64,000 nucleotides of DNA from Hyphomicrobiales bacterium (GTDB lineage: Bacteria; Pseudomonadota; Alphaproteobacteria; Rhizobiales; MH13): contig JAEPOK010000001.1 in the NCBI GenBank assembly GCA_017642935.1, positions 1,533,192 to 1,597,191 on the forward strand, given 5' to 3'. Shown piece by piece: positions 1 to 64,000 of this stretch. Each line of letters begins with the position of its first letter. Within the stretch, counting starts at the first letter, position 1. The notes below the pieces were generated by a model. That model saw nothing but the letters and a program-made list of their open reading frames with translations, was not told where the DNA came from and did no database searches. Both the position numbers and the translations under genes were made by a program.

Positions 1-1302
1 GCCGGCACGATCTCAGAAGCGCGCAACATTGGCTTTGCAGCCGAACGTTTCGCGCTTTTGCCGGACATGCCCGATGCCGTTGTCAGCGATCGCGAAGCGA
101 TCGGCCGATCGATCAAAGAGGTGTGGCCGGAAGGACTGTTGCCTATCACCCAGATCGTCACCCACCGGGCGCAGAGCAGTGAAGGCCGCGAGGCTAGCCT
201 GGAACACACGCTGGCCGATACGAACCGCAATCCCATCCATCTGAAACTGCGCGCCGGCGTCTCGGGCGATGGCCCAGACAAGCGCTTTCATTTGTCGGTC
301 GCTGACATCACCGCGAGCCGAATGCAGGCCATCCAAATCGAAGCCTATGGGCGCAATCTAACCGAAGCGAACACACGGCTTCGGCGGGCGCTTCACGGAT
401 CAAAAGTGACGGTCTTCGAACAGGATCTCGACCTGCGCTACACCTTCATGGCCAATCCGCCGGATTTCTTCGAGGAAACGCCGCTTGGAAAAAGCGATCT
501 GGAGCTGTTTGGCGAAACCGGCGGCGACCTGGTTGATCTCAAACGCAACACCGCACTTGCCGGCAATGAATGGTCAGGCCGTATCGATGTTCCGGACCAA
601 AACGGTGGGACGGTGAGCTACGATGTGGAGCTGGAACCGCGCTATTCGGCGCGCGGCGAGGTTATCGGCCTTATCGGCACAGCGATCGATTTGTCGGATC
701 TGAAAAAGCACGAGGATGCGATGCGGCTCGCCATGCGCGAGATCACCCATCGCACGAAGAACTTGCTCGCCGTCATTCAGGCAACGGCGCGGCGCACCGC
801 TGCCAAGGCGCCGACCAAGGAAGCCTTCGTGAACAGCTTCGCCGCCCGTCTGTCGGCCATGTCGCAAAGCCACGATCTGCTTGTGCGCTCAAACTGGCGC
901 GGCGCGGATATGGCCGAGCTCGTTGAGCGCAACGCACGCCAGGCGGGTTCGACGCGCGAAGGCTCGTTCCGGATCGAGGGACCACCACTGACGCTCACCA
1001 GCGATGCCGCGCAGCATTTCGGCATGGCGCTGCACGAGCTCGTCTCCAACGCGCTGAAATACGGCGCGCTCTCCGTCGATGGCGGAACGGTAGAGGCGGT
1101 GTGGGAGCAAGCGGGCGAGGACGTGGTGTTTCGGTGGACGGAAACCGGCGGGCCGGACGTTTCGCCGCCGGATGAGACTGGCTTTGGCACCAGCTATTTG
1201 CAGCGGGCCATCGCGATGGCACTGAACGCAAAAACCGACCTGGATTTCGACCCGGCCGGTTTGAAATGCTCCATAACAATGCCGGGCGAATGCTTCTATT
1301 GA
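1..1302 (+). CDS. HWE-family sensor histidine kinase, 5'-truncated by window edge
   Basis: The frame is open to the first base of the window, so the N-terminus lies outside; a TTG at 58 is probably internal. The visible part has PAS-like sensory sequence (roughly codons 90-225) and then the transmitter. The H-box is REITHRTKN, with the phospho-accepting His codon at 748-750. The N-box reads ALHELVSNALKYG and the G-box contains RWTETGGP. The His in the N-box plus the W-x-E define the HWE family, which in alphaproteobacteria often feeds the PhyR/NepR/EcfG general stress response. No transmembrane segment is visible in the part present. The EcfG-type promoters nearby fit a stress-signalling role, but the partner regulator is not shown by sequence. 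The next gene converges on it from the opposite strand. Confidence 0.9.
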   Translation, partial: AGTISEARNIGFAAERFALLPDMPDAVVSDREAIGRSIKEVWPEGLLPITQIVTHRAQSSEGREASLEHTLADTNRNPIHLKLRAGVSGDGPDKRFHLSVADITASRMQAIQIEAYGRNLTEANTRLRRALHGSKVTVFEQDLDLRYTFMANPPDFFEETPLGKSDLELFGETGGDLVDLKRNTALAGNEWSGRIDVPDQNGGTVSYDVELEPRYSARGEVIGLIGTAIDLSDLKKHEDAMRLAMREITHRTKNLLAVIQATARRTAAKAPTKEAFVNSFAARLSAMSQSHDLLVRSNWRGADMAELVERNARQAGSTREGSFRIEGPPLTLTSDAAQHFGMALHELVSNALKYGALSVDGGTVEAVWEQAGEDVVFRWTETGGPDVSPPDETGFGTSYLQRAIAMALNAKTDLDFDPAGLKCSITMPGECFY

Positions 1303-1326
1303 GAAGCAGCCGCCCGGCTCATGTGA

Positions 1327-1779
1327 TCAGTATTTGAGACCGTCGGAAAAGCCACGCGCAAACGCATAACTGCTGGAAACCGGATCGCGTGCGGTTGCAC
1401 CCGGGCCAGCGGCTCGCTCCTGGCGATGACGTTCATTCAGAAAGGCATGATGGCCTTCGCGCGCCAGCGTCTTTGGCGAGATGGCTTTCGCGATTGCCAC
1501 ACCGACAAGGGCCAAAACCGCCGCCACGACAATCAGTGCGCCCGATGACCATCCCAATACGATCTGCGCACTTGGCAGTAGATCGAGCGCCAGAGCGGTC
1601 AGAGCCACCGTGCCAACGCCAATGGCAGCAATGGCCAGAACGAGCGCGCCGAGCGTGAATCCAGCCGCCCAAAGCGCGCGACCGAATGCTTTTTTCGTCG
1701 GCTTGGTGACAGCCTCGGCGGCCGCGTAGGCAAAGGGCTTCGCCTCGCGGTCAATCAGCATTTGGATCAGCCCAAGCAT
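1327..1779 (-). CDS. Small two-helix membrane protein of unknown function
   Basis: This 150-residue protein has two strongly hydrophobic segments (about residues 39-67 and 75-95) between a short polar N-terminus and a charged C-terminal tail rich in Arg, Ala and Gly. It resembles phage-holin-like or DUF1469-like stress membrane proteins, but I cannot place it in a family with certainty. Its ATG shares one base with the TGA of the upstream DUF883-like gene (TGATG), so the two are almost surely co-translated. The pair is headed by an EcfG-type promoter at 2262-2286, which implies induction under general stress. Confidence 0.75.
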   Translation of the reverse strand: MLGLIQMLIDREAKPFAYAAAEAVTKPTKKAFGRALWAAGFTLGALVLAIAAIGVGTVALTALALDLLPSAQIVLGWSSGALIVVAAVLALVGVAIAKAISPKTLAREGHHAFLNERHRQERAAGPGATARDPVSSSYAFARGFSDGLKY

Positions 1780-2180
1780 CAGCGTTTCGCCAGTGCACCG
1801 GCCAGGAATCCGATGCCCGCGGCGATGGCCAGGGCGGCAAACGGATTCTGAGAAACGTTGGACTGCACTTGGGCCGCGGCAGCACGGCCGGCGGCATAGG
1901 CATCATCGCCAGCAATCTGCGCCTGTTCGCGCGCGGTTTCAGCGGTTTCGCGAAGCTTGTCGGCGCCATCCCTGGCAATCTCGGTTGCGCGGTCTTGCGC
2001 GCGGCGACTGCTATCGTCGGCGAGCGCTTTGACCGTTTTGGTCAGGTCGGAGATGTCCGCGCGCAGCGAGGTTAATTGATCGTCGAAGTCTGACATGAGT
2101 TTTGGGTCCACAAGGTCTTTGGCCGCGGTGCGGCCGTTGGTCGATTTGGTGGTGGATTTGGTTTGCGTAGCGGTAGCCAT
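1779..2180 (-). CDS. DUF883/ElaB-YqjD-like membrane-anchored protein
   Basis: The 133-residue product starts at MATATQ, because an AGGAGG-type site lies six bases upstream of the ATG at 2180; a longer in-frame extension to 2291 has no such support. The N-terminus is Thr/Lys-rich. The middle is a long amphipathic Ala/Asp/Glu/Arg helix, probably coiled coil. The C-terminus has one hydrophobic segment (NPFAALAIAAGIGFLAGAL) ending in basic residues. This layout is that of the ElaB/YqjD/DUF883 family, whose E. coli members are tail-anchored, ribosome-associated and made in stationary phase. The gene overlaps the next membrane-protein gene by one base and is preceded by an EcfG-type promoter. Confidence 0.8.
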   Translation of the reverse strand: MATATQTKSTTKSTNGRTAAKDLVDPKLMSDFDDQLTSLRADISDLTKTVKALADDSSRRAQDRATEIARDGADKLRETAETAREQAQIAGDDAYAAGRAAAAQVQSNVSQNPFAALAIAAGIGFLAGALAKR

Positions 2181-2261
2181 ACTAATCCTCCTCGTTGGTG
2201 ATTTCGTGTCCGGTGCATTTGGAAGCACGCGGGTGGATGGCGATCGGCCATTCGGGTGCCC

Positions 2262-2286
2262 AACGCATGTCAGCGCGAAGGGTTCC
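2262..2286 (-). promoter_or_regulatory. EcfG-type general-stress promoter
   Basis: On the minus strand the site reads GGAAC, 16 bases, CGTT, an exact match to the alphaproteobacterial EcfG/SigT consensus. It lies about 80 bases upstream of the ATG of the DUF883-like gene. Confidence 0.75.
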
Positions 2287-2300
2287 AGCAACGCGCGAAC

Positions 2301-2333
2301 AAAAACGCGCCCCTCCAGTGAGAGGCGCGTTTG
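2301..2333 (-). terminator. Rho-independent terminator of the Dps operon
   Basis: On the minus strand a nine-base-pair stem (AAACGCGCC with GGCGCGTTT), extended after one mismatch by three more pairs, is followed by five T. It sits 19 bases past the stop of the 81-residue gene and separates the Dps operon from the DUF883 operon. Confidence 0.8.
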
Positions 2334-2351
2334 CTTAGGAGCTATGAGAGG

Positions 2352-2597
2352 CTAGCGGCGTTCGCGTTCGATCTGATCGATAGCCTTTTCAACGCGGCGA
2401 ACCATGCTGTTCTCGCCGCCGGCCATGCCTTCGGACGCAGCGCGGGCTAAGGCTTCCTCGTCCTCTTTCCACTTGGTCAAGATGGCGTATTTTTCATCGG
2501 CGCTCAGTGCGCTTTCCAGGACGGCGTCTGGCGTCTCGAACACTGACCTCGGATCGTCCATCGAGACCGCCGGATCAATAGGTTTGGATTGTCCCAT
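2352..2597 (-). CDS. Small conserved hypothetical protein
   Basis: This 81-residue soluble, highly charged protein reads as mostly helical (for example YAILTKWKEDEEALARAASEG) and ends in a run of Arg and Glu. It has no cysteine, signal peptide or membrane segment. I recognise the general type of small protein seen beside stress genes in Rhizobiales but can assign no function. It is the last gene of a four-gene leftward unit (small membrane protein, Dps, PLDc-N-like protein, this gene), and a clear terminator follows it. Confidence 0.75.
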   Translation of the reverse strand: MGQSKPIDPAVSMDDPRSVFETPDAVLESALSADEKYAILTKWKEDEEALARAASEGMAGGENSMVRRVEKAIDQIERERR

Positions 2598-2606
2598 GAG
2601 GATCCC

Positions 2607-2798
2607 CTAGGCCAGGCTGCGGCTCGCCTTTGGCCCCAGGAAGAACCAAAGAAGAAGGCCGATCAGCGGCAGCAGGAGCAGCGCCAGGATCCAAAGCACC
2701 TTCGACCCGGTCGAGGCGCTCGAGCCGATGGTTTTGACGATGGCGTAGACCACGCCGATGAGCAGGAAAAGGCCGAACAGGCCGCCAACTTCAATCAT
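2607..2798 (-). CDS. PLDc_N-type two-helix small membrane protein
   Basis: This 63-residue protein has two hydrophobic helices (about residues 5-22 and 33-53) with a short Ser/Thr-rich link and a WFFLGPKASRSLA C-terminus. The spacing and the end WxFLGPK match the N-terminal PLDc_N domain that is also found on cardiolipin synthases; here it stands alone. It lies between the dps gene and the last gene of the operon, with 23 and 9 base gaps, so it is probably co-transcribed from the EcfG-type promoter at 3735-3759. Stand-alone members have no established function that I know of. Confidence 0.75.
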   Translation of the reverse strand: MIEVGGLFGLFLLIGVVYAIVKTIGSSASTGSKVLWILALLLLPLIGLLLWFFLGPKASRSLA

Positions 2799-2821
2799 GT
2801 TTCTCTCCTATGGCTCTTGGC

Positions 2822-3331
2822 TTATTGGCCAAGCATGGCGCGGAGCATCCACGCGGCTTTTTCGTGAAAGGCGATCCGGCCGGTCAGTAGGTCCTCGGTC
2901 ACCAGATCTTTGTGCTCTCCGGCAAATTCAGCGACGTCGCGCATCGAAGCAGCGATCAAATCGTGCTGATCGACAAGATCGGAAATCATGGTCTCTGCCG
3001 ATGGCAAGTCTGTGCCAGGTGAGGCAGCGGTCAGCGACAGTTCAAGGCTGTGCTCGCCGACTGGAACGACGTGACCCAGGGCACGAACTCGTTCGGCTAG
3101 GTCGTCCGAAGCCTGGAACAGGTCCTCGTAATGCTCTTCGGTCAGGTCATGGATCGATTTGAAGGTCGGTCCCACAATGTTCCAATGATATAGATGCGAT
3201 TTCAGCGTCAGCACATAATTGTCGACCAAAATTGACGACAGTTTTTCGGCGATCTGCTGGCGTGCGTCGTCGGCAATGCCGTTCTTGGCCGTCGACGTTT
3301 CAGGTGCTGGTTTCAAAACAGACAGTGTCAT
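2822..3331 (-). CDS. dps: Dps, DNA-protecting mini-ferritin
   Basis: This 169-residue protein belongs to the Dps branch of the ferritins. The diagnostic core begins at residue 38 with YVLTLKSHLYHWNIVGPTF, followed by SIHDLTEEHYEDLFQASDDLAERVRALG. The two His and the acidic residues of these segments form the inter-subunit ferroxidase site in Dps dodecamers. Dps uses hydrogen peroxide to oxidise Fe(II), stores the iron and shields DNA in starvation. The N-terminal extension of about 30 residues lacks an obvious Lys-rich DNA-binding tail. The gene is second in a unit driven by an EcfG-type promoter, which fits stress and stationary-phase control. Confidence 0.93.
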   Translation of the reverse strand: MTLSVLKPAPETSTAKNGIADDARQQIAEKLSSILVDNYVLTLKSHLYHWNIVGPTFKSIHDLTEEHYEDLFQASDDLAERVRALGHVVPVGEHSLELSLTAASPGTDLPSAETMISDLVDQHDLIAASMRDVAEFAGEHKDLVTEDLLTGRIAFHEKAAWMLRAMLGQ

Positions 3332-3369
3332 GGGTGTCTCCTTTCAGAGAAGAATGAATTGGTGCTCAC

Positions 3370-3702
3370 CTACTGGCGATCGGTGATGATTGTTTCCTGG
3401 GCTTCAGACGGGCCAGGCACGGCGGCATCGCCAGCAGTTGGCGCGCTCAAGTCAGTGACCAGAACGGTGTCGGAGAATACTCCGATCAGGGCGTAGACAA
3501 TCAGAAGCAACAAGACGCTGGCGGTCAGCACATAGATCATGCGGCTGCTACGTTCGCCCTGGCGCGCGTCCTCACCGTCTTTGGTGACAGTGCCGCTGGC
3601 TCTCACTGAGGTCCGGGTCCCACCATTTTGCGGTTGGGGGTTGTTGCGGCGGGCCATGTTCGTTGAGCTCATGGGCATTGTTGTCGTCGATGAACCAGTC
3701 AT
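3370..3702 (-). CDS. Single-span membrane protein, hypothetical
   Basis: This 110-residue protein has a polar, Ser/Thr/Asn/Arg-rich N-terminal half of about 54 residues, one strong membrane helix (about residues 55-75, MIYVLTASVLLLLIVYALIG) and an acidic, Pro/Ala-rich outer tail. No catalytic motif is visible. An AGGAGG site stands seven bases before the ATG. It is the first gene of the operon that contains dps and starts about 26 bases downstream of the predicted start from an EcfG-type promoter. The function is unknown; stress membrane remodelling is only a guess. Confidence 0.75.
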   Translation of the reverse strand: MTGSSTTTMPMSSTNMARRNNPQPQNGGTRTSVRASGTVTKDGEDARQGERSSRMIYVLTASVLLLLIVYALIGVFSDTVLVTDLSAPTAGDAAVPGPSEAQETIITDRQ

Positions 3703-3734
3703 CTCGTCCTCCTATGTTGGTAGGTCGAGCGGCA

Positions 3735-3759
3735 AACGCGGGCTTCATCGGATCGTTCC
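3735..3759 (-). promoter_or_regulatory. EcfG-type general-stress promoter of the Dps operon
   Basis: On the minus strand the site reads GGAAC, 16 bases, CGTT. It is 33 bases upstream of the first ATG of the leftward unit and back to back with a second such promoter at 3812-3836. Confidence 0.8.
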
Positions 3760-3811
3760 AAAAAAGTTGGTTGGACAAAAAGCGGCCGGCGGGAGCGTGG
3801 ACAGTCTCGTC

Positions 3812-3836
3812 GGAACCATCGCAGAGATCTGACGTT
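3812..3836 (+). promoter_or_regulatory. EcfG-type general-stress promoter of the cupredoxin-like gene
   Basis: On the plus strand GGAAC (3812-3816), 16 bases, CGTT (3833-3836). It lies 37 bases before the ATG at 3874, with a GAAGGAG ribosome-binding site between. Confidence 0.8.
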
Positions 3837-3873
3837 AAGCGGTCACCTCACACCGCTTCTGAAGGAGACTTAC

Positions 3874-4353
3874 ATGTCCACGCTTGCGACTTCGGCATCC
3901 ATTGCAACGCGATTGACCGCGACACTTGCATTGGCATCGACTGCCCTCGCCGCGCCGGCCCTTGCACAGTCCAGCACGCCAATCGAAGGCATCGCGCCGG
4001 TCGAGCTGGCAGTCGTCGACCATAGCCCCGTGACCTGCGAGCCCGACCCGCTGATCCTGCCAAGCAACTCGGTGGTCGAGCTCCATCTGATCAACAACAG
4101 CATCAATTCGACAGTCATCAATCTTGACCCATTGCTGATCGAGCAGATGGTGTTGGAGGGCAATGATATGGCGCCCGGCGCAGTCGCCGAGATGCAGGAT
4201 GGGTTCCTGCTTGGCCCAGGCCAAGAGCGCACGCTGACCATCGCGACGCTGGAATCTGGTAGCTTCGAGACGGCGTGCCGTAGCCCGGTGGCCGGCGAAG
4301 GGCGGGAGCTGGTTGAAGGCCTGAACGATTTCGGCGTTGTTCGTGTCGAATAG
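3874..4353 (+). CDS. Secreted cupredoxin-like protein
   Basis: This 159-residue protein begins with a signal peptide whose probable cleavage follows ALA at residue 31. The mature part has a beta-rich pattern (PLILPSNSVVELHLINNS, then GQERTLTIATLESGSFETAC) like the cupredoxin fold of periplasmic copper proteins and cytochrome-oxidase-like domains. The usual His-Cys-His-Met copper set is not evident: two Cys remain, one in VTCEPD and one in ETACRS, and His is scarce. It may therefore not bind copper. The gene stands alone on the plus strand under an EcfG-type promoter and ends six bases before the DUF2254 gene on the other strand. Confidence 0.7.
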   Translation: MSTLATSASIATRLTATLALASTALAAPALAQSSTPIEGIAPVELAVVDHSPVTCEPDPLILPSNSVVELHLINNSINSTVINLDPLLIEQMVLEGNDMAPGAVAEMQDGFLLGPGQERTLTIATLESGSFETACRSPVAGEGRELVEGLNDFGVVRVE

Positions 4354-4358
4354 ACCGG

Positions 4359-5666
4359 TTAGGCGGGCAGCCGCTTGGTTGCCCGCCACGCTGCCCATAA
4401 TAGTTCGGCAACTTCGTCGCGGTCCGCTCGCTCGCTGAGACAATCCTGCGCGGAGTTGACGCAAAGCCGGATATGCTTGCGCAGCAGTGGGCCATGAGCG
4501 ACATTGGAATGGTCGGCCAGACGTTTCAACGCCCGCGCCAGAGCGATCATCACCAGCACATTGTCTGCAGCAGCACGTCGGATCGGATGGATTGCCGACC
4601 CAATGATGTCACGCACCGACAAAAGGTCGGCAACGACGCGAACGTAACCGTCTTCATCGCGCAGACGGGCCTGCGCCGTGGTCGTTTGCATGAGCGTGAC
4701 GATGGACGCCGACAGTTGATCGATGGCCGCAACCGCCGTGTAGGCGTCGTTGATCCCGGGCGACAGGGCGCGGAGTGCGATCTCGACAATCAGATGCACA
4801 TTGAACTTGACGTCGCCTTCAGGCGCGCGCGCATCGCGGATGTCAACGAACCGATGGGCCTTGGTGCCGAGAAGGGTTGCCGCCATGCTTGCATCTTCGG
4901 CCGCGCGCACTGTCGCCAACTGATCCCCCTCGAGCACGAAGTCGCCGGCCTTGGCGTGCAAGATCAAGATTGCGTCGGTCCGTTTCATCGCAACGGTCAG
5001 CTTTTCGAATTCCAGCGCTGTGATGTAGCCGGTTTTCGGCGCACGCCATTTCAGTGCATGCGGAACGGCATCCTCTGCGGCGCGGTGGCCTTCAGCTGAA
5101 GCGCTGCGATTGAGACGCTCGGCCATATCGATGATTGATTGGCTGAGCAGGCGCTGGATACGGGCCAGTTCATTGTCGATCTGGATGCGGTGGGAAACAT
5201 TGTTGACGAAGGCGATCAACAGGATGACCGACACGATCGCCAAAACGACAGCCACGGCGGTCGAGATCAGCGGCGGCCGGTCGGGTGGGGCGAGATAAAG
5301 CGTGGCCAGCGCAAAGATGAAAGTGCCAGCCAGAAGACCTGCCGTGATTTGGCCAAGCCGGTTGTCACCGAAAGTACGAATGATGCGGTTGCCGAGCGCG
5401 CTGGCGGCCAGCGTGAACACGACCAGGGTCATGGAGTAGACAAGGCTGAGGACCGTGATCGCCGCGGACGCGACGGTCGAGAGAACAGCGCGCGCATCAT
5501 CATTGCTCAGCCGCAAGACGTTGAGGGCATCAGCGATCTCATCCTGACCGGCCAGATGATCATCACCGTTGGCCGCAATTGCAGCCAGCACCATCGCCAG
5601 CGCGACCATCACCAGCGGCCAAAAAAGATACCCTCGGATCAAGGTTTTGAAGAGGTGCAGCGGCAT
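4359..5666 (-). CDS. DUF2254 membrane protein
   Basis: This 435-residue protein has four hydrophobic helices in the first 155 residues (about 14-32, 62-86, 107-125, 133-153) and a large soluble C-terminal part. The stretch VLSTVASAAITVLSLVYSMT followed by a LAASALGNRIIRTF segment is the hallmark of the DUF2254 predicted membrane proteins. The C-terminal part contains ALSPGINDAYTA, also typical. The biochemical role of the family is unknown. The gene is monocistronic here; no EcfG-type site is seen upstream, although it lies among stress genes. Confidence 0.85.
   Translation of the reverse strand: MPLHLFKTLIRGYLFWPLVMVALAMVLAAIAANGDDHLAGQDEIADALNVLRLSNDDARAVLSTVASAAITVLSLVYSMTLVVFTLAASALGNRIIRTFGDNRLGQITAGLLAGTFIFALATLYLAPPDRPPLISTAVAVVLAIVSVILLIAFVNNVSHRIQIDNELARIQRLLSQSIIDMAERLNRSASAEGHRAAEDAVPHALKWRAPKTGYITALEFEKLTVAMKRTDAILILHAKAGDFVLEGDQLATVRAAEDASMAATLLGTKAHRFVDIRDARAPEGDVKFNVHLIVEIALRALSPGINDAYTAVAAIDQLSASIVTLMQTTTAQARLRDEDGYVRVVADLLSVRDIIGSAIHPIRRAAADNVLVMIALARALKRLADHSNVAHGPLLRKHIRLCVNSAQDCLSERADRDEVAELLWAAWRATKRLPA
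4362..4387. terminator. Hairpin between convergent genes
   Basis: An 11-base-pair stem (GGCGGGCAGCC with GGTTGCCCGCC, one G-T pair) encloses a four-base loop nine bases after the stop of the cupredoxin-like gene, inside the last codons of the DUF2254 gene. There is no T tract, so its terminator role is only probable. Confidence 0.5.
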
Positions 5667-5832
5667 AATTTTCAGTTCCTTGGCAATCGGGCCAACTGAA
5701 AACGCACGCAGCCACCCTTGGCAACCTTACGTGCAGAACCGCCGGCCGTTGCAAGCTTTTTGATCGCAATTGAACGAAACATGGACGCGCGCGTTCAGCC
5801 CCTTAGATACTCACATGACCAAGGAGGCCTTC

Positions 5833-6552
5833 ATGACCTTACGTGCCCTATTGTTTGGTTCGATCGGCGCCGTTGTCGAAACATCAGAGCGCCAACGCGA
5901 GGCGTTCAACACCGCTTTTCGCCAGTTCGATGTGGACCTGTTCTGGGATCAAGACACCTATCAACGATTGTTGCAGCAACCAGGCGGCCGCCGCCGCATC
6001 GCCGAGGCTTTGGCCAATGCCAATGTCGATGCCGACGATGGGCTTGTCGATGCGATCTACAATAAAAAGACGTCGCTGTTTTTATCGACCTTGCGGGCCG
6101 GAGTCGAAGCCCGCCCCGGCGTGGTCAATTTGCTGGAGCAGGCCGGCCAGGCGGGGTTGGCGGTTGGCTTTGCTTCAGGCACCGACCGGCGCGTGGTCGA
6201 TGCAGTGATCGAAGGGGCGGTCGGCGTCAACGCAGCCCAGTTCGATCTCATTTTAAGCGGCACGGACGCCAAGAACGCCAAGCCGGATCCTGAGATCTAT
6301 CGGTTTGCCCTATCCCAATTGGATTTAGAGCCAACCGAATGCGTTGCCATCGAAGACACGGTCGCCAGCGGTCGCGCGGCGATGGCAGCCGGCATTCCGG
6401 TGCTCTTCACGCCGGGCGCCCTCACCGAAGGCGATGATTGGTCATCTGTCGAGGGGCAAATCGCCAGCCTTGAAACGCTCGGCATCGGCCCGAACGCCAT
6501 CACTGCGTTGCAAATCTGGCATGCCGATCAACTTAACCAGAAGGCGGCATGA
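5833..6552 (+). CDS. HAD-like protein lacking the motif I aspartates
   Basis: The start is the ATG at 5833, five bases after AAGGAGG; the longer frame from 5770 lacks this support. The 239-residue protein aligns by eye with CbbY/phosphoglycolate-phosphatase-type HADs: motif II ASGT, motif III Lys in NAKPDPEIY, and motif IV AIEDTVASG are present. Motif I, normally F-D-x-D-G-T, reads FGSIGAV at residues 8-14, so both the nucleophile Asp and the general acid Asp are gone. A standard phosphatase mechanism looks impossible, and a binding or regulatory role is likely. The Crp/Fnr-type regulator gene follows three bases after its stop, suggesting joint expression. Confidence 0.8.
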   Translation: MTLRALLFGSIGAVVETSERQREAFNTAFRQFDVDLFWDQDTYQRLLQQPGGRRRIAEALANANVDADDGLVDAIYNKKTSLFLSTLRAGVEARPGVVNLLEQAGQAGLAVGFASGTDRRVVDAVIEGAVGVNAAQFDLILSGTDAKNAKPDPEIYRFALSQLDLEPTECVAIEDTVASGRAAMAAGIPVLFTPGALTEGDDWSSVEGQIASLETLGIGPNAITALQIWHADQLNQKAA

Positions 6553-6555
6553 ACC

Positions 6556-7332
6556 TTGGAAGCCACCGTTCCCGACTACAACACCTCGCGGCCCATCAGT
6601 CCGGCGCGCACCGCATGCGCCAATTGCCCGTTTCGCGCCAATTCGAACTTTCAGGATTTCAAGGCCGATGAGCTGCGGTTCATCGAGCGGTTCAAGATCG
6701 GCGAACTGCGTTTGGACGCCGGTACCAACATCTTGCTGGAAGGGGCGCGCAGTCCGCACCTTTATACCGTGCTGCGCGGCTGGGCGTTTCGCCATAAAAG
6801 CTTAGATGATGGCCGCCGTCAGGTGCTGAACTTCGCGCTGCCCGGCGACTTCATCGGCCTGCAAATGTCAGTGCTTGGCGAAATGGAGCATACGGTCACC
6901 TCGATGACCGAGACAACGCTGTGTGTCTTCGACCGTGAGCGGCTCTGGGAAGTGTTTTCCAACTATCCCGACCTCTCCTTTTCGATGACCTGGATGGCGG
7001 CGCGCGAAGAGCAGTTGCTCGACGGCAATCTGGTTTCCCTTGGCCAGCGGTCCGCCAAGGAGCGGATCGCCTACATGGTGCTGCAGCTTTACGCGCGCGC
7101 TCAGCAGGTGGGTCTTGCCGGCAACCAATCGATGGAAACGCCGTTCAATCAGGTGCACCTGGCCGACGCGCTTGGGCTGACCAGCGTGCATGTCAGTCGA
7201 ACGCTCAAACAGATGGAAAAAGAACAACTCCTGGCCTGGAATCGACCGATCCTGCGCATCCTCGACAAGGAGGGGCTGGAATATGCAGCGCGCGAAGTTC
7301 CTCCGCTCCAGGAAAAGCGCCGGTTTATCTAG
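6556..7332 (+). CDS. Crp/Fnr-family transcriptional regulator
   Basis: The reading frame begins at a TTG three bases after the HAD-like gene; no ATG is available near, and the N-terminal CxxC would be lost with a later start. The 258-residue protein has an N-terminal CANCPFR (Cys21, Cys24), a cyclic-nucleotide-binding fold (DAGTNILLEGARSPHLYTVL, RQVLNFALPGDFIGL), a dimer helix, and a C-terminal winged helix with LADALGLTSVHVSRTL. Cys123 (TLCVF) matches the fourth FNR ligand, but nothing matches the third. The Glu that reads the FNR box is replaced (VHVSR), so the DNA target should differ from the classical FNR box. Confidence 0.9.
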   Translation: MEATVPDYNTSRPISPARTACANCPFRANSNFQDFKADELRFIERFKIGELRLDAGTNILLEGARSPHLYTVLRGWAFRHKSLDDGRRQVLNFALPGDFIGLQMSVLGEMEHTVTSMTETTLCVFDRERLWEVFSNYPDLSFSMTWMAAREEQLLDGNLVSLGQRSAKERIAYMVLQLYARAQQVGLAGNQSMETPFNQVHLADALGLTSVHVSRTLKQMEKEQLLAWNRPILRILDKEGLEYAAREVPPLQEKRRFI

Positions 7333-7360
7333 GTCCGCAGAACAGAAAAGGGCATAACCA

Positions 7361-7582
7361 ATGGCCAAATCGTACAGCGAAGGCACCAGCGTTGAATGGA
7401 ACTGGGGCCAAGGTACCGGCACGGGCAAGGTCGTCGAGATCTACACATCCGATGTGACCAAGACGATCAAAGGCACCGAGGTAACCCGCAATGCTTCTTC
7501 CGACGATCCGGCTTATCTGATTGAGCAGGAGGACGGCGACCAAGTTCTTAAGAGCCATAGTGAGCTCAGCGCACCATCCTAA
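7361..7582 (+). CDS. DUF2945 (hypervirulence-associated Tudor-like) protein
   Basis: The 73-residue product contains the family pattern: VEWNWGQGTGTGKVVEIYTSDVTK, then a KGTEVTRNASSDDPAYLIEQ segment and a VLKSHSEL end (read in pieces along residues 11-70). This forms a small SH3/Tudor-like barrel. Family members are common in bacteria and fungi, and their role is unknown. An AAGGGC stretch lies upstream of the ATG. It follows the Crp/Fnr gene by 28 bases and may be co-transcribed; a strong hairpin is found 52 bases after its stop. Confidence 0.85.
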   Translation: MAKSYSEGTSVEWNWGQGTGTGKVVEIYTSDVTKTIKGTEVTRNASSDDPAYLIEQEDGDQVLKSHSELSAPS

Positions 7583-7634
7583 CTGCGAGCCTGCCGCCCA
7601 CCCGTAGATCCATCACTCATTTCTGATCTTTCCG

Positions 7635-7667
7635 CCGCCTCGCATAACATAGGTTATCGCGAGGCGG
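7635..7667 (+). terminator. Strong hairpin after the DUF2945 gene, possible terminator
   Basis: CCGCCTCGC pairs with GCGAGGCGG, and inside it ATAAC pairs with GTTAT past a one-base bulge. It is followed by TGTTCAT rather than a T tract. It also makes the GTG or ATT starts at 7667 and earlier unlikely for the next gene. Confidence 0.5.
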
Positions 7668-7714
7668 TGTTCATCGTGCTTCCAAGCATCCGCGGAATTA
7701 CCGAGGAAACCGGT

Positions 7715-8134
7715 ATGGAGGGCCTGTGGTTCGAAAGAGGATGTGCATTGGAACACCAGGGCGAGACGACACGATCAATCACGGCTTTGTTGGTCGAAGA
7801 CAACCCCATGATCGCAATGGATATCGAGGATATCCTGCTCGCGCACGGGATCGAAAAGGTTCGGCTGGCGACGACCCTTGAAGACGCCGATCATCATTTG
7901 ACAGAAACGATCGATTTGGCGGTTCTCGACTTCACGCTGGGGTCGGATACCACCGAAAATCTGGCCTTGCGCATGCAGGAGCTTGGCATCCCTTTTTTGT
8001 TCGTGAGCGGCTTTGCCGAGAAGTTAAGCCTGCAGCAGGCGCTGAAAGAAACGCCCATTGTGGTCAAGCCCTTCCAGCCAGAGGACTTGATGGCAGCCAT
8101 CAACGCGCTGTTGTTTCAACTTCGTGAAACATGA
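7715..8134 (+). CDS. Single-domain response regulator (CheY-like receiver)
   Basis: The start is taken at the ATG at 7715 (MEGLWFE), giving 139 residues; the longer frame from 7667 starts inside a hairpin. The receiver shows the acidic pair in LLVEDNP (Glu28, Asp29), the phosphorylated Asp72 in VLDFTL and Lys118 in VVKPFQ. There is no output domain. Stand-alone receivers of this kind commonly partner HWE kinases in alphaproteobacteria, either as phosphate sinks or relays to PhyR. One truncated HWE kinase lies in this window, 6.4 kb away, so a link is plausible but not shown. The BrkB gene follows, with its own EcfG-type promoter starting five bases past the stop codon. Confidence 0.85.
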   Translation: MEGLWFERGCALEHQGETTRSITALLVEDNPMIAMDIEDILLAHGIEKVRLATTLEDADHHLTETIDLAVLDFTLGSDTTENLALRMQELGIPFLFVSGFAEKLSLQQALKETPIVVKPFQPEDLMAAINALLFQLRET

Positions 8135-8138
8135 TGCT

Positions 8139-8163
8139 GGAACCAGGCAACCACTTGCGCGTT
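8139..8163 (+). promoter_or_regulatory. EcfG-type general-stress promoter of the BrkB gene
   Basis: On the plus strand GGAAC (8139-8143), 16 bases, CGTT (8160-8163), 30 bases before the ATG at 8194. Confidence 0.8.
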
Positions 8164-8193
8164 AAGGGCTCATCGTAACAACCTTAGGTGCCC

Positions 8194-9198
8194 ATGATGC
8201 CCGTGTCGGCTGAAGCCCCAGGCGATCATCCGAACTCTGATCCGCATGCTCCGGCGCGCGGCCGCGATGCGCGTATGCCGACCGGCATTCCCCTTCGCGG
8301 ATGGCAGGACGTTGGCTATCGGGTATGGACGAAGATCGGGGATGAAAACCTGACGTTGATCGCCGCGGGCATAGCCTTTTTTGTGCTGCTGGCCCTCTTA
8401 CCCGGCATCACCGCGCTGGTGGCGTTGGGCGGCATCATGTTCCTTGATCCTGAACGCATCGCCGACCAGTTGGCCGACGTTGTGCAACTGATGCCCGAAG
8501 ACGCGCGCACGATCCTCACCGATCAAGCGCAATCGGTCGCCAACGCGAGTTCAGACGATTTGGGGCTGCTCGCGATTTTTGGTTTGGGTTTCGCCATTTG
8601 GTCGGCGACCAAGGGCGTTGGCAGCATGATAGGCGGCCTGAACATTGTGTATGATGAGCGTGAGAAGCGCGGTTTCTTGCACCTGACAGCGCTCAAGATC
8701 GGGCTCACCGTTCTTTTGATCGTCGGCGTGTTGATCGGCTTCGTCATGGCGGCTTTGCTGCCGGTCACACTCTCCTTGTTGCAATTGGACAGCCTGGTTG
8801 AAATAGGCGTTTCGATCGCCGGCTGGTCGCTGCTCATCCTGTTCGTTCTGATCGCGCTCGCCGTGCTCTTCCGCTTCGGGCCCTCGCGCCGCCAAGCGCG
8901 CTGGCAATGGCTGTCCATAGGATCGGTGGCGGGCGCATTGGTTTGGCTTGTTAGCTCAATCGGCTTTGCCGTCTTCGTCGCCAATTTCGGCAACTTCAAC
9001 CAAAGTTTTGGCTCACTGACCGGCGTGGTCATCCTTCTGCTCTGGCTCTGGATCTCGGCCTTTGTCGTGTTGCTCGGTGCCGCAGTCAACGCCGAGATCG
9101 AGGCGCAAACGCGCATCGATTCGACCATCGGCGAGCCGCGGCCCATGGGTGAGCGCGGGGCGACCAAAGCCGACGAACTTGGCGAGTCGTTTGGCTAA
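8194..9198 (+). CDS. YihY/BrkB-family inner-membrane protein
   Basis: Either of two adjacent ATGs (8194, 8197) or a GTG at 8188 may start it; 8194 fits the leader expected from the promoter at 8139. The product of about 334 residues has a polar N-terminus of about 40 residues and then six membrane helices. Family marks are the segment DENLTLIAAGIAFFVLLALLPG, the LGFAIWSATKGVGSMIGGLN stretch and the helices near the C-terminus (read in parts). The family was once called ribonuclease BN in error; its transport role is unsettled. It probably forms an operon with the next small gene 52 bases on. Confidence 0.88.
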   Translation: MMPVSAEAPGDHPNSDPHAPARGRDARMPTGIPLRGWQDVGYRVWTKIGDENLTLIAAGIAFFVLLALLPGITALVALGGIMFLDPERIADQLADVVQLMPEDARTILTDQAQSVANASSDDLGLLAIFGLGFAIWSATKGVGSMIGGLNIVYDEREKRGFLHLTALKIGLTVLLIVGVLIGFVMAALLPVTLSLLQLDSLVEIGVSIAGWSLLILFVLIALAVLFRFGPSRRQARWQWLSIGSVAGALVWLVSSIGFAVFVANFGNFNQSFGSLTGVVILLLWLWISAFVVLLGAAVNAEIEAQTRIDSTIGEPRPMGERGATKADELGESFG

Positions 9199-9250
9199 CC
9201 GAACGCCGATCGAACCATCGTTCCCACTTTTCATTTTGACAGGACATCCC

Positions 9251-9514
9251 ATGACCAAAGATCACGGACCATCGATCAAAGATGATGAAACCTATGAAGC
9301 GCTGCGCAAAGATGGTGCATCCAAGGAGAAGGCGGCCCGCATCGCCAATGCGCAGGCCAGCGACAATCAGTCACCATCGAAAAAGGGAGGCAAGGCGCCA
9401 CCCTATGAGCAGTGGACGACGGACGAACTGGTGGAACGTGCGACGGAACTCGACATTGAGGGTCGTTGGGACATGTCCAAAGATGAACTGATCGACGCCT
9501 TGCGCGACTACTAG
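9251..9514 (+). CDS. Small Rho-N/SAP-like protein (DUF7218 type)
   Basis: The 87-residue product starts at MTKDHGP after an AGGA site. The N-terminal half is charged (DDETYEALRKDGASKEKAARIAN), then a Ser/Lys/Gly linker, then YEQWTTDELVERATELDIEGR and a SKDELIDALR end, which is the helix-extended-helix of Rho-N or SAP-like nucleic-acid-binding modules. Similar small proteins accompany stress genes in many alphaproteobacteria. It has no promoter of its own that I can see and is likely read through from the BrkB gene under EcfG control. Confidence 0.8.
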   Translation: MTKDHGPSIKDDETYEALRKDGASKEKAARIANAQASDNQSPSKKGGKAPPYEQWTTDELVERATELDIEGRWDMSKDELIDALRDY

Positions 9515-9567
9515 AGCGCCCACGCCCCTGAATTCTATCTACCCAAGACAGTCCAAAGGAGCGGCTG

Positions 9568-10911
9568 ATGACAGCGCGCCAAGCCCTTGTTGACGACTTC
9601 ATGGAACGCGTGACCGCGCGCAATGAAGGTCAAAACGCCTTTTTGCAAGCGGTCGAAGAGGTCGCTGGCGATGTCCTGACGGTCGAGAAAGCCCATAGCG
9701 ATTTCGCCAAGGCTCGCGTCTTGGAGCGGCTAAGCGAACCGGACAGGATCATCGCCTTCCGGGTCGTCTGGGAGGATGATGAAGGCGAGGTGCAGATCAA
9801 TCGTGGCTGGCGCGTGCAAACCAGCAATGCCATCGGTCCTTACAAGGGCGGCATCCGCTTTCACCCAACCGTTAGTCCGTCGATCCTGAAATTTCTCGGC
9901 TTTGAGCAGGTTTTCAAAAACGCGCTCACCGGCCTGCCGCTTGGTGGCGGGAAAGGTGGCGCCGATCTCGACCCGCGCGGGCGAAGCGAGCGCGAAATCA
10001 TGCGGTTTTGCCAAGCCTTCATGGCCGAGTTGGCACACCATATCGGTCCGGACCGGGATGTTCCGGCTGGCGACATCAATGTCGGCACGCGCGAAATCGG
10101 CTATCTGTTCGGCGCCTACAAACGTCATTTCGGTCAGTTCCACGGCGCGCTCACCGGTAAAGGCCAGTCCTTTGGCGGCAGCGCGATGCGCGTGCAGGCA
10201 ACCGGATTTGGCCTGATCTATTTCGTGCAGACCATGCTCCACGCCCATGACGACAGTATTGACGGCAAGCGCGTTGCGATCTCCGGCAAAGGCAATGTGG
10301 CGACCCATGCCGCGCAAAAAGCCATTGAGGTCGGCGCCAAGGTGATCACCCTGTCGGATACCTCCGGTACGCTGCTCGCCGAAAACGGCCTGTCGCAGGA
10401 GGCTGTTGATTGGGTGCGCGCGCAGAAGGCTGCCGGGGGCGATGTTTCCGATCCACCGAAGCCTCTCGGCCTCACATTCAAAGAAGGCGCCCTGCCCTGG
10501 GGCGAAGAGGCGGATATTGTGCTGCCCTGCGCAACCCAAAACGAAATGGATGCGCAAGGTGCTGAGGCTGCGCTTGATGCCGGCGCCAAGGTCATCGCTG
10601 AAGGCGCAAACATGCCGCTTACGGCCGGTGCCGCCGCCAAAGTTGATGCCGCCGATGTCCTTTATGCGCCGGGCAAAGCGGCCAATGCCGGTGGCGTTGC
10701 GATTTCCGGCCTTGAGATGAGCCAGGATGCTCATCGCCGCTTTTCCACAGCCGAAGAGGTCGATGAGGATCTGAAAATGATCATGCGGCGCATCCATGAC
10801 ACCATCGCCGATGAGGGACGCTCGGACGGCAAAATCAACTATCGCCGTGGCGCTAATGTTGCCGGCTATCGCCGCGTCGCCCGTGCCCTCACCGCCTATG
10901 GTGTCGTCTGA
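9568..10911 (+). CDS. gdhA: NADP-type glutamate dehydrogenase
   Basis: The 447-residue length is that of hexameric small-subunit GDH. The substrate domain shows GPYKGGIRFHP and PLGGGKGGADLDPRG, with the catalytic Lys at 129. The coenzyme domain has the Rossmann motif SGKGNVATHAAQ. The enzyme aminates 2-oxoglutarate to glutamate. An AAAGGAG site precedes the ATG. Its final TGA shares its last base with the ATG of the next gene (TGATG), so the acetolactate-synthase-like protein is translationally coupled. That gene partner is unusual, since gdhA normally stands alone. Confidence 0.93.
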   Translation: MTARQALVDDFMERVTARNEGQNAFLQAVEEVAGDVLTVEKAHSDFAKARVLERLSEPDRIIAFRVVWEDDEGEVQINRGWRVQTSNAIGPYKGGIRFHPTVSPSILKFLGFEQVFKNALTGLPLGGGKGGADLDPRGRSEREIMRFCQAFMAELAHHIGPDRDVPAGDINVGTREIGYLFGAYKRHFGQFHGALTGKGQSFGGSAMRVQATGFGLIYFVQTMLHAHDDSIDGKRVAISGKGNVATHAAQKAIEVGAKVITLSDTSGTLLAENGLSQEAVDWVRAQKAAGGDVSDPPKPLGLTFKEGALPWGEEADIVLPCATQNEMDAQGAEAALDAGAKVIAEGANMPLTAGAAAKVDAADVLYAPGKAANAGGVAISGLEMSQDAHRRFSTAEEVDEDLKMIMRRIHDTIADEGRSDGKINYRRGANVAGYRRVARALTAYGVV

Positions 10912-12542
10912 TGACCGGCGAGCAAAACGGCGCGGACCTGCTTGTCGAATGCCTGGAAGCCGCTGGCATCGAGGTGATCTACGGCATACCCGGCGAAGAA
11001 AACACCGATCTGATGATGGCGCTTGACGCCTCATCGATCCGCTTCGTGCTAACCCGCCACGAGCAAGGCGCGGCCTTTATGGCGTCGGTCTATGGCCGGT
11101 TGACCGGACGTGCCGCCGGCTGTCTAGCGACGCTTGGCCCGGGCGCCACCAACCTGGTCACAGGGCTCGCCGATGCAACGCTCGACCATGTCCCGCTGGT
11201 GGCGATCACCGGGCAAGCAAGTCGCGACCGCCTGAACCTTTCCGAAAGTCATCAGGTGGTCGATCTTGATGCACTGATGGCACCCGTCACGCTATTCACC
11301 CGCACTGTCGCGGCGGGCAGCGATATCCCTCAAACCGTGGCGGATGCTGTGCATATCGCGCACTCTGCCAAGCCGGGCGCTGTCCACATCAGCCTGCCGG
11401 AGGATGTTGCGGCACAACCTGTCGACGGTAGCCCAATCGCGCTGAAATCCATCCAGGTTGATCCAGCCACCGACGACGCGGTTCAGCAACTGGCCAAGAC
11501 GTTGCGCGCGGCGGAAATCCCGCTGGTTGTTGCAGGTGCCGAGGTAATTCGCGCCGGTGCAGCGCGCGATGTCGCAGCATTTTGCAAAGCGCATCATCTG
11601 CCGCTCGCCACAAGCTTCATGGGCAAGGGACTGCTGGAGCCGCGCGATGAGCTGATGCTCTTCAGCATGGGCCAGCCTTTTGAGGATCATGTCGATCAGG
11701 CCCTGGCGGCCAGCGATTGTGTTCTCGCGCTGGGCCTCGATCCAGTTGAAATCGGCCCCAAGACGCTATCGGGCGAAAAGGAGCGCACCGTTCTGGCGAT
11801 CGCCGAACAAACGCCCGATCCTGATGCCGGCTGGCCCAACCAGGGCGTTCTGCGAGGAAGGCTTGGCGAGACATTGGAGGCGCTCAGCGAAGCGTTGGAC
11901 GGCAAAAAATGGGCGCTTTCCAAACCAATGGTCCGCGCACGCGAGGCGATGCGCGATGATCGCGGATCCACGATCGAAGGTGGTGAGACCGCACCGCTCC
12001 TGCCAGCCCATGTTTTGCGCGCGATTGAAGACGATCTGCGGCCCGATGATGTCGTGCTTTCCGGCGTCGGCACGCACAAAATGTTCATCGCCCGGTTGTT
12101 GGCCGCCAAATCGCCCGGACAGGTGATCATCCCCAACGGGCTTGCCGGCATGGGCCTGGCATTGCCCGGCGCCATCGCGGCGGCAGAGCTTCGGAGCGGT
12201 GGCCGCACCTTGGCGATCTGCGGCGATGGCGATTTTCTGATGAATGTGCAGGAGATGGAAACGGCAGCGCGGCTCGGTGTCGCCATGACAGTGCTGGTTT
12301 GGGTCGATGGCGGCTATGGGTTGATCGAAAAGAAGCAGGATGCAGACCGCGGCGAGCACACGGATTTGTCCTTCGGGTCGCCCGATTGGCCGTCGCTGGC
12401 GAAGGCTTTCGGCTGGGGCCATCGCGGGGTGGAAACCCTGGCCGACCTGCAATCAGCCCTTGCCCGCACGCGACGAGACATCACGCCACAACTGATCACA
12501 CTGCCGATCGATTATTCGGCGAGCGTCAGCCCCAACGCCTGA
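10911..12542 (+). CDS. ThDP-dependent acetolactate-synthase-like enzyme
   Basis: The 543-residue protein has the three-domain layout of the acetohydroxyacid synthase/pyruvate oxidase family. The pyrimidine-binding domain has the ThDP-activating Glu51 in TRHEQGAAF. A central domain follows, and the pyrophosphate domain has GDGDFLMN. Sequence such as YGRLTGRAAGCLATLGPGATN is typical of large-subunit acetolactate synthases. No regulatory small subunit gene lies nearby, so catabolic acetolactate formation or a related decarboxylase is possible. It is fused in transcription to gdhA upstream and the topoisomerase gene eight bases downstream. Confidence 0.85.
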   Translation: MTGEQNGADLLVECLEAAGIEVIYGIPGEENTDLMMALDASSIRFVLTRHEQGAAFMASVYGRLTGRAAGCLATLGPGATNLVTGLADATLDHVPLVAITGQASRDRLNLSESHQVVDLDALMAPVTLFTRTVAAGSDIPQTVADAVHIAHSAKPGAVHISLPEDVAAQPVDGSPIALKSIQVDPATDDAVQQLAKTLRAAEIPLVVAGAEVIRAGAARDVAAFCKAHHLPLATSFMGKGLLEPRDELMLFSMGQPFEDHVDQALAASDCVLALGLDPVEIGPKTLSGEKERTVLAIAEQTPDPDAGWPNQGVLRGRLGETLEALSEALDGKKWALSKPMVRAREAMRDDRGSTIEGGETAPLLPAHVLRAIEDDLRPDDVVLSGVGTHKMFIARLLAAKSPGQVIIPNGLAGMGLALPGAIAAAELRSGGRTLAICGDGDFLMNVQEMETAARLGVAMTVLVWVDGGYGLIEKKQDADRGEHTDLSFGSPDWPSLAKAFGWGHRGVETLADLQSALARTRRDITPQLITLPIDYSASVSPNA

Positions 12543-12550
12543 TCATCGCC

Positions 12551-13561
12551 ATGCTTGTCGTCGATCCAACGCGCTTTCCAATCCGTCGGCAGATCAAAAA
12601 CAAGACCGTGCTCTATGTCTGGAGCGAGCGCGGCGACGTGGTGGCCGAACAGAAACTGGTCGCGCGCCTTGATGCGCTTGCCGTGCCGCCAGCCTGGAAT
12701 CCGGTTTTCTTCGCTGTCTCCGGCCGCTGCAAGGTTCAGGCAATGGCGGTCGATGGGTCAGGCAAAGAGCAGATGATTTACGCGGCCTGGTTCCGCGAAA
12801 AACGCGAAACCGACAAGTTCGACGGGCTTTGGGCCTTTGGCGCCATACTTCCAGTCGTCCGCCGTAGCGCGGTGGCCGCCTTACGCAATCCTGAAACCGA
12901 CGCCTTTGAACGCTCGGTGGCGGCCTGTATCCTCGCCATCGATGAAGGGGCGCTGCGCGTCGGATCACGTGCTAATCGACAGGCCAATGGCACGGTCGGC
13001 GCGGTCAGCCTGCAGGGCAAGCATGTCGATCTGGCAGAGACCCACGCAAGCCTGCACTTCACCGCCAAGGGCGGAAAAGAGCGTTTCGTCCGCCTGCGCC
13101 AGCCTGATTTGCTCAACCATTTGAAGGCACGCAACGCACGTGGCCACGAGGATGTGTTTGCCGTTTCCACACCCCAGGGCCGGCGTAAGGTGCGCCCGCG
13201 TCATGTCAGTCAATGGCTCGCTGATCACGCACTCGATCCAGATGATGCAAGCCTGCGGCTTAATCCGTTCACGGCGAAGAGTTTTCGGCTTTGGCATGCG
13301 AGCGCCGCGGCTCTCAATATCGAGCAACAGAACGGCGGCGCCACCATCAAGGCGATGAGCCAAGCTGCCGCCGACCGCCTTGGCAACACGCCGACCGTGG
13401 CGCGCAACAGCTACATCCATCCGGCCTTGTTTGACTCCGAACTGGCAGCCGATCGGCGATCGACCTGGCAGGTTTCGCGAGCCGCACCCTTTGTCTCACG
13501 TGCGGACGCCGCTCTGCTGGCCTTGCTCAAACCTGAAAAAAGCCGCCAGCCCAAAGGCTAG
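12551..13561 (+). CDS. Type IB DNA topoisomerase (poxvirus/bacterial type)
   Basis: The 336-residue protein begins at the ATG at 12551, eight bases after the previous stop. It matches bacterial topoisomerase IB in order: the ETKF-like segment ETDKFDGLWAFG, ALRVGSRANRQANG with the first active Arg (137), TAKGGKERFV with the active Lys, FTAKSFRLWHA with the second Arg (246), and LGNTPTVARNSYIHP with the nucleophile Tyr288. These enzymes relax supercoils by a 3'-phosphotyrosine intermediate. Several core positions differ from the usual bacterial consensus (VGS for VGN), so it is a divergent member. It ends in a strong terminator. Confidence 0.87.
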   Translation: MLVVDPTRFPIRRQIKNKTVLYVWSERGDVVAEQKLVARLDALAVPPAWNPVFFAVSGRCKVQAMAVDGSGKEQMIYAAWFREKRETDKFDGLWAFGAILPVVRRSAVAALRNPETDAFERSVAACILAIDEGALRVGSRANRQANGTVGAVSLQGKHVDLAETHASLHFTAKGGKERFVRLRQPDLLNHLKARNARGHEDVFAVSTPQGRRKVRPRHVSQWLADHALDPDDASLRLNPFTAKSFRLWHASAAALNIEQQNGGATIKAMSQAAADRLGNTPTVARNSYIHPALFDSELAADRRSTWQVSRAAPFVSRADAALLALLKPEKSRQPKG

Positions 13562-13567
13562 CGGCTT
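13539..13567. terminator. Bidirectional terminator
   Basis: AAGCCGC pairs with GCGGCTT, with AGCC/GGCT inside. It is preceded by an A run and followed by TATTTTG, so it can end both the topoisomerase unit and the leftward gene at 13588. Confidence 0.8.
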
Positions 13568-13587
13568 ATTTTGTCAGCGGGGAAGTC

Positions 13588-13872
13588 TTAGTTCTGTGCC
13601 GGCTCGACTTCCAGGGTCGGAAGCGTCACTTCCGTCTCAGAGGTTGTCACCTCGATATCAGGGACTTCAACCGTCTGGGTGTTTGTTCCGATGTCAACGC
13701 TGCCGGTTTCAACGTCGAATTCAGGGGCCTGGCCACCTTCGACTTCAACATCCACGGTCGGCATGCGCGCTTCCTGGGTCTGTTCAACGTCGACAAAATA
13801 GAACGCGCCGTAGGCAACAACTGCAAGCGCTGCAACGCCCAAAACAGCACCGATTAATTTACCATTGCTCAT
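13588..13872 (-). CDS. Small anchored acidic periplasmic protein
   Basis: The 94-residue protein starts at MSNGKLIGAV, after an AGGAGAG site. One N-terminal hydrophobic helix (about residues 5-27) is followed by an acidic, Val/Thr/Glu-rich outer part with repeated V-E-V and P-x-V-E-V-like units (TVDVEVEGG, TVEVPDIEV, TLPTLEVEP), which suggests an extended beta structure. There is no Cys. I do not recognise a family with known function. An EcfG-type promoter lies 75 bases upstream, placing it in the stress set. Confidence 0.75.
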   Translation of the reverse strand: MSNGKLIGAVLGVAALAVVAYGAFYFVDVEQTQEARMPTVDVEVEGGQAPEFDVETGSVDIGTNTQTVEVPDIEVTTSETEVTLPTLEVEPAQN

Positions 13873-13946
13873 ATCATCTCTCCTTATGCTGTGTTCGAGG
13901 CCCCAATTGAAGAAGAGGCACCCGAACCATTGTCTATCGAACAGCA

Positions 13947-13971
13947 AACGAAGAGCGACTGAGATGGTTCC
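13947..13971 (-). promoter_or_regulatory. EcfG-type general-stress promoter
   Basis: On the minus strand the site reads GGAAC, 16 bases, CGTT, 75 bases upstream of the ATG at 13872. Confidence 0.75.
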
Positions 13972-14003
13972 CAGCGTAGGCGAATAAAATTCAGAAAGGC
14001 GAT

Positions 14004-14765
14004 TTAGCCGACGAAGGCCTTTTCGATGACATAGTCACCGGGGCGGGCGTTGGAGCCCTCGGCCAAGCCATGGCGCTCACTGGCACCGCGCACGTCGTTG
14101 GTCATGGCGGTGGAACCGCAAATCATGACGCGATCCGTCTCCGGGTCCCAAGGCTTCTCGCCAACGGTGTCGAACAGTGTGCCATCGTCGATCAGCTTGG
14201 TGATGCGACCCACATGCGTGTGGTCTTCGCGGGTCACCGAGGTGAAATGGGTCAGCTTGCCATCGACGATCTCGCTGAGCATCTCATCCTCTTCGATGGC
14301 CTTCATGAGATCGAAGCCATAGGCCAACTCGGCCACCGTGCGGCAGGAATGGGTGAGGATCACGCGATCAAATTTCTCATAGGTCTCCGGGTCGCGGATC
14401 AGGCTGGCAAAAGGCGCGATGCCCGTGCCGGTGGAGACCAGGTAGAGATTTTTGCCCGGGCGTAGAGCATCGAGCACCAGCGTGCCGGTTGGCTTTTTGT
14501 TGAGGATGATCTCATCACCCTCTTTGACGTTCTGCAGACGCGAAGTCAGAGGGCCACCGGGCACCTTGATGGAGAAAAACTCCAGCGTGTCGTCCCAGCT
14601 TGGGCTGGCAACGGAGTAAGCGCGCAGCAGCGGCTTGCCGTCGACTTCGAGGCCCAGCATCGCGAACTCGCCGGAGCGAAAGCGGAAGGACGCCGGACGC
14701 GTTGTTTTGAACGAGAACAGCCGGTCGGTGTAGTGGTGCGTTTCCAGGACTTTTTCGTGATGCAT
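14004..14765 (-). CDS. fpr: Ferredoxin/flavodoxin-NADP reductase
   Basis: The 253-residue protein starts at MHHEKVLE; the ATG overlaps the TAA of the DUF934 gene by one base. It has the FAD-binding motif LLRAYSVASPSW, where bacterial Fpr has R-x-Y-S, the phosphate-binding KKPTGTLVL, and the NADP domain motifs STGTGIAPFASLIRD and CGSTAM. The C-terminal end DYVIEKAFVG is of the bacterial subclass II type. It moves electrons between NADPH and ferredoxin. Being last in the sulfite-reduction operon, it probably supplies reductant to the siroheme reductase CysI. Confidence 0.93.
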   Translation of the reverse strand: MHHEKVLETHHYTDRLFSFKTTRPASFRFRSGEFAMLGLEVDGKPLLRAYSVASPSWDDTLEFFSIKVPGGPLTSRLQNVKEGDEIILNKKPTGTLVLDALRPGKNLYLVSTGTGIAPFASLIRDPETYEKFDRVILTHSCRTVAELAYGFDLMKAIEEDEMLSEIVDGKLTHFTSVTREDHTHVGRITKLIDDGTLFDTVGEKPWDPETDRVMICGSTAMTNDVRGASERHGLAEGSNARPGDYVIEKAFVG

Positions 14766-15214
14766 TAGCGTGCGCCTGCCTGTGTCGTGCCGTTTGGTGC
14801 TTCTGCGTGACGTCGCGCCCAGATGCCACCACCGGACGCTTCGCCGAGATAGAGTGTTCCGACTGCATTTTGCAATGCAGCATCCCATGCTTGGCGTCCA
14901 AACCGCTCCATTTCCTTGTCCGAGATCAAAATCTGATCGAATCCGCTCTGAAAGGCGTGTCGGGCCTGATCTGGCAAAACATGGCCTGTGGCGATGAGAG
15001 TTACGGACGGACCATGAGCTTCGCGTAGGCGCCGCGCCAGCGAAAACCCTCGCCCATCGGCGAAGCTTTTGAAGCTAATGGCTATCGGCTGGTTCGTGCC
15101 AGCGGGCACCGCGTCATTGTCGGCGACCTCCGGGTCGAGCGTGATCGCGGCGGGGGCATCGGCGATCTGCGCCAAGGTTCCGTTGGCGTGGAAAATCCAC
15201 ATGGGGCCATCCAA
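14765..15214 (-). CDS. DUF934 protein of the sulfite reduction operon
   Basis: The 149-residue protein has the DUF934 core FKSFADGRGFSLARRLRE, then a GHVLPDQARHAFQSGFDQ segment. An internal ATG at 15202 (MWIF) could also start it. Members are nearly always beside the nitrite/sulfite reductase hemoprotein gene in proteobacteria, and the family is annotated as probably involved in sulfite reduction; no activity has been established that I know of. It lies 11 bases after cysI and overlaps fpr by one base. Confidence 0.9.
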   Translation of the reverse strand: MDGPMWIFHANGTLAQIADAPAAITLDPEVADNDAVPAGTNQPIAISFKSFADGRGFSLARRLREAHGPSVTLIATGHVLPDQARHAFQSGFDQILISDKEMERFGRQAWDAALQNAVGTLYLGEASGGGIWARRHAEAPNGTTQAGAR

Positions 15215-15225
15215 TCTCTGAAGCT

Positions 15226-16878
15226 TTAAGCGGCGCGGTCGAGCTGCTCGTAGGCAGCGGCTTTGAAAGGGTCTTTGCCAACGCGGGCATAGACATCGGC
15301 CAGACTTTCGCCGTTCTGACGCAAGGCCTGGAACGTATCGAGAATGCGATGGATCGCGCCCGGCAGGGCTTCGGCATCGAAGCCTGGCCCAAGGATCGTG
15401 CCGACCTGCGCGCCCTCATCAGCGCGGCCGGCGAGCGTGATCTGGTAGTTCTCCTGCTCGGCGCGGTTCAGCCCCAAAATGCCGATGGTGGCAGCGTGAT
15501 GGTGACCACAAGCGTTAATGCAGCCGGAAATGTTCACCGTGATACCGCGCAAATCTTCGCGCTTCTCACGGGCCCGCAACTCCTGCGACAGACGTTGTGC
15601 AACTGGGATCGAGCGCGCGGTCGCCAGTGCACAATAATCAAGGCCCGGACAGGAGATGATGTCGCTTGCCAGACCAATATTCGCTTCGGCGAGGCCGAGT
15701 TTCACCAGAGCCTCGTAGACGGCGCGCAGCTCCGATTGTGGCACCCATGGCAGCACCAGGTTCTGGCGATGGGTGACGCGGATTTCTGAGGCGGAATGGC
15801 GCTCGGCCAAATCAGCGATCGCTTTCATCTGCTCGCCAGTGGCATCGCCAGGAATGGCACCTTCAGCTTTCAGCGAGATCGTGACGGCGGCGTAGCCATC
15901 AACCCGATGGGCCATGACGTTTTCATCGAGCCACGCGGAAAAACCTGGATCGTCTCGGGTCACCAAGACAGGCGTGAGCGCCGGTTGCCTCGCCTCAGCA
16001 AACTGCGCGGCGATGCGCGCATATTCAGCCGGCGCATCAGCGAAGGTGGCGCGGTCACGGGCTGCCATGTCGGCGATAACCTCGGCGCGGTAGGCGTCCA
16101 GTCCCATCTCGGCGACCAGGATCTTGATGCGGGCTTTGTACTTGTTGTCGCGGCGGCCGTGCAGATTGTAGACTCGCAGCATCGCGTCGAGCGTTGGGAG
16201 CAGATCGTCGAGCGACACATTCTCTTCAAACAGCACCGCAACGCGCGGCGTGCGGCCCTGCCCTCCGCCGACCCAGATATCAAACAGCGGGTCGCCGCCC
16301 TCACCTGCTTTCACGGCGATACCGATATCGTGGAATTTCATCGCCGCGCGGTCTTCGGCAGCGCCGGTTACGGCGATTTTGAACTTGCGCGGCAAAAACG
16401 CGAACTCGGGATGCAGCGTCGACCATTGGCGCAGCAATTCCGAGACCGGGCGGGGGTCGACATACTCATCTGCGGCGACACCGGCATAGGCATCGGTGGT
16501 GACATTACGGATGCAATTGCCAGAGGTCTGAACGGCATGCATCTGGACCGAGGCCAGAAGGTCGAGCATGTCGGCGACATCTTCCAGCTTCGTCCAGTTG
16601 TATTGGATGTTATGACGCGTCGTGAAATGGCCATAACCGCGGTCGTAGCGGTCGGCCAGATGCCCGAGCATGCGCAACTGGTCGGACGACAAAACGCCAT
16701 AGGGGATCGCGACCCGCAGCATATAGGCGTGCAGCTGCAGATAGAGGCCGTTTTGCAGGCGCAGCGGCTTAAATTCGTCCTCGGTTAGCTGGCCAGCTAG
16801 GCGGCGCGCCACCTGGTCACGAAATTCGTGCGCACGCGCGTCAACAAGCGCCTGATCATGGGCATCATAAGTGTACAT
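15226..16878 (-). CDS. cysI: Assimilatory sulfite (nitrite/sulfite) reductase hemoprotein
   Basis: The 550-residue protein carries both halves of the nitrite/sulfite reductase fold. The 4Fe-4S/siroheme ligands are CPGLDYC and, about 36 residues later, GCINACGHHH, giving Cys-x5-Cys and Cys-x3-Cys. Upstream, the motif QTSGNCIRN binds siroheme. The reaction is the six-electron reduction of sulfite to sulfide. The context (siroheme synthase first, ferredoxin-NADP reductase last, and cysH, cysD and cysN opposite) favours sulfite over nitrite. The gene follows the DUF2849 gene by 11 bases. Confidence 0.93.
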   Translation of the reverse strand: MYTYDAHDQALVDARAHEFRDQVARRLAGQLTEDEFKPLRLQNGLYLQLHAYMLRVAIPYGVLSSDQLRMLGHLADRYDRGYGHFTTRHNIQYNWTKLEDVADMLDLLASVQMHAVQTSGNCIRNVTTDAYAGVAADEYVDPRPVSELLRQWSTLHPEFAFLPRKFKIAVTGAAEDRAAMKFHDIGIAVKAGEGGDPLFDIWVGGGQGRTPRVAVLFEENVSLDDLLPTLDAMLRVYNLHGRRDNKYKARIKILVAEMGLDAYRAEVIADMAARDRATFADAPAEYARIAAQFAEARQPALTPVLVTRDDPGFSAWLDENVMAHRVDGYAAVTISLKAEGAIPGDATGEQMKAIADLAERHSASEIRVTHRQNLVLPWVPQSELRAVYEALVKLGLAEANIGLASDIISCPGLDYCALATARSIPVAQRLSQELRAREKREDLRGITVNISGCINACGHHHAATIGILGLNRAEQENYQITLAGRADEGAQVGTILGPGFDAEALPGAIHRILDTFQALRQNGESLADVYARVGKDPFKAAAYEQLDRAA

Positions 16879-16889
16879 TATAGAAGTCC

Positions 16890-17198
16890 TCAGGCCGTAG
16901 CCGCGCCGGGCAAGCCAATGCTTGGGCCGCTGATGCGGCGGCGTTCACGCAGTTCCAAGGGTTCGATGGTGCCGCCTTCGGAAACCGGCACGAGGTAAGC
17001 ACCGACCACCATGTTGACCATCTCTTCGGCTGCGCCGCGCGCTTCCAGCTCAGCGATCTCTTGCGACGTGGTCGCGCGAAGTGCCTCGTCGGCCGAGCGG
17101 CACCAGGCTGTTCCATTCCAATAGACGGTGCGGCCGGACAGCAGCGCGTTGGCGGTGAGGATGCGGGGGGCGTCCTTGGTTTTGGGCGATGCCATCAT
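16890..17198 (-). CDS. DUF2849 protein of the cys operon
   Basis: This 102-residue protein begins at an ATG that overlaps the end of cysG by four bases (ATGA). The family mark is ILTANALLSGRTVYWNG, then residues forming a small beta-rich domain and PLELRERRRISGPSIGLPG near the C-terminus. DUF2849 genes sit between cysG and cysI in many Rhizobiales, which suggests a role in sulfite reductase assembly or siroheme delivery, but no activity is known to me. Confidence 0.88.
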   Translation of the reverse strand: MMASPKTKDAPRILTANALLSGRTVYWNGTAWCRSADEALRATTSQEIAELEARGAAEEMVNMVVGAYLVPVSEGGTIEPLELRERRRISGPSIGLPGAATA

Positions 17199-18598
17199 GC
17201 GGCCTTTCGGTCTGAACTGGTGGGCTGGTCTTGCAAGTAAGTTCGCTGCGCGGCGGCTCGGCGAGAGACGACACCGATCAACATCATCAGCGGCGCACCT
17301 TTGCCGGTGGTTTTGGCGGTGTTCGCGAGCGCTCCGAGGCTCGTTGAATGGATGCGTTCGTCACTGCGCCCGGCATTTTCCACCAACACAACCGGCGTCG
17401 ATGGAGCGCGGCCGTTGAGGATAAGCTGGCGCTGCACATCGGCAGCTGCGCGCTTGCCCATATAGACGGCGATCGCGCTGTCGCTGCGGGCAAGCGATGC
17501 CCAATCGACGTCGGCATCACCATCAGCGCCGTGCGCGGTGATCACCCGCAATTCCTGGGCATGACCGCGCTCAGTGAGCGGTGCGGCGGCAGATGCGCTG
17601 GCGGCGGCGGCGGCGGTAACGCCGGGCACGACCTCGAAGGCAAGCCCGGCGCGGCTCACGGCATCCAATTCTTCGGCAAGACGGCCAAAGATCGCCGGAT
17701 CGCCACCTTTCAGGCGGACCACATGGTGGCCCTCGCCGGCGTGTTGTGTGATGAGATCGCAAATCTCATGCTGTTTCAGAGAATGCTTGCCGCAACGCTT
17801 GCCTACATTGACCATCAGCGCTTCGCGGCGGGCAAGTTCTAAGATCTCCGGGGCGACCAACGCGTCGAAAAGGACAACGTCAGCTTCATCGAGCAGTTTC
17901 CGGGCGCGCAAGGTCATCAGATCCTGACCGCCTGGTCCGGCTCCGACGAAGCTGACGAACCCCTCACGGGTCTGCACATCGTTTTGCCCGGAGAGAAGCG
18001 CCTCAGCGCGCTTGCTTGCAGTTTCAACATCCAGGCGACCCTGCAGCGCACCCTTGAAGAAAGTGCGCCAGAACTGCCGGCGACCGCTGCCCGGCGCGAT
18101 GGCGTCAGCGACTCGGTCGCGAAAGCCATTGGCGAGCTTGGCTAGGGCGCCCAGGCCCTGGGGCAGTGCTGCTTCAATCTGCGCTTTGATCATGCGGGCC
18201 AGCACCGGCGCCGTACCCTCGGTGCCGATGGCGATCACGACAGGATCGCGGTCGACAATGGCGGGCGTGATGAAATCGGAAACGTCCGGCTGGTCAGCGG
18301 CGCAGACGAGAACATGGTTGGCGCGGGCATGGTCCGCAATCTGCGCGTCCAACGCTTCGTCGCCCGTCGCGGCATAGGCAAGCGCGGTGTTGTCGGGGAA
18401 AGCAAAGTCCAGCGGGTCAGTCTGCACCCATTCAGCATCGCCCAAATCGATCTCGCCGGTGACGAGCTCCGGCGCCACCACGAGGACATGCGCCTCGGTC
18501 TTGACGACCAAGCGCAGCTTGGCGGCCGCTTCGGCACCCCCGCCAAAGACGATGATAGTGCGGCCCTCAGCCTGAAGAAAAATCGGGAACGCGCGCAT
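17195..18598 (-). CDS. cysG: Siroheme synthase, trifunctional
   Basis: The 467-residue length matches the fused enzyme. The N-terminal part (about 1-200) is the precorrin-2 dehydrogenase/ferrochelatase with the NAD-binding FGGGAEAAAKLRL. The C-terminal part (about 215-450) is the uroporphyrinogen-III methyltransferase with VGAGPGGQDLMTLRA, VRLKGGDPAIFGR and PGVTAAAA. Together they make siroheme from uroporphyrinogen III for CysI. It is the first gene of the leftward sulfur operon; a dyad at 18660-18670 and the divergent Lrp/AsnC gene lie upstream. Confidence 0.95.
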   Translation of the reverse strand: MRAFPIFLQAEGRTIIVFGGGAEAAAKLRLVVKTEAHVLVVAPELVTGEIDLGDAEWVQTDPLDFAFPDNTALAYAATGDEALDAQIADHARANHVLVCAADQPDVSDFITPAIVDRDPVVIAIGTEGTAPVLARMIKAQIEAALPQGLGALAKLANGFRDRVADAIAPGSGRRQFWRTFFKGALQGRLDVETASKRAEALLSGQNDVQTREGFVSFVGAGPGGQDLMTLRARKLLDEADVVLFDALVAPEILELARREALMVNVGKRCGKHSLKQHEICDLITQHAGEGHHVVRLKGGDPAIFGRLAEELDAVSRAGLAFEVVPGVTAAAAASASAAAPLTERGHAQELRVITAHGADGDADVDWASLARSDSAIAVYMGKRAAADVQRQLILNGRAPSTPVVLVENAGRSDERIHSTSLGALANTAKTTGKGAPLMMLIGVVSRRAAAQRTYLQDQPTSSDRKAA

Positions 18599-18659
18599 GC
18601 GGGTCGTCCTGGCGTGGTCGGTAACAAATCCAGTCGTCAGAATGGACTTTTTCCCGCGT

Positions 18660-18670
18660 TATTGCCAATA
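18660..18670. promoter_or_regulatory. TATTG-C-CAATA dyad between cysG and the Lrp gene
   Basis: A perfect five-base inverted repeat with a one-base centre lies 62 bases upstream of cysG and 91 bases upstream of the Lrp/AsnC gene. Its form suits an Lrp/AsnC operator. The surrounding DNA is AT-rich. Confidence 0.45.
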
Positions 18671-18760
18671 TGCGGGAGAAAATAAGACGTTTTTCGTCGA
18701 CAATAATCGTATCAATGGAATCTGTTCGACGCTTGCGCAAAGATACAGGAAATTCTTTCA

Positions 18761-19210
18761 ATGGATGAACTTGATCGCAGGATTTTGCGGGTTGTGCAGA
18801 ACGACGCCTCGCTTTCGGTGGAAAAAATCGCGGATACTGTGGGGTCATCTAAGTCGCCGGTATGGGCGCGGATCAAGAAGCTGAAAGACGCCGGGGTGAT
18901 CGCCAAGGAGGTGGCGCTGCTCGACCCGGAAAAGGTGGGGCAGACGGAAGTGTTCTTCATCGCGGTGAAGACTGATCAGCACGAAGAAGGGTGGCTGGAG
19001 CGCTTCAGCGACGCCGTCCAGGATATGCCGGAAATTCAGGAGGCCCATCGGCTTGCCGGTGAGATCGACTACCTTTTGAAAGTGCGGGTCCCGGATACGC
19101 GCGCGTTCGACGCTTTTTATAAGAGGCTGGTCGCGCGCGTGCGGCTTTTCGCAGTGACCTCAAGCCTCTCAATGGAAACGCTGAAGTCGACCACCCAGAT
19201 GCAGGTATAG
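18761..19210 (+). CDS. Lrp/AsnC-family regulator of sulfur genes (probable)
   Basis: The 149-residue protein has the N-terminal winged helix (MDELDRRILRVVQNDASLS, then IADTVGSSKSPVWARIKKLKD) and a C-terminal RAM domain with the AHRLAGEIDYLLKVRVPD segment that forms the effector-binding octamer. It is placed between the leftward cysG operon and the rightward cysH-cysD-cysN operon, so it likely controls one or both, perhaps sensing a sulfur amino acid. That role is inferred from position. Confidence 0.88.
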   Translation: MDELDRRILRVVQNDASLSVEKIADTVGSSKSPVWARIKKLKDAGVIAKEVALLDPEKVGQTEVFFIAVKTDQHEEGWLERFSDAVQDMPEIQEAHRLAGEIDYLLKVRVPDTRAFDAFYKRLVARVRLFAVTSSLSMETLKSTTQMQV

Positions 19211-19399
19211 AGTGATATTGCGTTTCATACCGTTTGAGCAACTGGCTAAGCAATCTGGTTTCACGATTCTTCAAAATGTGGCGTGAAAATCTACCTACAC
19301 CGACAAGCGTTTCCCTGCAACGGCTTACATCGCAAGCCTGTTTCTTTCCTCTGACGCCGCCCTCACGCATCGTTTCGGGACCATCAAAAGGACCCGTCG

Positions 19400-20155
19400 A
19401 TGTCGCTCCCCCACTTAGCCAATGAATTGAACGTGGCGCTTGCCAAGGCACCACTTTCGGCGCGCATCGCCATGATCGCCGTGCGTTTTGATCGGCCGGT
19501 GTTCACGACAAGCCTGGGGTTGGAAGACCAACTGATCACTTCGCTCATCGCCGACGCTGGGCGAGGCGTCGAAGTCGTGACACTGCAGACTGGGCGGCTG
19601 TTTCCAGAGACCCTGGAGCTTCTGGCTACAACGGAACAGCGCTACCGCCTGAGCATCAAACGGTTCGAGCCCAAGCCATCCGACGTCAAAGCCTATGTCG
19701 AACGCTACGGCCTCAACGGGTTCTATGACAGCATCGAAGCGCGCAAGGCCTGCTGCCATGTCCGCAAGGTGGTGCCGCTTGGCCAGGCGCTGGCTGGGGC
19801 CGATGCTTGGATCACTGGCCTGAGGCGAGATCAGTCGGATAGTCGCAGTGCCATCCCGTTTGCCGCGTGGGACGATGCGCGCGGTCTTATCAAGCTCAAT
19901 CCACTGGCTGATGTCACGAGCGAGCGTCTCAACGCGCTAATCGCCGCGCACGCCATTCCCACCAACCCGCTGCACGCGCGCGGCTATCCGTCCATTGGCT
20001 GCGAGCCCTGCACACGGGCGATCAAACCCGGCGAGCCGGAGCGCGCTGGCCGCTGGTGGTGGGAGAAGGACAGTCGCCAGGAGTGTGGCCTGCACCTGGA
20101 AAAGCCCAATTCGGCCCATCAATCCCCCTCACAGTTGGACACTGCCAATGCCTGA
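19400..20155 (+). CDS. cysH: APS reductase (CysH family)
   Basis: The 251-residue protein has the adenylyl-binding segments [12 protein letters not shown] and [16 protein letters not shown], then the iron-sulfur ligands Cys118-Cys119 ([10 protein letters not shown]) and Cys201/Cys204 (CEPC), and the active Cys229 in ECGLH. The CC and CxxC pairs mark the 4Fe-4S type that reduces adenylylsulfate directly to sulfite, unlike the PAPS reductases of enterobacteria. It overlaps cysD by eight bases (ATGCCTGA). A 189-base intergenic region upstream must hold its promoter. Confidence 0.92.
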
Positions 20156-21098
20156 CCCATCCTCCCGGCCTGACCCCTCGCCCCGGCCAGCCGAAAGACG
20201 CCTCGACCCCACGCTAGAGGCGCTGGAAAATGAGGCGATCCATATCTTTCGCGAAGTTGCCGCCGAGTTCGAACGGCCCGTGATGCTCTATTCAGTGGGC
20301 AAGGATTCCTCCGTCTTGCTGCACCTCGCGCGCAAAGCTTTCTATCCGGGCAAGGTGCCCTTCCCGCTGCTCCACATCGATACCGGCTGGAAGTTCACCC
20401 AGATGCTCGCCTTCCGCGATCAGGTTGCGCAGGAGCACAATCTGGACCTGATGGTTTACACCAACCCACGTGGCACCGCTGAGAACATCACACCCTTCAC
20501 CTACGGCTCCTCGCGCTACACCGACATCATGAAGACCGAGGCGCTGCGCATTGCGCTGGATGCTGGCAAGTTTGATGCAGCCTTCGGCGGCGCTCGGCGT
20601 GATGAGGAAGCCTCGCGCGCCAAAGAGCGGGTCTATTCCTTCCGCACGCCCAACCACACCTGGGATCCGCGCAGCCAGCGCCCAGAGCTTTGGTCGATCT
20701 ACAATGGCATGATCCGCCAAGGCGAAAGCATCCGCGTGTTTCCGCTGTCCAATTGGACGGAACTCGACATCTGGCGCTACATCCAAGCCGAAGCTATCCC
20801 AATTGTGCCGCTCTATTTCGCCAAGCCGCGCCCTGTGGTGCAGCGTGACGGCATGCTGATGCTGGCTGAGGATGAACGGCTGGAGCTGCTGCCGGGTGAA
20901 CAGGTTCAGACGCTGAATGTACGGTTTCGCACTCTCGGCTGTTTTCCCCTGACCGCCGCCATCCGGTCCGACGCCACCACGCTCGATGCCATCATCGAAG
21001 AGGTCCAAAGCGCCACGGTGTCGGAGCGCAATGGCCGGGCGATCGACAAGGATCAGGCCGCATCCATGGAAAAGAAAAAACGCGAGGGCTATTTCTGA
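20148..21098 (+). CDS. cysD: Sulfate adenylyltransferase subunit 2
   Basis: The start at 20148 (MPDPSSRP) gives 316 residues and overlaps cysH by eight bases. The PP-loop motif is [20 protein letters not shown]. Further marks are [13 protein letters not shown] and [15 protein letters not shown]. The C-terminus ends KKKREGYF, as in CysD proteins. With CysN it makes APS from sulfate and ATP, driven by GTP hydrolysis. The TGA shares a base with the ATG of cysN. Confidence 0.95.
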
Positions 21099-22549
21099 TG
21101 ACCGCTGCTGTCCAACAGGCGCCGCACGCCGCCTCTTCGGTGAGCTCAGCCAAGGCGCGGCCGCTGCGCTTCATCACTTGCGGCAATGTCGATGATGGCA
21201 AATCCACGCTCATTGGCCGCTTGCTCTGGGACACCAAGATGGTGATGTCCGACCATGTGGCCGGGCTTTACAGAAAAGGTACGCAGGCGAGTTCCAACGA
21301 CAATGACGGGCTGAACCTGCCGGATTTTTCGCTGCTGCTCGACGGCCTTCAGGCAGAGCGTGAGCAGGGCATCACCATCGATGTCGCCTATAGCTATTTC
21401 TCCACCGCCAACCGATCCTACATCGTGGCCGACACGCCGGGCCATGAGCAGTACACGGGCAATATGGCCACCGGCGCCTCGACGGCAGACCTTGCCATCA
21501 TTCTGGTGGACGCCCGCGCCGGCCTGCAGGAACAGACACGCCGCCACACCATGATCGTCTCGCTGATGGGCATCCGACAGGTTGTTCTGGTGGTCAACAA
21601 AATGGACTTGGTGGACTATGACCGCGCCGCTTTCCAGGCGATTGACGAGGCGTTTCGCGCGTTTGTTGCCGATCTGCCTCTGAACACGATCACGGTGATC
21701 CCGACATCTGCGCCGCAAGGCGAGAATGTTACGATTCCCGGCACCGCGCGCATGCCCTGGTACAGCGGTCCAACGCTGCTCGATGCACTGGAAACCGCCG
21801 AGACTCGCAATGATGAGGCCGGTGATTTTCGGCTGTCGGTGCAGCGCGTCAGCCGGCCCGATGAAAGCTTTCGTGGCTATCAAGGCACGGTCACTGGCGG
21901 CATCATCGCCGTCGGCGACCCGGTGACCGTCGCGCCGCAAGGACTACCGGCCACAATATCCCGCATCGTGACATTTGACGGCGACAAAGCGGTGGCGCGA
22001 ACCGGTGATGCGGTGACACTGGTGCTTGATCGTCAGATTGATATTGCGCGCGGCGACATGATCGCCGGGGGCCAAGCCGCGCCGTCTGGCTTGCGATCGG
22101 TGTCGGCGAAATTGGTGGTGCTTACCGCGCAGAGCCTTGATCCGGCCAAACGCTATTGGCTGAAATCCGGCAGTCGCCGTCAACGCGCGCGGCTCCTACC
22201 GCAGAAGGAGCTCAACTTGCACGATCTGACGTGGAACCAGGCTGGGCCATTGCGTCAAAACGCGATTGCCACTGTGCAGCTTAGCTTTGAGGAAGACACG
22301 TTTTTTGATCGCTACGCCGACAACAGGGCGACCGGATCGTTTGTCCTAATCGACCCGGATACGTTGAACACCGTCGCCGGTGGTATGGTGACCGATCTGG
22401 CGCCAGCGTCCAAGCAGCAATCAATCCCGGAGAACGATCGCGTGACGCTCAATCTGCCGCGTGACCTGGCCAGCCTTGTCATGGGCCACGAGCTCTTGGC
22501 TGACCGGTTGCACGAGGTCGAGCTGGTCGAGCTGGTCGAGAGGGTGTAA
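21098..22549 (+). CDS. cysN: Sulfate adenylyltransferase subunit 1 (GTPase)
   Basis: The 483-residue protein is an EF-Tu-like GTPase: the P-loop is GNVDDGKST (residues 29-37), then DTPGHEQYTGNMATGAS and VVNKMDLVDYD. Two beta-barrel domains follow. The length ends where CysN proteins end, so there is no fused APS kinase (CysC) domain, in keeping with an APS-reducing CysH. The N-terminus has about 20 extra polar residues before RPLRFITCGN. Confidence 0.95.
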   Translation: MTAAVQQAPHAASSVSSAKARPLRFITCGNVDDGKSTLIGRLLWDTKMVMSDHVAGLYRKGTQASSNDNDGLNLPDFSLLLDGLQAEREQGITIDVAYSYFSTANRSYIVADTPGHEQYTGNMATGASTADLAIILVDARAGLQEQTRRHTMIVSLMGIRQVVLVVNKMDLVDYDRAAFQAIDEAFRAFVADLPLNTITVIPTSAPQGENVTIPGTARMPWYSGPTLLDALETAETRNDEAGDFRLSVQRVSRPDESFRGYQGTVTGGIIAVGDPVTVAPQGLPATISRIVTFDGDKAVARTGDAVTLVLDRQIDIARGDMIAGGQAAPSGLRSVSAKLVVLTAQSLDPAKRYWLKSGSRRQRARLLPQKELNLHDLTWNQAGPLRQNAIATVQLSFEEDTFFDRYADNRATGSFVLIDPDTLNTVAGGMVTDLAPASKQQSIPENDRVTLNLPRDLASLVMGHELLADRLHEVELVELVERV

Positions 22550-22571
22550 AGGGCCGAAGTGTCGAAAAAAC

Positions 22572-22645
22572 TGGCTGGGGAACCTGGATTCGAACCAGGA
22601 CTAACGGAGTCAGAGTCCGTGGGTCTACCGTTAACCTATTCCCCA
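22572..22645 (-). tRNA. tRNA-Gln (anticodon CTG)
   Basis: On the minus strand a full cloverleaf of 74 bases with encoded CCA is seen. The acceptor TGGGGAA pairs with TTCCCCA, the anticodon arm is ACGGA-CTCTGAC-TCCGT with CTG, and the T arm is CCTGG-TTCGAAT-CCAGG. It lies after cysN on the opposite strand. Confidence 0.95.
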
Positions 22646-22723
22646 AAGCACAGGAGCCGGGCGGATAGCACCCCCACCGGGCAAGTTCAAGGCGCTTTTC
22701 ATGCGCCTTGCTTATCGGCTTGC

Positions 22724-23875
22724 CTACTCGCTCTGACTTTCGGCAAGGCGCAGCGTTGGCGGTGGCGAGAGTTCGATCGCGACCAATCGCTCACCATAGG
22801 GCACCGCCGGGCCGGTAAGCGCCGTTTCCAGATCATCGAATGGGCCATTGTCGGCCTGAAAGACCAAATGAACTCCGGTGACGCGCGTTTCGCAGCGGCG
22901 AATATAGCGCGGCATTGGGGTATCTTCGCTCGAACGCAGCGCGCATTGGCCGAGATCGTCTTCATGCACAGCATCGGCCTGCATACCGAAACGCAAATCG
23001 GTGTTTTGCGGCTTGCCCGGAAGTTGGAAGAACAGGGTTTCGTCGTCGGTCTGCGGCCAGTCGATCATCGAGGCGTCATCAACACCAATGCGCCAATGGC
23101 CTTCCTGGGTTTCTTCCACCAATGCACCGGAAAAGGCCGAGCGGGCGTCGACCAGATCGTCCACATCCGACCAGGCGAACGGGCGGCGATCATCCACGGT
23201 GACGCCGTTCTCGGTCATTGTCATGCGCGCAAACCCTTGGGCCGGTAACTCCGGCAAAGGTGCCCGCTGGCGGGAGAAACGGCGTAACGCATTCAGCGAA
23301 CCTTGACCGATCAGACCGTCGATCGCGCCGCGATAGTAACCGGCTTCCTGCAAAAACACCTGCACCTGGCGGCGCATGGGCGGGCTCCAGAACGCGATCG
23401 TGTCTCCGGCCATGCCGAGGTCACGCAGGGCAAGCTCCAATAGCGCATGGGCAGCGATCACCGCGTCGGGATTGAGCAGCGGATCATCCTGATCATCATA
23501 GGAATACATGTACGGCACCAGCGCCAGCGTGATGCCATCATCGGCGGCGGCGCGCAGATGGAAGCGGGCCGCATCGACGTCGCGTTCGCCGCCCAGGCCG
23601 TCGAGCAGCAAAAAGCCAAGCTGGTAATGCGCGCGGGCAATGCCGCCTTCTGCAGCCTCGGCATGCAATTGGCGCGCACGCTCATAATCGCCGCTCCACT
23701 CGGCCTGCATGCCGAGTTCATAGAGCGCTTGCGGGTCCTGTTGGTTGGCCGATTCTTCGCCGCCGTCTGCGTCGGCTTCGTTCGCCATTGCCGCAACCGG
23801 CACCATCACCAAACTTAAGGCCAGTATCATCGGCAGAGCAAAGCGCTGCCTGTTGCCTAAGGTTCGCACCACCAT
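22724..23875 (-). CDS. Secreted protein with Sel1-like repeats and a peptidoglycan-binding-like motif
   Basis: The 383-residue protein starts with a signal peptide (hydrophobic residues 13-27, cleavage probably after AMA). Residues 47-110 form Sel1/TPR-like helices (ALYELGMQAEWSGDYERARQL and AHYQLGFLLLDGLGGERD). A PG_binding_1-like stretch near 165-195 reads VQVFLQEAGYYRGAIDGLIGQ. The C-terminal 180 residues match nothing I know and contain two Cys. A role at the cell wall is likely. The gene is single and lies upstream of tRNA-Gln on the same strand. Confidence 0.75.
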   Translation of the reverse strand: MVVRTLGNRQRFALPMILALSLVMVPVAAMANEADADGGEESANQQDPQALYELGMQAEWSGDYERARQLHAEAAEGGIARAHYQLGFLLLDGLGGERDVDAARFHLRAAADDGITLALVPYMYSYDDQDDPLLNPDAVIAAHALLELALRDLGMAGDTIAFWSPPMRRQVQVFLQEAGYYRGAIDGLIGQGSLNALRRFSRQRAPLPELPAQGFARMTMTENGVTVDDRRPFAWSDVDDLVDARSAFSGALVEETQEGHWRIGVDDASMIDWPQTDDETLFFQLPGKPQNTDLRFGMQADAVHEDDLGQCALRSSEDTPMPRYIRRCETRVTGVHLVFQADNGPFDDLETALTGPAVPYGERLVAIELSPPPTLRLAESQSE

Positions 23876-24111
23876 CCCTCACTCCATCGGCATCCCTACC
23901 CCATGGGATGCGTCCACGCGTGGATTAACACGGCGGGCACTATCGCCGCTTTTCCTTACTCAAGGCTTCACAGCCTGAGGTTTCAAGCCTGAGGACCTAC
24001 CTAAGGGAAGGGATGCCTGGCCAGACAAGGCTCCGAGCGCGCCTTATTCACGGAACCGTGATGATCCGTAACGTGAGGTGAGACGTATCGAGCGAGTTCA
24101 TACTGGACGAG

Positions 24112-24132
24112 CATATTCATAATTGATATATG
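24112..24132. promoter_or_regulatory. CATAT-N11-ATATG dyad upstream of the PadR gene
   Basis: A perfect five-base inverted repeat with 11-base spacing in an AT-rich patch ends 21 bases before the padR ATG. Such sites often serve PadR autorepression, and the AT-rich centre could hold the -10 box. Confidence 0.45.
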
Positions 24133-24153
24133 CCCGTTCGGCATAAGGAACCC

Positions 24154-24732
24154 ATGATGAACGTCCGCACTCTCTGTCTCGCTATTCTGCATCACCAGGA
24201 AGCCACCGGTTACGAAATCCGAAAGCTCTCTACGGAAGGCAAATACGCCTATTTCGTGGATGCGAGCTTCGGCTCGATCTACCCGGCGCTGGCTAAGCTT
24301 GAAGATGAAGGCCTGGTGACCTGTCGCCTGGAACAGCAAGACGGAAAGCCGGCCCGGAAGGTCTATGCGATCAACGAGCATGGGCGGGCGGAGCTGCGCG
24401 AAAATCTGCGCGAAAGCCCCACGCCGGACGTGTTTCGCTCGGAGTTTCTGCTGATCGGAATGTGCGCTGATCTTCTCGACGTCGGCGATATGGAGCGCGC
24501 GTTGACCGTGCACATCAGCCAGGTTGAGGACGAGCTTCGAAAGCTGGACGACATGAAGAGCGATCTGCCCGAAAACAATTGGCTGGCGGATTACGGCACG
24601 GCCTGCATGAAAACCCAATTGGATTGGCTGCACGCTAATCGTGAACGCATCCTAGCTGACAGCGCGGAAGCGGCGCGCAATGCACCCCACAAACAAGCCG
24701 CAACCGACGATTTGCCGACTGCGGCTGAATGA
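24154..24732 (+). CDS. PadR-family transcriptional regulator
   Basis: The chosen start is the first ATG of MMNVRTLCLAIL, after AAGGA; the frame from 24130 lies inside the likely promoter. The product of about 192 residues has the PadR winged helix (ILHHQEATGYEIRKLS, SFGSIYPALAKLEDEGLV, RKVYAINEHGRAEL) and an alpha-helical C-terminal dimer domain. PadR proteins usually repress a neighbouring efflux or detoxification operon and release it on binding small aromatic ligands. Here the RND pump genes follow 59 bases later, so that is the likely target. Confidence 0.9.
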   Translation: MMNVRTLCLAILHHQEATGYEIRKLSTEGKYAYFVDASFGSIYPALAKLEDEGLVTCRLEQQDGKPARKVYAINEHGRAELRENLRESPTPDVFRSEFLLIGMCADLLDVGDMERALTVHISQVEDELRKLDDMKSDLPENNWLADYGTACMKTQLDWLHANRERILADSAEAARNAPHKQAATDDLPTAAE

Positions 24733-24791
24733 CTCCCCCCGAGCGCCGCTAGCGGCACCTATTTGATGACGAACTGACGAAGCAAACAACC

Positions 24792-25943
24792 ATGGCTTTT
24801 CCAATCAAGTTTTCCCACGTGCTTGCCATCGGCCTGACGGCCGGTGTCGGATTTTACATGCTGGGCGGCACAACGATGCTGTCCGGTCAGGGACCAATCG
24901 ACCCCGAGGCACCGGTGCGCGCCACGGCCACCGCCGCTGACGACCCGGATATGTTTTCGGTTCGGGCGCGCGCGTTTTCCATTCAGGATCGCCCCAATTC
25001 CTTGATCATGCGCGGCCGTACGCAGGCCGATGCCAGCGTGATGGTGTCAGCTGAAACTGGCGGGCGGGTTGTTGAAGTTGCGGTCAACGAAGGCGATCAG
25101 GTTGCCGCTGGAGACCTGCTTTGCCGCCTGGATGAAGCCGCGCGCCGGGCCGCTGTGACGCAGGCACGTGCCGCCGTCGCACAGACCGAAGTTGATCTGA
25201 ACGCCGCCCAAGAGCTGGCAAGCAATGGGTTTGGCGCGCAGAACCGCGTGCCTACGCTGCAGGCCGCGTTTGATGGAGCGCAGGCGGCATTGGAACAGGC
25301 CGAACTTGATCTTGAGCGCACGATTGTGACCGCGCCAGTCGATGGCTTGGTGCAGTTGCCGCTCGCCGATGTCGGCACCCAGCTGGCGCCAGGCGCGCTT
25401 TGCGCGACGCTTTTGGATGTTGATCCGCTGGTGATCACCGGCCAGGTTTCGGAGCGCGACATTGGCGCTCTGTCGGTGGGCATGCCGGCCAGCGTTGAAC
25501 TGGTCACCGGCGAAGAGGCCGATGGTGAAGTCAGCTTCATTGCGGCCGTCGCCGACACCGAAACGCGGACTTTTCGCGTCGACATCGATATTCCCAATCC
25601 GGATGGGTCCCTTCGCGGTGGTGTGACCGCTGAAGCCGCTGTCGATCTGCCGCCTGTGCGCGGCCACAAGGTGCCGCTCTCGGTGCTTGGTCTGGATGAT
25701 ACCGGAACGGTCGGCGTGCACACGCTTGATGATAACAACATCGTTGCCTTCAATCCGGTGATCATCCTCGGTGATGAGCGCGATGGCGTCTGGGTCTCCG
25801 GCCTGGATGGTGATGTGCGTGTGATCGTTGTCGGTCAGGATTTTGTCGAGCCCGGCCAAGAAGTCGCCGTGACGATGGTCGAAGACGGCATTCTTCAAAC
25901 CTCGCAAGCGCCCAGTTCTAGCGCTCAGGGAGTTGCCCAATGA
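24792..25943 (+). CDS. RND efflux membrane fusion (adaptor) protein
   Basis: The 383-residue protein has one N-terminal helix (about residues 9-27) rather than a lipobox. The biotinyl-lipoyl halves are ETGGRVVEVAVNEGDQVAAG and TIVTAPVDGLVQLPLADVG, on either side of a short coiled-coil hairpin (about 110-160), followed by a beta-barrel (VTGQVSERDIGALSVGMPAS). This is the AcrA/MdtA-type adaptor that links the inner-membrane pump to an outer-membrane channel. Its stop overlaps the pump gene by four bases. Confidence 0.9.
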   Translation: MAFPIKFSHVLAIGLTAGVGFYMLGGTTMLSGQGPIDPEAPVRATATAADDPDMFSVRARAFSIQDRPNSLIMRGRTQADASVMVSAETGGRVVEVAVNEGDQVAAGDLLCRLDEAARRAAVTQARAAVAQTEVDLNAAQELASNGFGAQNRVPTLQAAFDGAQAALEQAELDLERTIVTAPVDGLVQLPLADVGTQLAPGALCATLLDVDPLVITGQVSERDIGALSVGMPASVELVTGEEADGEVSFIAAVADTETRTFRVDIDIPNPDGSLRGGVTAEAAVDLPPVRGHKVPLSVLGLDDTGTVGVHTLDDNNIVAFNPVIILGDERDGVWVSGLDGDVRVIVVGQDFVEPGQEVAVTMVEDGILQTSQAPSSSAQGVAQ

Positions 25944-28900
25944 TCGCCATGCTTGAAATGGCGCTGCGTCGACCGCGCACCGTGGTCACGCTGATGCTGG
26001 TCATCATCGCCGCCGGCGTGCTCAGCTACATCGCCATCCCGAAAGAGGCGAACCCGGACATTGATGTGCCGGTGTTCTACGTCTCGGTGAACCAGAACGG
26101 CGTGTCGCCAGAGGACGCCGAACGACTGCTCGTGCGTCCACTGGAAACCCAATTGCAGGGCCTTGATGGTCTTGAAGAAATCACCGCCATTGCGTCCGAA
26201 GGCCATGCCGGCGTCGTGCTTGAGTTCGACATCGCCTTCGACAAGGACGAGGCGATGGCCGATGTCCGTGACCGCGTGAGCCGCGCACAGGCCGAGATGC
26301 CCGCCGAGGCGGACGAAGCGCAGATTTTTGAAACCAACTTTTCGCTGGTGCCGACAATCGTTGTTGCCCTGTCCGGCGACGTACCGGAGCGCACGCTATA
26401 CGGGCTGGCGCGCTCGTTGCGCGATGAGCTCGAAAACATCGACACCATTCTTGAGGTGAACCTTGTCGGTCACCGCGAGGAACTGCTTGAGGTAACAATC
26501 GATCTGGCGCGTCTAGAGGCCTATGGCATCACGCAGACGCAATTGATCAATGCCCTTCAGCTCAACAATGCGCTGGTCCCCGCTGGTGTGTTTGATACCG
26601 GTGGCGGCCGCTTCAACGTCAAGGTCCCAGGCCTGATCGAGAACGCCGACGATCTGTTCTCCATTTCGCTGCGTGAAAACAATGACGGCCAGGTTCTGCT
26701 GGGCGATGTGGCGGAGATCCGCCGCACGTTCCAGGACCCAGTGTCCTACACCCGCGTCAATGGTGAACCGGCGATCGCGGTGGAAGTGATCAAGCGGCTT
26801 GGCACCAACATCATCGAGAACAATGTCGCTGTGCGCGAGGTCGTTGACCGCGTGACAACCGATTGGCCGGAACAGGTGCATGTCGACTTTCTCGTCGACC
26901 AGTCGAGCTTCATCGACGAGGTTCAGGGCTCTCTGCAATCCTCGATCATGACCGCCATTCTGCTGGTGATGATCGTGGTGTTGTTTGCGCTCGGCCTGAA
27001 ATCGGCGCTGCTTGTGGGTTTGGCGATCCCGACCTCATTCATGCTTGGCTTTCTCATTCTTTCTACTACCGGCCTGACGGTGAACATGATGGTCATGTTC
27101 GGCCTCGTGCTCACGGTCGGCCTGCTGGTCGATGGGGCGATCGTTGTGGTGGAGTATGCCGACCGCAAGGTTGCTGAAGGGCTCGAGCCGCGTGAGGCTT
27201 ACATCCGCGCTGCCAAACTGATGTTCTGGCCGATCGTTTCATCGACCGCCACGACACTTGCCGCCTTCCTGCCCATGCTGCTCTGGCCGGGCGTTCCTGG
27301 CGAGTTCATGAGCTATCTGCCGATTATGGTGATCATCGTTTTGTCGGCGGCGTTGCTGACCGCGATGGTGTTCTTGCCGGTGACCGGCGGTCTGGTCGGC
27401 GAGGCGTCTCATTGGATGGGTCGCCATGCGCTTGGGATTGTCTCCAGCGCATTGGCGCTGGGTATCGGTTTTGGCGCCATGGCGGTCGGACAGGGCGTGA
27501 TTGGCGGGCTTCTTGGGCTCGACATGAGCGCCGGAATGCCGCCGGCGCTGATGGCGCTTGCCGTCGTTGTCGCGCTCGTCGTGTTTGTTCCCTTGCGCAG
27601 CCTTCTTGCGCCGGTCGTGCGTTGGCAACAGCGCCGCGCCGCGGTGGCCGGTGAAACGCGTCGGTTGGAAGCTGCCAAGCTTTCGGCTGCCGAACATTTC
27701 GACATGGACAAGATCAAGGGGCCCACCGGCGTTTACGTTCGCACCTTGGCCAGCTTTGCGACCAACAAGGTCGGCAACATGGTTGCCATTGGCTGCGTGA
27801 TCGCGATGGCGTTCTTCAGCTTTCAAGCGTTTCTGGCGGCCAACAATGGCGTTGAGTTCTTCGTGGATGAGGAACCCGACATCGCGATTCTCTTGATCTC
27901 AGCACGCGGCAACCTTTCCGCCGATGAGACACGTGACCTGGTGATCGAGGTCGAAGACCGCGTTTTGGGCGTTAACGGCATTCAAACACTGATGACCACG
28001 ACCCAGCCTGTCGGCGGCGGCGGTGGCGGCGGCGGTGACGCCTTGGGTCTCACCGATGTGCCCCCGGACATGATCGGTCAAATCCAGATCGAACTGGCGG
28101 ACTATTCCAACCGCCGGTCAGCTGCTGAAATCTTTGAGGAGATCAACACGCTGACCGCTGACCTTGCCGGCATTCGCACCGAGATCCGCGAGATCGAGGG
28201 CGGTCCACCGACGGGTAAGGATGTCACGTTGGAGCTGCGTAGCTCCGACTATGACACGCTGCTCGCGACCACTCGTGCGGTGCGCGCCTATGTCGACACT
28301 GTCGACGGCCTTATCGATCTGGAAGACGACACGCCGCTGCCCGGCATCGAATGGCAGATCGCCATCGATCGCGAAGAGGCGGGTCGCTTCGGTGCGTCCA
28401 TCGCGCAAGTCGGTCCGATGGTGCAACTCGTCACCACGGGCGTTCTGATCGACACCTACCGTCCTGACGACACCGACGAAGAGGTCGAAATTCGCGTTCG
28501 TTTGCCGGAAGGTCAGCGCACACTGGAACAGCTCGACGATCTGCGCTTGGAAACCGCGCACGGTCAGGTTCCTCTGTCGAACTTTGTCCGCAGGGAAGCT
28601 GCGCCACGCGTGGCCTCGATCACTCGAATCGACGGTGCCTATGCGATGAACGTCAAGGCCAATGCTGCCGAGGGCGTGGACTACAATGAGAAGGTGGCGG
28701 AGATCCAAGCTTGGATCGATGCAGCCGATCCCTTACCGGACACGGTGTCTTACCGTTTCCGCGGCGCCGATGAGGAGCAACAGGAATCGGGGGCCTTCCT
28801 CATGCAGGCCATGGGTGGCTCGCTGTTCCTGATGTTCATCATCCTGCTGACGCAGTTCAACTCGTTCTACCAAACCATCCTGACGCTTGCGACGGTGGTT

Positions 28901-29500
28901 CTGGCGGTGTTCGGTGTGCTGCTTGGCATGGCGGTGACGGGGCAGGCCTTCTCGATCATCATGACCGGGACCGGTATTCTGGCGCTGGCGGGGATCGTGG
29001 TGAACAACGCCATCGTGTTGATGGATACGTTCAACCGCTTCCGGCACGATGGCTTGGAAACGATTGAGGCCGCGTTGAAGGCTGCTGCGCAACGCGTGCG
29101 CCCGATCTTGTTGACGACGATCACGACCATCGCTGGTCTCATTCCGATGGCGCTACAGATCAATTTGAACTTCTTTGATCGCGTCATTCAGGTTGGGTCG
29201 ATAACCTCGATCTGGTGGGTGCAATTGGCGACGGCCGTCATTTCCGGCCTTGCCTTCTCCACCGTACTGACCCTGGTGATTGTGCCGGTGATGCTGTGCC
29301 TGCCGACCGTCTGGGCGTCGAGCTTCGCGGCTTGGGACCGTTGGCTCGTTGGCAATGTTGCGCCCTACCGTGCTGTTGCGCGCGCCTATGGCCGGGACGT
29401 GCAGGCACCGGCTGCCAAACCATCCAAACCGGACAGTGATGGCCCGGCCAATGATGATCGACGGCCCGGCATGGTGCCGTTGCCTCAGGCTGCAGAATAA
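25940..29500 (+). CDS. RND efflux pump, inner-membrane permease
   Basis: The 1186-residue protein is longer than the usual 1020-1060. It shows the family core: N-terminal helix with RRPRTVVTLMLV, the PEDAERLLVRPLE porter start, TM4 LTVGLLVDGAIVVVEYADR and TM10 GIVVNNAIVLMDTFNRFRHD. Only one of the paired TM4 Asp is kept (VDG, not VDD). Two extra hydrophobic stretches (near residues 500-560) lie between the N- and C-terminal halves. The second porter region carries eight Gly in a row (28013-28036). No outer-membrane channel gene is nearby, so it must borrow one. Substrate unknown. Confidence 0.9.
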   Translation: MIAMLEMALRRPRTVVTLMLVIIAAGVLSYIAIPKEANPDIDVPVFYVSVNQNGVSPEDAERLLVRPLETQLQGLDGLEEITAIASEGHAGVVLEFDIAFDKDEAMADVRDRVSRAQAEMPAEADEAQIFETNFSLVPTIVVALSGDVPERTLYGLARSLRDELENIDTILEVNLVGHREELLEVTIDLARLEAYGITQTQLINALQLNNALVPAGVFDTGGGRFNVKVPGLIENADDLFSISLRENNDGQVLLGDVAEIRRTFQDPVSYTRVNGEPAIAVEVIKRLGTNIIENNVAVREVVDRVTTDWPEQVHVDFLVDQSSFIDEVQGSLQSSIMTAILLVMIVVLFALGLKSALLVGLAIPTSFMLGFLILSTTGLTVNMMVMFGLVLTVGLLVDGAIVVVEYADRKVAEGLEPREAYIRAAKLMFWPIVSSTATTLAAFLPMLLWPGVPGEFMSYLPIMVIIVLSAALLTAMVFLPVTGGLVGEASHWMGRHALGIVSSALALGIGFGAMAVGQGVIGGLLGLDMSAGMPPALMALAVVVALVVFVPLRSLLAPVVRWQQRRAAVAGETRRLEAAKLSAAEHFDMDKIKGPTGVYVRTLASFATNKVGNMVAIGCVIAMAFFSFQAFLAANNGVEFFVDEEPDIAILLISARGNLSADETRDLVIEVEDRVLGVNGIQTLMTTTQPVGGGGGGGGDALGLTDVPPDMIGQIQIELADYSNRRSAAEIFEEINTLTADLAGIRTEIREIEGGPPTGKDVTLELRSSDYDTLLATTRAVRAYVDTVDGLIDLEDDTPLPGIEWQIAIDREEAGRFGASIAQVGPMVQLVTTGVLIDTYRPDDTDEEVEIRVRLPEGQRTLEQLDDLRLETAHGQVPLSNFVRREAAPRVASITRIDGAYAMNVKANAAEGVDYNEKVAEIQAWIDAADPLPDTVSYRFRGADEEQQESGAFLMQAMGGSLFLMFIILLTQFNSFYQTILTLATVVLAVFGVLLGMAVTGQAFSIIMTGTGILALAGIVVNNAIVLMDTFNRFRHDGLETIEAALKAAAQRVRPILLTTITTIAGLIPMALQINLNFFDRVIQVGSITSIWWVQLATAVISGLAFSTVLTLVIVPVMLCLPTVWASSFAAWDRWLVGNVAPYRAVARAYGRDVQAPAAKPSKPDSDGPANDDRRPGMVPLPQAAE

Positions 29501-29504
29501 ACGA

Positions 29505-29533
29505 AAAGGGCCGCCCCAATCGGGCGGCCCTTT
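29505..29533. terminator. Bidirectional terminator between the RND operon and gor
   Basis: A perfect 12-base-pair inverted repeat (AAAGGGCCGCCC and GGGCGGCCCTTT) with a five-base loop lies just after the pump stop and before the end of the convergent gor gene. Confidence 0.9.
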
Positions 29534-29555
29534 GCATTGGTGATGGCGTTTCGCG

Positions 29556-30986
29556 TCAGCCGCGCGGGGTCAGACCCACATCCAGCATGTTGTCAGGATG
29601 ATCCGGCGCGCGGATACGCACGGCTGGTGTACGCATGGTGACCAGTTCCTCGGCGGCCGTCGGGTGGACAGCAATCGTGTTGTCAAAATCGGCCTTGGTC
29701 GCACCCATAGTCACCGCGATGCCAATGGCCTGGATCAGTTCGCCCGACCCGTCGCCACAGATGTGCACGCCAAGCACCTTGTCGTTGTCGGCATCGACGA
29801 TAATCTTCATCAGCATACGTTCATCGCGGCCCGGAAAGGCGTGCTTCATGGCGCGAAACTCGGTCTTGTAGATGTCGATGTTGTTGCAGGCGTCCTTAGC
29901 CTGCTCTTCGGTCATGCCGATGGTGCCCAGCTCCGGTTGGGAGAAAACGGCCGTCGGGATGAGCGAATGATCGACAGTGCGTGGGTTGTTGCCAAACACG
30001 CTGTCAGCAAAAGCGTGGCCCTCGCGGATGGCCACCGGCGTTAGATTGGCCCGATTGGTCACATCGCCCACCGCATAGATGCTCGGGCACGATGTCTGAC
30101 TGTCGGCCGAAACCGGAATTGAACCGTTGCGGCGCACCTCGATGCCCGCGTTTTCCAGGCCAAGGCCCGTTGTATTGGCCGAGCGGCCAATCGCGAACAT
30201 GATCTGATCGGCAATCAGATCCTCGCCCACCGAGGTGTGACCGCAGAGTTTGCCGTCTTCGGTCTTGGTGATGCGCGTGAAGACATCATCAAAGACAAAC
30301 TTGATGCCTTTTTTCTCCATCTCATCACGCAGGTGGCAGCGCAAATCCTCATCGAACCCGCGCAGGATATTGCCGCGCCGATAGATCACGGTTGTATCGA
30401 CACCGAGCCCATTGAAAATGCCCGCGAACTCCACCGCGATGTAGCCTGCCCCCGCAATGACAATGCTCTCCGGCAGTTTTTCCAGATGGAAGGCCTCGTT
30501 GGAGGTGATCACATGTTCATGGCCGGGAAGATCGGTGTCGATGAACGGCGTCGCGCCAGTGGCGATCAATATCCTCTTAGCGGTGATCACTTTGTCATCT
30601 GGAATCAAGCGCACGGCCTGAGGCCCGTCGATGACGGCGCGTGACTTGAAGAGCGTCACGCCGGCCTTTTCCAGATTGGTCTTGTAGATGTCGTCCAGAC
30701 GATCAATCTCGGTGTCTTTGTGGGCGATCAACGCCGCCCAATCGAAGCCCGACTCGCCGACCGACCAGCCAAAACCACGGGCGTCTTCAAAGACCTCCGG
30801 GAAATGTGACGCGTAGACTAGAATTTTTTTGGGCACGCAGCCGCGAATGACACAGGTGCCGCCGTAGCGGTACTCCTCGGCCAGCGCGACGCGGGCGCCA
30901 TGCAGCGAGGCAATGCGTGCAGCGCGCACGCCGCCGGACCCCCCGCCTATCACGAAGAGGTCGTAGTCGAAGGCGGGGTCTGTCAT
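29556..30986 (-). CDS. gor: Glutathione-disulfide reductase
   Basis: The 476-residue protein has FAD-binding VIGGGSGGVRAAR, the redox pair Cys45/Cys50 in GGTCVIRGCVPKK, the NADPH domain GAGYIAVEFAGIFNGLG, and the C-terminal active-site region with HPTAAEELVTMR. It reduces glutathione disulfide with NADPH. It is the last of the leftward set rpiA, DUF2059 gene and gor, an order I recall from several Rhizobiales, and shares a terminator with the RND operon. Confidence 0.94.
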   Translation of the reverse strand: MTDPAFDYDLFVIGGGSGGVRAARIASLHGARVALAEEYRYGGTCVIRGCVPKKILVYASHFPEVFEDARGFGWSVGESGFDWAALIAHKDTEIDRLDDIYKTNLEKAGVTLFKSRAVIDGPQAVRLIPDDKVITAKRILIATGATPFIDTDLPGHEHVITSNEAFHLEKLPESIVIAGAGYIAVEFAGIFNGLGVDTTVIYRRGNILRGFDEDLRCHLRDEMEKKGIKFVFDDVFTRITKTEDGKLCGHTSVGEDLIADQIMFAIGRSANTTGLGLENAGIEVRRNGSIPVSADSQTSCPSIYAVGDVTNRANLTPVAIREGHAFADSVFGNNPRTVDHSLIPTAVFSQPELGTIGMTEEQAKDACNNIDIYKTEFRAMKHAFPGRDERMLMKIIVDADNDKVLGVHICGDGSGELIQAIGIAVTMGATKADFDNTIAVHPTAAEELVTMRTPAVRIRAPDHPDNMLDVGLTPRG

Positions 30987-31025
30987 GGCAAAGTTTTCTT
31001 TTTATTGAGTCGGTTGGCGTTGAGC

Positions 31026-31580
31026 CTACATCTCGATGCCGCGCTCGGCCAACAGGGCGCGAACGCGGGCGAGGAAATCGACACTGATCGTATCGCCCCA
31101 GGCGATTGTGGCCTCAAAGGCTTCCTGGTCAGCGACGCGACGCGTTTCTAGGAAACGCTGGCCGACATCGCTTTGGAAGAAGTCGACGATCACTTGGAGA
31201 TCTTCCATTGGATATTGGCGGGCATAGATTTCCGCAATGTTCTCAAACAGAGGACCGGTCGACTCCGCCATCTCCAGATAGGCCATGTCTGTCACTTCGG
31301 TGATCGTCGGGCCAATGTCGGGGTTGGTGCTTGCCAGCGCGCGGATGATATCGCGACGCTGAGCGTTGAGGGCGTTGATGTAGAGCTGGTTGGCGCCAGA
31401 AAGTTCAGCGTAGCGAGCGCCGAGGCGAATGTGCTCTTCGCTCGGTTGCTCATCCTGCGCCAGAACGGGTGTCGCGGTCAGCATGGCCGAGGAACTGACG
31501 CCTGCCAAAGCGAGAACAACCAATCCGGCTTTAGCGACGCTGCGCAGCTGGGCTTGGGTGCTTGAGAAAACGTGTTTCAT
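31026..31580 (-). CDS. Secreted DUF2059 protein
   Basis: The 184-residue protein has a long signal peptide ending near VLAQDE (about residue 42). The helical remainder includes YARQYPMEDLQVIVDFFQSD and VGQRFLETR (read in two parts), the DUF2059 core found near the C-terminus of the family. The function is unknown. It lies 39 bases upstream of gor and 188 bases downstream of rpiA on the same strand. It is less than certain that all three share one transcript. Confidence 0.88.
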   Translation of the reverse strand: MKHVFSSTQAQLRSVAKAGLVVLALAGVSSSAMLTATPVLAQDEQPSEEHIRLGARYAELSGANQLYINALNAQRRDIIRALASTNPDIGPTITEVTDMAYLEMAESTGPLFENIAEIYARQYPMEDLQVIVDFFQSDVGQRFLETRRVADQEAFEATIAWGDTISVDFLARVRALLAERGIEM

Positions 31581-31768
31581 TCGAGGCCTTCCTTAGGCTT
31601 TGCATCTGTGGCGCGGCCAGGCGCGCCGAAGGTTTCCATCAACATCCGCGTGCCTGATTTCAGTCGGCACGGATCGGACAATACCCACCACGAGTCACGC
31701 GATAGGACGTTCAGACGTGGCGGGCAAGCCCATGACGCAGGGCTCAAGCGATCAACATCTGTCCTACA

Positions 31769-32494
31769 TTACTGGCGTTTGATGAGGTCCACTTGGCCAT
31801 TCCGGGCGATCAGGGCCTGACTCGCCATACCAATGAACAGGCCGGTTTCGACCACGCCCGGTATCGCGCGAAGCGCTGAATCAAGCCCCGGGACATCATC
31901 AATCGCCTGCAGGCGACAGTCGACGATCCAATGGCCGCCATCGGTTTCGAAGGGCGCGCTGTCGGCCTGCGATGTGGCAAGATTACGGCGGATCTCACCG
32001 TCTTGTGGCAGGCCGAAGGACGCGTATACCGCACTGATCGCGCGCAGCGTAGCCGTGGCGCCAAAGGGTATGATCTCGATCGGCAAAGGGAACTGTCCGA
32101 GCGTATCAACGAGCTTGGTGCCATCGGCGATCACCAACATGTCGTTGGCGGCCGCCGCGACGATCTTCTCGCGCAAAAGCGCGCCCCCGCCGCCTTTGAT
32201 GAGGTTCAGCTCTGGATCGATCTCGTCGGCGCCATCAATCGCCAGATCGAGCACGGGATCGCGGTCCAAGTCGGTGAGTGCGATGCCCAACGATTCACAT
32301 AATGAGGCTGTGCGCTGCGACGTCGGCACTCCGCGAACGGTCAAGCCGTCCGTAACCCGATCGGCCAAGGCATGCAAAAACGCCTCGGCGGTTGACCCGG
32401 TGCCAAGACCGAGCACCATGCCTTCATCCACCTGTGTAGCTGCAGCCCGACCGACTTCGCGTTTGAGAGTATCCTGTTCCATGGCGTGGTCCAT
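31769..32494 (-). CDS. rpiA: Ribose-5-phosphate isomerase A
   Basis: The 241-residue protein has the phosphate-binding VLGLGTGSTAEAF, the active DGADEIDPELNLIKGGGGAL and LREKIVAAAA segments, and a later TLRAISAVYASFG-type region. It interconverts ribose 5-phosphate and ribulose 5-phosphate in the pentose phosphate route, which also supplies NADPH for Gor. Two ATGs (32494 and 32482) are possible; the first has an AAGGA upstream. It diverges from gph. Confidence 0.94.
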   Translation of the reverse strand: MDHAMEQDTLKREVGRAAATQVDEGMVLGLGTGSTAEAFLHALADRVTDGLTVRGVPTSQRTASLCESLGIALTDLDRDPVLDLAIDGADEIDPELNLIKGGGGALLREKIVAAAANDMLVIADGTKLVDTLGQFPLPIEIIPFGATATLRAISAVYASFGLPQDGEIRRNLATSQADSAPFETDGGHWIVDCRLQAIDDVPGLDSALRAIPGVVETGLFIGMASQALIARNGQVDLIKRQ

Positions 32495-32616
32495 TGCGCG
32501 GCGAGCATCCTTATGGTTTGAGGCGGAGGTCCCGACCGTCTGGTTTTTGGGCGACCTCGCTTATCACGCCGTTCGTCGGCCCGTCACCCAAGACCTTCGC
32601 AATCCGATGAGGAAAA

Positions 32617-33306
32617 ATGATGAATGCTCCCGCACGCCTGTGCATCTTCGATCTTGATGGGACGCTGGCAGACACCGCTCCAGATTTGGTGGCCGCGCTC
32701 AACCGCGTGTTGGAAGAAGAGGGTTTGCCAAGCGCTGATTTCACTACCGCCCGGGCCTTTGTTGGCCATGGCGCTCGGGTGTTGATCGAGCGCGCGCATC
32801 GGGCGCACGGGATTGAGCTAGACGACCAAAAAGCCGTCGACCTCACCGAGCGCTTTGTCTCCCACTATGCCGACCATATCGCTGAATGCACCGTTCTTTT
32901 TCCCCATGTTTTGGCCGCCATGGACACCATGGAGGCCGATGGGTGGCAGTTTTCGATCTGCACCAACAAACGCGAGAGCCTCGCACGGCAGCTCCTTGCG
33001 GAAATGAGCCTGACGCACCGGTTCAAGGCCATCTGTGGCGGCGACACCTTTGCTGAACGCAAGCCGTCGGGCCAGCATATCCTGAAAACCGCTGACGCTG
33101 CTGGCGCCGGCGAGGCGCGCATCCTGATGATCGGCGACTCCGCGCCAGATGTTCGGGCCGCGCAAGATGCTGGCGTGCCTGTGGTCGCGGTTTCTTTTGG
33201 CTACAGCAATGAGCCGATCGCCACGCTGAACCCAACGGCGATCATTTCCGGCTTTGATGAACTACCCGGCCTGGCTGAGCAGCTGGTGCCCGCGAAAGCT
33301 GCTTGA
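32617..33306 (+). CDS. gph: Phosphoglycolate phosphatase
   Basis: The 229-residue HAD protein has an intact motif I (FDLDGTLADTAPD, residues 9-21), a helical cap, motif II ICTNK, motif III Lys in ERKPSGQHI and motif IV MIGDSAPD. These fit the Gph type, which removes 2-phosphoglycolate made during DNA repair or photorespiration. It contrasts with the degenerate HAD at 5833. A GAGGA site precedes the ATG. It diverges from rpiA and is followed 40 bases later by tRNA-Val. Confidence 0.9.
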   Translation: MMNAPARLCIFDLDGTLADTAPDLVAALNRVLEEEGLPSADFTTARAFVGHGARVLIERAHRAHGIELDDQKAVDLTERFVSHYADHIAECTVLFPHVLAAMDTMEADGWQFSICTNKRESLARQLLAEMSLTHRFKAICGGDTFAERKPSGQHILKTADAAGAGEARILMIGDSAPDVRAAQDAGVPVVAVSFGYSNEPIATLNPTAIISGFDELPGLAEQLVPAKAA

Positions 33307-33346
33307 CGGTGATCGGGGCGCTGGCTATATCCCGCGCTCCGTTGAC

Positions 33347-33421
33347 GGGCGTGTAGCTCAGCGGGAGAGCACTCGCTTCACACGCGAGGGGTCACTGGTT
33401 CAATCCCAGTCATGCCCACCA
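33347..33421 (+). tRNA. tRNA-Val (anticodon CAC)
   Basis: A full cloverleaf of 75 bases with encoded CCA. The acceptor GGGCGTG pairs with CATGCCC (one G-T), the anticodon arm CTCGC-TTCACAC-GCGAG reads CAC, and the T arm is ACTGG-TTCAATC-CCAGT. Confidence 0.95.
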
Positions 33422-33470
33422 TTCTTCGTTACACTCGAATGCCGGGCATGCCGGATTTTCTTTGGCTCTG

Positions 33471-33489
33471 AAACCGGCACGGCCGGTTT
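33471..33489. terminator. Hairpin between tRNA-Val and otsA
   Basis: AAACCGGC pairs perfectly with GCCGGTTT around a three-base loop. It lies 49 bases past the tRNA and 39 bases past the end of the convergent otsA gene. It could end both transcripts; T runs are short. Confidence 0.5.
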
Positions 33490-33528
33490 CGACCGCGCAA
33501 TGCTGACCATCAGCTTCGTAACGCCGTA

Positions 33529-34917
33529 TCAGCCTTCCAAGGCCTCCAGGTAGGTCCGGCGCCAGGCGTTCACATCGTGCTCAACCAACATGTCCATCAA
33601 GGCTTGATAGCGGTCCAGCCGTTCGGACTTTTCCATCCGCAGCGCGGTCTGGATGCCCTCAGCGACATCGCCATCGGAATAGGGATTGACGGTCACAGCC
33701 TGCGTCATTTGCTCCGCTGCCCCGGCGAACTGCGAGAGCACCAGAACGCCTGGATCAACAGGGTCCTGCGCGGCGATGTATTCCTTGGCCACCAAATTCA
33801 TGCCATCGCGTAATGGCGTCACCAACCCAACACGGCTGGCGCGATAAAGCCCCGCAAGCGCGCTGCGAGTTTGGCCACGGGTCGTGAAACGGATCGGCAC
33901 CCAATCAATGTCTCCAAAGCGCCCATTCACATGGCCGGAAATCTGCTCCAACTCCTCACGGATGCGGGCATAGGCATCGAGCGTGCCACGGGACGGAGGC
34001 GCAATCTGCAGAAATGACACCCGGCCAGAGTTTTCCGGATAGTCCTCCAGTAGTTTCTTGAAGCCCTTGAATCGCTCCGGCAGCCCTTTGGAATAGTCGA
34101 TCCGGTCAACGCCGATAATCTGCTGACGCCCATTGAGAAGATGTTCGGTGCGCGCTTGCGCGATCTCCGCCTCTTGCGAGGAGGCCAGGTCGGCGAAGCT
34201 TTCCGCATCGATAGCAATCGGGAAGGCTTTGACCGTGAGCTCGCGACCCATGACGTCGACGGTCGTCGGCCCGATGCGCTTGCCCCCTTCGGCGACCATC
34301 AGTGCGATCATGTTCTCCGCATCGCCCTGGGTCTGAAAGCCAAGCACGTCATAGGCGAGCAGCGCGCGCAGCATGTCCGGCGCACCGGGCAACACGTTGA
34401 AAACATCGGGCGGAGGAAACGGAATGTGAAGGAAAAAGCCGATCCGGTTGGGCACTTCGGCCATGCGTAATTGCTGGGCGAAGGTCAGATAATGATAATC
34501 CTGCACCCAGATCAGATCGTCCGGCTCGACCATCGCGGCAAGGCGCGTTGCAAAGCGCTGATTGACGCGCTTGTAGCCATCCTCGTCCTTGGGATCATAG
34601 TCGATAAGGTCAGTGCGATAGTGCAGCAGCGGCCAGAGGACGCGGTTGGCATAGCCCTCATAAAACTGGGCGAAGTCTTCCTCGGTCATGTCAAGGGTTG
34701 CGAGCGTGATCGCCGACGCGCCTTGGTCGTGCACATCTCGGTTGATCGGCCCCCAGGTTCCTGAGGCTGAGAGGTTTCCCGACCAGCCAAACCAAAGCCC
34801 GCCGCGTTCTTTCAGAGCATCGGCCATGGCGACCGCCAAGCCGCCGGCTTTGCCACCGCTCACCAACGGGCCAACCCGGTTGGAGACAACGACGAGGCGG
34901 CGGCTGGTATCTGGCAT
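33529..34917 (-). CDS. otsA: Trehalose-6-phosphate synthase
   Basis: The start is ATG at 34917 ([16 protein letters not shown]), 462 residues; a TTG three codons upstream is less likely. The GT20 marks are [19 protein letters not shown] near the N-terminus, [26 protein letters not shown], and [12 protein letters not shown]. It joins UDP-glucose and glucose 6-phosphate to trehalose 6-phosphate, an osmotic and desiccation protectant route. It follows otsB by 49 bases. No EcfG-type site was found upstream, although trehalose genes are commonly stress-controlled. Confidence 0.94.
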
Positions 34918-34966
34918 GCAACGCAAATCCTTCGGATTTAAAATGGCTAGTTCTCGCAGCCGCCCA

Positions 34967-35731
34967 TCAATCGATGAGGCGGCGCAACAGGGAGTGGGCT
35001 TGTTGGACGGAACCTAGGGTCAACGTCGCATGACTGAGCTTGGTTCCATCCGGGCCGTCGCCGACTTGCACACCCAACCCGCCAAGGCGTTTGGCCACCT
35101 CCATGCCGTCATTGTCGGTGGTATCATCGCCGATCATGACAGGTTTCGCACCGGCCCATTCGTCCAACTCGGCTAGGCGCGCAACCGCGGTGCCCTTGTT
35201 CTCGGTTGCCAGGCGAACCTCGACAATGCCTTTGCCGCCCGCGACATGGACGCCCTCATGATCATCGGCCACGCGGCTCAACGTCTCGATCAGACCGTCA
35301 TGGGTCTCGGGATTGGGCCGAGTGTGAACGGCAATGGCGGTTCCCTTGTCTTCCAGATAGACGCCATCCAGCGCCTTGATTGCATCGGCCAAAGGCGGGC
35401 GAAGCGGATCAAGGTCGGCGCCATCGATCAAGGACTGAACCTTGCTGCTGCCCGCCGGTGAGAACTCGGCCCCGTGGCTTGAGGCGACTGGAAAGGCGGT
35501 GACATCCAGGTATGTCGAGAGGTCGGCATGGGCGCGGCCGGTTATGATCGCGAGGCGCCTATCAAGCTTGCTGTGCAACTCTGCGAGTAGTCCTGGAAGT
35601 TCCTCGGCGACGCTGATCGCTTCGGGCCTTGGCGCGATCTCAACCAGCGTGCCGTCGAAATCGAGGCAAAGGGCGGGCTTGCCAAGGGACTGAATGGCGT
35701 CGGCGACTCTTTCGACTGCATCTTGGCTCAT
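34967..35731 (-). CDS. otsB: Trehalose-phosphatase
   Basis: The start is ATG at 35731 (MSQDAVER), overlapping the upstream gene by four bases (ATGA); the product has 254 residues. The HAD motifs are intact: LDFDGTLVEIAP, the TGR of IITGRAHADL, and GDDTTDNDGM. It hydrolyses trehalose 6-phosphate to trehalose. It is the middle gene of the unit made of the membrane protein gene, otsB and otsA. Confidence 0.92.
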   Translation of the reverse strand: MSQDAVERVADAIQSLGKPALCLDFDGTLVEIAPRPEAISVAEELPGLLAELHSKLDRRLAIITGRAHADLSTYLDVTAFPVASSHGAEFSPAGSSKVQSLIDGADLDPLRPPLADAIKALDGVYLEDKGTAIAVHTRPNPETHDGLIETLSRVADDHEGVHVAGGKGIVEVRLATENKGTAVARLAELDEWAGAKPVMIGDDTTDNDGMEVAKRLGGLGVQVGDGPDGTKLSHATLTLGSVQQAHSLLRRLID

Positions 35732-36219
35732 TCGGCATTGTCCGCCGTCTGTGTGGTCGAGCCGCGACGTCCCATATGGGTCTCGACGGCGGCAACCACC
35801 TCTTCCCAAGCTTGGCGCACGCCCTTGGCACCCCCGGATGCTGGAACCGGCCCCCGGCTCGTTTCAATCATCAGCTCGGTGCGTGTGTCCTGCCCAGTCG
35901 GCTCGATGGAGAAGCCCTGCACGGCATCGAACGGGATTCGCTGAACGTTGGTACCGACAACGCTCCAGCGTTTGGCGATAACGAGCTTTCGATCCATGTC
36001 GATGATCAATTGCGTGGCGACCAGCCGGTCGAACCCTAGCTTGACTAACCAAAGCCCGGCGAGCGCATAAAACGCGGTCGCGCCGGACACCAGATTACCA
36101 TCGACGACGCGGCCCACCGCTGCTGCGAGAAAAATCACGCCGAATGTCAGCAGGAAAGCCCCGAAGCCGAGCGCCTGATCGGTAACAAGCAAGTCATTTC
36201 CGTGAGTCGTGATGCGCAT
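35728..36219 (-). CDS. Membrane protein with PH-like domain, hypothetical
   Basis: The 163-residue protein has two hydrophobic helices (about residues 18-36 and 46-62) and a C-terminal soluble part with IIDMDRKLVIAKRWSVVG and RIPFDAVQGFSIEPTG, a beta pattern like bacterial PH (bPH) domains. No catalytic motif is seen. It is translationally coupled to otsB, so it may act in osmotic or trehalose physiology, but that is only by position. Confidence 0.7.
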   Translation of the reverse strand: MRITTHGNDLLVTDQALGFGAFLLTFGVIFLAAAVGRVVDGNLVSGATAFYALAGLWLVKLGFDRLVATQLIIDMDRKLVIAKRWSVVGTNVQRIPFDAVQGFSIEPTGQDTRTELMIETSRGPVPASGGAKGVRQAWEEVVAAVETHMGRRGSTTQTADNAE

Positions 36220-36251
36220 AGGGGTTTCCGCAGTGCGTTTGGCCGGTTTTC

Positions 36252-36605
36252 TTAGGCGGCGGCCTTGTCTTTGTCGTACTCAGCGCGCTTCTGATCCACC
36301 GTTTGCGCGAACTCTTCAAGATACGCCCACGTGTAAAAGCCCGTGTCATGGCCATCGTCAAAAACCAGCCGCACCGCATAGCTGCCGACGCGCTCAATGG
36401 ACCGAATGGTCACATTCTCCTTGCCAAGCACCAGCATCTTTGGCCCGGACCCATGGCCTTGCACCTCGGCGGAGGGCGAATAGACCCGCAAGAGCTCGGC
36501 CGGCAGATCGGCCTGCAACCCGTCGTCAAAGCTGACTTGTAGAGTTTTCTTTCCAGCTTTTAGCCGTAATTCCGTCGGCCAGCGGTTTGGCTTGCGCTCG
36601 GTCAT
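36252..36605 (-). CDS. DUF971 protein
   Basis: The 117-residue product starts at MTERKPNRWP; the frame extends four codons further upstream without support. The family is marked by WPTELRLKAGKKTLQVSFDDG, a LPAELLRVYSPSAEVQGHG stretch and the DDGHDTGFYTWAYLEEF end (in parts). The domain also forms the N-terminus of gamma-butyrobetaine hydroxylases and is found with Fe-S proteins. The function of stand-alone forms is unclear. The gene diverges from moaA with 78 bases between. Confidence 0.9.
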   Translation of the reverse strand: MTERKPNRWPTELRLKAGKKTLQVSFDDGLQADLPAELLRVYSPSAEVQGHGSGPKMLVLGKENVTIRSIERVGSYAVRLVFDDGHDTGFYTWAYLEEFAQTVDQKRAEYDKDKAAA

Positions 36606-36683
36606 GGCTCCCCGCAACTGTCTGTGACATCGTGAACGCCAAATCCGCTTTACAGAGCGGCAGCGCGGCTTAGGATTGGATCC

Positions 36684-37703
36684 ATGGACAGTCTTACCAC
36701 AGCACAGCCCCCTCTCATTGACCCATTTGGTCGCACGATCAGCTATCTGCGCGTTTCAGTCACCGATCGCTGCGATTTCCGCTGCGTTTACTGCATGGCA
36801 GAGGACATGACGTTCTTGCCCAAGCGGGACCTTTTGACGCTGGAAGAGCTGGACCGGCTGTGTTCAGCGTTTGTCGACCGAGGCGTCAAAAAGCTGCGCC
36901 TGACGGGCGGCGAACCGCTGGTGCGCAAGAACTTGATGAGCCTGATTGAAAGCCTGTCGCGTCACTTGAAAACTGGTGCGTTGGAAGAACTCACGCTCAC
37001 CACCAATGGCTCGCAGCTTCGCCAGCACGCGCAGGCGCTGTACCGCCACGGTGTGCGGCGCGTGAATGTGTCGCTGGACACGCTGGACGCCGACAAGTTC
37101 AAGGCCATCACGCGCTGGGGCGATTACGCCAAGGTCATGGATGGCATCGCGGCAGCGCAGGACGCGGGCCTGAAGGTCAAGCTCAACGCGGTTGCCTTGC
37201 GCGGGTTCAACGAGGACGAAATCACCGCCATGCTGGCGTTCGCGCATCAACGGGACATGGATCTCACTCTCATTGAAACCATGCCGCTCGGCGATATCGA
37301 TGGCGACCGCACCGACCAATATCTGCCGCTGTCCGAAGTGCGCCTAAGCCTTGAGAGCGCCTTCACGCTGACCGACCTGCCCGATCAGACCGGTGGGCCA
37401 GCACGCTATGTTCGCGTTGAAGAAACCGGCGGACGGCTTGGGTTCATCACGCCGCTCACGCACAATTTCTGCGAAAGCTGTAACCGGGTGCGCGTCACCT
37501 GCACCGGCACGCTCTACATGTGTTTGGGCCAAGACGATGCCGCCGATTTGCGCGCGCCTCTGCGGGCCTCAGAAGGCGACGATTTGCTTCACGCAGCCAT
37601 TGATGAGGCCATCGGACGCAAACCCAAGGGCCATGATTTCATCATCGATCGCACAGGCGCTGCCCCGGCGGTTGCTCGCCATATGAGCATGACAGGCGGA
37701 TAA
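36684..37703 (+). CDS. moaA: GTP 3',8-cyclase, molybdenum cofactor synthesis
   Basis: The 339-residue radical-SAM protein has the N-terminal cluster Cys30-x3-Cys34-x2-Cys37 ([11 protein letters not shown]), the [14 protein letters not shown]-binding stretch, and the C-terminal GTP-binding cluster CESC...C (in [19 protein letters not shown]). It starts the route to molybdopterin. The last residues are SMTGG; MoaA proteins end in a catalytically needed Gly-Gly, which is present. No other mo genes are nearby. Confidence 0.95.
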
Positions 37704-37813
37704 TCGAGGCACGCTCGGTCGCCTGCGCCCTTGCACTTGCGCCGCGATTGGCGCACCACTGAGCCACGAGGCGAGCGTGAAGCTGTTGCCTTTCGTTCGC
37801 TTCGACCCATCCC

Positions 37814-38707
37814 ATGACCCTTACCCCCAACACGCGCGGCATCATCGCGACCTGCCTGGCAATGGTCGGGTTCATCGGCACGGACAGCTGCATCAAACTC
37901 GCCTCGCAGGACCTGCCGATCAGCCAAATGATTGCGCTACGCGGGATTGCGATCCTCGCGATCTTGGTCGCCATGGCGTTCGCGACCGGCGCCCACAAGG
38001 CCTTGCCGACGTTTAAAGACAAGGCGGTTGGCCTGCGCGCGTTCGGCGAGTGTATGGCCACCTTACTCTATTACAACGCAATCATCGCGATCCCTATCGC
38101 CAATGCCAATGCGGTGTTGCAGACGATCCCTTTGGTCATCGTCGCCGTCGCGGCGTTGTTCTTCGGTGAAAAGGTTGGTTGGCGGCGGTGGCTCATGATC
38201 CTGGTTGGCTTTTCCGGCGTGCTCTTGATCATTCAGCCGGGCGGCGATGGGTTTATGCCTGCCAGCCTCTGGGCCGTTGCGGCGGTGATCTTTTTCGTCA
38301 TCCGCGATATGGCGACGCGCTATATCGATCCACGCCTGCCGGCGGTGTCGATCAACCTTGTCACCAGCGCGTCGGTGATGGTGATGGGCTTTATTCTAGC
38401 GTTTTTCCAGGACTGGGTGATCCTGACGCCGCAAGCCCTTGCGCTCCTCGGCTTGTCGGCCTGTTTTCTCACCATGGGGTATCTCGCCGTCACTGTCGCG
38501 ATGCGCAGCGGTGACGTTTCGGTGACCTCACCGTTCCGCTATTCCATCGTGCTTTGGGCGCTTGGCATCGACGCCATCGTGTTCGGCAACAGGCCCGACC
38601 TCACGATGATTGTGGGCCTCACAATCGTGGTGGCCAGCGGCATCTACATGATCGTGCGTGAGCGGCAGATCAATCAATCCAAAGACGCCACTCACTCTTC
38701 CTCGTAA
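37814..38707 (+). CDS. DMT-superfamily (EamA) transporter
   Basis: The 297-residue protein has ten hydrophobic helices in two EamA repeats. Marks are the first helix GIIATCLAMVGFIGTDSCIK, LLYYNAIIAIPIANANAVL, and the second repeat with VTSPFRYSIVLWALG. It is an inner-membrane carrier of metabolites of unknown type; S-adenosylmethionine or amino-acid export is common in relatives. Its tail overlaps the end of the convergent LysR gene by 16 bases. Confidence 0.9.
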   Translation: MTLTPNTRGIIATCLAMVGFIGTDSCIKLASQDLPISQMIALRGIAILAILVAMAFATGAHKALPTFKDKAVGLRAFGECMATLLYYNAIIAIPIANANAVLQTIPLVIVAVAALFFGEKVGWRRWLMILVGFSGVLLIIQPGGDGFMPASLWAVAAVIFFVIRDMATRYIDPRLPAVSINLVTSASVMVMGFILAFFQDWVILTPQALALLGLSACFLTMGYLAVTVAMRSGDVSVTSPFRYSIVLWALGIDAIVFGNRPDLTMIVGLTIVVASGIYMIVRERQINQSKDATHSSS

Positions 38708-39606
38708 GGCAGATCAAGCTCGCGGTGGACCCACTGCGTAAAGGCGGCGACCTTCGGCTTCAACCGCGCTGTTGGCGGCATCACAAGGTAGAATGCCAGA
38801 GGCGTTTGCAGGCGCAGATTGGGGAACGGTTCGACAAGAAGCCCCTTATCGATATCGCTTTGCGCCAGGGAGGTTCGCGCCAAGGCAATGCCGACGCCGC
38901 GCGCTGCCGCATCGATGGCGTGATCGGCATGGTTGAAGCGCAACCCCCTCACCTCACCCTCATAGGTCACGCCAGCGTGCTTGAACCATTCAGGCCAGTT
39001 CGGCGCCTCTTTGGTGAAGGCCATCGATTCATCGATGATCAGCGGTTGGGAGGCGATGTCCTGTGGCGTCTTGAGCTGGTGGGTTTCTAAAAAGGTTGGA
39101 GAGGCGAGCACCGTCACCTCATCGCCCATCAGCAAGAACTGCTCCAAGCCGGCATAGTTTCCCGGTCCAAAACGAACACCGACATCAACGCCATCGCGGT
39201 TGAAATCGACAAGCTTCAGGCTGGCCGAAATGCGCACTTCGATCTCCGGATGCTCGTCCATGAAGCTGAACAGCCGGGGCGACAACCATTTGGCTGCGAA
39301 GGACGGACCGGTCGAGACAACGAGCACGTTTTCCGGCGTATCGGCGGACAGGCGATCCACTGCGATCCGCATGCGGGCAAACGCTTCGCGAATGTCAGGA
39401 TAAAGCAGTTCGCCGGCCTCGGTCAGCGCGATGGCGCGGTTCAAGCGCGCAAAGAGCTCCATGCCTAATCGGTCTTCCAAGGATCGCACCTGATAGGAGA
39501 CAGCCGACGGCGTCAGATTCAGCTCCTCAGCCGCCAGGGCAAAACTCATATGGCGGGCGGTGGCCTCGAAGGCTTGCAAGCCGTTGAGCGTGGGAAGACG
39601 TGACAT
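38692..39606 (-). CDS. LysR-family regulator (GcvA-like)
   Basis: The start at 39606 (MSRLPTLNGLQAFEATARHM) gives 304 residues. The winged helix is AAEELNLTPSAVSYQVRSLE, followed by a periplasmic-binding-like effector domain. Its N-terminus PTLNGLQAFEA is the GcvA-like type. A perfect ATCAAA-TTT-TTTGAT dyad with T-N11-A spacing lies 28 bases upstream, suggesting autoregulation and control of the divergent micro-ORFs. It overlaps the DMT gene at its 3' end. Confidence 0.9.
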   Translation of the reverse strand: MSRLPTLNGLQAFEATARHMSFALAAEELNLTPSAVSYQVRSLEDRLGMELFARLNRAIALTEAGELLYPDIREAFARMRIAVDRLSADTPENVLVVSTGPSFAAKWLSPRLFSFMDEHPEIEVRISASLKLVDFNRDGVDVGVRFGPGNYAGLEQFLLMGDEVTVLASPTFLETHQLKTPQDIASQPLIIDESMAFTKEAPNWPEWFKHAGVTYEGEVRGLRFNHADHAIDAAARGVGIALARTSLAQSDIDKGLLVEPFPNLRLQTPLAFYLVMPPTARLKPKVAAFTQWVHRELDLPYEEE

Positions 39607-39633
39607 GGAAGCCCTTTTCTTCGATCTATTCAG

Positions 39634-39648
39634 ATCAAATTTTTTGAT
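39634..39648. promoter_or_regulatory. LysR-type T-N11-A box
   Basis: ATCAAA and TTTGAT flank a TTT centre, a perfect inverted repeat that satisfies T-N11-A. It lies between the LysR gene (starts 39606) and the micro-ORF at 39750. Confidence 0.6.
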
Positions 39649-39749
39649 GTGATGTCGCAATCTACCCGTTTGTGATCGCTGCTGACAAGGCGCATACATC
39701 GTTCAACGCAATCGAGCACATCAAATTCTTCTCACGAAAGGATCATCCC

Positions 39750-39860
39750 ATGTTGGACATCACATCGCGCAAAACGCTCCGCTCGCACATCGACGCTGCT
39801 CACACAGCGCGTTCGCAGGCTTGGGCACACTTCTTCCACGCCCTGCTGCACCGAGATTAA
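39750..39860 (+). CDS. Micro-protein with RSQAW motif, first of a pair
   Basis: The 36-residue product starts at MLDITSRKT after an AAAGGA site. It is a basic amphipathic helix with ARSQAWAHFFHALL near the C-terminus. The next micro-ORF shares RSQAW and a following F-x-A-L. I do not know the family. It is read away from the LysR gene and the LysR box, so it is probably a target of that regulator. The repeated motif and ribosome site support real coding. Confidence 0.6.
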   Translation: MLDITSRKTLRSHIDAAHTARSQAWAHFFHALLHRD

Positions 39861-39913
39861 GCACCACGCCCTCTCGATGCAGGGCTAGACCCCTCGACCC
39901 AAAGGCGAAACCG

Positions 39914-40087
39914 ATGCTGGTCTACTCCTCCCTCCCCGACATCCAGAAAAAACTATCCGAAGGGCGCGCTCTGCGCTCGCAAGCCTGGATTGGCCTTTTC
40001 CGTGCCTTGGCCAAGACGTTCAAGCGACTTCACGCCAAGCGCCATCAACCGGCCGACAGGCCGCCGCCGAGCGCCCTTCCCGCCTAA
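39914..40087 (+). CDS. Micro-protein with RSQAW motif, second of a pair
   Basis: The 57-residue product (MLVYSSLPDIQ...) has an AAAGG stretch before the ATG. Residues 17-36 hold GRALRSQAWIGLFRALAKTF, followed by a basic and then Pro-rich tail. The shared RSQAW with the upstream micro-ORF suggests an old duplication. The helix is amphipathic and basic, so RNA or membrane binding are both possible. The function is unknown. Confidence 0.6.
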   Translation: MLVYSSLPDIQKKLSEGRALRSQAWIGLFRALAKTFKRLHAKRHQPADRPPPSALPA

Positions 40088-40252
40088 CCTCCCGAGCCAG
40101 GGCCCTCCCAGACTTAGCTCCTGTCCTATCCCCCCCTTGGCGCGACGGCTTTGTCGCTCTACAATCGAAACATCGCATGGCGTCGCAGGAGACCTCTCCC
40201 TGCGGCGCCATTTTGCTGTTTGAAAATCACACTCTGAAAGCAACATCCGGGC

Positions 40253-41461
40253 ATGGCCAACGCCACCGCCGATACTCCGTTTGCGCAACGGCCAAGCACG
40301 TTTTTGTTGGTGCTGATCGTGTCGATCAGCCCGCTGACGATGCACATCTATCTGCCGTCTCTTCCAGGCTTGGCTGCCGATCTGCAGGCGAGCGACGCGC
40401 AAGTGCAGCTTACCTTGTCGGTCTACCTTTTTGCCGTCGCGGTTATCCAACTCATCGTCGGCCCTGTCTCAGACCGTTTCGGGCGACGGCCAACGATGAT
40501 TTGGGGACTGGTGTTGTTCTTGATCGCGACCCTGTTTTGTCGCTTCGCGACCAGCATTGAAGCATTGATCATCGCACGCGGTTTCCAAGCGATCGGTGGC
40601 TGCGTTGGCATGGTTGTCGGTCGAGCGATCGTGCGCGACGTGGCGGACCGCAGCGAGGCGGCCAGCCTGCTCGGCTATGTAACGATGGGCATGGCAATCG
40701 CCCAAATGAGTGGCCCTGCGATCGGCGGACTGTTGGATGGGCTTTATGGCTGGCGCGCATCCTTTGATCTTTTGCTACTGCTCGGCGCCTGTCTGCTTGT
40801 GATCGTGTTGGTGACGTTGCGTGAAACACATCACAACCGCCAACGCTCACTATCGTTTGGCGCGTTGGCGCGCAGCCATATGACCTTGCTGAAGGAACCT
40901 GGCTTTTGGGCGTTTTCGCTTACTGGCGCTTTGGCCGCTGGCGTGTTCTTCACCTTCATCGGCGGGGGGCCGCTGATCACCCAGCGTGAGTATGGCTTAG
41001 ATCCGGTTGATTACGGGTTCTATTTCGCAATCATCGCGGCAGGTTATGCTGCTGGGAACTATCTTTCCGGACGCTATGCAGCTCAGATCGGGCCGCCGCG
41101 CATGATCGCTGTGGGCAATATTCTTGGGCTGCTTGCCATCGTGATCATGGCGGGCCTGCTTTTTATCGGCGTGATTCACCCGCTCGCCTTGTTCGGCCCC
41201 ATGTTCCTATCCTCGTTTTCCAACGGTTTCGTCATGCCAAACACCATTTCCGGCGCGCTTTCCGTCCGCCCCGAGTTGGCGGGCACGGCATCGGGCATCA
41301 ATGGGTCATTGATGGTCTTCGTTGGCGCCATGGCGACCGTCATTGTTGGCACTGTGATCCATCTGGGAGGCTGGCCGTTTGTTCTGATCATGCTCGCCTT
41401 TGCCATCGCGGCGTTGCTGGCCGGAATGTGGGCCAATGCGCTGGAGCGGCGGGCGATCTAG
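40253..41461 (+). CDS. Bcr/CflA-family MFS exporter
   Basis: The 402-residue protein has twelve hydrophobic helices. The segment MHIYLPSLPGLAADLQ in TM1 and VGPVSDRFGRRPTMIWGL after TM2 are typical of Bcr/CflA drug transporters, which export bicyclomycin, sulfonamides, Cys or other small compounds by proton antiport. The second-half helix pair (PLALFGPMFLSSFSNGFVMP) supports the family. It ends overlapping the convergent mrp gene by four bases. Confidence 0.9.
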   Translation: MANATADTPFAQRPSTFLLVLIVSISPLTMHIYLPSLPGLAADLQASDAQVQLTLSVYLFAVAVIQLIVGPVSDRFGRRPTMIWGLVLFLIATLFCRFATSIEALIIARGFQAIGGCVGMVVGRAIVRDVADRSEAASLLGYVTMGMAIAQMSGPAIGGLLDGLYGWRASFDLLLLLGACLLVIVLVTLRETHHNRQRSLSFGALARSHMTLLKEPGFWAFSLTGALAAGVFFTFIGGGPLITQREYGLDPVDYGFYFAIIAAGYAAGNYLSGRYAAQIGPPRMIAVGNILGLLAIVIMAGLLFIGVIHPLALFGPMFLSSFSNGFVMPNTISGALSVRPELAGTASGINGSLMVFVGAMATVIVGTVIHLGGWPFVLIMLAFAIAALLAGMWANALERRAI

Positions 41462-42759
41462 GCTGTGGCTGGCAGCGGGCGCAGCTCATCCTCAATGACA
41501 ATCTCAGGCGGCTTGCGTTTGCCCGCTTTTCGGGCGGCAACATCCTGCCAGATCGTGGCAGCGATCGTGTTGTAGGCCGCTGCATGGGTGCCGTCGGGTT
41601 CGGCCACACCAATGGGCGTACCGGCATCGGACGTTTCGCGAATCGCGATGTGCAGCGGGATTTCGCCCAAGAATGGCACACCGAACTTGGCCGCATCATC
41701 GCGCGCGCCGCCATGGCCAAAAATGTGCGCCTCATGCCCGCATTTGGGGCAGATATAGGTGGACATGTTTTCCACGATCCCGAGGATCGGCACCTCAACC
41801 TTCTGAAACATGGCAACACCCTTGCGGGCATCGATCAGCGCCAGATCCTGAGGCGTGGAAACGATCACCGCACCATCAAGCGGCACCTGCTGGGAGATGG
41901 TGAGCTGGGTATCGCCCGTACCCGGCGGCATGTCGATGAGCATCACATCCAACGGCTCATCTTTGGGCGCCCAGGCCACATCGGAGAGCATCTGTGTCAG
42001 AGCTGACACGACCATCGGTGCGCGCCACACCATCGGCGTGCCCTCGGCGATCAAAAAGCCCATCGACATGACTTTTACGCCATGGCCAACCGGTGGTGTC
42101 GCCTGTTTACTTTCATCGAACTTGGGTGGCGTGGAAACGCCGAACAGTCTCGGGATCGATGGGCCATAAACATCGGCGTCAAGCACGCCAACGTTCAGCC
42201 CCTGCGACGAAAGCGCGATGGCGAGATTGGCAGTGGTGGTCGATTTGCCGACGCCACCCTTGCCGGAGGCGACGGCGATGATCGCGCCAATGCCGGAAAA
42301 ATCGATGCCGCCAATGCGCCGCTGGTTGGGCGGCGGCACGCTCGACTTGGCCGATGGGTCTGGCGCTTTGCTTGGCGCTGGCGCCGCGGTCGGTTTGACG
42401 CTGGATTGCGGCACAACACGCTCCGCTGGCGCCTCGGTGCTGAGCACCACAAAGGCCTGCTCCACCTCGGGCACGGACGTCAGCGTGACCTCCAACGCAT
42501 CGCGCACGGGCTGGTAGATCGCCACGTCATCGGGCGGAACCGAAAGCGTTAGGAACAGGCGGCCATCCTTAAGGGTGGGCGGTGACAGCAGGCCGGTCTT
42601 GGACAGCTCGATGCCGGATTTTGGATCGATGATCTGATCGATGGCACGGGCGAGCGCATCAGACCGCGAGCCTTTCGACGCGCTGTCCTTATGGGTCCCG
42701 CCCCCAAACACCGATTTGACCTTGTTCCACACCGAATGCGTGCTCCCACACTGCCCCAA
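41458..42759 (-). CDS. mrp: Fe-S cluster carrier, Mrp/ApbC P-loop ATPase
   Basis: The 433-residue frame begins at a TTG; a GTG at 42732 with a GGGAG ahead is an alternative. The N-terminal DUF59-like part (about 30-108) is followed by a Pro/Ala linker, then the deviant Walker A SGKGGVGKST (165-174), the DMPPGTGD segment, and CPKC (about residue 337), the bridging cluster ligands. It loads and transfers 4Fe-4S clusters in the cytoplasm. Confidence 0.92.
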   Translation of the reverse strand: MGQCGSTHSVWNKVKSVFGGGTHKDSASKGSRSDALARAIDQIIDPKSGIELSKTGLLSPPTLKDGRLFLTLSVPPDDVAIYQPVRDALEVTLTSVPEVEQAFVVLSTEAPAERVVPQSSVKPTAAPAPSKAPDPSAKSSVPPPNQRRIGGIDFSGIGAIIAVASGKGGVGKSTTTANLAIALSSQGLNVGVLDADVYGPSIPRLFGVSTPPKFDESKQATPPVGHGVKVMSMGFLIAEGTPMVWRAPMVVSALTQMLSDVAWAPKDEPLDVMLIDMPPGTGDTQLTISQQVPLDGAVIVSTPQDLALIDARKGVAMFQKVEVPILGIVENMSTYICPKCGHEAHIFGHGGARDDAAKFGVPFLGEIPLHIAIRETSDAGTPIGVAEPDGTHAAAYNTIAATIWQDVAARKAGKRKPPEIVIEDELRPLPATA

Positions 42760-43038
42760 CTCGCAATCATCAGATTACACGTCTGCATAGCGGTTTAAAA
42801 CGGTTTCTGAACTGCCGTTACGACACCGTATCGCAACGCTGGCCACGTGGCGGGCAAGCACCCGACCAAAATGCCGCTTTTACGTGCAGGCGCAGAAAAA
42901 GAGGCACTTTCAAGGCGCTGTCCCGTTGCACGCGCGTCCCAAATGGTGTGTTCTCAGGCCCGCCTTGCAAAAACCCGGCGCATTTTCATGACGCTGGGAC
43001 CGTAAGAGCCGACAGGGAACAGTTTTAGGAAAGTTCAT

Positions 43039-43815
43039 ATGACTGGATTCAATCGCATCGCCATCGCCGCGATCGCTACGCTAGGAATCGCCGGTGGCGC
43101 AGCCACCGCGAACGCGCAAGATGTTGTGCGCATCGGCACCGAAGGTGCCTACCCACCGTTCAACTTCACGGATTCCAATGGCGAGTTGAAAGGCTTCGAC
43201 ATCGATATCGCGCAGGCTTTGTGCGATGAGATGGAAGTGACCTGCGAGTTCGTTGCCCAGGACTGGGATGGCATCATTCCAGCGCTCCTGGCCAATCGTT
43301 ACGACGCCATCATCGCCTCCATGTCGATCACCGAAGAGCGCATGGAAGTCGTTGATTTCACCGATAAATATTACCAAACGCCGGCACGCTTCATCATGCG
43401 CGAGGGATCGGATATCTCCGACACGTCGCCCGAGGCTCTGGCCGGCATGACCATCGGTGCGCAGTCGGCAACGATCCACGCCAACTTCCTGGAAGACGTC
43501 TACTCGGAGTCAGACATCCGCCTTTATCCAACGCAGGATGAGGCCAATCTTGATCTGGCTGCAGGCCGCATCGATCTGATCCTTGCCGATTCCATCGTGC
43601 TTTACGAATGGCTGGAAACCGACGACGGCACATGCTGCACTTTTGTTGGCGATGCCTATTCCAATCCAGAGTATTTCGGCTTTGGGGCCGGAATCGCTCT
43701 GCGCCAGGAAGATGATGAACTGCGCGAGCGCTTGAACGCCGCGCTGGCCGCCATCATCGAAAACGGCACCTGGCAGGACATCAACGACCAGTATTTCCCG
43801 TTCTCGATCTACTAA
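43039..43815 (+). CDS. Amino-acid ABC transporter substrate-binding protein
   Basis: The 258-residue protein has a signal peptide cleaved after about residue 26 (ANA-QD). The mature start VRIGTEGAYPPFNFTDSNGEL and LKGFDIDIAQALC mark the HisJ/ArgT family of polar amino-acid binders; the DWDGIIPALLANRYDAIIASM stretch and the ITEERMEVVDFTDKY segment follow. Lys/Arg/ornithine or His is likely. It is separated from its permease genes by a very stable hairpin. Confidence 0.93.
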   Translation: MTGFNRIAIAAIATLGIAGGAATANAQDVVRIGTEGAYPPFNFTDSNGELKGFDIDIAQALCDEMEVTCEFVAQDWDGIIPALLANRYDAIIASMSITEERMEVVDFTDKYYQTPARFIMREGSDISDTSPEALAGMTIGAQSATIHANFLEDVYSESDIRLYPTQDEANLDLAAGRIDLILADSIVLYEWLETDDGTCCTFVGDAYSNPEYFGFGAGIALRQEDDELRERLNAALAAIIENGTWQDINDQYFPFSIY

Positions 43816-43834
43816 GCAGATCGATAGGAACCAC

Positions 43835-43860
43835 GCGCTGCGCGCTCCGGCGCGCGGCGC
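43835..43860 (+). other. Intercistronic hairpin with UCCG loop
   Basis: Eleven base pairs (GCGCTGCGCGC with GCGCGCGGCGC, one U-G) close a TCCG tetraloop, a c(UNCG)g form of high stability. It lies between the binding-protein gene and the permease gene and has no T tract. Confidence 0.75.
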
Positions 43861-43911
43861 CCATCTGCCAGGCTGGCTTCCAACGAAGCGCGACCGGGCA
43901 GAGGAGCGTGC

Positions 43912-44625
43912 ATGAGTGAGCTGTTTGGGCTTTTGGCCTTCGGGGCCGACGGGTGGGGTGATGAGCTTGCCGCCGGAGCGTGGCTGACCATTCGTCTGGC
44001 GCTCGTAACGCTGCCCTTCGGCCTACTGCTTGGCCTTTCCATCGCGCTCGCCAAAGAATCCAGCAACACCTATCTTCGCGCAATCGGCAACACCTACACG
44101 ACGGTGTTTCGCGGTCTGCCAGAGCTGCTGACGCTGTTCGTCATCTACAACATGATCCAGCTGCTGGCGAACCGGGTCGTGCAGATGATCGCGCCAGGAT
44201 CATCGTTCGAAATCAGCGGCTTTGCGGCTGGCGTCGTGGCACTCGGCGTCGTGTTTGGCGCATTTTCCTCTGAAGTGTTTCTTGGCGCGATCCGCGCCAT
44301 TCCCAAAGGCCAGGGCGAAGCCGGACGCTCGCTCGGCCTCACCGCCTTCCAATCGTTTCGTCTGATCACCCTGCCGCAGCTTTGGCGGCTTGCCCTGCCG
44401 GGTCTTGGCAATCTGTGGCTGGTCCTCATCAAGGACACGTCGCTGGTCTCGGTGATCGCACTCAACGATCTGCTGCGCCAAACACAGGTGGCGGTGGGCG
44501 TGACCAAGGAGCCGTTCTTTTTCTATCTGATCGCCTGCCTGATTTATCTGGCCTTCACCCTCATCTCCACGGTTGGCACCAATGCGCTTGAGCGGCGCGC
44601 CAATCGGGGGTTTGCGGCACGATGA
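43912..44625 (+). CDS. Amino-acid ABC transporter permease (HisQ type)
   Basis: The 237-residue protein starts at an ATG seven bases after AGAGGAG. It has five or six helices and the EAA loop GEAGRSLGLTAFQSFRLITLPQLWRLALP. The N-terminal part shows TVFRGLPELLTLFV. It pairs with the next permease to form the inner-membrane pore for a polar amino acid. No ATP-binding subunit gene is found before or after this group. Confidence 0.92.
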   Translation: MSELFGLLAFGADGWGDELAAGAWLTIRLALVTLPFGLLLGLSIALAKESSNTYLRAIGNTYTTVFRGLPELLTLFVIYNMIQLLANRVVQMIAPGSSFEISGFAAGVVALGVVFGAFSSEVFLGAIRAIPKGQGEAGRSLGLTAFQSFRLITLPQLWRLALPGLGNLWLVLIKDTSLVSVIALNDLLRQTQVAVGVTKEPFFFYLIACLIYLAFTLISTVGTNALERRANRGFAAR

Positions 44626-44635
44626 GTGGCGCGCG

Positions 44636-45505
44636 ATGACGGATCAAACGGTCACCAGCCAGACGGTTTCCACGCCTGTGTCGCCAACGACCACCCGCAC
44701 CCGGCCGCACCGCGCACCCCCGGCAAGCGGGCCGTTTGGATTGAAGAAAGCAACCTTCGACAGGCTGGTGTTAGCGGCGATCATCATCGGGTTGGCCGCC
44801 TGGATCATTCCCGGCATCAATTGGCGGCTCGTTGACCGCTATTGGGACCGCTATCTGGAAGGCATCCTGGTCACCTTCCAACTGGTCCTTCTGTCAGTAG
44901 GCATTGGCGCGCTGCTGTCGCTACCGATTGCACTCGCCAGGCTTTCAAAGCGCAAATGGCTGACGCTACCGGCGCGCGCCTACATCACGTTCTTCCGCGG
45001 AACGCCGCTTCTGGCGCAGCTTTTCCTGCTTTACTATGGAGCAGGCCAATTCAACGAAGCCTTCGAGGCGGCGGGTATCTGGTGGTTTTTCCGTGAGCCC
45101 TTCTATGTGGCGGTGCTGACCTTTACGCTCAACACGGCTGCGTATCAGGCCGAGATCATGCGTGGCGCCATTCAATCGCTACCGGCTGGCCAGGCCGAGG
45201 CAGCGCAAGCGCTTGGCATGAGCCGCTGGCCTATCTTCTTCAAAGTGACGTTGCCTCAAGCTTACATCGTCGCCCTGCGCCCGCTCGGCAACGAACTGAT
45301 CCTGATGATCAAGGGCTCGGCTATCGCCTCGATCGTCACCGTCCTCGATCTGATGGGCATAACGAGCCTTGCCTATGCGCGCTCGTTCAACTTCCAGGCC
45401 TTTTTCTGGGCGGCGCTGCTTTATCTGATCGCGGTTGAGGCCGTGCGCCGGTTGTGGGATCGGTTGGAGCGCCGCCTGACCCGCCATTTGGCGCTCGCGC
45501 ACTAA
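44636..45505 (+). CDS. Amino-acid ABC transporter permease (HisM type)
   Basis: The start at 44636 (MTDQTVTSQ) gives 289 residues; the frame extends upstream into the previous gene without a better site. A polar N-terminal tail of about 40 residues precedes the helices. The TFFRGTPLLAQLFLLYYG segment and the EAA loop QAEAAQALGMSRWPIFFKVTLPQA are typical. It completes the permease pair. A long nested inverted repeat begins two bases after the stop. Confidence 0.9.
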   Translation: MTDQTVTSQTVSTPVSPTTTRTRPHRAPPASGPFGLKKATFDRLVLAAIIIGLAAWIIPGINWRLVDRYWDRYLEGILVTFQLVLLSVGIGALLSLPIALARLSKRKWLTLPARAYITFFRGTPLLAQLFLLYYGAGQFNEAFEAAGIWWFFREPFYVAVLTFTLNTAAYQAEIMRGAIQSLPAGQAEAAQALGMSRWPIFFKVTLPQAYIVALRPLGNELILMIKGSAIASIVTVLDLMGITSLAYARSFNFQAFFWAALLYLIAVEAVRRLWDRLERRLTRHLALAH

Positions 45506-45506
45506 G

Positions 45507-45599
45507 GCGTTTTGCGTTTCATCTGAGACCATCTATCGCAAATCGCGTTCGACCAAGGGTCGAGGCAGCAACTTGCGATGACTGTCAAACGCAAAGCGC
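45507..45599. repeat. Nested inverted-repeat element
   Basis: Three nested arm pairs are aligned on one axis: 45507-45519 with 45587-45599 (13 pairs, one G-T), 45535-45541 with 45573-45579 (7 perfect), 45549-45554 with 45558-45563 (6 perfect, three-base loop). It occupies most of the gap between the hisM-type gene and the next gene. Confidence 0.7.
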
Positions 45600-45664
45600 T
45601 CTAGTCAGATAGCGCGCAGCGTCCTATGCCCACAGCCAACGAAACACTTGGCGGAGGGCCTATC

Positions 45665-46531
45665 ATGGCAAATGTTGCATTCATCGGATTGGGAGTCATG
45701 GGTTACCCGATGGCCGGGCATCTGGCGGCCAAGGGTGGCCACGACGTCACCGTCTACAACCGCACCGACATCAAGGCGCAAAACTGGGTCGATCAGTATG
45801 GCGGGCAAATGGCGCCCACGCCGGCCGAAGCAGCCAAAGGCTGCGACATGGTGTTCGCCTGTGTCGGCAATGATGATGATTTGCGCGCAGTGACGACCGG
45901 CCCGGATGGCGCGTTCCAATCGATGCGCGCCGATACGATCTTTGTCGACCACACCACCGCGTCCGCTGAGGTGGCCCGTGAGCTTGGTGCGGCGGCCGAT
46001 GCGGACGGCTTCAGGTTTATCGATGCGCCGATTTCAGGCGGTCAGGCCGGCGCGGAAAATGGCGCTCTGACGGTGATGTGCGGCGGTGACCAAGCGGTGT
46101 TTGACCGCGCCAAACCGGCCATTGATTGCTACTCCAAGCAGGTGGGTTTGATGGGGCCGATAGGTTCAGGCCAACTGACCAAAATGGTCAATCAGATCTG
46201 CATTGCCGGCCTAGTGCAGGGCCTATCAGAAGCCATCGCCTTTGCGCAAAAGGCAGGTCTTGATGTGGAGGCGGTCATTGGCGTCATCTCCAAGGGCGCG
46301 GCGCAAAGCTGGCAGATGGAAAACCGCTGGAAGACTATGAACGAGGATGCGTTCGACCACGGCTTTGCGGTGGATTGGATGCGCAAGGACCTTGGCATCC
46401 TTCTTGATGAAGCCAAGCGCAATGGTGCGTCCCTACCGGTGACCGCGCTGGTCGATCAGTTTTACGCCGATGTGCAAGGCATGGGCGGCAATCGTTGGGA
46501 TACGTCCAGTTTGATCAAGCGGTTGACGTAG
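45665..46531 (+). CDS. NAD(P)-dependent beta-hydroxyacid dehydrogenase
   Basis: The start at 45665 (MANVAFIGLGVMGYPMAGHL) follows GGAGG; the product has 288 residues. The Rossmann GLGVMG and VYNRT begin the protein. Further marks are the substrate loop DAPISGGQAGAENGALTVM, and the catalytic Lys in GQLTKMVNQ. This is the 3-hydroxyisobutyrate/tartronate-semialdehyde reductase family. The exact substrate cannot be told. The convergent neighbour is an Lrp regulator. Confidence 0.9.
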   Translation: MANVAFIGLGVMGYPMAGHLAAKGGHDVTVYNRTDIKAQNWVDQYGGQMAPTPAEAAKGCDMVFACVGNDDDLRAVTTGPDGAFQSMRADTIFVDHTTASAEVARELGAAADADGFRFIDAPISGGQAGAENGALTVMCGGDQAVFDRAKPAIDCYSKQVGLMGPIGSGQLTKMVNQICIAGLVQGLSEAIAFAQKAGLDVEAVIGVISKGAAQSWQMENRWKTMNEDAFDHGFAVDWMRKDLGILLDEAKRNGASLPVTALVDQFYADVQGMGGNRWDTSSLIKRLT

Positions 46532-46563
46532 CCGCTGGAGCGTCATCCCGGCCTAAGGAAGCG

Positions 46564-47073
46564 CTAGACACTCGTCGCCGTACGTTTGTCGACCTTCATA
46601 TAATCCAGCGGCAGGGCCGTTGTGTACTTGATCTCCTCCATCGCGAAAGACGAGGAGACGTCAGACAGGTCGATCTTTGCGACGAGCTTTTTGTAAAACG
46701 CGTCATAGGCACCAATGTCCGGCACAACCACCTTCAACAGGTAATCGATGTCGCCCGATAAGCGATAGAACTCGACCACCTCGGGCATGGCACTTACCAC
46801 TTCGGCAAAGCGCTTCAGCCATTCATCGGTATGCTGGTTGGTGCGCACCGAAACGAAGACCGACACGCCGGCCGCAATCGCCGGGCCGTTGAGCAATGCG
46901 ACGCGCTTGCGGATGATGCCGGCCTCTTCCAGTTTCTGGATGCGGCGCCAGCACGGCGTGGCCGACAGCCCAACCCGCGCGGCAATCTCATTCATCGATA
47001 AGGTCGTATCGTCCTGAAGCGCCGCGAGGATGCGCCGGTCGATCACATCGAACGCCAAGTCTTGCGAACTCAT
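46564..47073 (-). CDS. Lrp/AsnC-family regulator
   Basis: The start at 47073 (MSSQDLAFDVIDRRIL) gives 169 residues; the longer frame lacks a site. The winged helix is IAARVGLSATPCWRRIQKLEE and the RAM domain contains FYRLSGDIDYLLKVVVPD. The Cys in the recognition helix (TPCWRR) is usual in this branch. It converges on the dehydrogenase and is transcribed after the glycosylase gene. Its target is not evident. Confidence 0.9.
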   Translation of the reverse strand: MSSQDLAFDVIDRRILAALQDDTTLSMNEIAARVGLSATPCWRRIQKLEEAGIIRKRVALLNGPAIAAGVSVFVSVRTNQHTDEWLKRFAEVVSAMPEVVEFYRLSGDIDYLLKVVVPDIGAYDAFYKKLVAKIDLSDVSSSFAMEEIKYTTALPLDYMKVDKRTATSV

Positions 47074-47142
47074 TTTAGGAAATCCATTCAGAGAGAACTG
47101 ATTTGCGTTGGTTGAGGCATTAGCACACCAATCGCGCAATGA

Positions 47143-47781
47143 CTATGCGTCTGGGGGTGTTTCCAGCGCCTCGCCGATCCGCGTCCTGAGGATCGGCACC
47201 AACTCGGCCTCAAACCAGGGATTGCGCTTCAGCCAACCTGTGTTGCGCCAGGAGGGGTGAGGCAGGACGATGACTGGCGCCTGCTCTACGGCGTTTAAAT
47301 CGTCTGCCTGCGCTTGAATGGTGGCCGTCAGGTTCTCCCGGCGGCGGTCCGGCAAGTGGTAGTCACGCGCATAGCGACCGATAACCAACGTCAGACCGAA
47401 TGGCGGGCGGCTGGCAAAAAGCTGATCGTGCCACGTCTGTCGACATTCACGTCGCGGCGGAAGATCGCTGCCCTTGGCATCATAACCGGGAAAACAAAAG
47501 CCCATCGGCACAATGGCAAGCTGGTTCGCGTCGTAGAAGGTCAACTCATCAAGTCCGAGCCAACCTCGCAAACGGTCGCCGGACGGATCTGTAAAGGGGC
47601 GCCCGGAGGCATGGACACGTGCGCCAGGGGCTTGGCCAGCCAAAAGGACGCGGGCGGTGCGCGAGAGCTGAAGAACCGGGCGTGGATCGTGCGGCAAAGC
47701 GGGCAGCTTTTGCGGCGCCAAACGACACAGTTGGCAGGCGCGGACCTCTGCCAGCAGGCCATCCAAATCAGCGGTTTTCAT
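47143..47781 (-). CDS. Fe-S uracil-DNA glycosylase-like protein
   Basis: The 212-residue protein has four Cys in a cluster pattern (Cys16, Cys19, Cys96, Cys113; CxxC and C-x16-C), as in family 4/5 uracil-DNA glycosylases. Motif A is AGQAPGARVHASGRPFTD and motif B is LPHPSWRN. The family removes uracil from DNA. Its motif A has Gln before APG, and the normal GEAPG is changed, so specificity may differ. It diverges from the PleC-like kinase gene, 96 bases away. Confidence 0.82.
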   Translation of the reverse strand: MKTADLDGLLAEVRACQLCRLAPQKLPALPHDPRPVLQLSRTARVLLAGQAPGARVHASGRPFTDPSGDRLRGWLGLDELTFYDANQLAIVPMGFCFPGYDAKGSDLPPRRECRQTWHDQLFASRPPFGLTLVIGRYARDYHLPDRRRENLTATIQAQADDLNAVEQAPVIVLPHPSWRNTGWLKRNPWFEAELVPILRTRIGEALETPPDA

Positions 47782-47877
47782 ATCCGGTTAACTCTGATCG
47801 GCAAGGCTCTGTTCACTCTTTTGGCAGACTTTGGGCTGTACGCTGCGCGCCAGCTTTCTCTCAGCATTCAAGGCCCG

Positions 47878-49401
47878 ATGTCGACTCGCTTGCAAGCTAC
47901 CAGTGTTTCCAGCCTCGCGCAGAGCCGAGCGCGGGCTGATCGACGTCGCGATACACGCTCAGCTGTGCGTGGTGTGCGCGAGCGGCTGAACTCGGCGACC
48001 GGGCAAACGCTGACCTTCGAACAACAGATTGTGCGGCTGTTCGCCGGCAATCATTTGGGCGGATTTGCCTTCCAACTTGTCTTTGCACTTGCCGTTTGTG
48101 CGGCCGCCTTCTTCGTGCTGCCGACTGCCATTGCGGCGACCTGGTCGGCGTCGATCGTTTTGGTGCAATTGGTCATAGCGCTGCTGGCGCGCAAAGTCTG
48201 GCGCGAAGACCCTGACAGCATCGATCCCGTGCGCTGGGTCCGTCACTTCTCCATCGCCGAAACGGTACGCGGTGTGGTTTGGGGCCTGCTGCCCATCAGC
48301 CTCTATCTGGTTGGGCTGCCGACCGGCCTTGAGTCGATGGACCCGCTCATGTTCTCCATCCTGATCGTCGTGATCGCGACATCGGCGATGTTGAACCACC
48401 ATCTGCCGATCACCGCCGCCTGTGCGACGACGCCAATTGCTGTTTGCTACGCGATTTCGCTGGGTGTGCGCGGCGACGCGATCAACATCATCATGGCGAT
48501 CGGCGCGCTGGGAGTGCAGTTGTTCTTCTTGATCATCGCCCAGAAAATGCACCGCACGACGCTCGCACTCCTGGAGGCGCGCGCGCAGACTGATGACATG
48601 ATCGCCGAGTTGGAACAGCAGCGCGGCATCGCCGAAGAAGCACGGCGCCGCGCCGATGATGCGAACCTGGCCAAATCGCGGTTCTTGGCGACGATGAGTC
48701 ACGAGTTGCGCACGCCGCTCAATGCCATTCTTGGATTTTCCGAGGTTCTGAAGGGCGAGGTTCTTGGACCGCTGCCAAATGACCAGTACCGCGAATACTC
48801 CAACGACATCCATGAATCCGGCGCGCATCTGCTCAACCTGATCAACGAGATTCTCGATCTCTCGCGCATTGAGGCCGGCCGTCATGAATTGAACGAAGAA
48901 GCCGTGCAGATCGCGTTCACCGTTGAGGAGGCAGCCCATCTGCTGGCGATGAAGGCCAAGAGCAAGAGCATCATCGTTCATGAAAACTATGAAGAAGGGA
49001 TGCCGAAGCTGTGGGCCGATGAGCGCGCGGTTCGTCAGATCACGCTGAACCTTCTGTCCAATGCGATCAAATTTACCCCGCTGAATGGCGAGGTGACGGT
49101 GCGGGTCCTCTCCACCCAGGATGGCGGACAGATGATCGAGGTGCGCGATACTGGCCCCGGCATTCCAGAGGATGAAATCCCAGTCGTGCTCTCATCCTTC
49201 GGTCAGGGCTCGATTGCCATCAAAAACGCCGAACAAGGAACCGGCCTTGGCCTTCCCATCGTGCAGGCGTTGATGAAGACCCATGGCGGGCGCTTCGAGC
49301 TTCATTCGAAACTGCGCGAAGGCACGCTTGTGCGCGCGATCTTCCCTGCCGAACGCGTCATGCAGGCGATCCCTGCCATGTCCAACGAGCGCGCGGCTTA
49401 A
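47878..49401 (+). CDS. PleC/DivJ-like sensor histidine kinase
   Basis: The start at 47878 (MSTRLQATSVSSL) gives 507 residues; the long upstream frame runs antisense through the glycosylase gene. A basic N-terminus of about 50 residues is followed by about six hydrophobic helices (60-215), a short coiled coil, HisKA with His275 in SHELRTPLNAILGFSEV, and HATPase with NLLSNAIKFTP, DTGPGIP and GTGLGLPI. It resembles the DivJ/PleC cell-cycle kinases acting on DivK-like receivers. No response regulator is adjacent. Confidence 0.88.
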   Translation: MSTRLQATSVSSLAQSRARADRRRDTRSAVRGVRERLNSATGQTLTFEQQIVRLFAGNHLGGFAFQLVFALAVCAAAFFVLPTAIAATWSASIVLVQLVIALLARKVWREDPDSIDPVRWVRHFSIAETVRGVVWGLLPISLYLVGLPTGLESMDPLMFSILIVVIATSAMLNHHLPITAACATTPIAVCYAISLGVRGDAINIIMAIGALGVQLFFLIIAQKMHRTTLALLEARAQTDDMIAELEQQRGIAEEARRRADDANLAKSRFLATMSHELRTPLNAILGFSEVLKGEVLGPLPNDQYREYSNDIHESGAHLLNLINEILDLSRIEAGRHELNEEAVQIAFTVEEAAHLLAMKAKSKSIIVHENYEEGMPKLWADERAVRQITLNLLSNAIKFTPLNGEVTVRVLSTQDGGQMIEVRDTGPGIPEDEIPVVLSSFGQGSIAIKNAEQGTGLGLPIVQALMKTHGGRFELHSKLREGTLVRAIFPAERVMQAIPAMSNERAA

Positions 49402-50444
49402 CTCTCGGAGTCTTTGGGCAGCGTCGTCACCTCTGGCAACCCGATGTCGGCGAAGGTCGCCATGCCCGAATGGGTGGCCGCGGCCGATTTCACCACCATG
49501 GCGGCAAGTGCCGCGCCGGTCCCCTCGCCTAGCCGCATGCCAAGATTAAGCAGCGGTTTTTTCCCCATTGCGTCGAGCGCCTTCGCGTGAGCCTTTTCCG
49601 CTGACACGTGGGCGAACAGGCAATGGTCGAGCAGCGCCGGATCGATGGCATGCAGCACAGCGGCAGATGCGCTGGCGACGAAGCCGTCAACGACAACGGG
49701 AATGCGTTCGGCGCGGGCGGAGATTATGGTCCCGGTCATCGCGGCGATCTCGCGGCCACTAATACAGCGCAGAACTTCCAGCGGATCATTGAGGTGGGAT
49801 GCATGTAGCTCCAGGCCCTTGCCGATCGCCGCCACCTTGCGCGCGCGTTGCTCGTCATCCGCCCCAGCGCCGTCGCCCACCCAGTCTTCAACATCGCCGC
49901 CGAACAAAGCGGCGTAGATCGCTGAGGCTGAGGTCGTGTTGCCGATGCCCATTTCGCCGAGACACACCAGATCGACACCGCCGGCGATGGCCTCCATCCC
50001 GAAAGCGATGGTGGCAGCGCAGCCTTTTTCATCCATCGCCGGTTCCTCGGTAAAATCGGCGACCGGCATGTCGAGTGCCAGATCGAAGACCTTCAAACCA
50101 AGACCGTGCAACGCGCAAAGCTGATTGATCGCCGCGCCACCCTGCATGAACGTGTCGACCATGGTCTGCGTGATTTCCATCGGCCAACGCGATACGCCCT
50201 GGGCGTGGACACCGTGATTGCCGGCAAAAAGCGCCACGATTGGGCGGGTGATCTGCGGTTTTTCCACGCCCTGCCAGCCGGCCAGGAAGAGCGCGATTTC
50301 CTCAAGCTCGCCGAGCGATCCGGTCGGTTTGAGAAGGTTGGCATTGCGCAGGGCTGCGCGGCCACGCGCTTCCAAATCAGGTTGGGTGAGGCGTTCAAAC
50401 AAGGCGCGAATGTCGTCAAAAGGCAGGCCGGTCGCGGTGGGCAC
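49398..50444 (-). CDS. cobT: Nicotinate-nucleotide--dimethylbenzimidazole phosphoribosyltransferase
   Basis: The likely start is a GTG at 50444 (VPTATGLPFDDIRAL), 348 residues; the frame continues 18 codons upstream to 50498. Motifs: FAGNHGVHAQGVS, LGEMGIGNTTSASA and the active Glu in LGEGTGAALA. It makes alpha-ribazole phosphate for the lower loop of cobalamin. It diverges from cobS, with 105 bases between that show no cobalamin riboswitch that I can recognise. Confidence 0.92.
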   Translation of the reverse strand: MPTATGLPFDDIRALFERLTQPDLEARGRAALRNANLLKPTGSLGELEEIALFLAGWQGVEKPQITRPIVALFAGNHGVHAQGVSRWPMEITQTMVDTFMQGGAAINQLCALHGLGLKVFDLALDMPVADFTEEPAMDEKGCAATIAFGMEAIAGGVDLVCLGEMGIGNTTSASAIYAALFGGDVEDWVGDGAGADDEQRARKVAAIGKGLELHASHLNDPLEVLRCISGREIAAMTGTIISARAERIPVVVDGFVASASAAVLHAIDPALLDHCLFAHVSAEKAHAKALDAMGKKPLLNLGMRLGEGTGAALAAMVVKSAAATHSGMATFADIGLPEVTTLPKDSES

Positions 50445-50549
50445 GGTGGTGGGTCCTCGCAGGAATGGGTTTGCTCGGCGCCATACCGTGGGCAGCAAGA
50501 ACGCGCAATTGGCCTTGTCGCCACGGGCGCAGATGCGTACCGGTTCGCC

Positions 50550-51362
50550 ATGACTTTTTTGGCCGATTTTGTCTTCGATTTTTATCGCACGCTGCGCTTT
50601 GCGACGCGACTTCCGCTGCCCGAACTGGCGCGCGAGGTCGAAGACCCGATTGTCAGTGCGGACCGTTTTGCGCCGGCCTTTGCGACAAGCGGTGTAGTCG
50701 TCGGCGGCCTGGGCGGTCTGATCGCGATTCTGGCTGTGACCGTTGGCGTAACGCCCCTGCTTGCCGCCCTAATCGCAACGACGGCTATGGTCCTGGTGAC
50801 AGGCGCATTGCACGAGGATGGTTTGGCCGATTGCGCGGACGGGTTTGGTGGCGGCCGCGACCGGGACCGCAAGCTGGAAATCATGCGCGACTCCGCGATC
50901 GGCACTTATGGGGTGCTTGCGCTGATCTTGAGTGTTGGCGCGCGCGTGGCGGCCCTTGCGGCGATTGTGGCGGCAAGTCCAGCGCTGGGATTGGCAGCAC
51001 TCATTGCCAGCCAAACCACTAGCCGGTCCGCGAGCATGTGGGTCGCAAGCCGGTTGCCCCATGCGCGCCCCGACGGGGCGGCGGCACGGCTTGGCAGGCC
51101 GTCCGGTCAGGCGGCTGGGCTCTCGCTCGGCTTGGGACTGGCGGTATCGCTGATGGCGCTGACGGTTGCCGCAGGTCCGCGAGCGGGCGTTTGGATGCTC
51201 CTTACCGCGATCCTTGGCGTCGGCCTGGTCACGGCGCTCGTTATGCGCGCCACCAAACGCCATATCGGTGGTCAGACGGGCGACGTTTTGGGGGCGAACC
51301 AACAGCTTTCTGACCTTGCGGCACTCCTAATCTTTTCTATATCACTTCCGGTGATAGTTTAG
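50550..51362 (+). CDS. cobS: Adenosylcobinamide-GDP ribazoletransferase
   Basis: The start at 50550 (MTFLADFVFDFYRTLR) gives 270 residues. The CobS core is HEDGLADCADGFGGG, then RDRDRKLEIMRDSAIGTYG, with several membrane helices. It joins adenosylcobinamide-GDP to alpha-ribazole in the last steps of cobalamin assembly. The ribosome-binding site is weak. Two small genes, DUF1289 and a membrane protein, follow in the same direction. Confidence 0.92.
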   Translation: MTFLADFVFDFYRTLRFATRLPLPELAREVEDPIVSADRFAPAFATSGVVVGGLGGLIAILAVTVGVTPLLAALIATTAMVLVTGALHEDGLADCADGFGGGRDRDRKLEIMRDSAIGTYGVLALILSVGARVAALAAIVAASPALGLAALIASQTTSRSASMWVASRLPHARPDGAAARLGRPSGQAAGLSLGLGLAVSLMALTVAAGPRAGVWMLLTAILGVGLVTALVMRATKRHIGGQTGDVLGANQQLSDLAALLIFSISLPVIV

Positions 51363-51403
51363 CGGATGCTAATCCGCCCACCGCAGTTGATTATCGAGTT
51401 CCC

Positions 51404-51643
51404 ATGGCGACGCCCCCCGCTCAGCAAAGCTCAACGCTTTCACCCTGTGTCCAGATCTGCCGGATCGACCCGCTCTTGGACCTGTGCCTTGGATGCGGAC
51501 GCACCATGGATGAGATCGGCCGTTGGTCGAAGCTGACCGATCCGCAGCGCCTGCAGGTCATGGCGCTACTGCCTGATCGTATGAAGCATTTGAAAACGCA
51601 GCGCCGCGCCGCCGGCATCGACGATCACGACGGAGGCCAATGA
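51404..51643 (+). CDS. DUF1289 Cys-rich small protein
   Basis: The 79-residue protein has the family signature Cys15-x3-Cys19-x8-Cys28-x2-Cys31 (SPCVQICRID, LCLGCGRTMDEI), predicted to bind a metal or cluster, and then EIGRWSKLTDPQR. The role of DUF1289 is unknown. It follows cobS and overlaps the next small membrane gene by four bases (ATGA). Confidence 0.92.
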   Translation: MATPPAQQSSTLSPCVQICRIDPLLDLCLGCGRTMDEIGRWSKLTDPQRLQVMALLPDRMKHLKTQRRAAGIDDHDGGQ

Positions 51644-51912
51644 TGCCCGTTTATGGTTGGGTCGCGGCTGGAATCCTGATCACCGGTCTTGTTGTTTTGC
51701 TCATTGGCGGCAACAGCGGCACGTTGCTTGGTGTGGAGCCAGGACAGCTTGCCGCGGTGACCGCAATGCTGGCCTTGTTGGTCTACCTTGGTGGCGGCGT
51801 CTTCACCCGCGGCCAACCGGTCGCGCCGCTCTTGCGCGCCCTCCTGCTTTGGGGCGGGTTGTTGGTTTTGCTGCTGGTCGGCTACTGGCTCTTTCAGGGC
51901 TTCACTGGCTAG
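51640..51912 (+). CDS. Small membrane protein, possible remnant of a TIGR02281 aspartic protease
   Basis: The 90-residue protein has three hydrophobic segments (about 7-24, 35-52, 65-87). From memory, the usual Rhizobiales gene at this place after cobS and DUF1289 is a longer TIGR02281 membrane-anchored retropepsin-like protease whose N-terminus resembles this one (LLIGGNSGTLLGVEPGQLAA). Here the frame stops after the third helix and no D-T-G-A motif follows, so only the membrane part is present. It ends four bases into the convergent TauE gene. Confidence 0.65.
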   Translation: MMPVYGWVAAGILITGLVVLLIGGNSGTLLGVEPGQLAAVTAMLALLVYLGGGVFTRGQPVAPLLRALLLWGGLLVLLLVGYWLFQGFTG

Positions 51913-52751
51913 TACCCTAGCAGTGCTGCGATAAAGCGCGCGGCGACCACCACCAGGAAGATGCCAAACGATATCTCCAGCGTGCGCTTGGGCAGCGCGT
52001 GGGCAATCTTCACGCCTATCGGCGCTGTCAGCACCGTTAGCGGCAGCAACAGGGCCACGCCGATCAGCGAGACGAAGCCGAGCGAGAATGGCGGCACAAC
52101 ATCCATTTGTGGCCAACCGGCATAGATGTAGCCGAAGGTTGCCGGGATAGAGATCAAGACGCCGACGCCGGACGAAGTCGCGATCGAGTTGAGGATCGGC
52201 CGCGCATAAAGCGTCTGGACCATATTCGCCATGACGCCGCCACCAATGCCCATGAGCGAGGACAGAAGCCCAATCACCCAGCCGATGACGCGCATTGGCC
52301 AAGGTCCCGGCAGGTCATTGCCAAGCTTCCAGCTTTCTTTGCCGAACAGCAGTTTGATGGCATTGAGCGTGGAGACGACCGCAAAGACCAAGAGAAACAC
52401 CCATGGCTCAGCGACGCGGGCGATCAAAGCGCCAACGATTACGCCGAGCAGAATGGGTATTGCCCACACCTTCAAGACGTCCATGTCGACTGCGCCACGC
52501 GCTTTGTGGCCACGGAAAGACCGGATCGAAGTCGGAATGATCACCGCAAGTGAGGTGCCGATGGCCAGCGGGGCGCGAACGGCCTCGTCAACGCCGGCAA
52601 AGCCAAACACTTCGAACAAGACCGGTACCATGACCGCGCCGCCACCAACGCCAAAAAGGCCAGACAGCACGCCGGTCACGGCGCCAGCGATCAGAAGCGC
52701 AGCGGCAAGAAAGAGCGCTTGATCCATGGGAATGGCGGCAAAGGCATCCAT
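51909..52751 (-). CDS. TauE/SafE-family sulfite/anion exporter
   Basis: The 280-residue protein has about eight hydrophobic helices in two repeats, each starting with the family motif: GVLSGLFGVGGGAVMVPVLF and LSSLMGIGGGVMANMVQ. This is the TSUP family, which exports sulfite, sulfonates or other organic anions. The link with the cys genes 30 kb away is only functional guesswork. Confidence 0.9.
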   Translation of the reverse strand: MDAFAAIPMDQALFLAAALLIAGAVTGVLSGLFGVGGGAVMVPVLFEVFGFAGVDEAVRAPLAIGTSLAVIIPTSIRSFRGHKARGAVDMDVLKVWAIPILLGVIVGALIARVAEPWVFLLVFAVVSTLNAIKLLFGKESWKLGNDLPGPWPMRVIGWVIGLLSSLMGIGGGVMANMVQTLYARPILNSIATSSGVGVLISIPATFGYIYAGWPQMDVVPPFSLGFVSLIGVALLLPLTVLTAPIGVKIAHALPKRTLEISFGIFLVVVAARFIAALLGY

Positions 52752-52939
52752 CGGCTTGGCAAGCCTTTCTCAAAGAGCATGTTGGGCAGGATGGGACGGA
52801 CCGTAACAATCCGTCATCCGGGGAGGACAGGACGCCTCCCTACGCCGCGACTGCGCCTGAGGCAAGCATTGGGCCCGTCCTGATTGGCAGGGTTACTACG
52901 GCTTGTGGCCACCACCATCGCCATGCTTTGTGCTGAGCA

Positions 52940-55612
52940 ATGCAGAGCGACACCCCTCCTGCCATCCGGTTGGCAGACTACACCCCGCCACCCTTTCTGA
53001 TTGACCATGTGGACCTGACAGTTCGCCTTGACGGCCCGGCTACTCGCGCCGAGGCGACGTATCACGTTCGCCCCAACCCAGCGGTTGATCACCAGATGGC
53101 CCATGCCCGGCTGGTGCTCCATGCCGATGCGCTGGGTCCGGTGGAGGTCAAGGTCAACAGCGCCCAGATCGAACCGGATCAGACGGCAACTGAGGTGGCC
53201 TTCGTGCTGTCGGCTCGCGAGGGAAGCCGCGTCGAGATCGCAACCACCTTGGACCCGGCCACCAACACCGCGCTGAGCGGCCTTTACCTCACCAACAATG
53301 TCTACTGCACCCAGTGCGAGGCGGAGGGCTTCCGCCGTATCGTGCCGTTTCTCGACCGCCCCGATGTGTTGGCCACCTATACCGTGACCCTTGAGGCCGA
53401 CAAAGAAGCCTGCCCGGTGCTGCTTTCGAATGGCAATCCTGGCGAAGCGAAGGATCTGGCGGACGGGTGGCACAGCATCACTTGGCACGACCCGCACCCC
53501 AAGCCGTCTTACCTCTTCGCCCTCGTTGGCGGAAAGCTAGACGCCGTGCGCGATCAGTTCACGACGCGAGACGGGCGCGATGTCGCGCTTGCGATATATG
53601 TGGAACCTGGCAAGGCCGACCGGGCCGCGTTCGCTATGCAAGCCCTGAAACGATCGATGACGTGGGATGAGGAACGTTTCGGCAGGCTTTACGATCTCGA
53701 CGTCTTCAACATTGTTGCCGTCTCCGATTTCAATCTCGGCGCGATGGAGAACAAAGGTCTCAATATATTCAACGACAAGTACATTCTTGCCTCACCTGAA
53801 ACGGCGACGGACGAGGATTACGAGCGCATCGACGCGATAATCGCCCATGAATATTTCCACAATTGGTCGGGCAATCGAGTCACCTGTCGCGACTGGTTTC
53901 AGCTCTGCCTGAAAGAAGGGCTGACGGTGTTCCGCGATCAGGAATACACCAGCGACATCTACGATCGCACCATCAAGCGCATCCGCGATGTGCGCGATCT
54001 ATGGGCACATCAGTTTCCCGAGGATGGTGGGCCGCTGGCCCATGCCGTGCGGCCCGACACCTATCGCGAGATCAACAATTTCTACACGGCAACGGTCTAC
54101 GAAAAGGGCGCGGAGATCGTTCGCATGGTCGCGTCATGGCTCGGGCCAGACCGTTTTCGTGCCGCCATGGATCGGTATTTTGCGACCTATGACGGCCAAG
54201 CGGTACGGCTAGAAGACTTTCTGGTTGCCATGGAGGCCGAAGCCGGTGACCTCGGCGCGTGGCCGGACTTTTTAAACTGGTACACGCAGGCCGGTACTCC
54301 GAAGGTCGATGTGTCCTGGGAGATTGACCCAAGCTCGGCCACTGCCGAACTGCGCTTCACCCAAGCAACAGCGCCGACGCCCGGTCAGGCCACCAAAATC
54401 CCGCTTCCCATCCCCTGCCGGCTGGCCCTTGTCAATGACGCCGGCGAGGACCTTGCGCTGGACCCCGATCAGGTCGCCGTAACCGGTGGGCGCTTGGTCG
54501 GCGATCAGTTCCTGCTCGAAGAGACCGAAGGTCACGTGCGGATGGGTGGTCTGCCATCAGGCACCGTCCGGCCATCGCTTTTCCGCGATTATTCGGCGCC
54601 GGTGCTGCACACCGTTGAAGGGCTAGACGAGAGCGACCGGCTGTTCCTCGCTGGCAAGGACAGCAATGCCTTCAGCAGTTGGGCGCACCTTCAGTCGCTC
54701 TACAGCGATGCCCTGCAGCGCCGTTACCACCGACTTGGCGTTGGTGAACCCGTCGGCGACGACGCGGCCCTGTTCGAGGCCATGGTCACCAAGGCGTTGA
54801 GCGTGCCCATCCGCGAGGGTTCCGGGCAAGCAACACGCGCGGCGGCCATCACCCTGCCCTCCGCGCAAGACCTTGCCCGCACGATCGGAAAATCCATTGA
54901 TCCGGATCGTGTGGTGGCCGCGCGCAAAGGGTTTTCGCGTGACTTTTGCGCCGCGTACGGCGCCTCATTGCTGACCGCTTTGCAGGATGCGGGTCTGGAG
55001 GATGATGGCGATATCGCACCGGAGGCTGCCGCCCGGCGCGCCTTGAAGATCGCGATTCTTCATCACATCGCGCAATGTGATCGTCCGGACGTTGATGGGC
55101 TTCTCACTGATGTGCTTGCTGCGGCTCGCGGGATGACCATGCGCATCAGAATTCTAGGTATGATGCTGCAGCGGAGCAGCGCTCTGGCTGGGCCGGCTCT
55201 TGCCGCCTTTGACAACGAGTTTCACGACGACCCGCTCACCATGGACAAATGGTTCGCGGTTCAGGCGATGACGGGAACGGCCGACTCGCTTGTCGCATTA
55301 GAAGACCATCGTTCTTATGATCGCGAGAACCCCAATCGCGTACGTAGCCTGCTCGGTGCCTTCGCAAGCGCCAATCTGGCCGCCTTCCATGCCGCTGATG
55401 GGTCCGGCTACCGGTTGATGGCAGATCGTATTGGCGCGTTGGACGCCCTCAACCCGCAACTTGCCGCGCGCCTTGCCGCAGCGTTTCGCACCTGGCGCAC
55501 CATTGAAGACAGCCGCCAGGGTCACGCCCGCGCAGCCCTAGCCAGCCTGCAAGAAAGGGCGAACATCTCACCCGACCTTTCCGACATCGTGCAGCGTACC
55601 CTCGACGGATAA
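52940..55612 (+). CDS. pepN: Aminopeptidase N (M1 zinc metallopeptidase)
   Basis: The 890-residue length and order are those of bacterial PepN. GAMEN is in LGAMENKGLNIF, the zinc ligands are His303 and His307 in HEYFHNW and Glu326 in CLKEGLTV, and the C-terminal part is helical. It removes N-terminal residues from peptides in the cytoplasm. No signal peptide is present. It diverges from the TauE gene. Confidence 0.95.
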   Translation: MQSDTPPAIRLADYTPPPFLIDHVDLTVRLDGPATRAEATYHVRPNPAVDHQMAHARLVLHADALGPVEVKVNSAQIEPDQTATEVAFVLSAREGSRVEIATTLDPATNTALSGLYLTNNVYCTQCEAEGFRRIVPFLDRPDVLATYTVTLEADKEACPVLLSNGNPGEAKDLADGWHSITWHDPHPKPSYLFALVGGKLDAVRDQFTTRDGRDVALAIYVEPGKADRAAFAMQALKRSMTWDEERFGRLYDLDVFNIVAVSDFNLGAMENKGLNIFNDKYILASPETATDEDYERIDAIIAHEYFHNWSGNRVTCRDWFQLCLKEGLTVFRDQEYTSDIYDRTIKRIRDVRDLWAHQFPEDGGPLAHAVRPDTYREINNFYTATVYEKGAEIVRMVASWLGPDRFRAAMDRYFATYDGQAVRLEDFLVAMEAEAGDLGAWPDFLNWYTQAGTPKVDVSWEIDPSSATAELRFTQATAPTPGQATKIPLPIPCRLALVNDAGEDLALDPDQVAVTGGRLVGDQFLLEETEGHVRMGGLPSGTVRPSLFRDYSAPVLHTVEGLDESDRLFLAGKDSNAFSSWAHLQSLYSDALQRRYHRLGVGEPVGDDAALFEAMVTKALSVPIREGSGQATRAAAITLPSAQDLARTIGKSIDPDRVVAARKGFSRDFCAAYGASLLTALQDAGLEDDGDIAPEAAARRALKIAILHHIAQCDRPDVDGLLTDVLAAARGMTMRIRILGMMLQRSSALAGPALAAFDNEFHDDPLTMDKWFAVQAMTGTADSLVALEDHRSYDRENPNRVRSLLGAFASANLAAFHAADGSGYRLMADRIGALDALNPQLAARLAAAFRTWRTIEDSRQGHARAALASLQERANISPDLSDIVQRTLDG

Positions 55613-55628
55613 CGTGCCACCACCCCAG

Positions 55629-55790
55629 GATTCTTCATCCAGAGAGAAGAGTCGGTCACGATTCGCAACTGGAAACAAAGGTTTGGCGCCAGTTCGTCGG
55701 CCGGGCGTTAAAACTTCGGTAATTTTTTCCGGTCAGCGCGCCACGGACTCTAGACAAGCTGATTCGCAACGATTCAAATCGAAGTGATTC
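55629..55790. promoter_or_regulatory. Cluster of seven GANTC (CcrM) sites, with a near CtrA-type site
   Basis: GANTC begins at 55629, 55649, 55660, 55746, 55761, 55771 and 55786. TTAA-N7-GTAA, one base from the CtrA site TTAA-N7-TTAA, lies at 55708-55722. All are upstream of the PAS kinase gene at 55842. Confidence 0.7.
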
Positions 55791-55841
55791 GGAAGTCAGT
55801 CGCGTTCCGGCGTAAAAAATTTTCTTTGAAGGCGAATAAGC

Positions 55842-58310
55842 ATGGCGCGAGCGACAACACTCGCGGCAAACGGCAGTTCTTTGCCCTTTGCCGGAGAACC
55901 CCCAGGGGCGGATCCTTCCAGCGCACTTCAATCACCCATCGCCAGACGCTCCGCTTTTCGCCCTTTGGAAACAACGCCAGCGTCCCTTGCAACCACCCTG
56001 CCCGCGAACGCCGAAGCCTCGCCTCTTACTCTGCGTTTGCGGCATCTAACGTCGCTTCTCATCATCACCTTTTTGATCGTTCTTTTCCTTGTGCGCATCA
56101 GTGCGCTTTGGACCGAGCGAACCGAGCGTTTCACGCAGTTGCAGAACATGCTCGACACCCAGGCACTGGTGATCGCGCAGGTCGCGGCCAATGTTGGCAA
56201 TCTTGAAGAGGCAACGGTCCAAAGCGCAACCAACCTCGCCGTTCAAGCGATCCACAATGGCACTGGCACGCCGTTGGAAGCGCGCCTTCAACTCGGCGAA
56301 GAAACGCTGTCGATGCCGTTCCCAGCAGGCGTTGACTTCGCCTCGGCGTCGCTCAACGATGATAACGTGCAAAAGCTGCTCTACGCGCGGGCCGAGGCCC
56401 AAGGCGCGCAAGGCAGCGCACAAGCCTCCATCCTCCTCGACCCCGAACCCATCCAGGCAGCTTGGCTGCGTGAACTCGTCGATGAGATGGCCCTGCTTGG
56501 CGGGATCAGCCTCGTCATCCTCATTCTTGGCTACTCCTTCATCTGGCAGAGCGACCGGACCGTCACCGCCACTGAGCGCTTCACGACGGCGCATTTGCGT
56601 CTGGAAACCGCACTCAATCGCGGGCGCAGCGGTCTTTGGGATTGGGACCTGGAGACCGGCCAGATCGATTGGTCGAATTCCATGTTCAACATGCTTGGCT
56701 ACGCGCCGAGCGGTGATGTCCTGTCGATCGACGATCTGGATGCCATCCTGCACCCGAGCAATACCGATCTGGCGTTGAAAGCCCGCGCGCTACGCAAAGC
56801 CCGCAAAGGCCAACTGGAAGCAACCGTGCGCCTGCTGCATGCCAACGGGCAGTGGCGCTGGATCCATCTGCATGCCGAAGTCATCCGTCTACCTGGCGCC
56901 AAACTCCGCCTCATCGGTGCCGCTAACGACATCACCGAGCGTCGACGTTTCGAACGCAAGACGACCGAGGCCAACCGCCATCTACGCGAATCCATCGAGG
57001 CCGTCTCCGATGCGTTCGCGCTGTGGGACAGTAAAGGCACACTGGTCGCCAGCAACGACGGCTTCAACCGTTTCAATGCCCTGTCGCGCAGCGGCGATCT
57101 GCGCGACAATGACGGCAACACGCTTTGCCCCTTTGATCTTGAGCTTTGTGCGGCGCATCTCCTCAGCAATGAAACCAACGAAGACGGTCTGCCGATCGAA
57201 AAACCACTGATCTGCGGGTTGCCGGATGATCGCTGGTTCCAAGTCACGGTGCGCAGCACGTATGACGGCGGGTTCGCTTTCCTTGGAAGTGACATCACGG
57301 CGCTGAAAGAAAAAGAGCAGGCGCTGGTTGATTCCGAAACCCGGCTCATCGGCGCCATCGGTGACCTCACCCGATCACGCCGCGATATGGCTGCGCTTGC
57401 CGAACGCTACAATGAAGAGAAGAAGCGTGCTGAAGCGGCCAGCCGGGCCAAATCGGAGTTCTTGGCCAATATGAGCCACGAGCTACGCACGCCGCTCAAT
57501 GCCATCATCGGCTTTTCAGAACTCATGCGGTCTGAAATGCTCGGTCCGCTGGGCAGCCGAACCTATTCCGGCTACGCCAAGGACATCCACACCAGCGGCC
57601 AGTTCCTGCTCGGTGTGATTTCCGACGTGCTCGACATGGCCAAACTCGATACCGATCGGGTTACCATCTCGCCACGCCGGGAAAATCTCGCGACAGCCGT
57701 CCATGAGTGCATCCGCATGGTGCAACTGGACGCGGACACGGCCAATGTAACCATCACCACCGATCTAGGTGAGAACCTGATGGCCGTTTGCGATCCAAAC
57801 GCCATCCGACAGGTGTTGCTCAACCTGCTCAACAATGCGGTCAAGTTTACGCCCAGCGGTGGCAAGATCGTCGTGCGGACCCGCTGCAAGGGCGACAAGC
57901 TTTTTCTCAGCGTGCGCGACACCGGCATCGGTATTCCCCGCGACAAGCTGGACAAGGTTACCGAGCCTTTCGAACAGGTGCACAGCGCTATGACCCGACC
58001 GCGCGAGGGATCGGGTCTCGGTCTTGCGATCTCTCGCAAGCTGATCGATCTGCACAATGGGTCGCTGCGAATCAATTCGCGCGAGCATGTGGGGACGTTG
58101 GTGGGGATTTCGCTGCCGGTGAACCCAACGAGCGGATCGCCAGACGGCAAAACGATCGATTTGGACGTGGAAGAGAGCCGGCTGGACCAAGCCTTTGACG
58201 CGGCGCAGCCGGTGAGCCTGGCTTCGCTTGGCCGGCGCGGTAACCGCCCAGCGCCAATCCACGGCGCACAAGGCGCCGTGGAACCAAATTTGCAGCGAAA
58301 GTCCGCTTAG
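55842..58310 (+). CDS. PleC-like PAS sensor histidine kinase
   Basis: The 822-residue protein has a polar N-terminus of about 68 residues, two membrane helices (about 69-84 and 218-236) around an outer domain, a PAS domain (about 262-370, GLWDWDLETGQIDWSN and WRWIHLHAEVIRL), a PAS-like region (380-480, SDAFALWDSKGTLVASND), a coiled coil, HisKA with His546 in SHELRTPLNAIIGFSEL, and HATPase with NLLNNAVKFTP and GSGLGLAIS. It is like PleC of the alphaproteobacterial cell-cycle system. The GANTC cluster upstream supports such a role. It overlaps the EF-hand gene tail to tail by four bases. Confidence 0.9.
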   Translation: MARATTLAANGSSLPFAGEPPGADPSSALQSPIARRSAFRPLETTPASLATTLPANAEASPLTLRLRHLTSLLIITFLIVLFLVRISALWTERTERFTQLQNMLDTQALVIAQVAANVGNLEEATVQSATNLAVQAIHNGTGTPLEARLQLGEETLSMPFPAGVDFASASLNDDNVQKLLYARAEAQGAQGSAQASILLDPEPIQAAWLRELVDEMALLGGISLVILILGYSFIWQSDRTVTATERFTTAHLRLETALNRGRSGLWDWDLETGQIDWSNSMFNMLGYAPSGDVLSIDDLDAILHPSNTDLALKARALRKARKGQLEATVRLLHANGQWRWIHLHAEVIRLPGAKLRLIGAANDITERRRFERKTTEANRHLRESIEAVSDAFALWDSKGTLVASNDGFNRFNALSRSGDLRDNDGNTLCPFDLELCAAHLLSNETNEDGLPIEKPLICGLPDDRWFQVTVRSTYDGGFAFLGSDITALKEKEQALVDSETRLIGAIGDLTRSRRDMAALAERYNEEKKRAEAASRAKSEFLANMSHELRTPLNAIIGFSELMRSEMLGPLGSRTYSGYAKDIHTSGQFLLGVISDVLDMAKLDTDRVTISPRRENLATAVHECIRMVQLDADTANVTITTDLGENLMAVCDPNAIRQVLLNLLNNAVKFTPSGGKIVVRTRCKGDKLFLSVRDTGIGIPRDKLDKVTEPFEQVHSAMTRPREGSGLGLAISRKLIDLHNGSLRINSREHVGTLVGISLPVNPTSGSPDGKTIDLDVEESRLDQAFDAAQPVSLASLGRRGNRPAPIHGAQGAVEPNLQRKSA

Positions 58311-58843
58311 AGCGACTGCTCAATCACGCCACCATCGGCATCGGGAGCGACGCGACCACGACGTCCGTCACGGTCATCGCGATCGCCACCGCGGAAACCG
58401 CGGCGCAGTTCGCGCGGCTCCAAGCTGCCATCATCATCGCGGTCCATGCGAGCAAATCGCGCTTCGCTGGCAGCCGTCATCTCTTCCAAAGACAGAGCCC
58501 CGTCTTCATTGGTGTCGATACGCGCCAGGCGTTCGGCTGCGCGGTCTTCGGCGCGCTGTTGGCGCTGGGCGACCATCTCGGCTGGCGTCACCAGGCCATC
58601 GCCGTCAGCGTCCATCGCCGTGAATCGCTCGGTGGCACCGGCCTGGAACTCCTCCAGTGAGATCATCCGATCACCATTGGTGTCGGCGCGGGCGAACCGT
58701 TCGCCGGCGCGGAAGCTGGCAGCGCCACGCTCACGCTCATGCGCGCCGGAGCGGTTGTCATCGGCCATCGCGCTCACCGTCAGGCCGGTGGCGAGCATCG
58801 TGCCGGCGAGCGCGAGCACGGAGAGTTTTTTGAAATTGGTCAT
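58307..58843 (-). CDS. Secreted EF-hand calcium-binding protein
   Basis: The start at 58843 (MTNFKKLSVLAL) gives 178 residues with a signal peptide cleaved after AMA (about residue 27). Four EF-hand loops begin at Asp54 (DTNGDRMISLEE), Asp78 (DADGDGLVTPAE), Asp110 (DTNEDGALSLEE) and Asp134 (DRDDDGSLEPRE). An Asp/Arg-rich tail follows. The ATG overlaps the glnE stop by four bases (ATGA), yet an AAGGAAAAG site is present. It is probably a periplasmic calcium sensor or buffer. Confidence 0.88.
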   Translation of the reverse strand: MTNFKKLSVLALAGTMLATGLTVSAMADDNRSGAHERERGAASFRAGERFARADTNGDRMISLEEFQAGATERFTAMDADGDGLVTPAEMVAQRQQRAEDRAAERLARIDTNEDGALSLEEMTAASEARFARMDRDDDGSLEPRELRRGFRGGDRDDRDGRRGRVAPDADGGVIEQSL

Positions 58844-61668
58844 TGGTCTTTTCCTTCGAGAATGTCGCCCCCGAGGGATGAACACGAACGCTCTTCGTCC
58901 GTGGCAGCAAACAGGCGGTTGAACCGAGATCGGATGTCGGCCTGTGTGTGCTCAAGATGCGTCTTGACGGTCTCCACGCTTGGCAAATCGCAAGCTTGGG
59001 TGACCAGTCGACGCAAACTGGGTGCGGCAGACTCTGGATCGAACACGCCGTCCAGACAAAGCCGCAGAATTTGGGAAAGGGTGCTGTAAAGCCGGTGTGC
59101 TTCGGACAAGGCCGCGCCATCATCAGCGTTGAGAAGATTGGCATCTTGCAAGGCTTGAAGCGCCTCAGCCGTCGAGGTTCGCAAGATATCCGGATGGTCC
59201 TTGGCGTGGCAGAGCTGCATCCCCTGGGCAATGAACTCCACATCGATGATGCCACCCGGCGCGGTTTTCAGATCGAAGACGCTCTTCGGCGGCTTTTCCC
59301 GGTCGAGCAAGGCGCGCATATCGGCAACGTCGACGCGCACCTTGTCGGTGTCGAACGGTGCAGTGAGCACACGCTTGATGGCATCATGGATGGCGGCGCA
59401 GCCTTGTTCATCGCGGCCAAAAGCGCGGGCGCGCGTCAGCGCCATATGTTCCCAGGTGCGCGCCGAACTGGTCTGGTAGCGCTCAAACGCCGTCAGGTTG
59501 GTGGCCAACGGACCGGCTTTGCCGGAAGGGCGCAAGCGCATATCAAGCTCATACAGCACACCCTCGGCCGTCGGCGCGCTGAGCGCGGCGATCAGCCTTT
59601 GGGTCACGCGGGTGTAATATTGCGACGGTGCCACCGGGCGCGGCCCGTCGCTTTCGGCCTGCCCATTAGGCAGATCGTAGATCAGCAGCAGATCAAGGTC
59701 GGAGGATGCCGTCAGTTCGCGGCTGCCAAGCTTACCCATGCCAAGCACGCTGAGGCAGGCACCTTCGAAAACTCCATGCTTTTCGCGCACATCCTCCACT
59801 GCCAAATCGAGCAGTGCGAGCACCGTCTCTTCGGCCAAGTCCGTGTAGGCGGCGGAGGCTTCGGCGGCGGTCAGCGTCTGCGACAGCAAACGTACGCCGA
59901 TCAAGAAGTGCTGCTCCTGACCGACGATGCGGCTGGCGTTGAGTTTGGCCTCGTAGGAGGGCGCCTCGCCCATCGCCCGTTCCAGGTCGGCGCGGATGGA
60001 ATCGCGGCTTGGCAAGGAGCCGAAAAAGCGTGGATCAAGCAGGGCATCGAACAGCCTTGGACGGTGCGCCAGAGCGTCGGCGAGCTTCGGCGCGGTGCCC
60101 ATAATGCGCGCGAGCAGGCCCATGATCGCCGGATTGCTTTCCAGCATAGAAAAAAACTGCAAACCCGCCGGCAAGCCGTGCAAGAAACCGTCAAGCGAAC
60201 GCAGCGCCGCTTCGGGTCGGTCGGTCTGGCCAAAGGTGCGCAGGAGATCGGGGCCGAGGGCGCGCAAACGTTCGCGCGCAGCGCTGGTCGCCGTTGCGTT
60301 CATGCGGCCACGCATCCATCCTTGCAGAAGCCGGTGAACATTGTCGGGCTGCTCATAGCCTAGCGCAACAAAGTGGCGCGCGAGCTTTTCGGTGAGTTCA
60401 GCCTCGAACGGGTCGAAGCTCGTGGCCTCGTCGGGTTCATCGGGGAAGAGAGCCTGAAACTGCCCGTGGACCTCTTCAAAGGTTGCGCGGACGTCCTCGT
60501 CAAACGTCTTTAACTCCTGGCCCATCAGTGCGGCGACATGGGCCCGGTCATCGTCGTCCTGCGGCAAACGATGGGTCTGCTCGTCGCGCAGCATCTGAAT
60601 GCAGTGCTCGACGTCACGCAGTTGGTCGTAGGCCGTACACAAGGTGTCGGCAGCGTGTTGCTCAATCCATTGCAGATCAGCCAGGCCTTGGAGCGCCTCT
60701 TTGGTGCGGATCATGCGCAGGGCGGGATTGCGACCACCGGCAATCAGCTGCTGTGTCTGAGCAAAAAACTCGATTTCGCGGATGCCGCCACGGCCAAGTT
60801 TTACGTCATGACCAGGCACGGTGATCGCGCCAAAACCTTTATGGGTGTTGATGCGGCGTTTGATCGAGCGGATGGCGTCGATGGCGGCGTAATCAAGATG
60901 GCGGCGCCAAATGAACGGCTTGATGGCCTTCATGAACCGAGCGCCCAAGGCCTGGTCGCCAGCGACGCAGCGCGCCTTGATCATGGCCGCGCGTTCCCAG
61001 GTGCGGCCTTGCGCTTCGTAATAGTTGAGCGCGCCATCAATCGAGAGGGCCAGCGGCGTCGAAGACGGGTCGGGCCGCAGGCGCAGATCGGTGCGGAACA
61101 CATAGCCATCACCGGTGCGTTCCTGGAGCAATCTGACGAGCCTGCGCGTGACGCGGACTGCAAACGGTCCGGCTTCAATGCGATCAGAGGTTTGAGCCTC
61201 AAGAACCGCAGGATCGAACAAGATGATCAGATCGATATCGCTGGAATAGTTCAGCTCACCACCGCCCAGTTTACCCATGCCGAGAACGCAATAGCCTTCC
61301 ATTTTGTCAGGCGTGCCGAGCCAGCGATCCCCCCTGCCCTCCAGGACAAAGGATGCGCGCACGGCTTGTTCGATGGCGGCGTCGGCAAAATCGGAAAGCG
61401 CTTGGGTTGTCTGATCCACAGAGGACTGGCCCAATCGGTCGGCGAGCGCGATGGCGAGCGATGCGCGTTGTTTGGCCAGACGCAGCGCCGTCATGATTGC
61501 CGCTTCGTCCTCCAGTGGCTCAGCCTGAAGCGTCGCAATAGCACCAGCGACCGCATCACCCATCGCGGGCAAGGACGAAGCTTCGAGCTCTGTCGTGCCG
61601 TACACCTTTTCCGCCAGCTCTTGCAGATGGGGCGAGGCATTGAAGATAGCGTTGAGTGTGGCGGTCAT
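58840..61668 (-). CDS. glnE: Glutamine synthetase adenylyltransferase/deadenylase
   Basis: The 942-residue protein has two nucleotidyltransferase domains: the N-terminal one with GMGKLGGGELNYSSDIDLI and the C-terminal one with LGMGKLGSRELTASSDLDLL. It adds AMP to, and phosphorolytically removes it from, glutamine synthetase under control of PII. The ATG overlaps the stop of the kinase gene by four bases. It is the third of four overlapping leftward genes. Confidence 0.95.
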   Translation of the reverse strand: MTATLNAIFNASPHLQELAEKVYGTTELEASSLPAMGDAVAGAIATLQAEPLEDEAAIMTALRLAKQRASLAIALADRLGQSSVDQTTQALSDFADAAIEQAVRASFVLEGRGDRWLGTPDKMEGYCVLGMGKLGGGELNYSSDIDLIILFDPAVLEAQTSDRIEAGPFAVRVTRRLVRLLQERTGDGYVFRTDLRLRPDPSSTPLALSIDGALNYYEAQGRTWERAAMIKARCVAGDQALGARFMKAIKPFIWRRHLDYAAIDAIRSIKRRINTHKGFGAITVPGHDVKLGRGGIREIEFFAQTQQLIAGGRNPALRMIRTKEALQGLADLQWIEQHAADTLCTAYDQLRDVEHCIQMLRDEQTHRLPQDDDDRAHVAALMGQELKTFDEDVRATFEEVHGQFQALFPDEPDEATSFDPFEAELTEKLARHFVALGYEQPDNVHRLLQGWMRGRMNATATSAARERLRALGPDLLRTFGQTDRPEAALRSLDGFLHGLPAGLQFFSMLESNPAIMGLLARIMGTAPKLADALAHRPRLFDALLDPRFFGSLPSRDSIRADLERAMGEAPSYEAKLNASRIVGQEQHFLIGVRLLSQTLTAAEASAAYTDLAEETVLALLDLAVEDVREKHGVFEGACLSVLGMGKLGSRELTASSDLDLLLIYDLPNGQAESDGPRPVAPSQYYTRVTQRLIAALSAPTAEGVLYELDMRLRPSGKAGPLATNLTAFERYQTSSARTWEHMALTRARAFGRDEQGCAAIHDAIKRVLTAPFDTDKVRVDVADMRALLDREKPPKSVFDLKTAPGGIIDVEFIAQGMQLCHAKDHPDILRTSTAEALQALQDANLLNADDGAALSEAHRLYSTLSQILRLCLDGVFDPESAAPSLRRLVTQACDLPSVETVKTHLEHTQADIRSRFNRLFAATDEERSCSSLGGDILEGKDQ

Positions 61669-63068
61669 GACGGGACCTCCGACGCCCCAAGTGGCAAGGT
61701 CAGCGTCGCTTTCAGGCCAGGCTCGGCATCGCCGAGTTCGAGGGTGCCGTCGTGAAAGGCCGCCACTGCCTCAACCAGCGCGAGGCCGAGGCCCGAGCCG
61801 TCGGCGGTACGGCTCTTGTCGAGGCGGACAAATCGGTCTTTCACCCGGTCACGGTCCCCATTTGGGATGCCCGGTCCATTGTCGGTGACGGTCAGTTGCG
61901 CGTTGGCGCCAACCTTGGCCAGCGTAAGTTCGATGCGCCCGCCCTCGCCCGCACCATATTTCAAGGCGTTGTCGACCAGGTTCGCTGCGGCCAGACCCAC
62001 CAGCTCGCGGTTGACGTTTGCCATGACGGCCAGCGGCGCAGGTTTGAATGTCAATGTGACGCCCTGATCCTCGGCCACAGGTTCATACAGCTCCATGACG
62101 TCGGTCAGGACCTGACCAAGATCGACCTGGCCCAGCGTGTGACGCCGCCCACCGGCCTCGACTCGTGCGATGGTGAGCAGTGCCTGGAACGTCGCCATAA
62201 GCCGTTCGGCCTCGCTCAGCGCATTTTCCAGCGCCGCACGATCGGTGGCGTTGTCGGGCGGTTGACGCAGGGCATCTTCCATCTGGTTGCGCATGCGGGT
62301 CAGCGGTGTGCGCAGGTCGTGGGCGATGTTATCGGAGACTTCTTTCAGCCCATTCATCAGGCGTTCCAGACGAGCGAGCATCACGTTGAGCTGTTCGGCC
62401 AAACGATCAAACTCATCGCCGGTGCCCGTGACCGCGATGCGTTCCGATAGATGGCCATCCATGATCCGCGCGGTGGATTGGGAGATGCCGTCCAGGCGCT
62501 TCAGCACACGCTTGTTGACGTAGAACCAGCCGAGCGCAGCCAGCACGGCGAGCAGCACAAGCGAGACGATGGCCGCGCGGCCAATGGCTTGGCGGATCAC
62601 GTCGGACTGGCCGATATCAAGGCCGATCAGAGCGCGAAACCCATCCGGTAGTTCAATGATGCGCACGATGGCGCGGCTGTCGCGCTCCTGCCCATCGGGG
62701 CCGATCTGTTTGTAAGCAAACCGCGCCAGGCCCGTCTGATCCCAAACGCCATCGGGCAGGCTGCCAACCGAATTCACGACCTCGAGCCCATCAGGCGTCA
62801 GCAACGCATAGAGCCGGTTGCCGGGGCGCTGGGCGCTATCCTGCATGGCAGCAAACAAGCCATTGATCCCGGCGCGCTGGTAATGCTGACCCAGACGGCG
62901 GGCGTCGCCCGTCAGGCGCTGGTCGACGTCGCGGATCAGCACCGAGGATGTCTCGAACACCAGATAGCCAATCAATCCGCCGGCGAAGAGGCCGAAGACA
63001 ACCAGATAGCCGGCAGCCAGCTTGAAGGCGGTGGTGCGGAAAGGCCTAAGCCGTGTCGCGGAGGACAT
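61665..63068 (-). CDS. HAMP sensor histidine kinase
   Basis: The 467-residue protein has two membrane helices (about 14-36 and 166-188) around a periplasmic loop, HAMP (about 190-242), HisKA with DNIAHDLRTPLTRMRNQ and HATPase with NLVDNALKYGAG, DNGPGIPNGD and DGSGLGLALVEA. It is coupled to the response regulator gene (23-base overlap). From memory, the order protease, regulator, kinase, glnE is found in other Rhizobiales and suggests envelope-stress sensing. Confidence 0.92.
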   Translation of the reverse strand: MSSATRLRPFRTTAFKLAAGYLVVFGLFAGGLIGYLVFETSSVLIRDVDQRLTGDARRLGQHYQRAGINGLFAAMQDSAQRPGNRLYALLTPDGLEVVNSVGSLPDGVWDQTGLARFAYKQIGPDGQERDSRAIVRIIELPDGFRALIGLDIGQSDVIRQAIGRAAIVSLVLLAVLAALGWFYVNKRVLKRLDGISQSTARIMDGHLSERIAVTGTGDEFDRLAEQLNVMLARLERLMNGLKEVSDNIAHDLRTPLTRMRNQMEDALRQPPDNATDRAALENALSEAERLMATFQALLTIARVEAGGRRHTLGQVDLGQVLTDVMELYEPVAEDQGVTLTFKPAPLAVMANVNRELVGLAAANLVDNALKYGAGEGGRIELTLAKVGANAQLTVTDNGPGIPNGDRDRVKDRFVRLDKSRTADGSGLGLALVEAVAAFHDGTLELGDAEPGLKATLTLPLGASEVPS

Positions 63069-63723
63069 AGCCCGCCCCTCTCACGGTCTGGATCAGCGGT
63101 TTATCCTGGCCCTTATCGATCTTTGAGCGCAGGCGGGATATGTGCACGTCGATGACGTTGGTCTGCGGGTCGAAATGATAATCCCAGACCTTTTCCAGAA
63201 GCATGGTGCGGGTTACGACCTGACCGGCGTTTTTCATCAAGAACTCAAGCAGACGAAACTCGCGCGGCTGAAGCGGGATGTCCTCGCCACCGCGTTTGAC
63301 GGTGTGCGACAGACGGTCCAGCTCCAGATCGCCGACCTGATAGGTGGTCTGGGCCTCGCCGGGCGTGGTCCGGCGTGCGAGAACTTCGGCGCGCGCCAAA
63401 AGCTCGGAAAAAGCATAGGGTTTGGGCAGATAATCATCGCCACCGGCGCGCAGACCGGCCACGCGGTCGTCCACCTCGCCGAGGGCGGAAAGGATGAGCG
63501 CTGGCGTTTGGCGGCCCTGTTCGCGCAAGGCGGCAATGATCGATAAGCCGTCGCGCTTGGGCAGCATGCGGTCCACGACCATCACATCGAAATCATCGGA
63601 CAGCGCATACTCAAGGCCAGTGTCGCCGTCAGCGGCGTAGCTCGGTGCGTGGCCCGCTTCGCGAAAGCCTTTGACGATGAAGGCGGCGGCCTCGACATCG
63701 TCTTCGATAATGAGAACCTTCAT
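63046..63723 (-). CDS. OmpR-family response regulator
   Basis: The 225-residue protein has a receiver with acidic EDD at 7-9, Asp51 (VVDRML) and Lys (LPKPYAFSEL), and a C-terminal winged helix (LQPREFRLLEFLMKNAGQVV, then VIDVHISRLRSKID). It is the partner of the kinase whose gene it overlaps. It starts at the ATG at 63723. Two GANTC sites (63763 and 63781) lie just upstream. Confidence 0.94.
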   Translation of the reverse strand: MKVLIIEDDVEAAAFIVKGFREAGHAPSYAADGDTGLEYALSDDFDVMVVDRMLPKRDGLSIIAALREQGRQTPALILSALGEVDDRVAGLRAGGDDYLPKPYAFSELLARAEVLARRTTPGEAQTTYQVGDLELDRLSHTVKRGGEDIPLQPREFRLLEFLMKNAGQVVTRTMLLEKVWDYHFDPQTNVIDVHISRLRSKIDKGQDKPLIQTVRGAGYVLRDTA

Positions 63724-63765
63724 GATCGAGCCTTTCGCGTTTTGAGGATGGGAGGGTAGCGCGAT

Positions 63766-63782
63766 TCTGGCCTGGCGCCAGA
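63766..63782. other. Small hairpin with flanking GANTC sites
   Basis: TCTGGC pairs with GCCAGA around a five-base loop. GANTC begins at 63763 and 63781. It lies 43 bases upstream of the response regulator start. Confidence 0.45.
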
Positions 63783-63865
63783 CTCAAGCGCATGAGAAGA
63801 AGGGTGCGCATGACGGTTCACTCGGCGGAGCTAGAGGGTTCCTCTAAGTGTCCGCCATGCGCGAC

Positions 63866-63906
63866 TGGTACCCCGGCGGGGGCGACAGGCTGAAGCCGGG
63901 GTGCCA
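63866..63906. terminator. Large hairpin after the protease gene
   Basis: A 12-base-pair stem (TGGTACCCCGGC with GCCGGGGTGCCA, one G-T) with a 17-base loop lies 18 bases downstream of the partial protease gene. There is no T tract, so termination is only possible. Confidence 0.45.
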
Positions 63907-63923
63907 GCATGGGTGTTAGGGCG

Positions 63924-64000
63924 TTAGCCGCGGTCGGTTGGCAGGGCCACGAAGCGCGAGGCTCCGTTCTCGCCTTCCACACGCACCAGGGCGGACGCCT
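63924..64000 (-). CDS. C-terminus of a Do/DegP-like serine protease (partial)
   Basis: The minus strand holds an open frame of 25 codons ending in TAA at 63924-63926. The last residues read LVRVEGENGASRFVALPTDRG. From memory this matches the C-terminal end (R-x-E-x-x-x-x-S-R-F-V-A-L-P) of Do-family periplasmic proteases of Rhizobiales, in which the regulator, kinase and glnE genes follow. The active site lies outside the window. Confidence 0.6.
   Translation of the reverse strand, partial: ASALVRVEGENGASRFVALPTDRG

Follow-up and report, generated by a model that had tools for sequence, protein, structure and literature searches.

The window, by which we mean the whole 64,000-nucleotide stretch of DNA analyzed here, contains two small open reading frames in tandem (ORF1, 36 codons, and ORF2, 57 codons) that lie divergent from a gene for a GcvA-like LysR-type regulator. 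The preliminary description had reported this arrangement, and its elements were confirmed in the sequence: the two frames share RSQAW followed by F-x-A-L (RSQAW-x3-F-x-A-L), each is preceded by a Shine-Dalgarno-like ribosome-binding site (GAAAGGA and AAAGG, read directly from the window sequence), and a perfect T-N11-A dyad, ATCAAATTTTTTGAT, lies between them and the LysR gene (Table 1). The regulator passes the cut-off of the GcvA subfamily (NCBIfam NF008352, 325.4 bits versus 288); its start was set by homology, and an in-frame ATG occurs further upstream, at 39699. ORF2 is probably a lineage-specific second copy.

Table 1. Features of the LysR/micro-protein locus, with coordinates in the window
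Feature	Position	Strand	Basis or remark
Transporter-like gene	37814-38707		Far side of the LysR gene; NCBIfam match to YddG, below cut-off
GcvA-like LysR-type regulator gene, 304 aa	38692-39606	-	Homology; divergent from ORF1 and ORF2
Perfect T-N11-A dyad, ATCAAATTTTTTGAT	39634-39648		Predicted primary LysR site, about -65
Predicted LysR-gene promoter, TTGTCA-18-TAGATT	39659-39688	-	Sigma-70 consensus scan; overlaps the CGTTTGT box
Conserved box, CGTTTGT	39667-39673	+	Predicted activation site over the -35 region
-10-like hexamer, CATACA	39693-39698	+	CATATT is the consensus across loci; predicted start at about 39704-39705
ORF1, 36-aa micro-protein	39750-39860	+	Shine-Dalgarno-like GAAAGGA at 39736-39742
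ORF2, 57-aa micro-protein	39914-40087	+	Shine-Dalgarno-like AAAGG at 39901-39905
Second promoter-like site, TTGGCG-17-TACAAT	40137-40165	+	Between ORF2 and the efflux gene
Strong hairpin, then modest T-rich stretch	40175-40216	+	Looser hairpin script
Bcr/CflA efflux gene	40253-41461		Downstream of ORF2; TIGR00710, 246 bits, cut-off 200.9

On the far side of the LysR gene, the transporter-like gene had YddG as its sole NCBIfam match at an E value of 1e-5, and its EamA label was assigned by eye. The efflux gene may have a promoter of its own, because a promoter-like site separates it from ORF2. The hairpin in the same interval probably marks the end of the micro-ORF transcript. No terminator in the window passed a strict scan; with looser criteria, a hairpin trailed by some T residues was located after the micro-ORF both in the window and in 11 of 12 other loci scanned, weak in L040 and absent in L102.

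Shared 5-mers and dyads of this kind are within chance, and we rejected them as stand-alone evidence. Twelve of 884 neighboring small-ORF pairs in the window have some 5-mer in common (the RSQAW pair falls outside this count: when each ORF is given its most upstream start, ORF1 and ORF2 overlap), and dyads are frequent in the window, with 33 perfect ones of the 6-3-6 type and 16 of the T-N11-A type (5-bp arms). It is conservation, not the 5-mer or the dyad, that raises the locus above chance. A hidden Markov model (HMM) built from 29 sequences, none of them from the window's genus, placed ORF1 first (E value, 2e-4) and ORF2 second (1.3e-3) among 1472 window frames, with a modest similarity to this other-genera profile (17.7 and 15.1 bits, respectively). 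An earlier and weaker HMM of 16 sequences had placed ORF2 third and ORF1 fourth; the two frames ranked above them are taken for chance matches. Three of the five RSQAW codons differ synonymously between ORF1 and ORF2. The frequency of shared 5-mers among neighboring small ORFs, and the finding reported below that same-genus genomes lack a counterpart of ORF2, would suit the view that both ORFs are chance frames with a coincidental motif repeat, but the ranking by the leave-genus-out HMM and the same-genus orthologues of ORF1 make this view very improbable.

An orthologue of the LysR gene was found in all three same-genus genomes (76 to 83% identity), each with one divergent micro-ORF that starts with ML-[YF]-D and retains A-R-S-[QR]-A. 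These orthologues keep the ORF1 frame. The codon-pattern check that had been proposed for the locus was run on ORF1: third codon positions changed most in six of six pairwise comparisons among ORF1 and its same-genus orthologues. However, amino-acid-changing codons outnumbered synonymous ones in all six pairs (for example, 16 versus 11), and the protein therefore evolves fast. The next LysR relatives, at 46 to 53% identity, in five order-level genomes (G027, G032, G039, G013, and G040), each have a divergent micro-ORF as well, and in G038 a DUF1127 protein occupies the divergent slot (Pfam E value, 1.3e-10). The expectation that the pair itself would be conserved in related genomes was not borne out, as the relatives carry one micro-ORF. 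No ORF2 counterpart was found beside the orthologues L010 to L012, and a search for copies elsewhere in the same-genus genomes gave only weak matches, the best with an E value of 0.002; where their frames were inspected (5 of the 14 loci or places other than the orthologues), most fell within other genes. The tandem pair is therefore a local feature.

To place the locus in a broader setting, we compared 90 gaps beside GcvA-like LysR genes, namely, 80 loci from a scan of GTDB genomes, the best of 577 that were confirmed, plus the 10 first loci. These comprised 26 gaps with a micro-ORF, 29 with a DUF1127 gene, 1 with a gene for a joined protein, and 34 others; L010 and L011 were assigned to their class by eye, and the sequences that trained the local HMMs included 16 from these micro loci and 8 from these DUF1127 loci. 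The exact box CGTTTGT, at a distance of 40 to 180 nt, was present in 22 of 26 micro gaps, 23 of 29 DUF1127 gaps, and the single joined gap, that is, in 46 of 56 small-protein gaps versus 4 of 34 other gaps in this selection. Many of the other gaps, chiefly from Caulobacterales and Hyphomonadaceae, seemingly have a siroheme-synthase-like gene in the divergent position, a call tested for two examples and made by eye for the remainder. In those two (L070 and L103), and by eye in many other loci of these groups, a related LysR gene is divergent from the siroheme-synthase-like gene and the box is absent.

When the 50 gaps with an exact box were aligned on it, a palindromic T-N11-A region appeared, centered about 26 nt upstream; the box itself, as T-CGTTTGT-(C), was preceded by a stretch rich in A at -7 to -5, and 49 of the 50 gaps had an A at +27, inside a hexamer that resembles CATATT and lies about 18 nt downstream. 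LysR-type regulators (LTTRs) generally activate promoters that have a primary T-N11-A site near -65 and an activation site over the -35 region. The divergent promoter has this architecture, with the dyad near -65 and the second site over -35 relative to the predicted start, and at the level of sequence the aligned promoter resembles an LTTR-activated one. A sigma-70 consensus scan of positions 39500 to 40300 returned two promoter-like sites, the LysR-gene promoter and the site at 40137 to 40165, versus 0.3 expected; the predicted forward promoter of ORF1 was not among its matches. The predicted promoter of the LysR gene overlaps the box, and autorepression is possible. Within the genome, CGTTTGT-N16-20-CATA occurs once, at the ORF1 promoter, compared with two matches for the reversed control. 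We infer LysR control of ORF1 and ORF2 from this promoter architecture together with conservation.

An operator pattern derived from the 50-gap alignment, which the window itself does not match, was searched in 397 genomes of the order and gave 26 matches in 26 genomes (reversed control, 6). At 19 of the 26, a GcvA-like LysR gene lies on the divergent side (11 of these 19 are from one genus); the other 7 lie elsewhere. A DUF1127 protein is encoded at 13 of the 19 LysR-linked matches, including two joined proteins (L152 and L153), and the match with a micro-protein alone (L151) is the already known locus L016. Five LysR-linked matches (L141, L142, L143, L145, and L146) have neither DUF1127 nor a micro-protein. 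L141 (G070) and L142 (G135) have a divergent ORF of 54 to 58 aa beside the operator and GcvA-like LysR gene, and the L141 ORF had no Pfam or NCBIfam family match. A 272-aa protein is encoded at L143. The same LysR type at L145 (G114) and L146 (G039) is divergent from a gene for a different, 39-aa protein, for which no Pfam or NCBIfam family match was found at L145; both genomes also carry the ordinary micro-protein module (L174 and L015).

The layout downstream of the promoter bears on whether ORF1 could be a leader peptide whose translation governs termination upstream of ORF2 or the efflux gene at 40253. Such a role would fit the hairpin between ORF2 and the efflux gene, the MFS gene that by eye is apparently next in L011, L012, L013, L040, and L177, and the report that an upstream ORF attenuates a DUF1127 gene in Sinorhizobium meliloti (PMC12218461). 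However, in at least 8 of 29 loci (L042, L049, L051, L079, L090, L092, L095, and L102), the gene that follows has the opposite orientation and faces the micro-ORF, and therefore nothing lies downstream to attenuate; at L042, the one tested, this gene encodes an acetoacetyl-CoA reductase (343.1 bits, cut-off 302.1). Moreover, the next gene varies among lineages, whereas the micro-protein motif is constant, and a next gene of the MFS type was observed in only part of the clade (only the window's was tested by profile). We consider a leader function unlikely.

A second alternative places the conserved output in the RNA, with the micro-ORF incidental, by comparison with UdsC, a 3'UTR-derived sRNA downstream of RSP_7527 that is reported to be cut from the RSP_7527 mRNA (PMC9779115; PMC8625941). 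The predicted transcript folds better than shuffled versions (z score, -2.9), but the changes in ORF1 are concentrated at third codon positions, micro-protein homologues align as protein across families, and the gap has no notable Rfam match. The search for an sRNA in the gap, which the preliminary description had proposed, yielded no credible candidate, only a match at the level of chance (E value, 0.9). An output consisting of RNA alone seems to us quite unlikely; a double role, as RNA and as protein, is conceivable.

We favor a protein output and turn to the properties of the micro-proteins. Arginine makes up 11% of both ORF1 and ORF2, and their net charges are +2 and +8, respectively. AlphaFold modeled ORF2 as a single helix (residues 8 to 43; mean pLDDT, 80.6; pTM, 0.42). 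The full 18-residue core was not more amphipathic than shuffled sequences, and we did not use amphipathicity as evidence because only subranges chosen afterwards show it. Neither ORF matched any Pfam family up to an E value of 10, DUF1127 (PF06568) included. Against the RSP_7527 family (NF046098; cut-off, 26 bits), ORF2 scored 19 bits and ORF1 had no match, and the other micro-proteins tested also fell below the DUF1127 and RSP_7527 cut-offs.

A protein profile, A3, was searched over 249 genomes, with up to 26 candidates scored per genome, and gave 30 matches in 28 genomes. Ten of these were in genomes used for building the profile; among the remaining 20, L195 is the known L071, which leaves 19 previously unseen matches, 12 of them divergent from a LysR gene, 4 (all from one genus) not so placed, and 3 seemingly spurious. 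The four from one genus (g71; L184, L185, L190, and L192) are close micro-protein relatives of the form ALxRGHFERSKQFHxLLxxLF, encoded more than about 1.5 kb from any LysR gene, and the family therefore exists outside the module too. One 37-aa Roseobacter micro-protein, used as the query in a plasmid search, had no matches.

A few proteins join the two types of sequence. L071, which was in neither HMM training set, matches both the micro-protein HMM (1.8e-8) and the DUF1127 HMM (5.4e-9), and Pfam DUF1127 at an E value of 1e-12; AlphaFold modeled it as a long helix (residues 12 to 65) followed by short ones (mean pLDDT, 72.1; pTM, 0.36). L152 matches both HMMs and Pfam DUF1127 (1.4e-6), and in L153 the DUF1127 part was recognized by the local HMM and the N-terminal part by eye, from its likeness to L152. 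One genome, G041, has both the micro form (L187) and the joined micro-DUF1127 form (L195) of the module.

We built a tree from the 90 regulators and an outgroup. All 26 LysR genes linked to a micro-ORF fell into a single clade (support, 99/87; recovered in 98% of 200 bootstrap trees), itself nested within the DUF1127-linked LysR genes. A wider tree of 87 rows, made by a quick method after 23 near-copies and the outgroup were dropped and 20 new LysR genes added, joined L152 and L153 with the main micro group at an unresolved node (support, 84). The LysR gene of L071 grouped with DUF1127-linked genes in both trees, not beside the micro clade. A distant LysR group (L179 to L181, L183, and L186) has divergent micro-ORFs too, in gaps that lack CGTTTGT, and because of this group the "micro" label needs three changes in the wider tree. 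The root is not fixed, because the outgroup branch is very long in the first tree and the wider tree was rooted at its midpoint. The simplest reading of these relationships would be an order that runs from a DUF1127 protein through a joined protein to the helix alone.

We postulate, as the probable explanation of the locus, a dedicated LysR/small-protein module that produces a basic helical peptide of the DUF1127 type, in which the N-terminal helix was retained and DUF1127 itself was lost. The arrangement, together with its promoter, is found repeatedly among Alphaproteobacteria. We describe the module as related to DUF1127; its regulator is not VtlR, and the micro-proteins tested fail the DUF1127 and RSP_7527 cut-offs. 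The frame, the LysR partner, and the promoter box are conserved in the sequences compared, and beside them stand the LysR clade of the first tree and the joined proteins. We infer LysR activation, the direction of evolution, and the molecular action in the following form. The LysR protein would most likely bind the predicted site at the dyad and, with an effector, would also occupy CGTTTGT over the -35 region, which would switch on the divergent promoter. The main output would be a short basic helical protein, whose gene was probably duplicated here to give ORF1 and ORF2. This micro-protein would most likely derive from a long DUF1127 protein through retention of the Arg-x2-Arg-Ser-x-Ala-aromatic N-terminal helix and loss of DUF1127. 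DUF1127 proteins are reported to bind RNA (CcaF1) or sensor kinases (PhoR and SsrA) (PMC12501420; PMC11707872), and by analogy the micro-protein is probably a binding peptide for a protein partner (a sensor kinase or membrane protein) or for RNA.

A broader proposal is more tentative, and we hold it as a possibility rather than an expectation: DUF1127 proteins of this type may be two-part proteins, the domain may have been lost in a large alphaproteobacterial branch of LysR genes, and the helix alone, as the output of a dedicated regulator, may be functional by itself. If this is true, small genes of about 36 to 67 codons that pass no family cut-off would be tied to DUF1127 proteins and would gain a candidate dedicated regulator and promoter, and the three kinds of related module (domain only, domain and helix, helix only) would constitute a natural experiment on the binding partners of DUF1127.

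The preliminary description had suggested a system analogous to, but different from, that of VtlR and DUF1127, and this suggestion is now well supported. In Brucella, VtlR is reported to activate three DUF1127 genes (PMC12595884), and in Agrobacterium the gene of a small protein (PMC7486931), and the locus resembles VtlR/LsrB in that a LysR regulator has very small proteins as prominent targets. However, another LysR gene adjoins trxB in this genome, with 28% identity to the locus LysR (P0003), and the reported VtlR motif, CAATGCAGCCATGCA, has no match within three mismatches near the gap; its one match at this stringency in the whole window is at 30898, with 3.85 expected by chance. We rejected membership of VtlR/LsrB on these grounds, and consider it extremely improbable that the locus is that regulator or one of its targets. 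The locus LysR is a different gene, linked divergently to its small-protein gene, with a different promoter motif and a product that lacks DUF1127.

In the literature available to us in part on DUF1127, LysR/GcvA regulators, and RSP_7527, we found no description of a LysR/micro-protein module; the accessible text of a ribosome-profiling study of S. meliloti names a DUF1127 protein and does not mention LysR (PMC10117765). The locus regulator is like the GcvA subfamily in scoring above its curated cut-off and unlike it in being linked to a small-protein gene. With RSP_7527, whose promoter is reported to be RpoHII dependent (PMC9779115; PMC8625941), there is weak similarity in the motif region (ORF2, 19 bits; L016, 20 bits; L179, 22.1 bits), but all three are under the family cut-off. 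The link to DUF1127 has become sharper than first suggested. ORF1 and ORF2 differ from DUF1127 proteins (CcaF1, YjiS, and the Agrobacterium SDPs) in having no match to the domain, but they are likewise small and basic, DUF1127 proteins fill the same divergent slot, behind the same box, near related GcvA-like LysR genes, and a few long forms combine the micro-protein helix with DUF1127.
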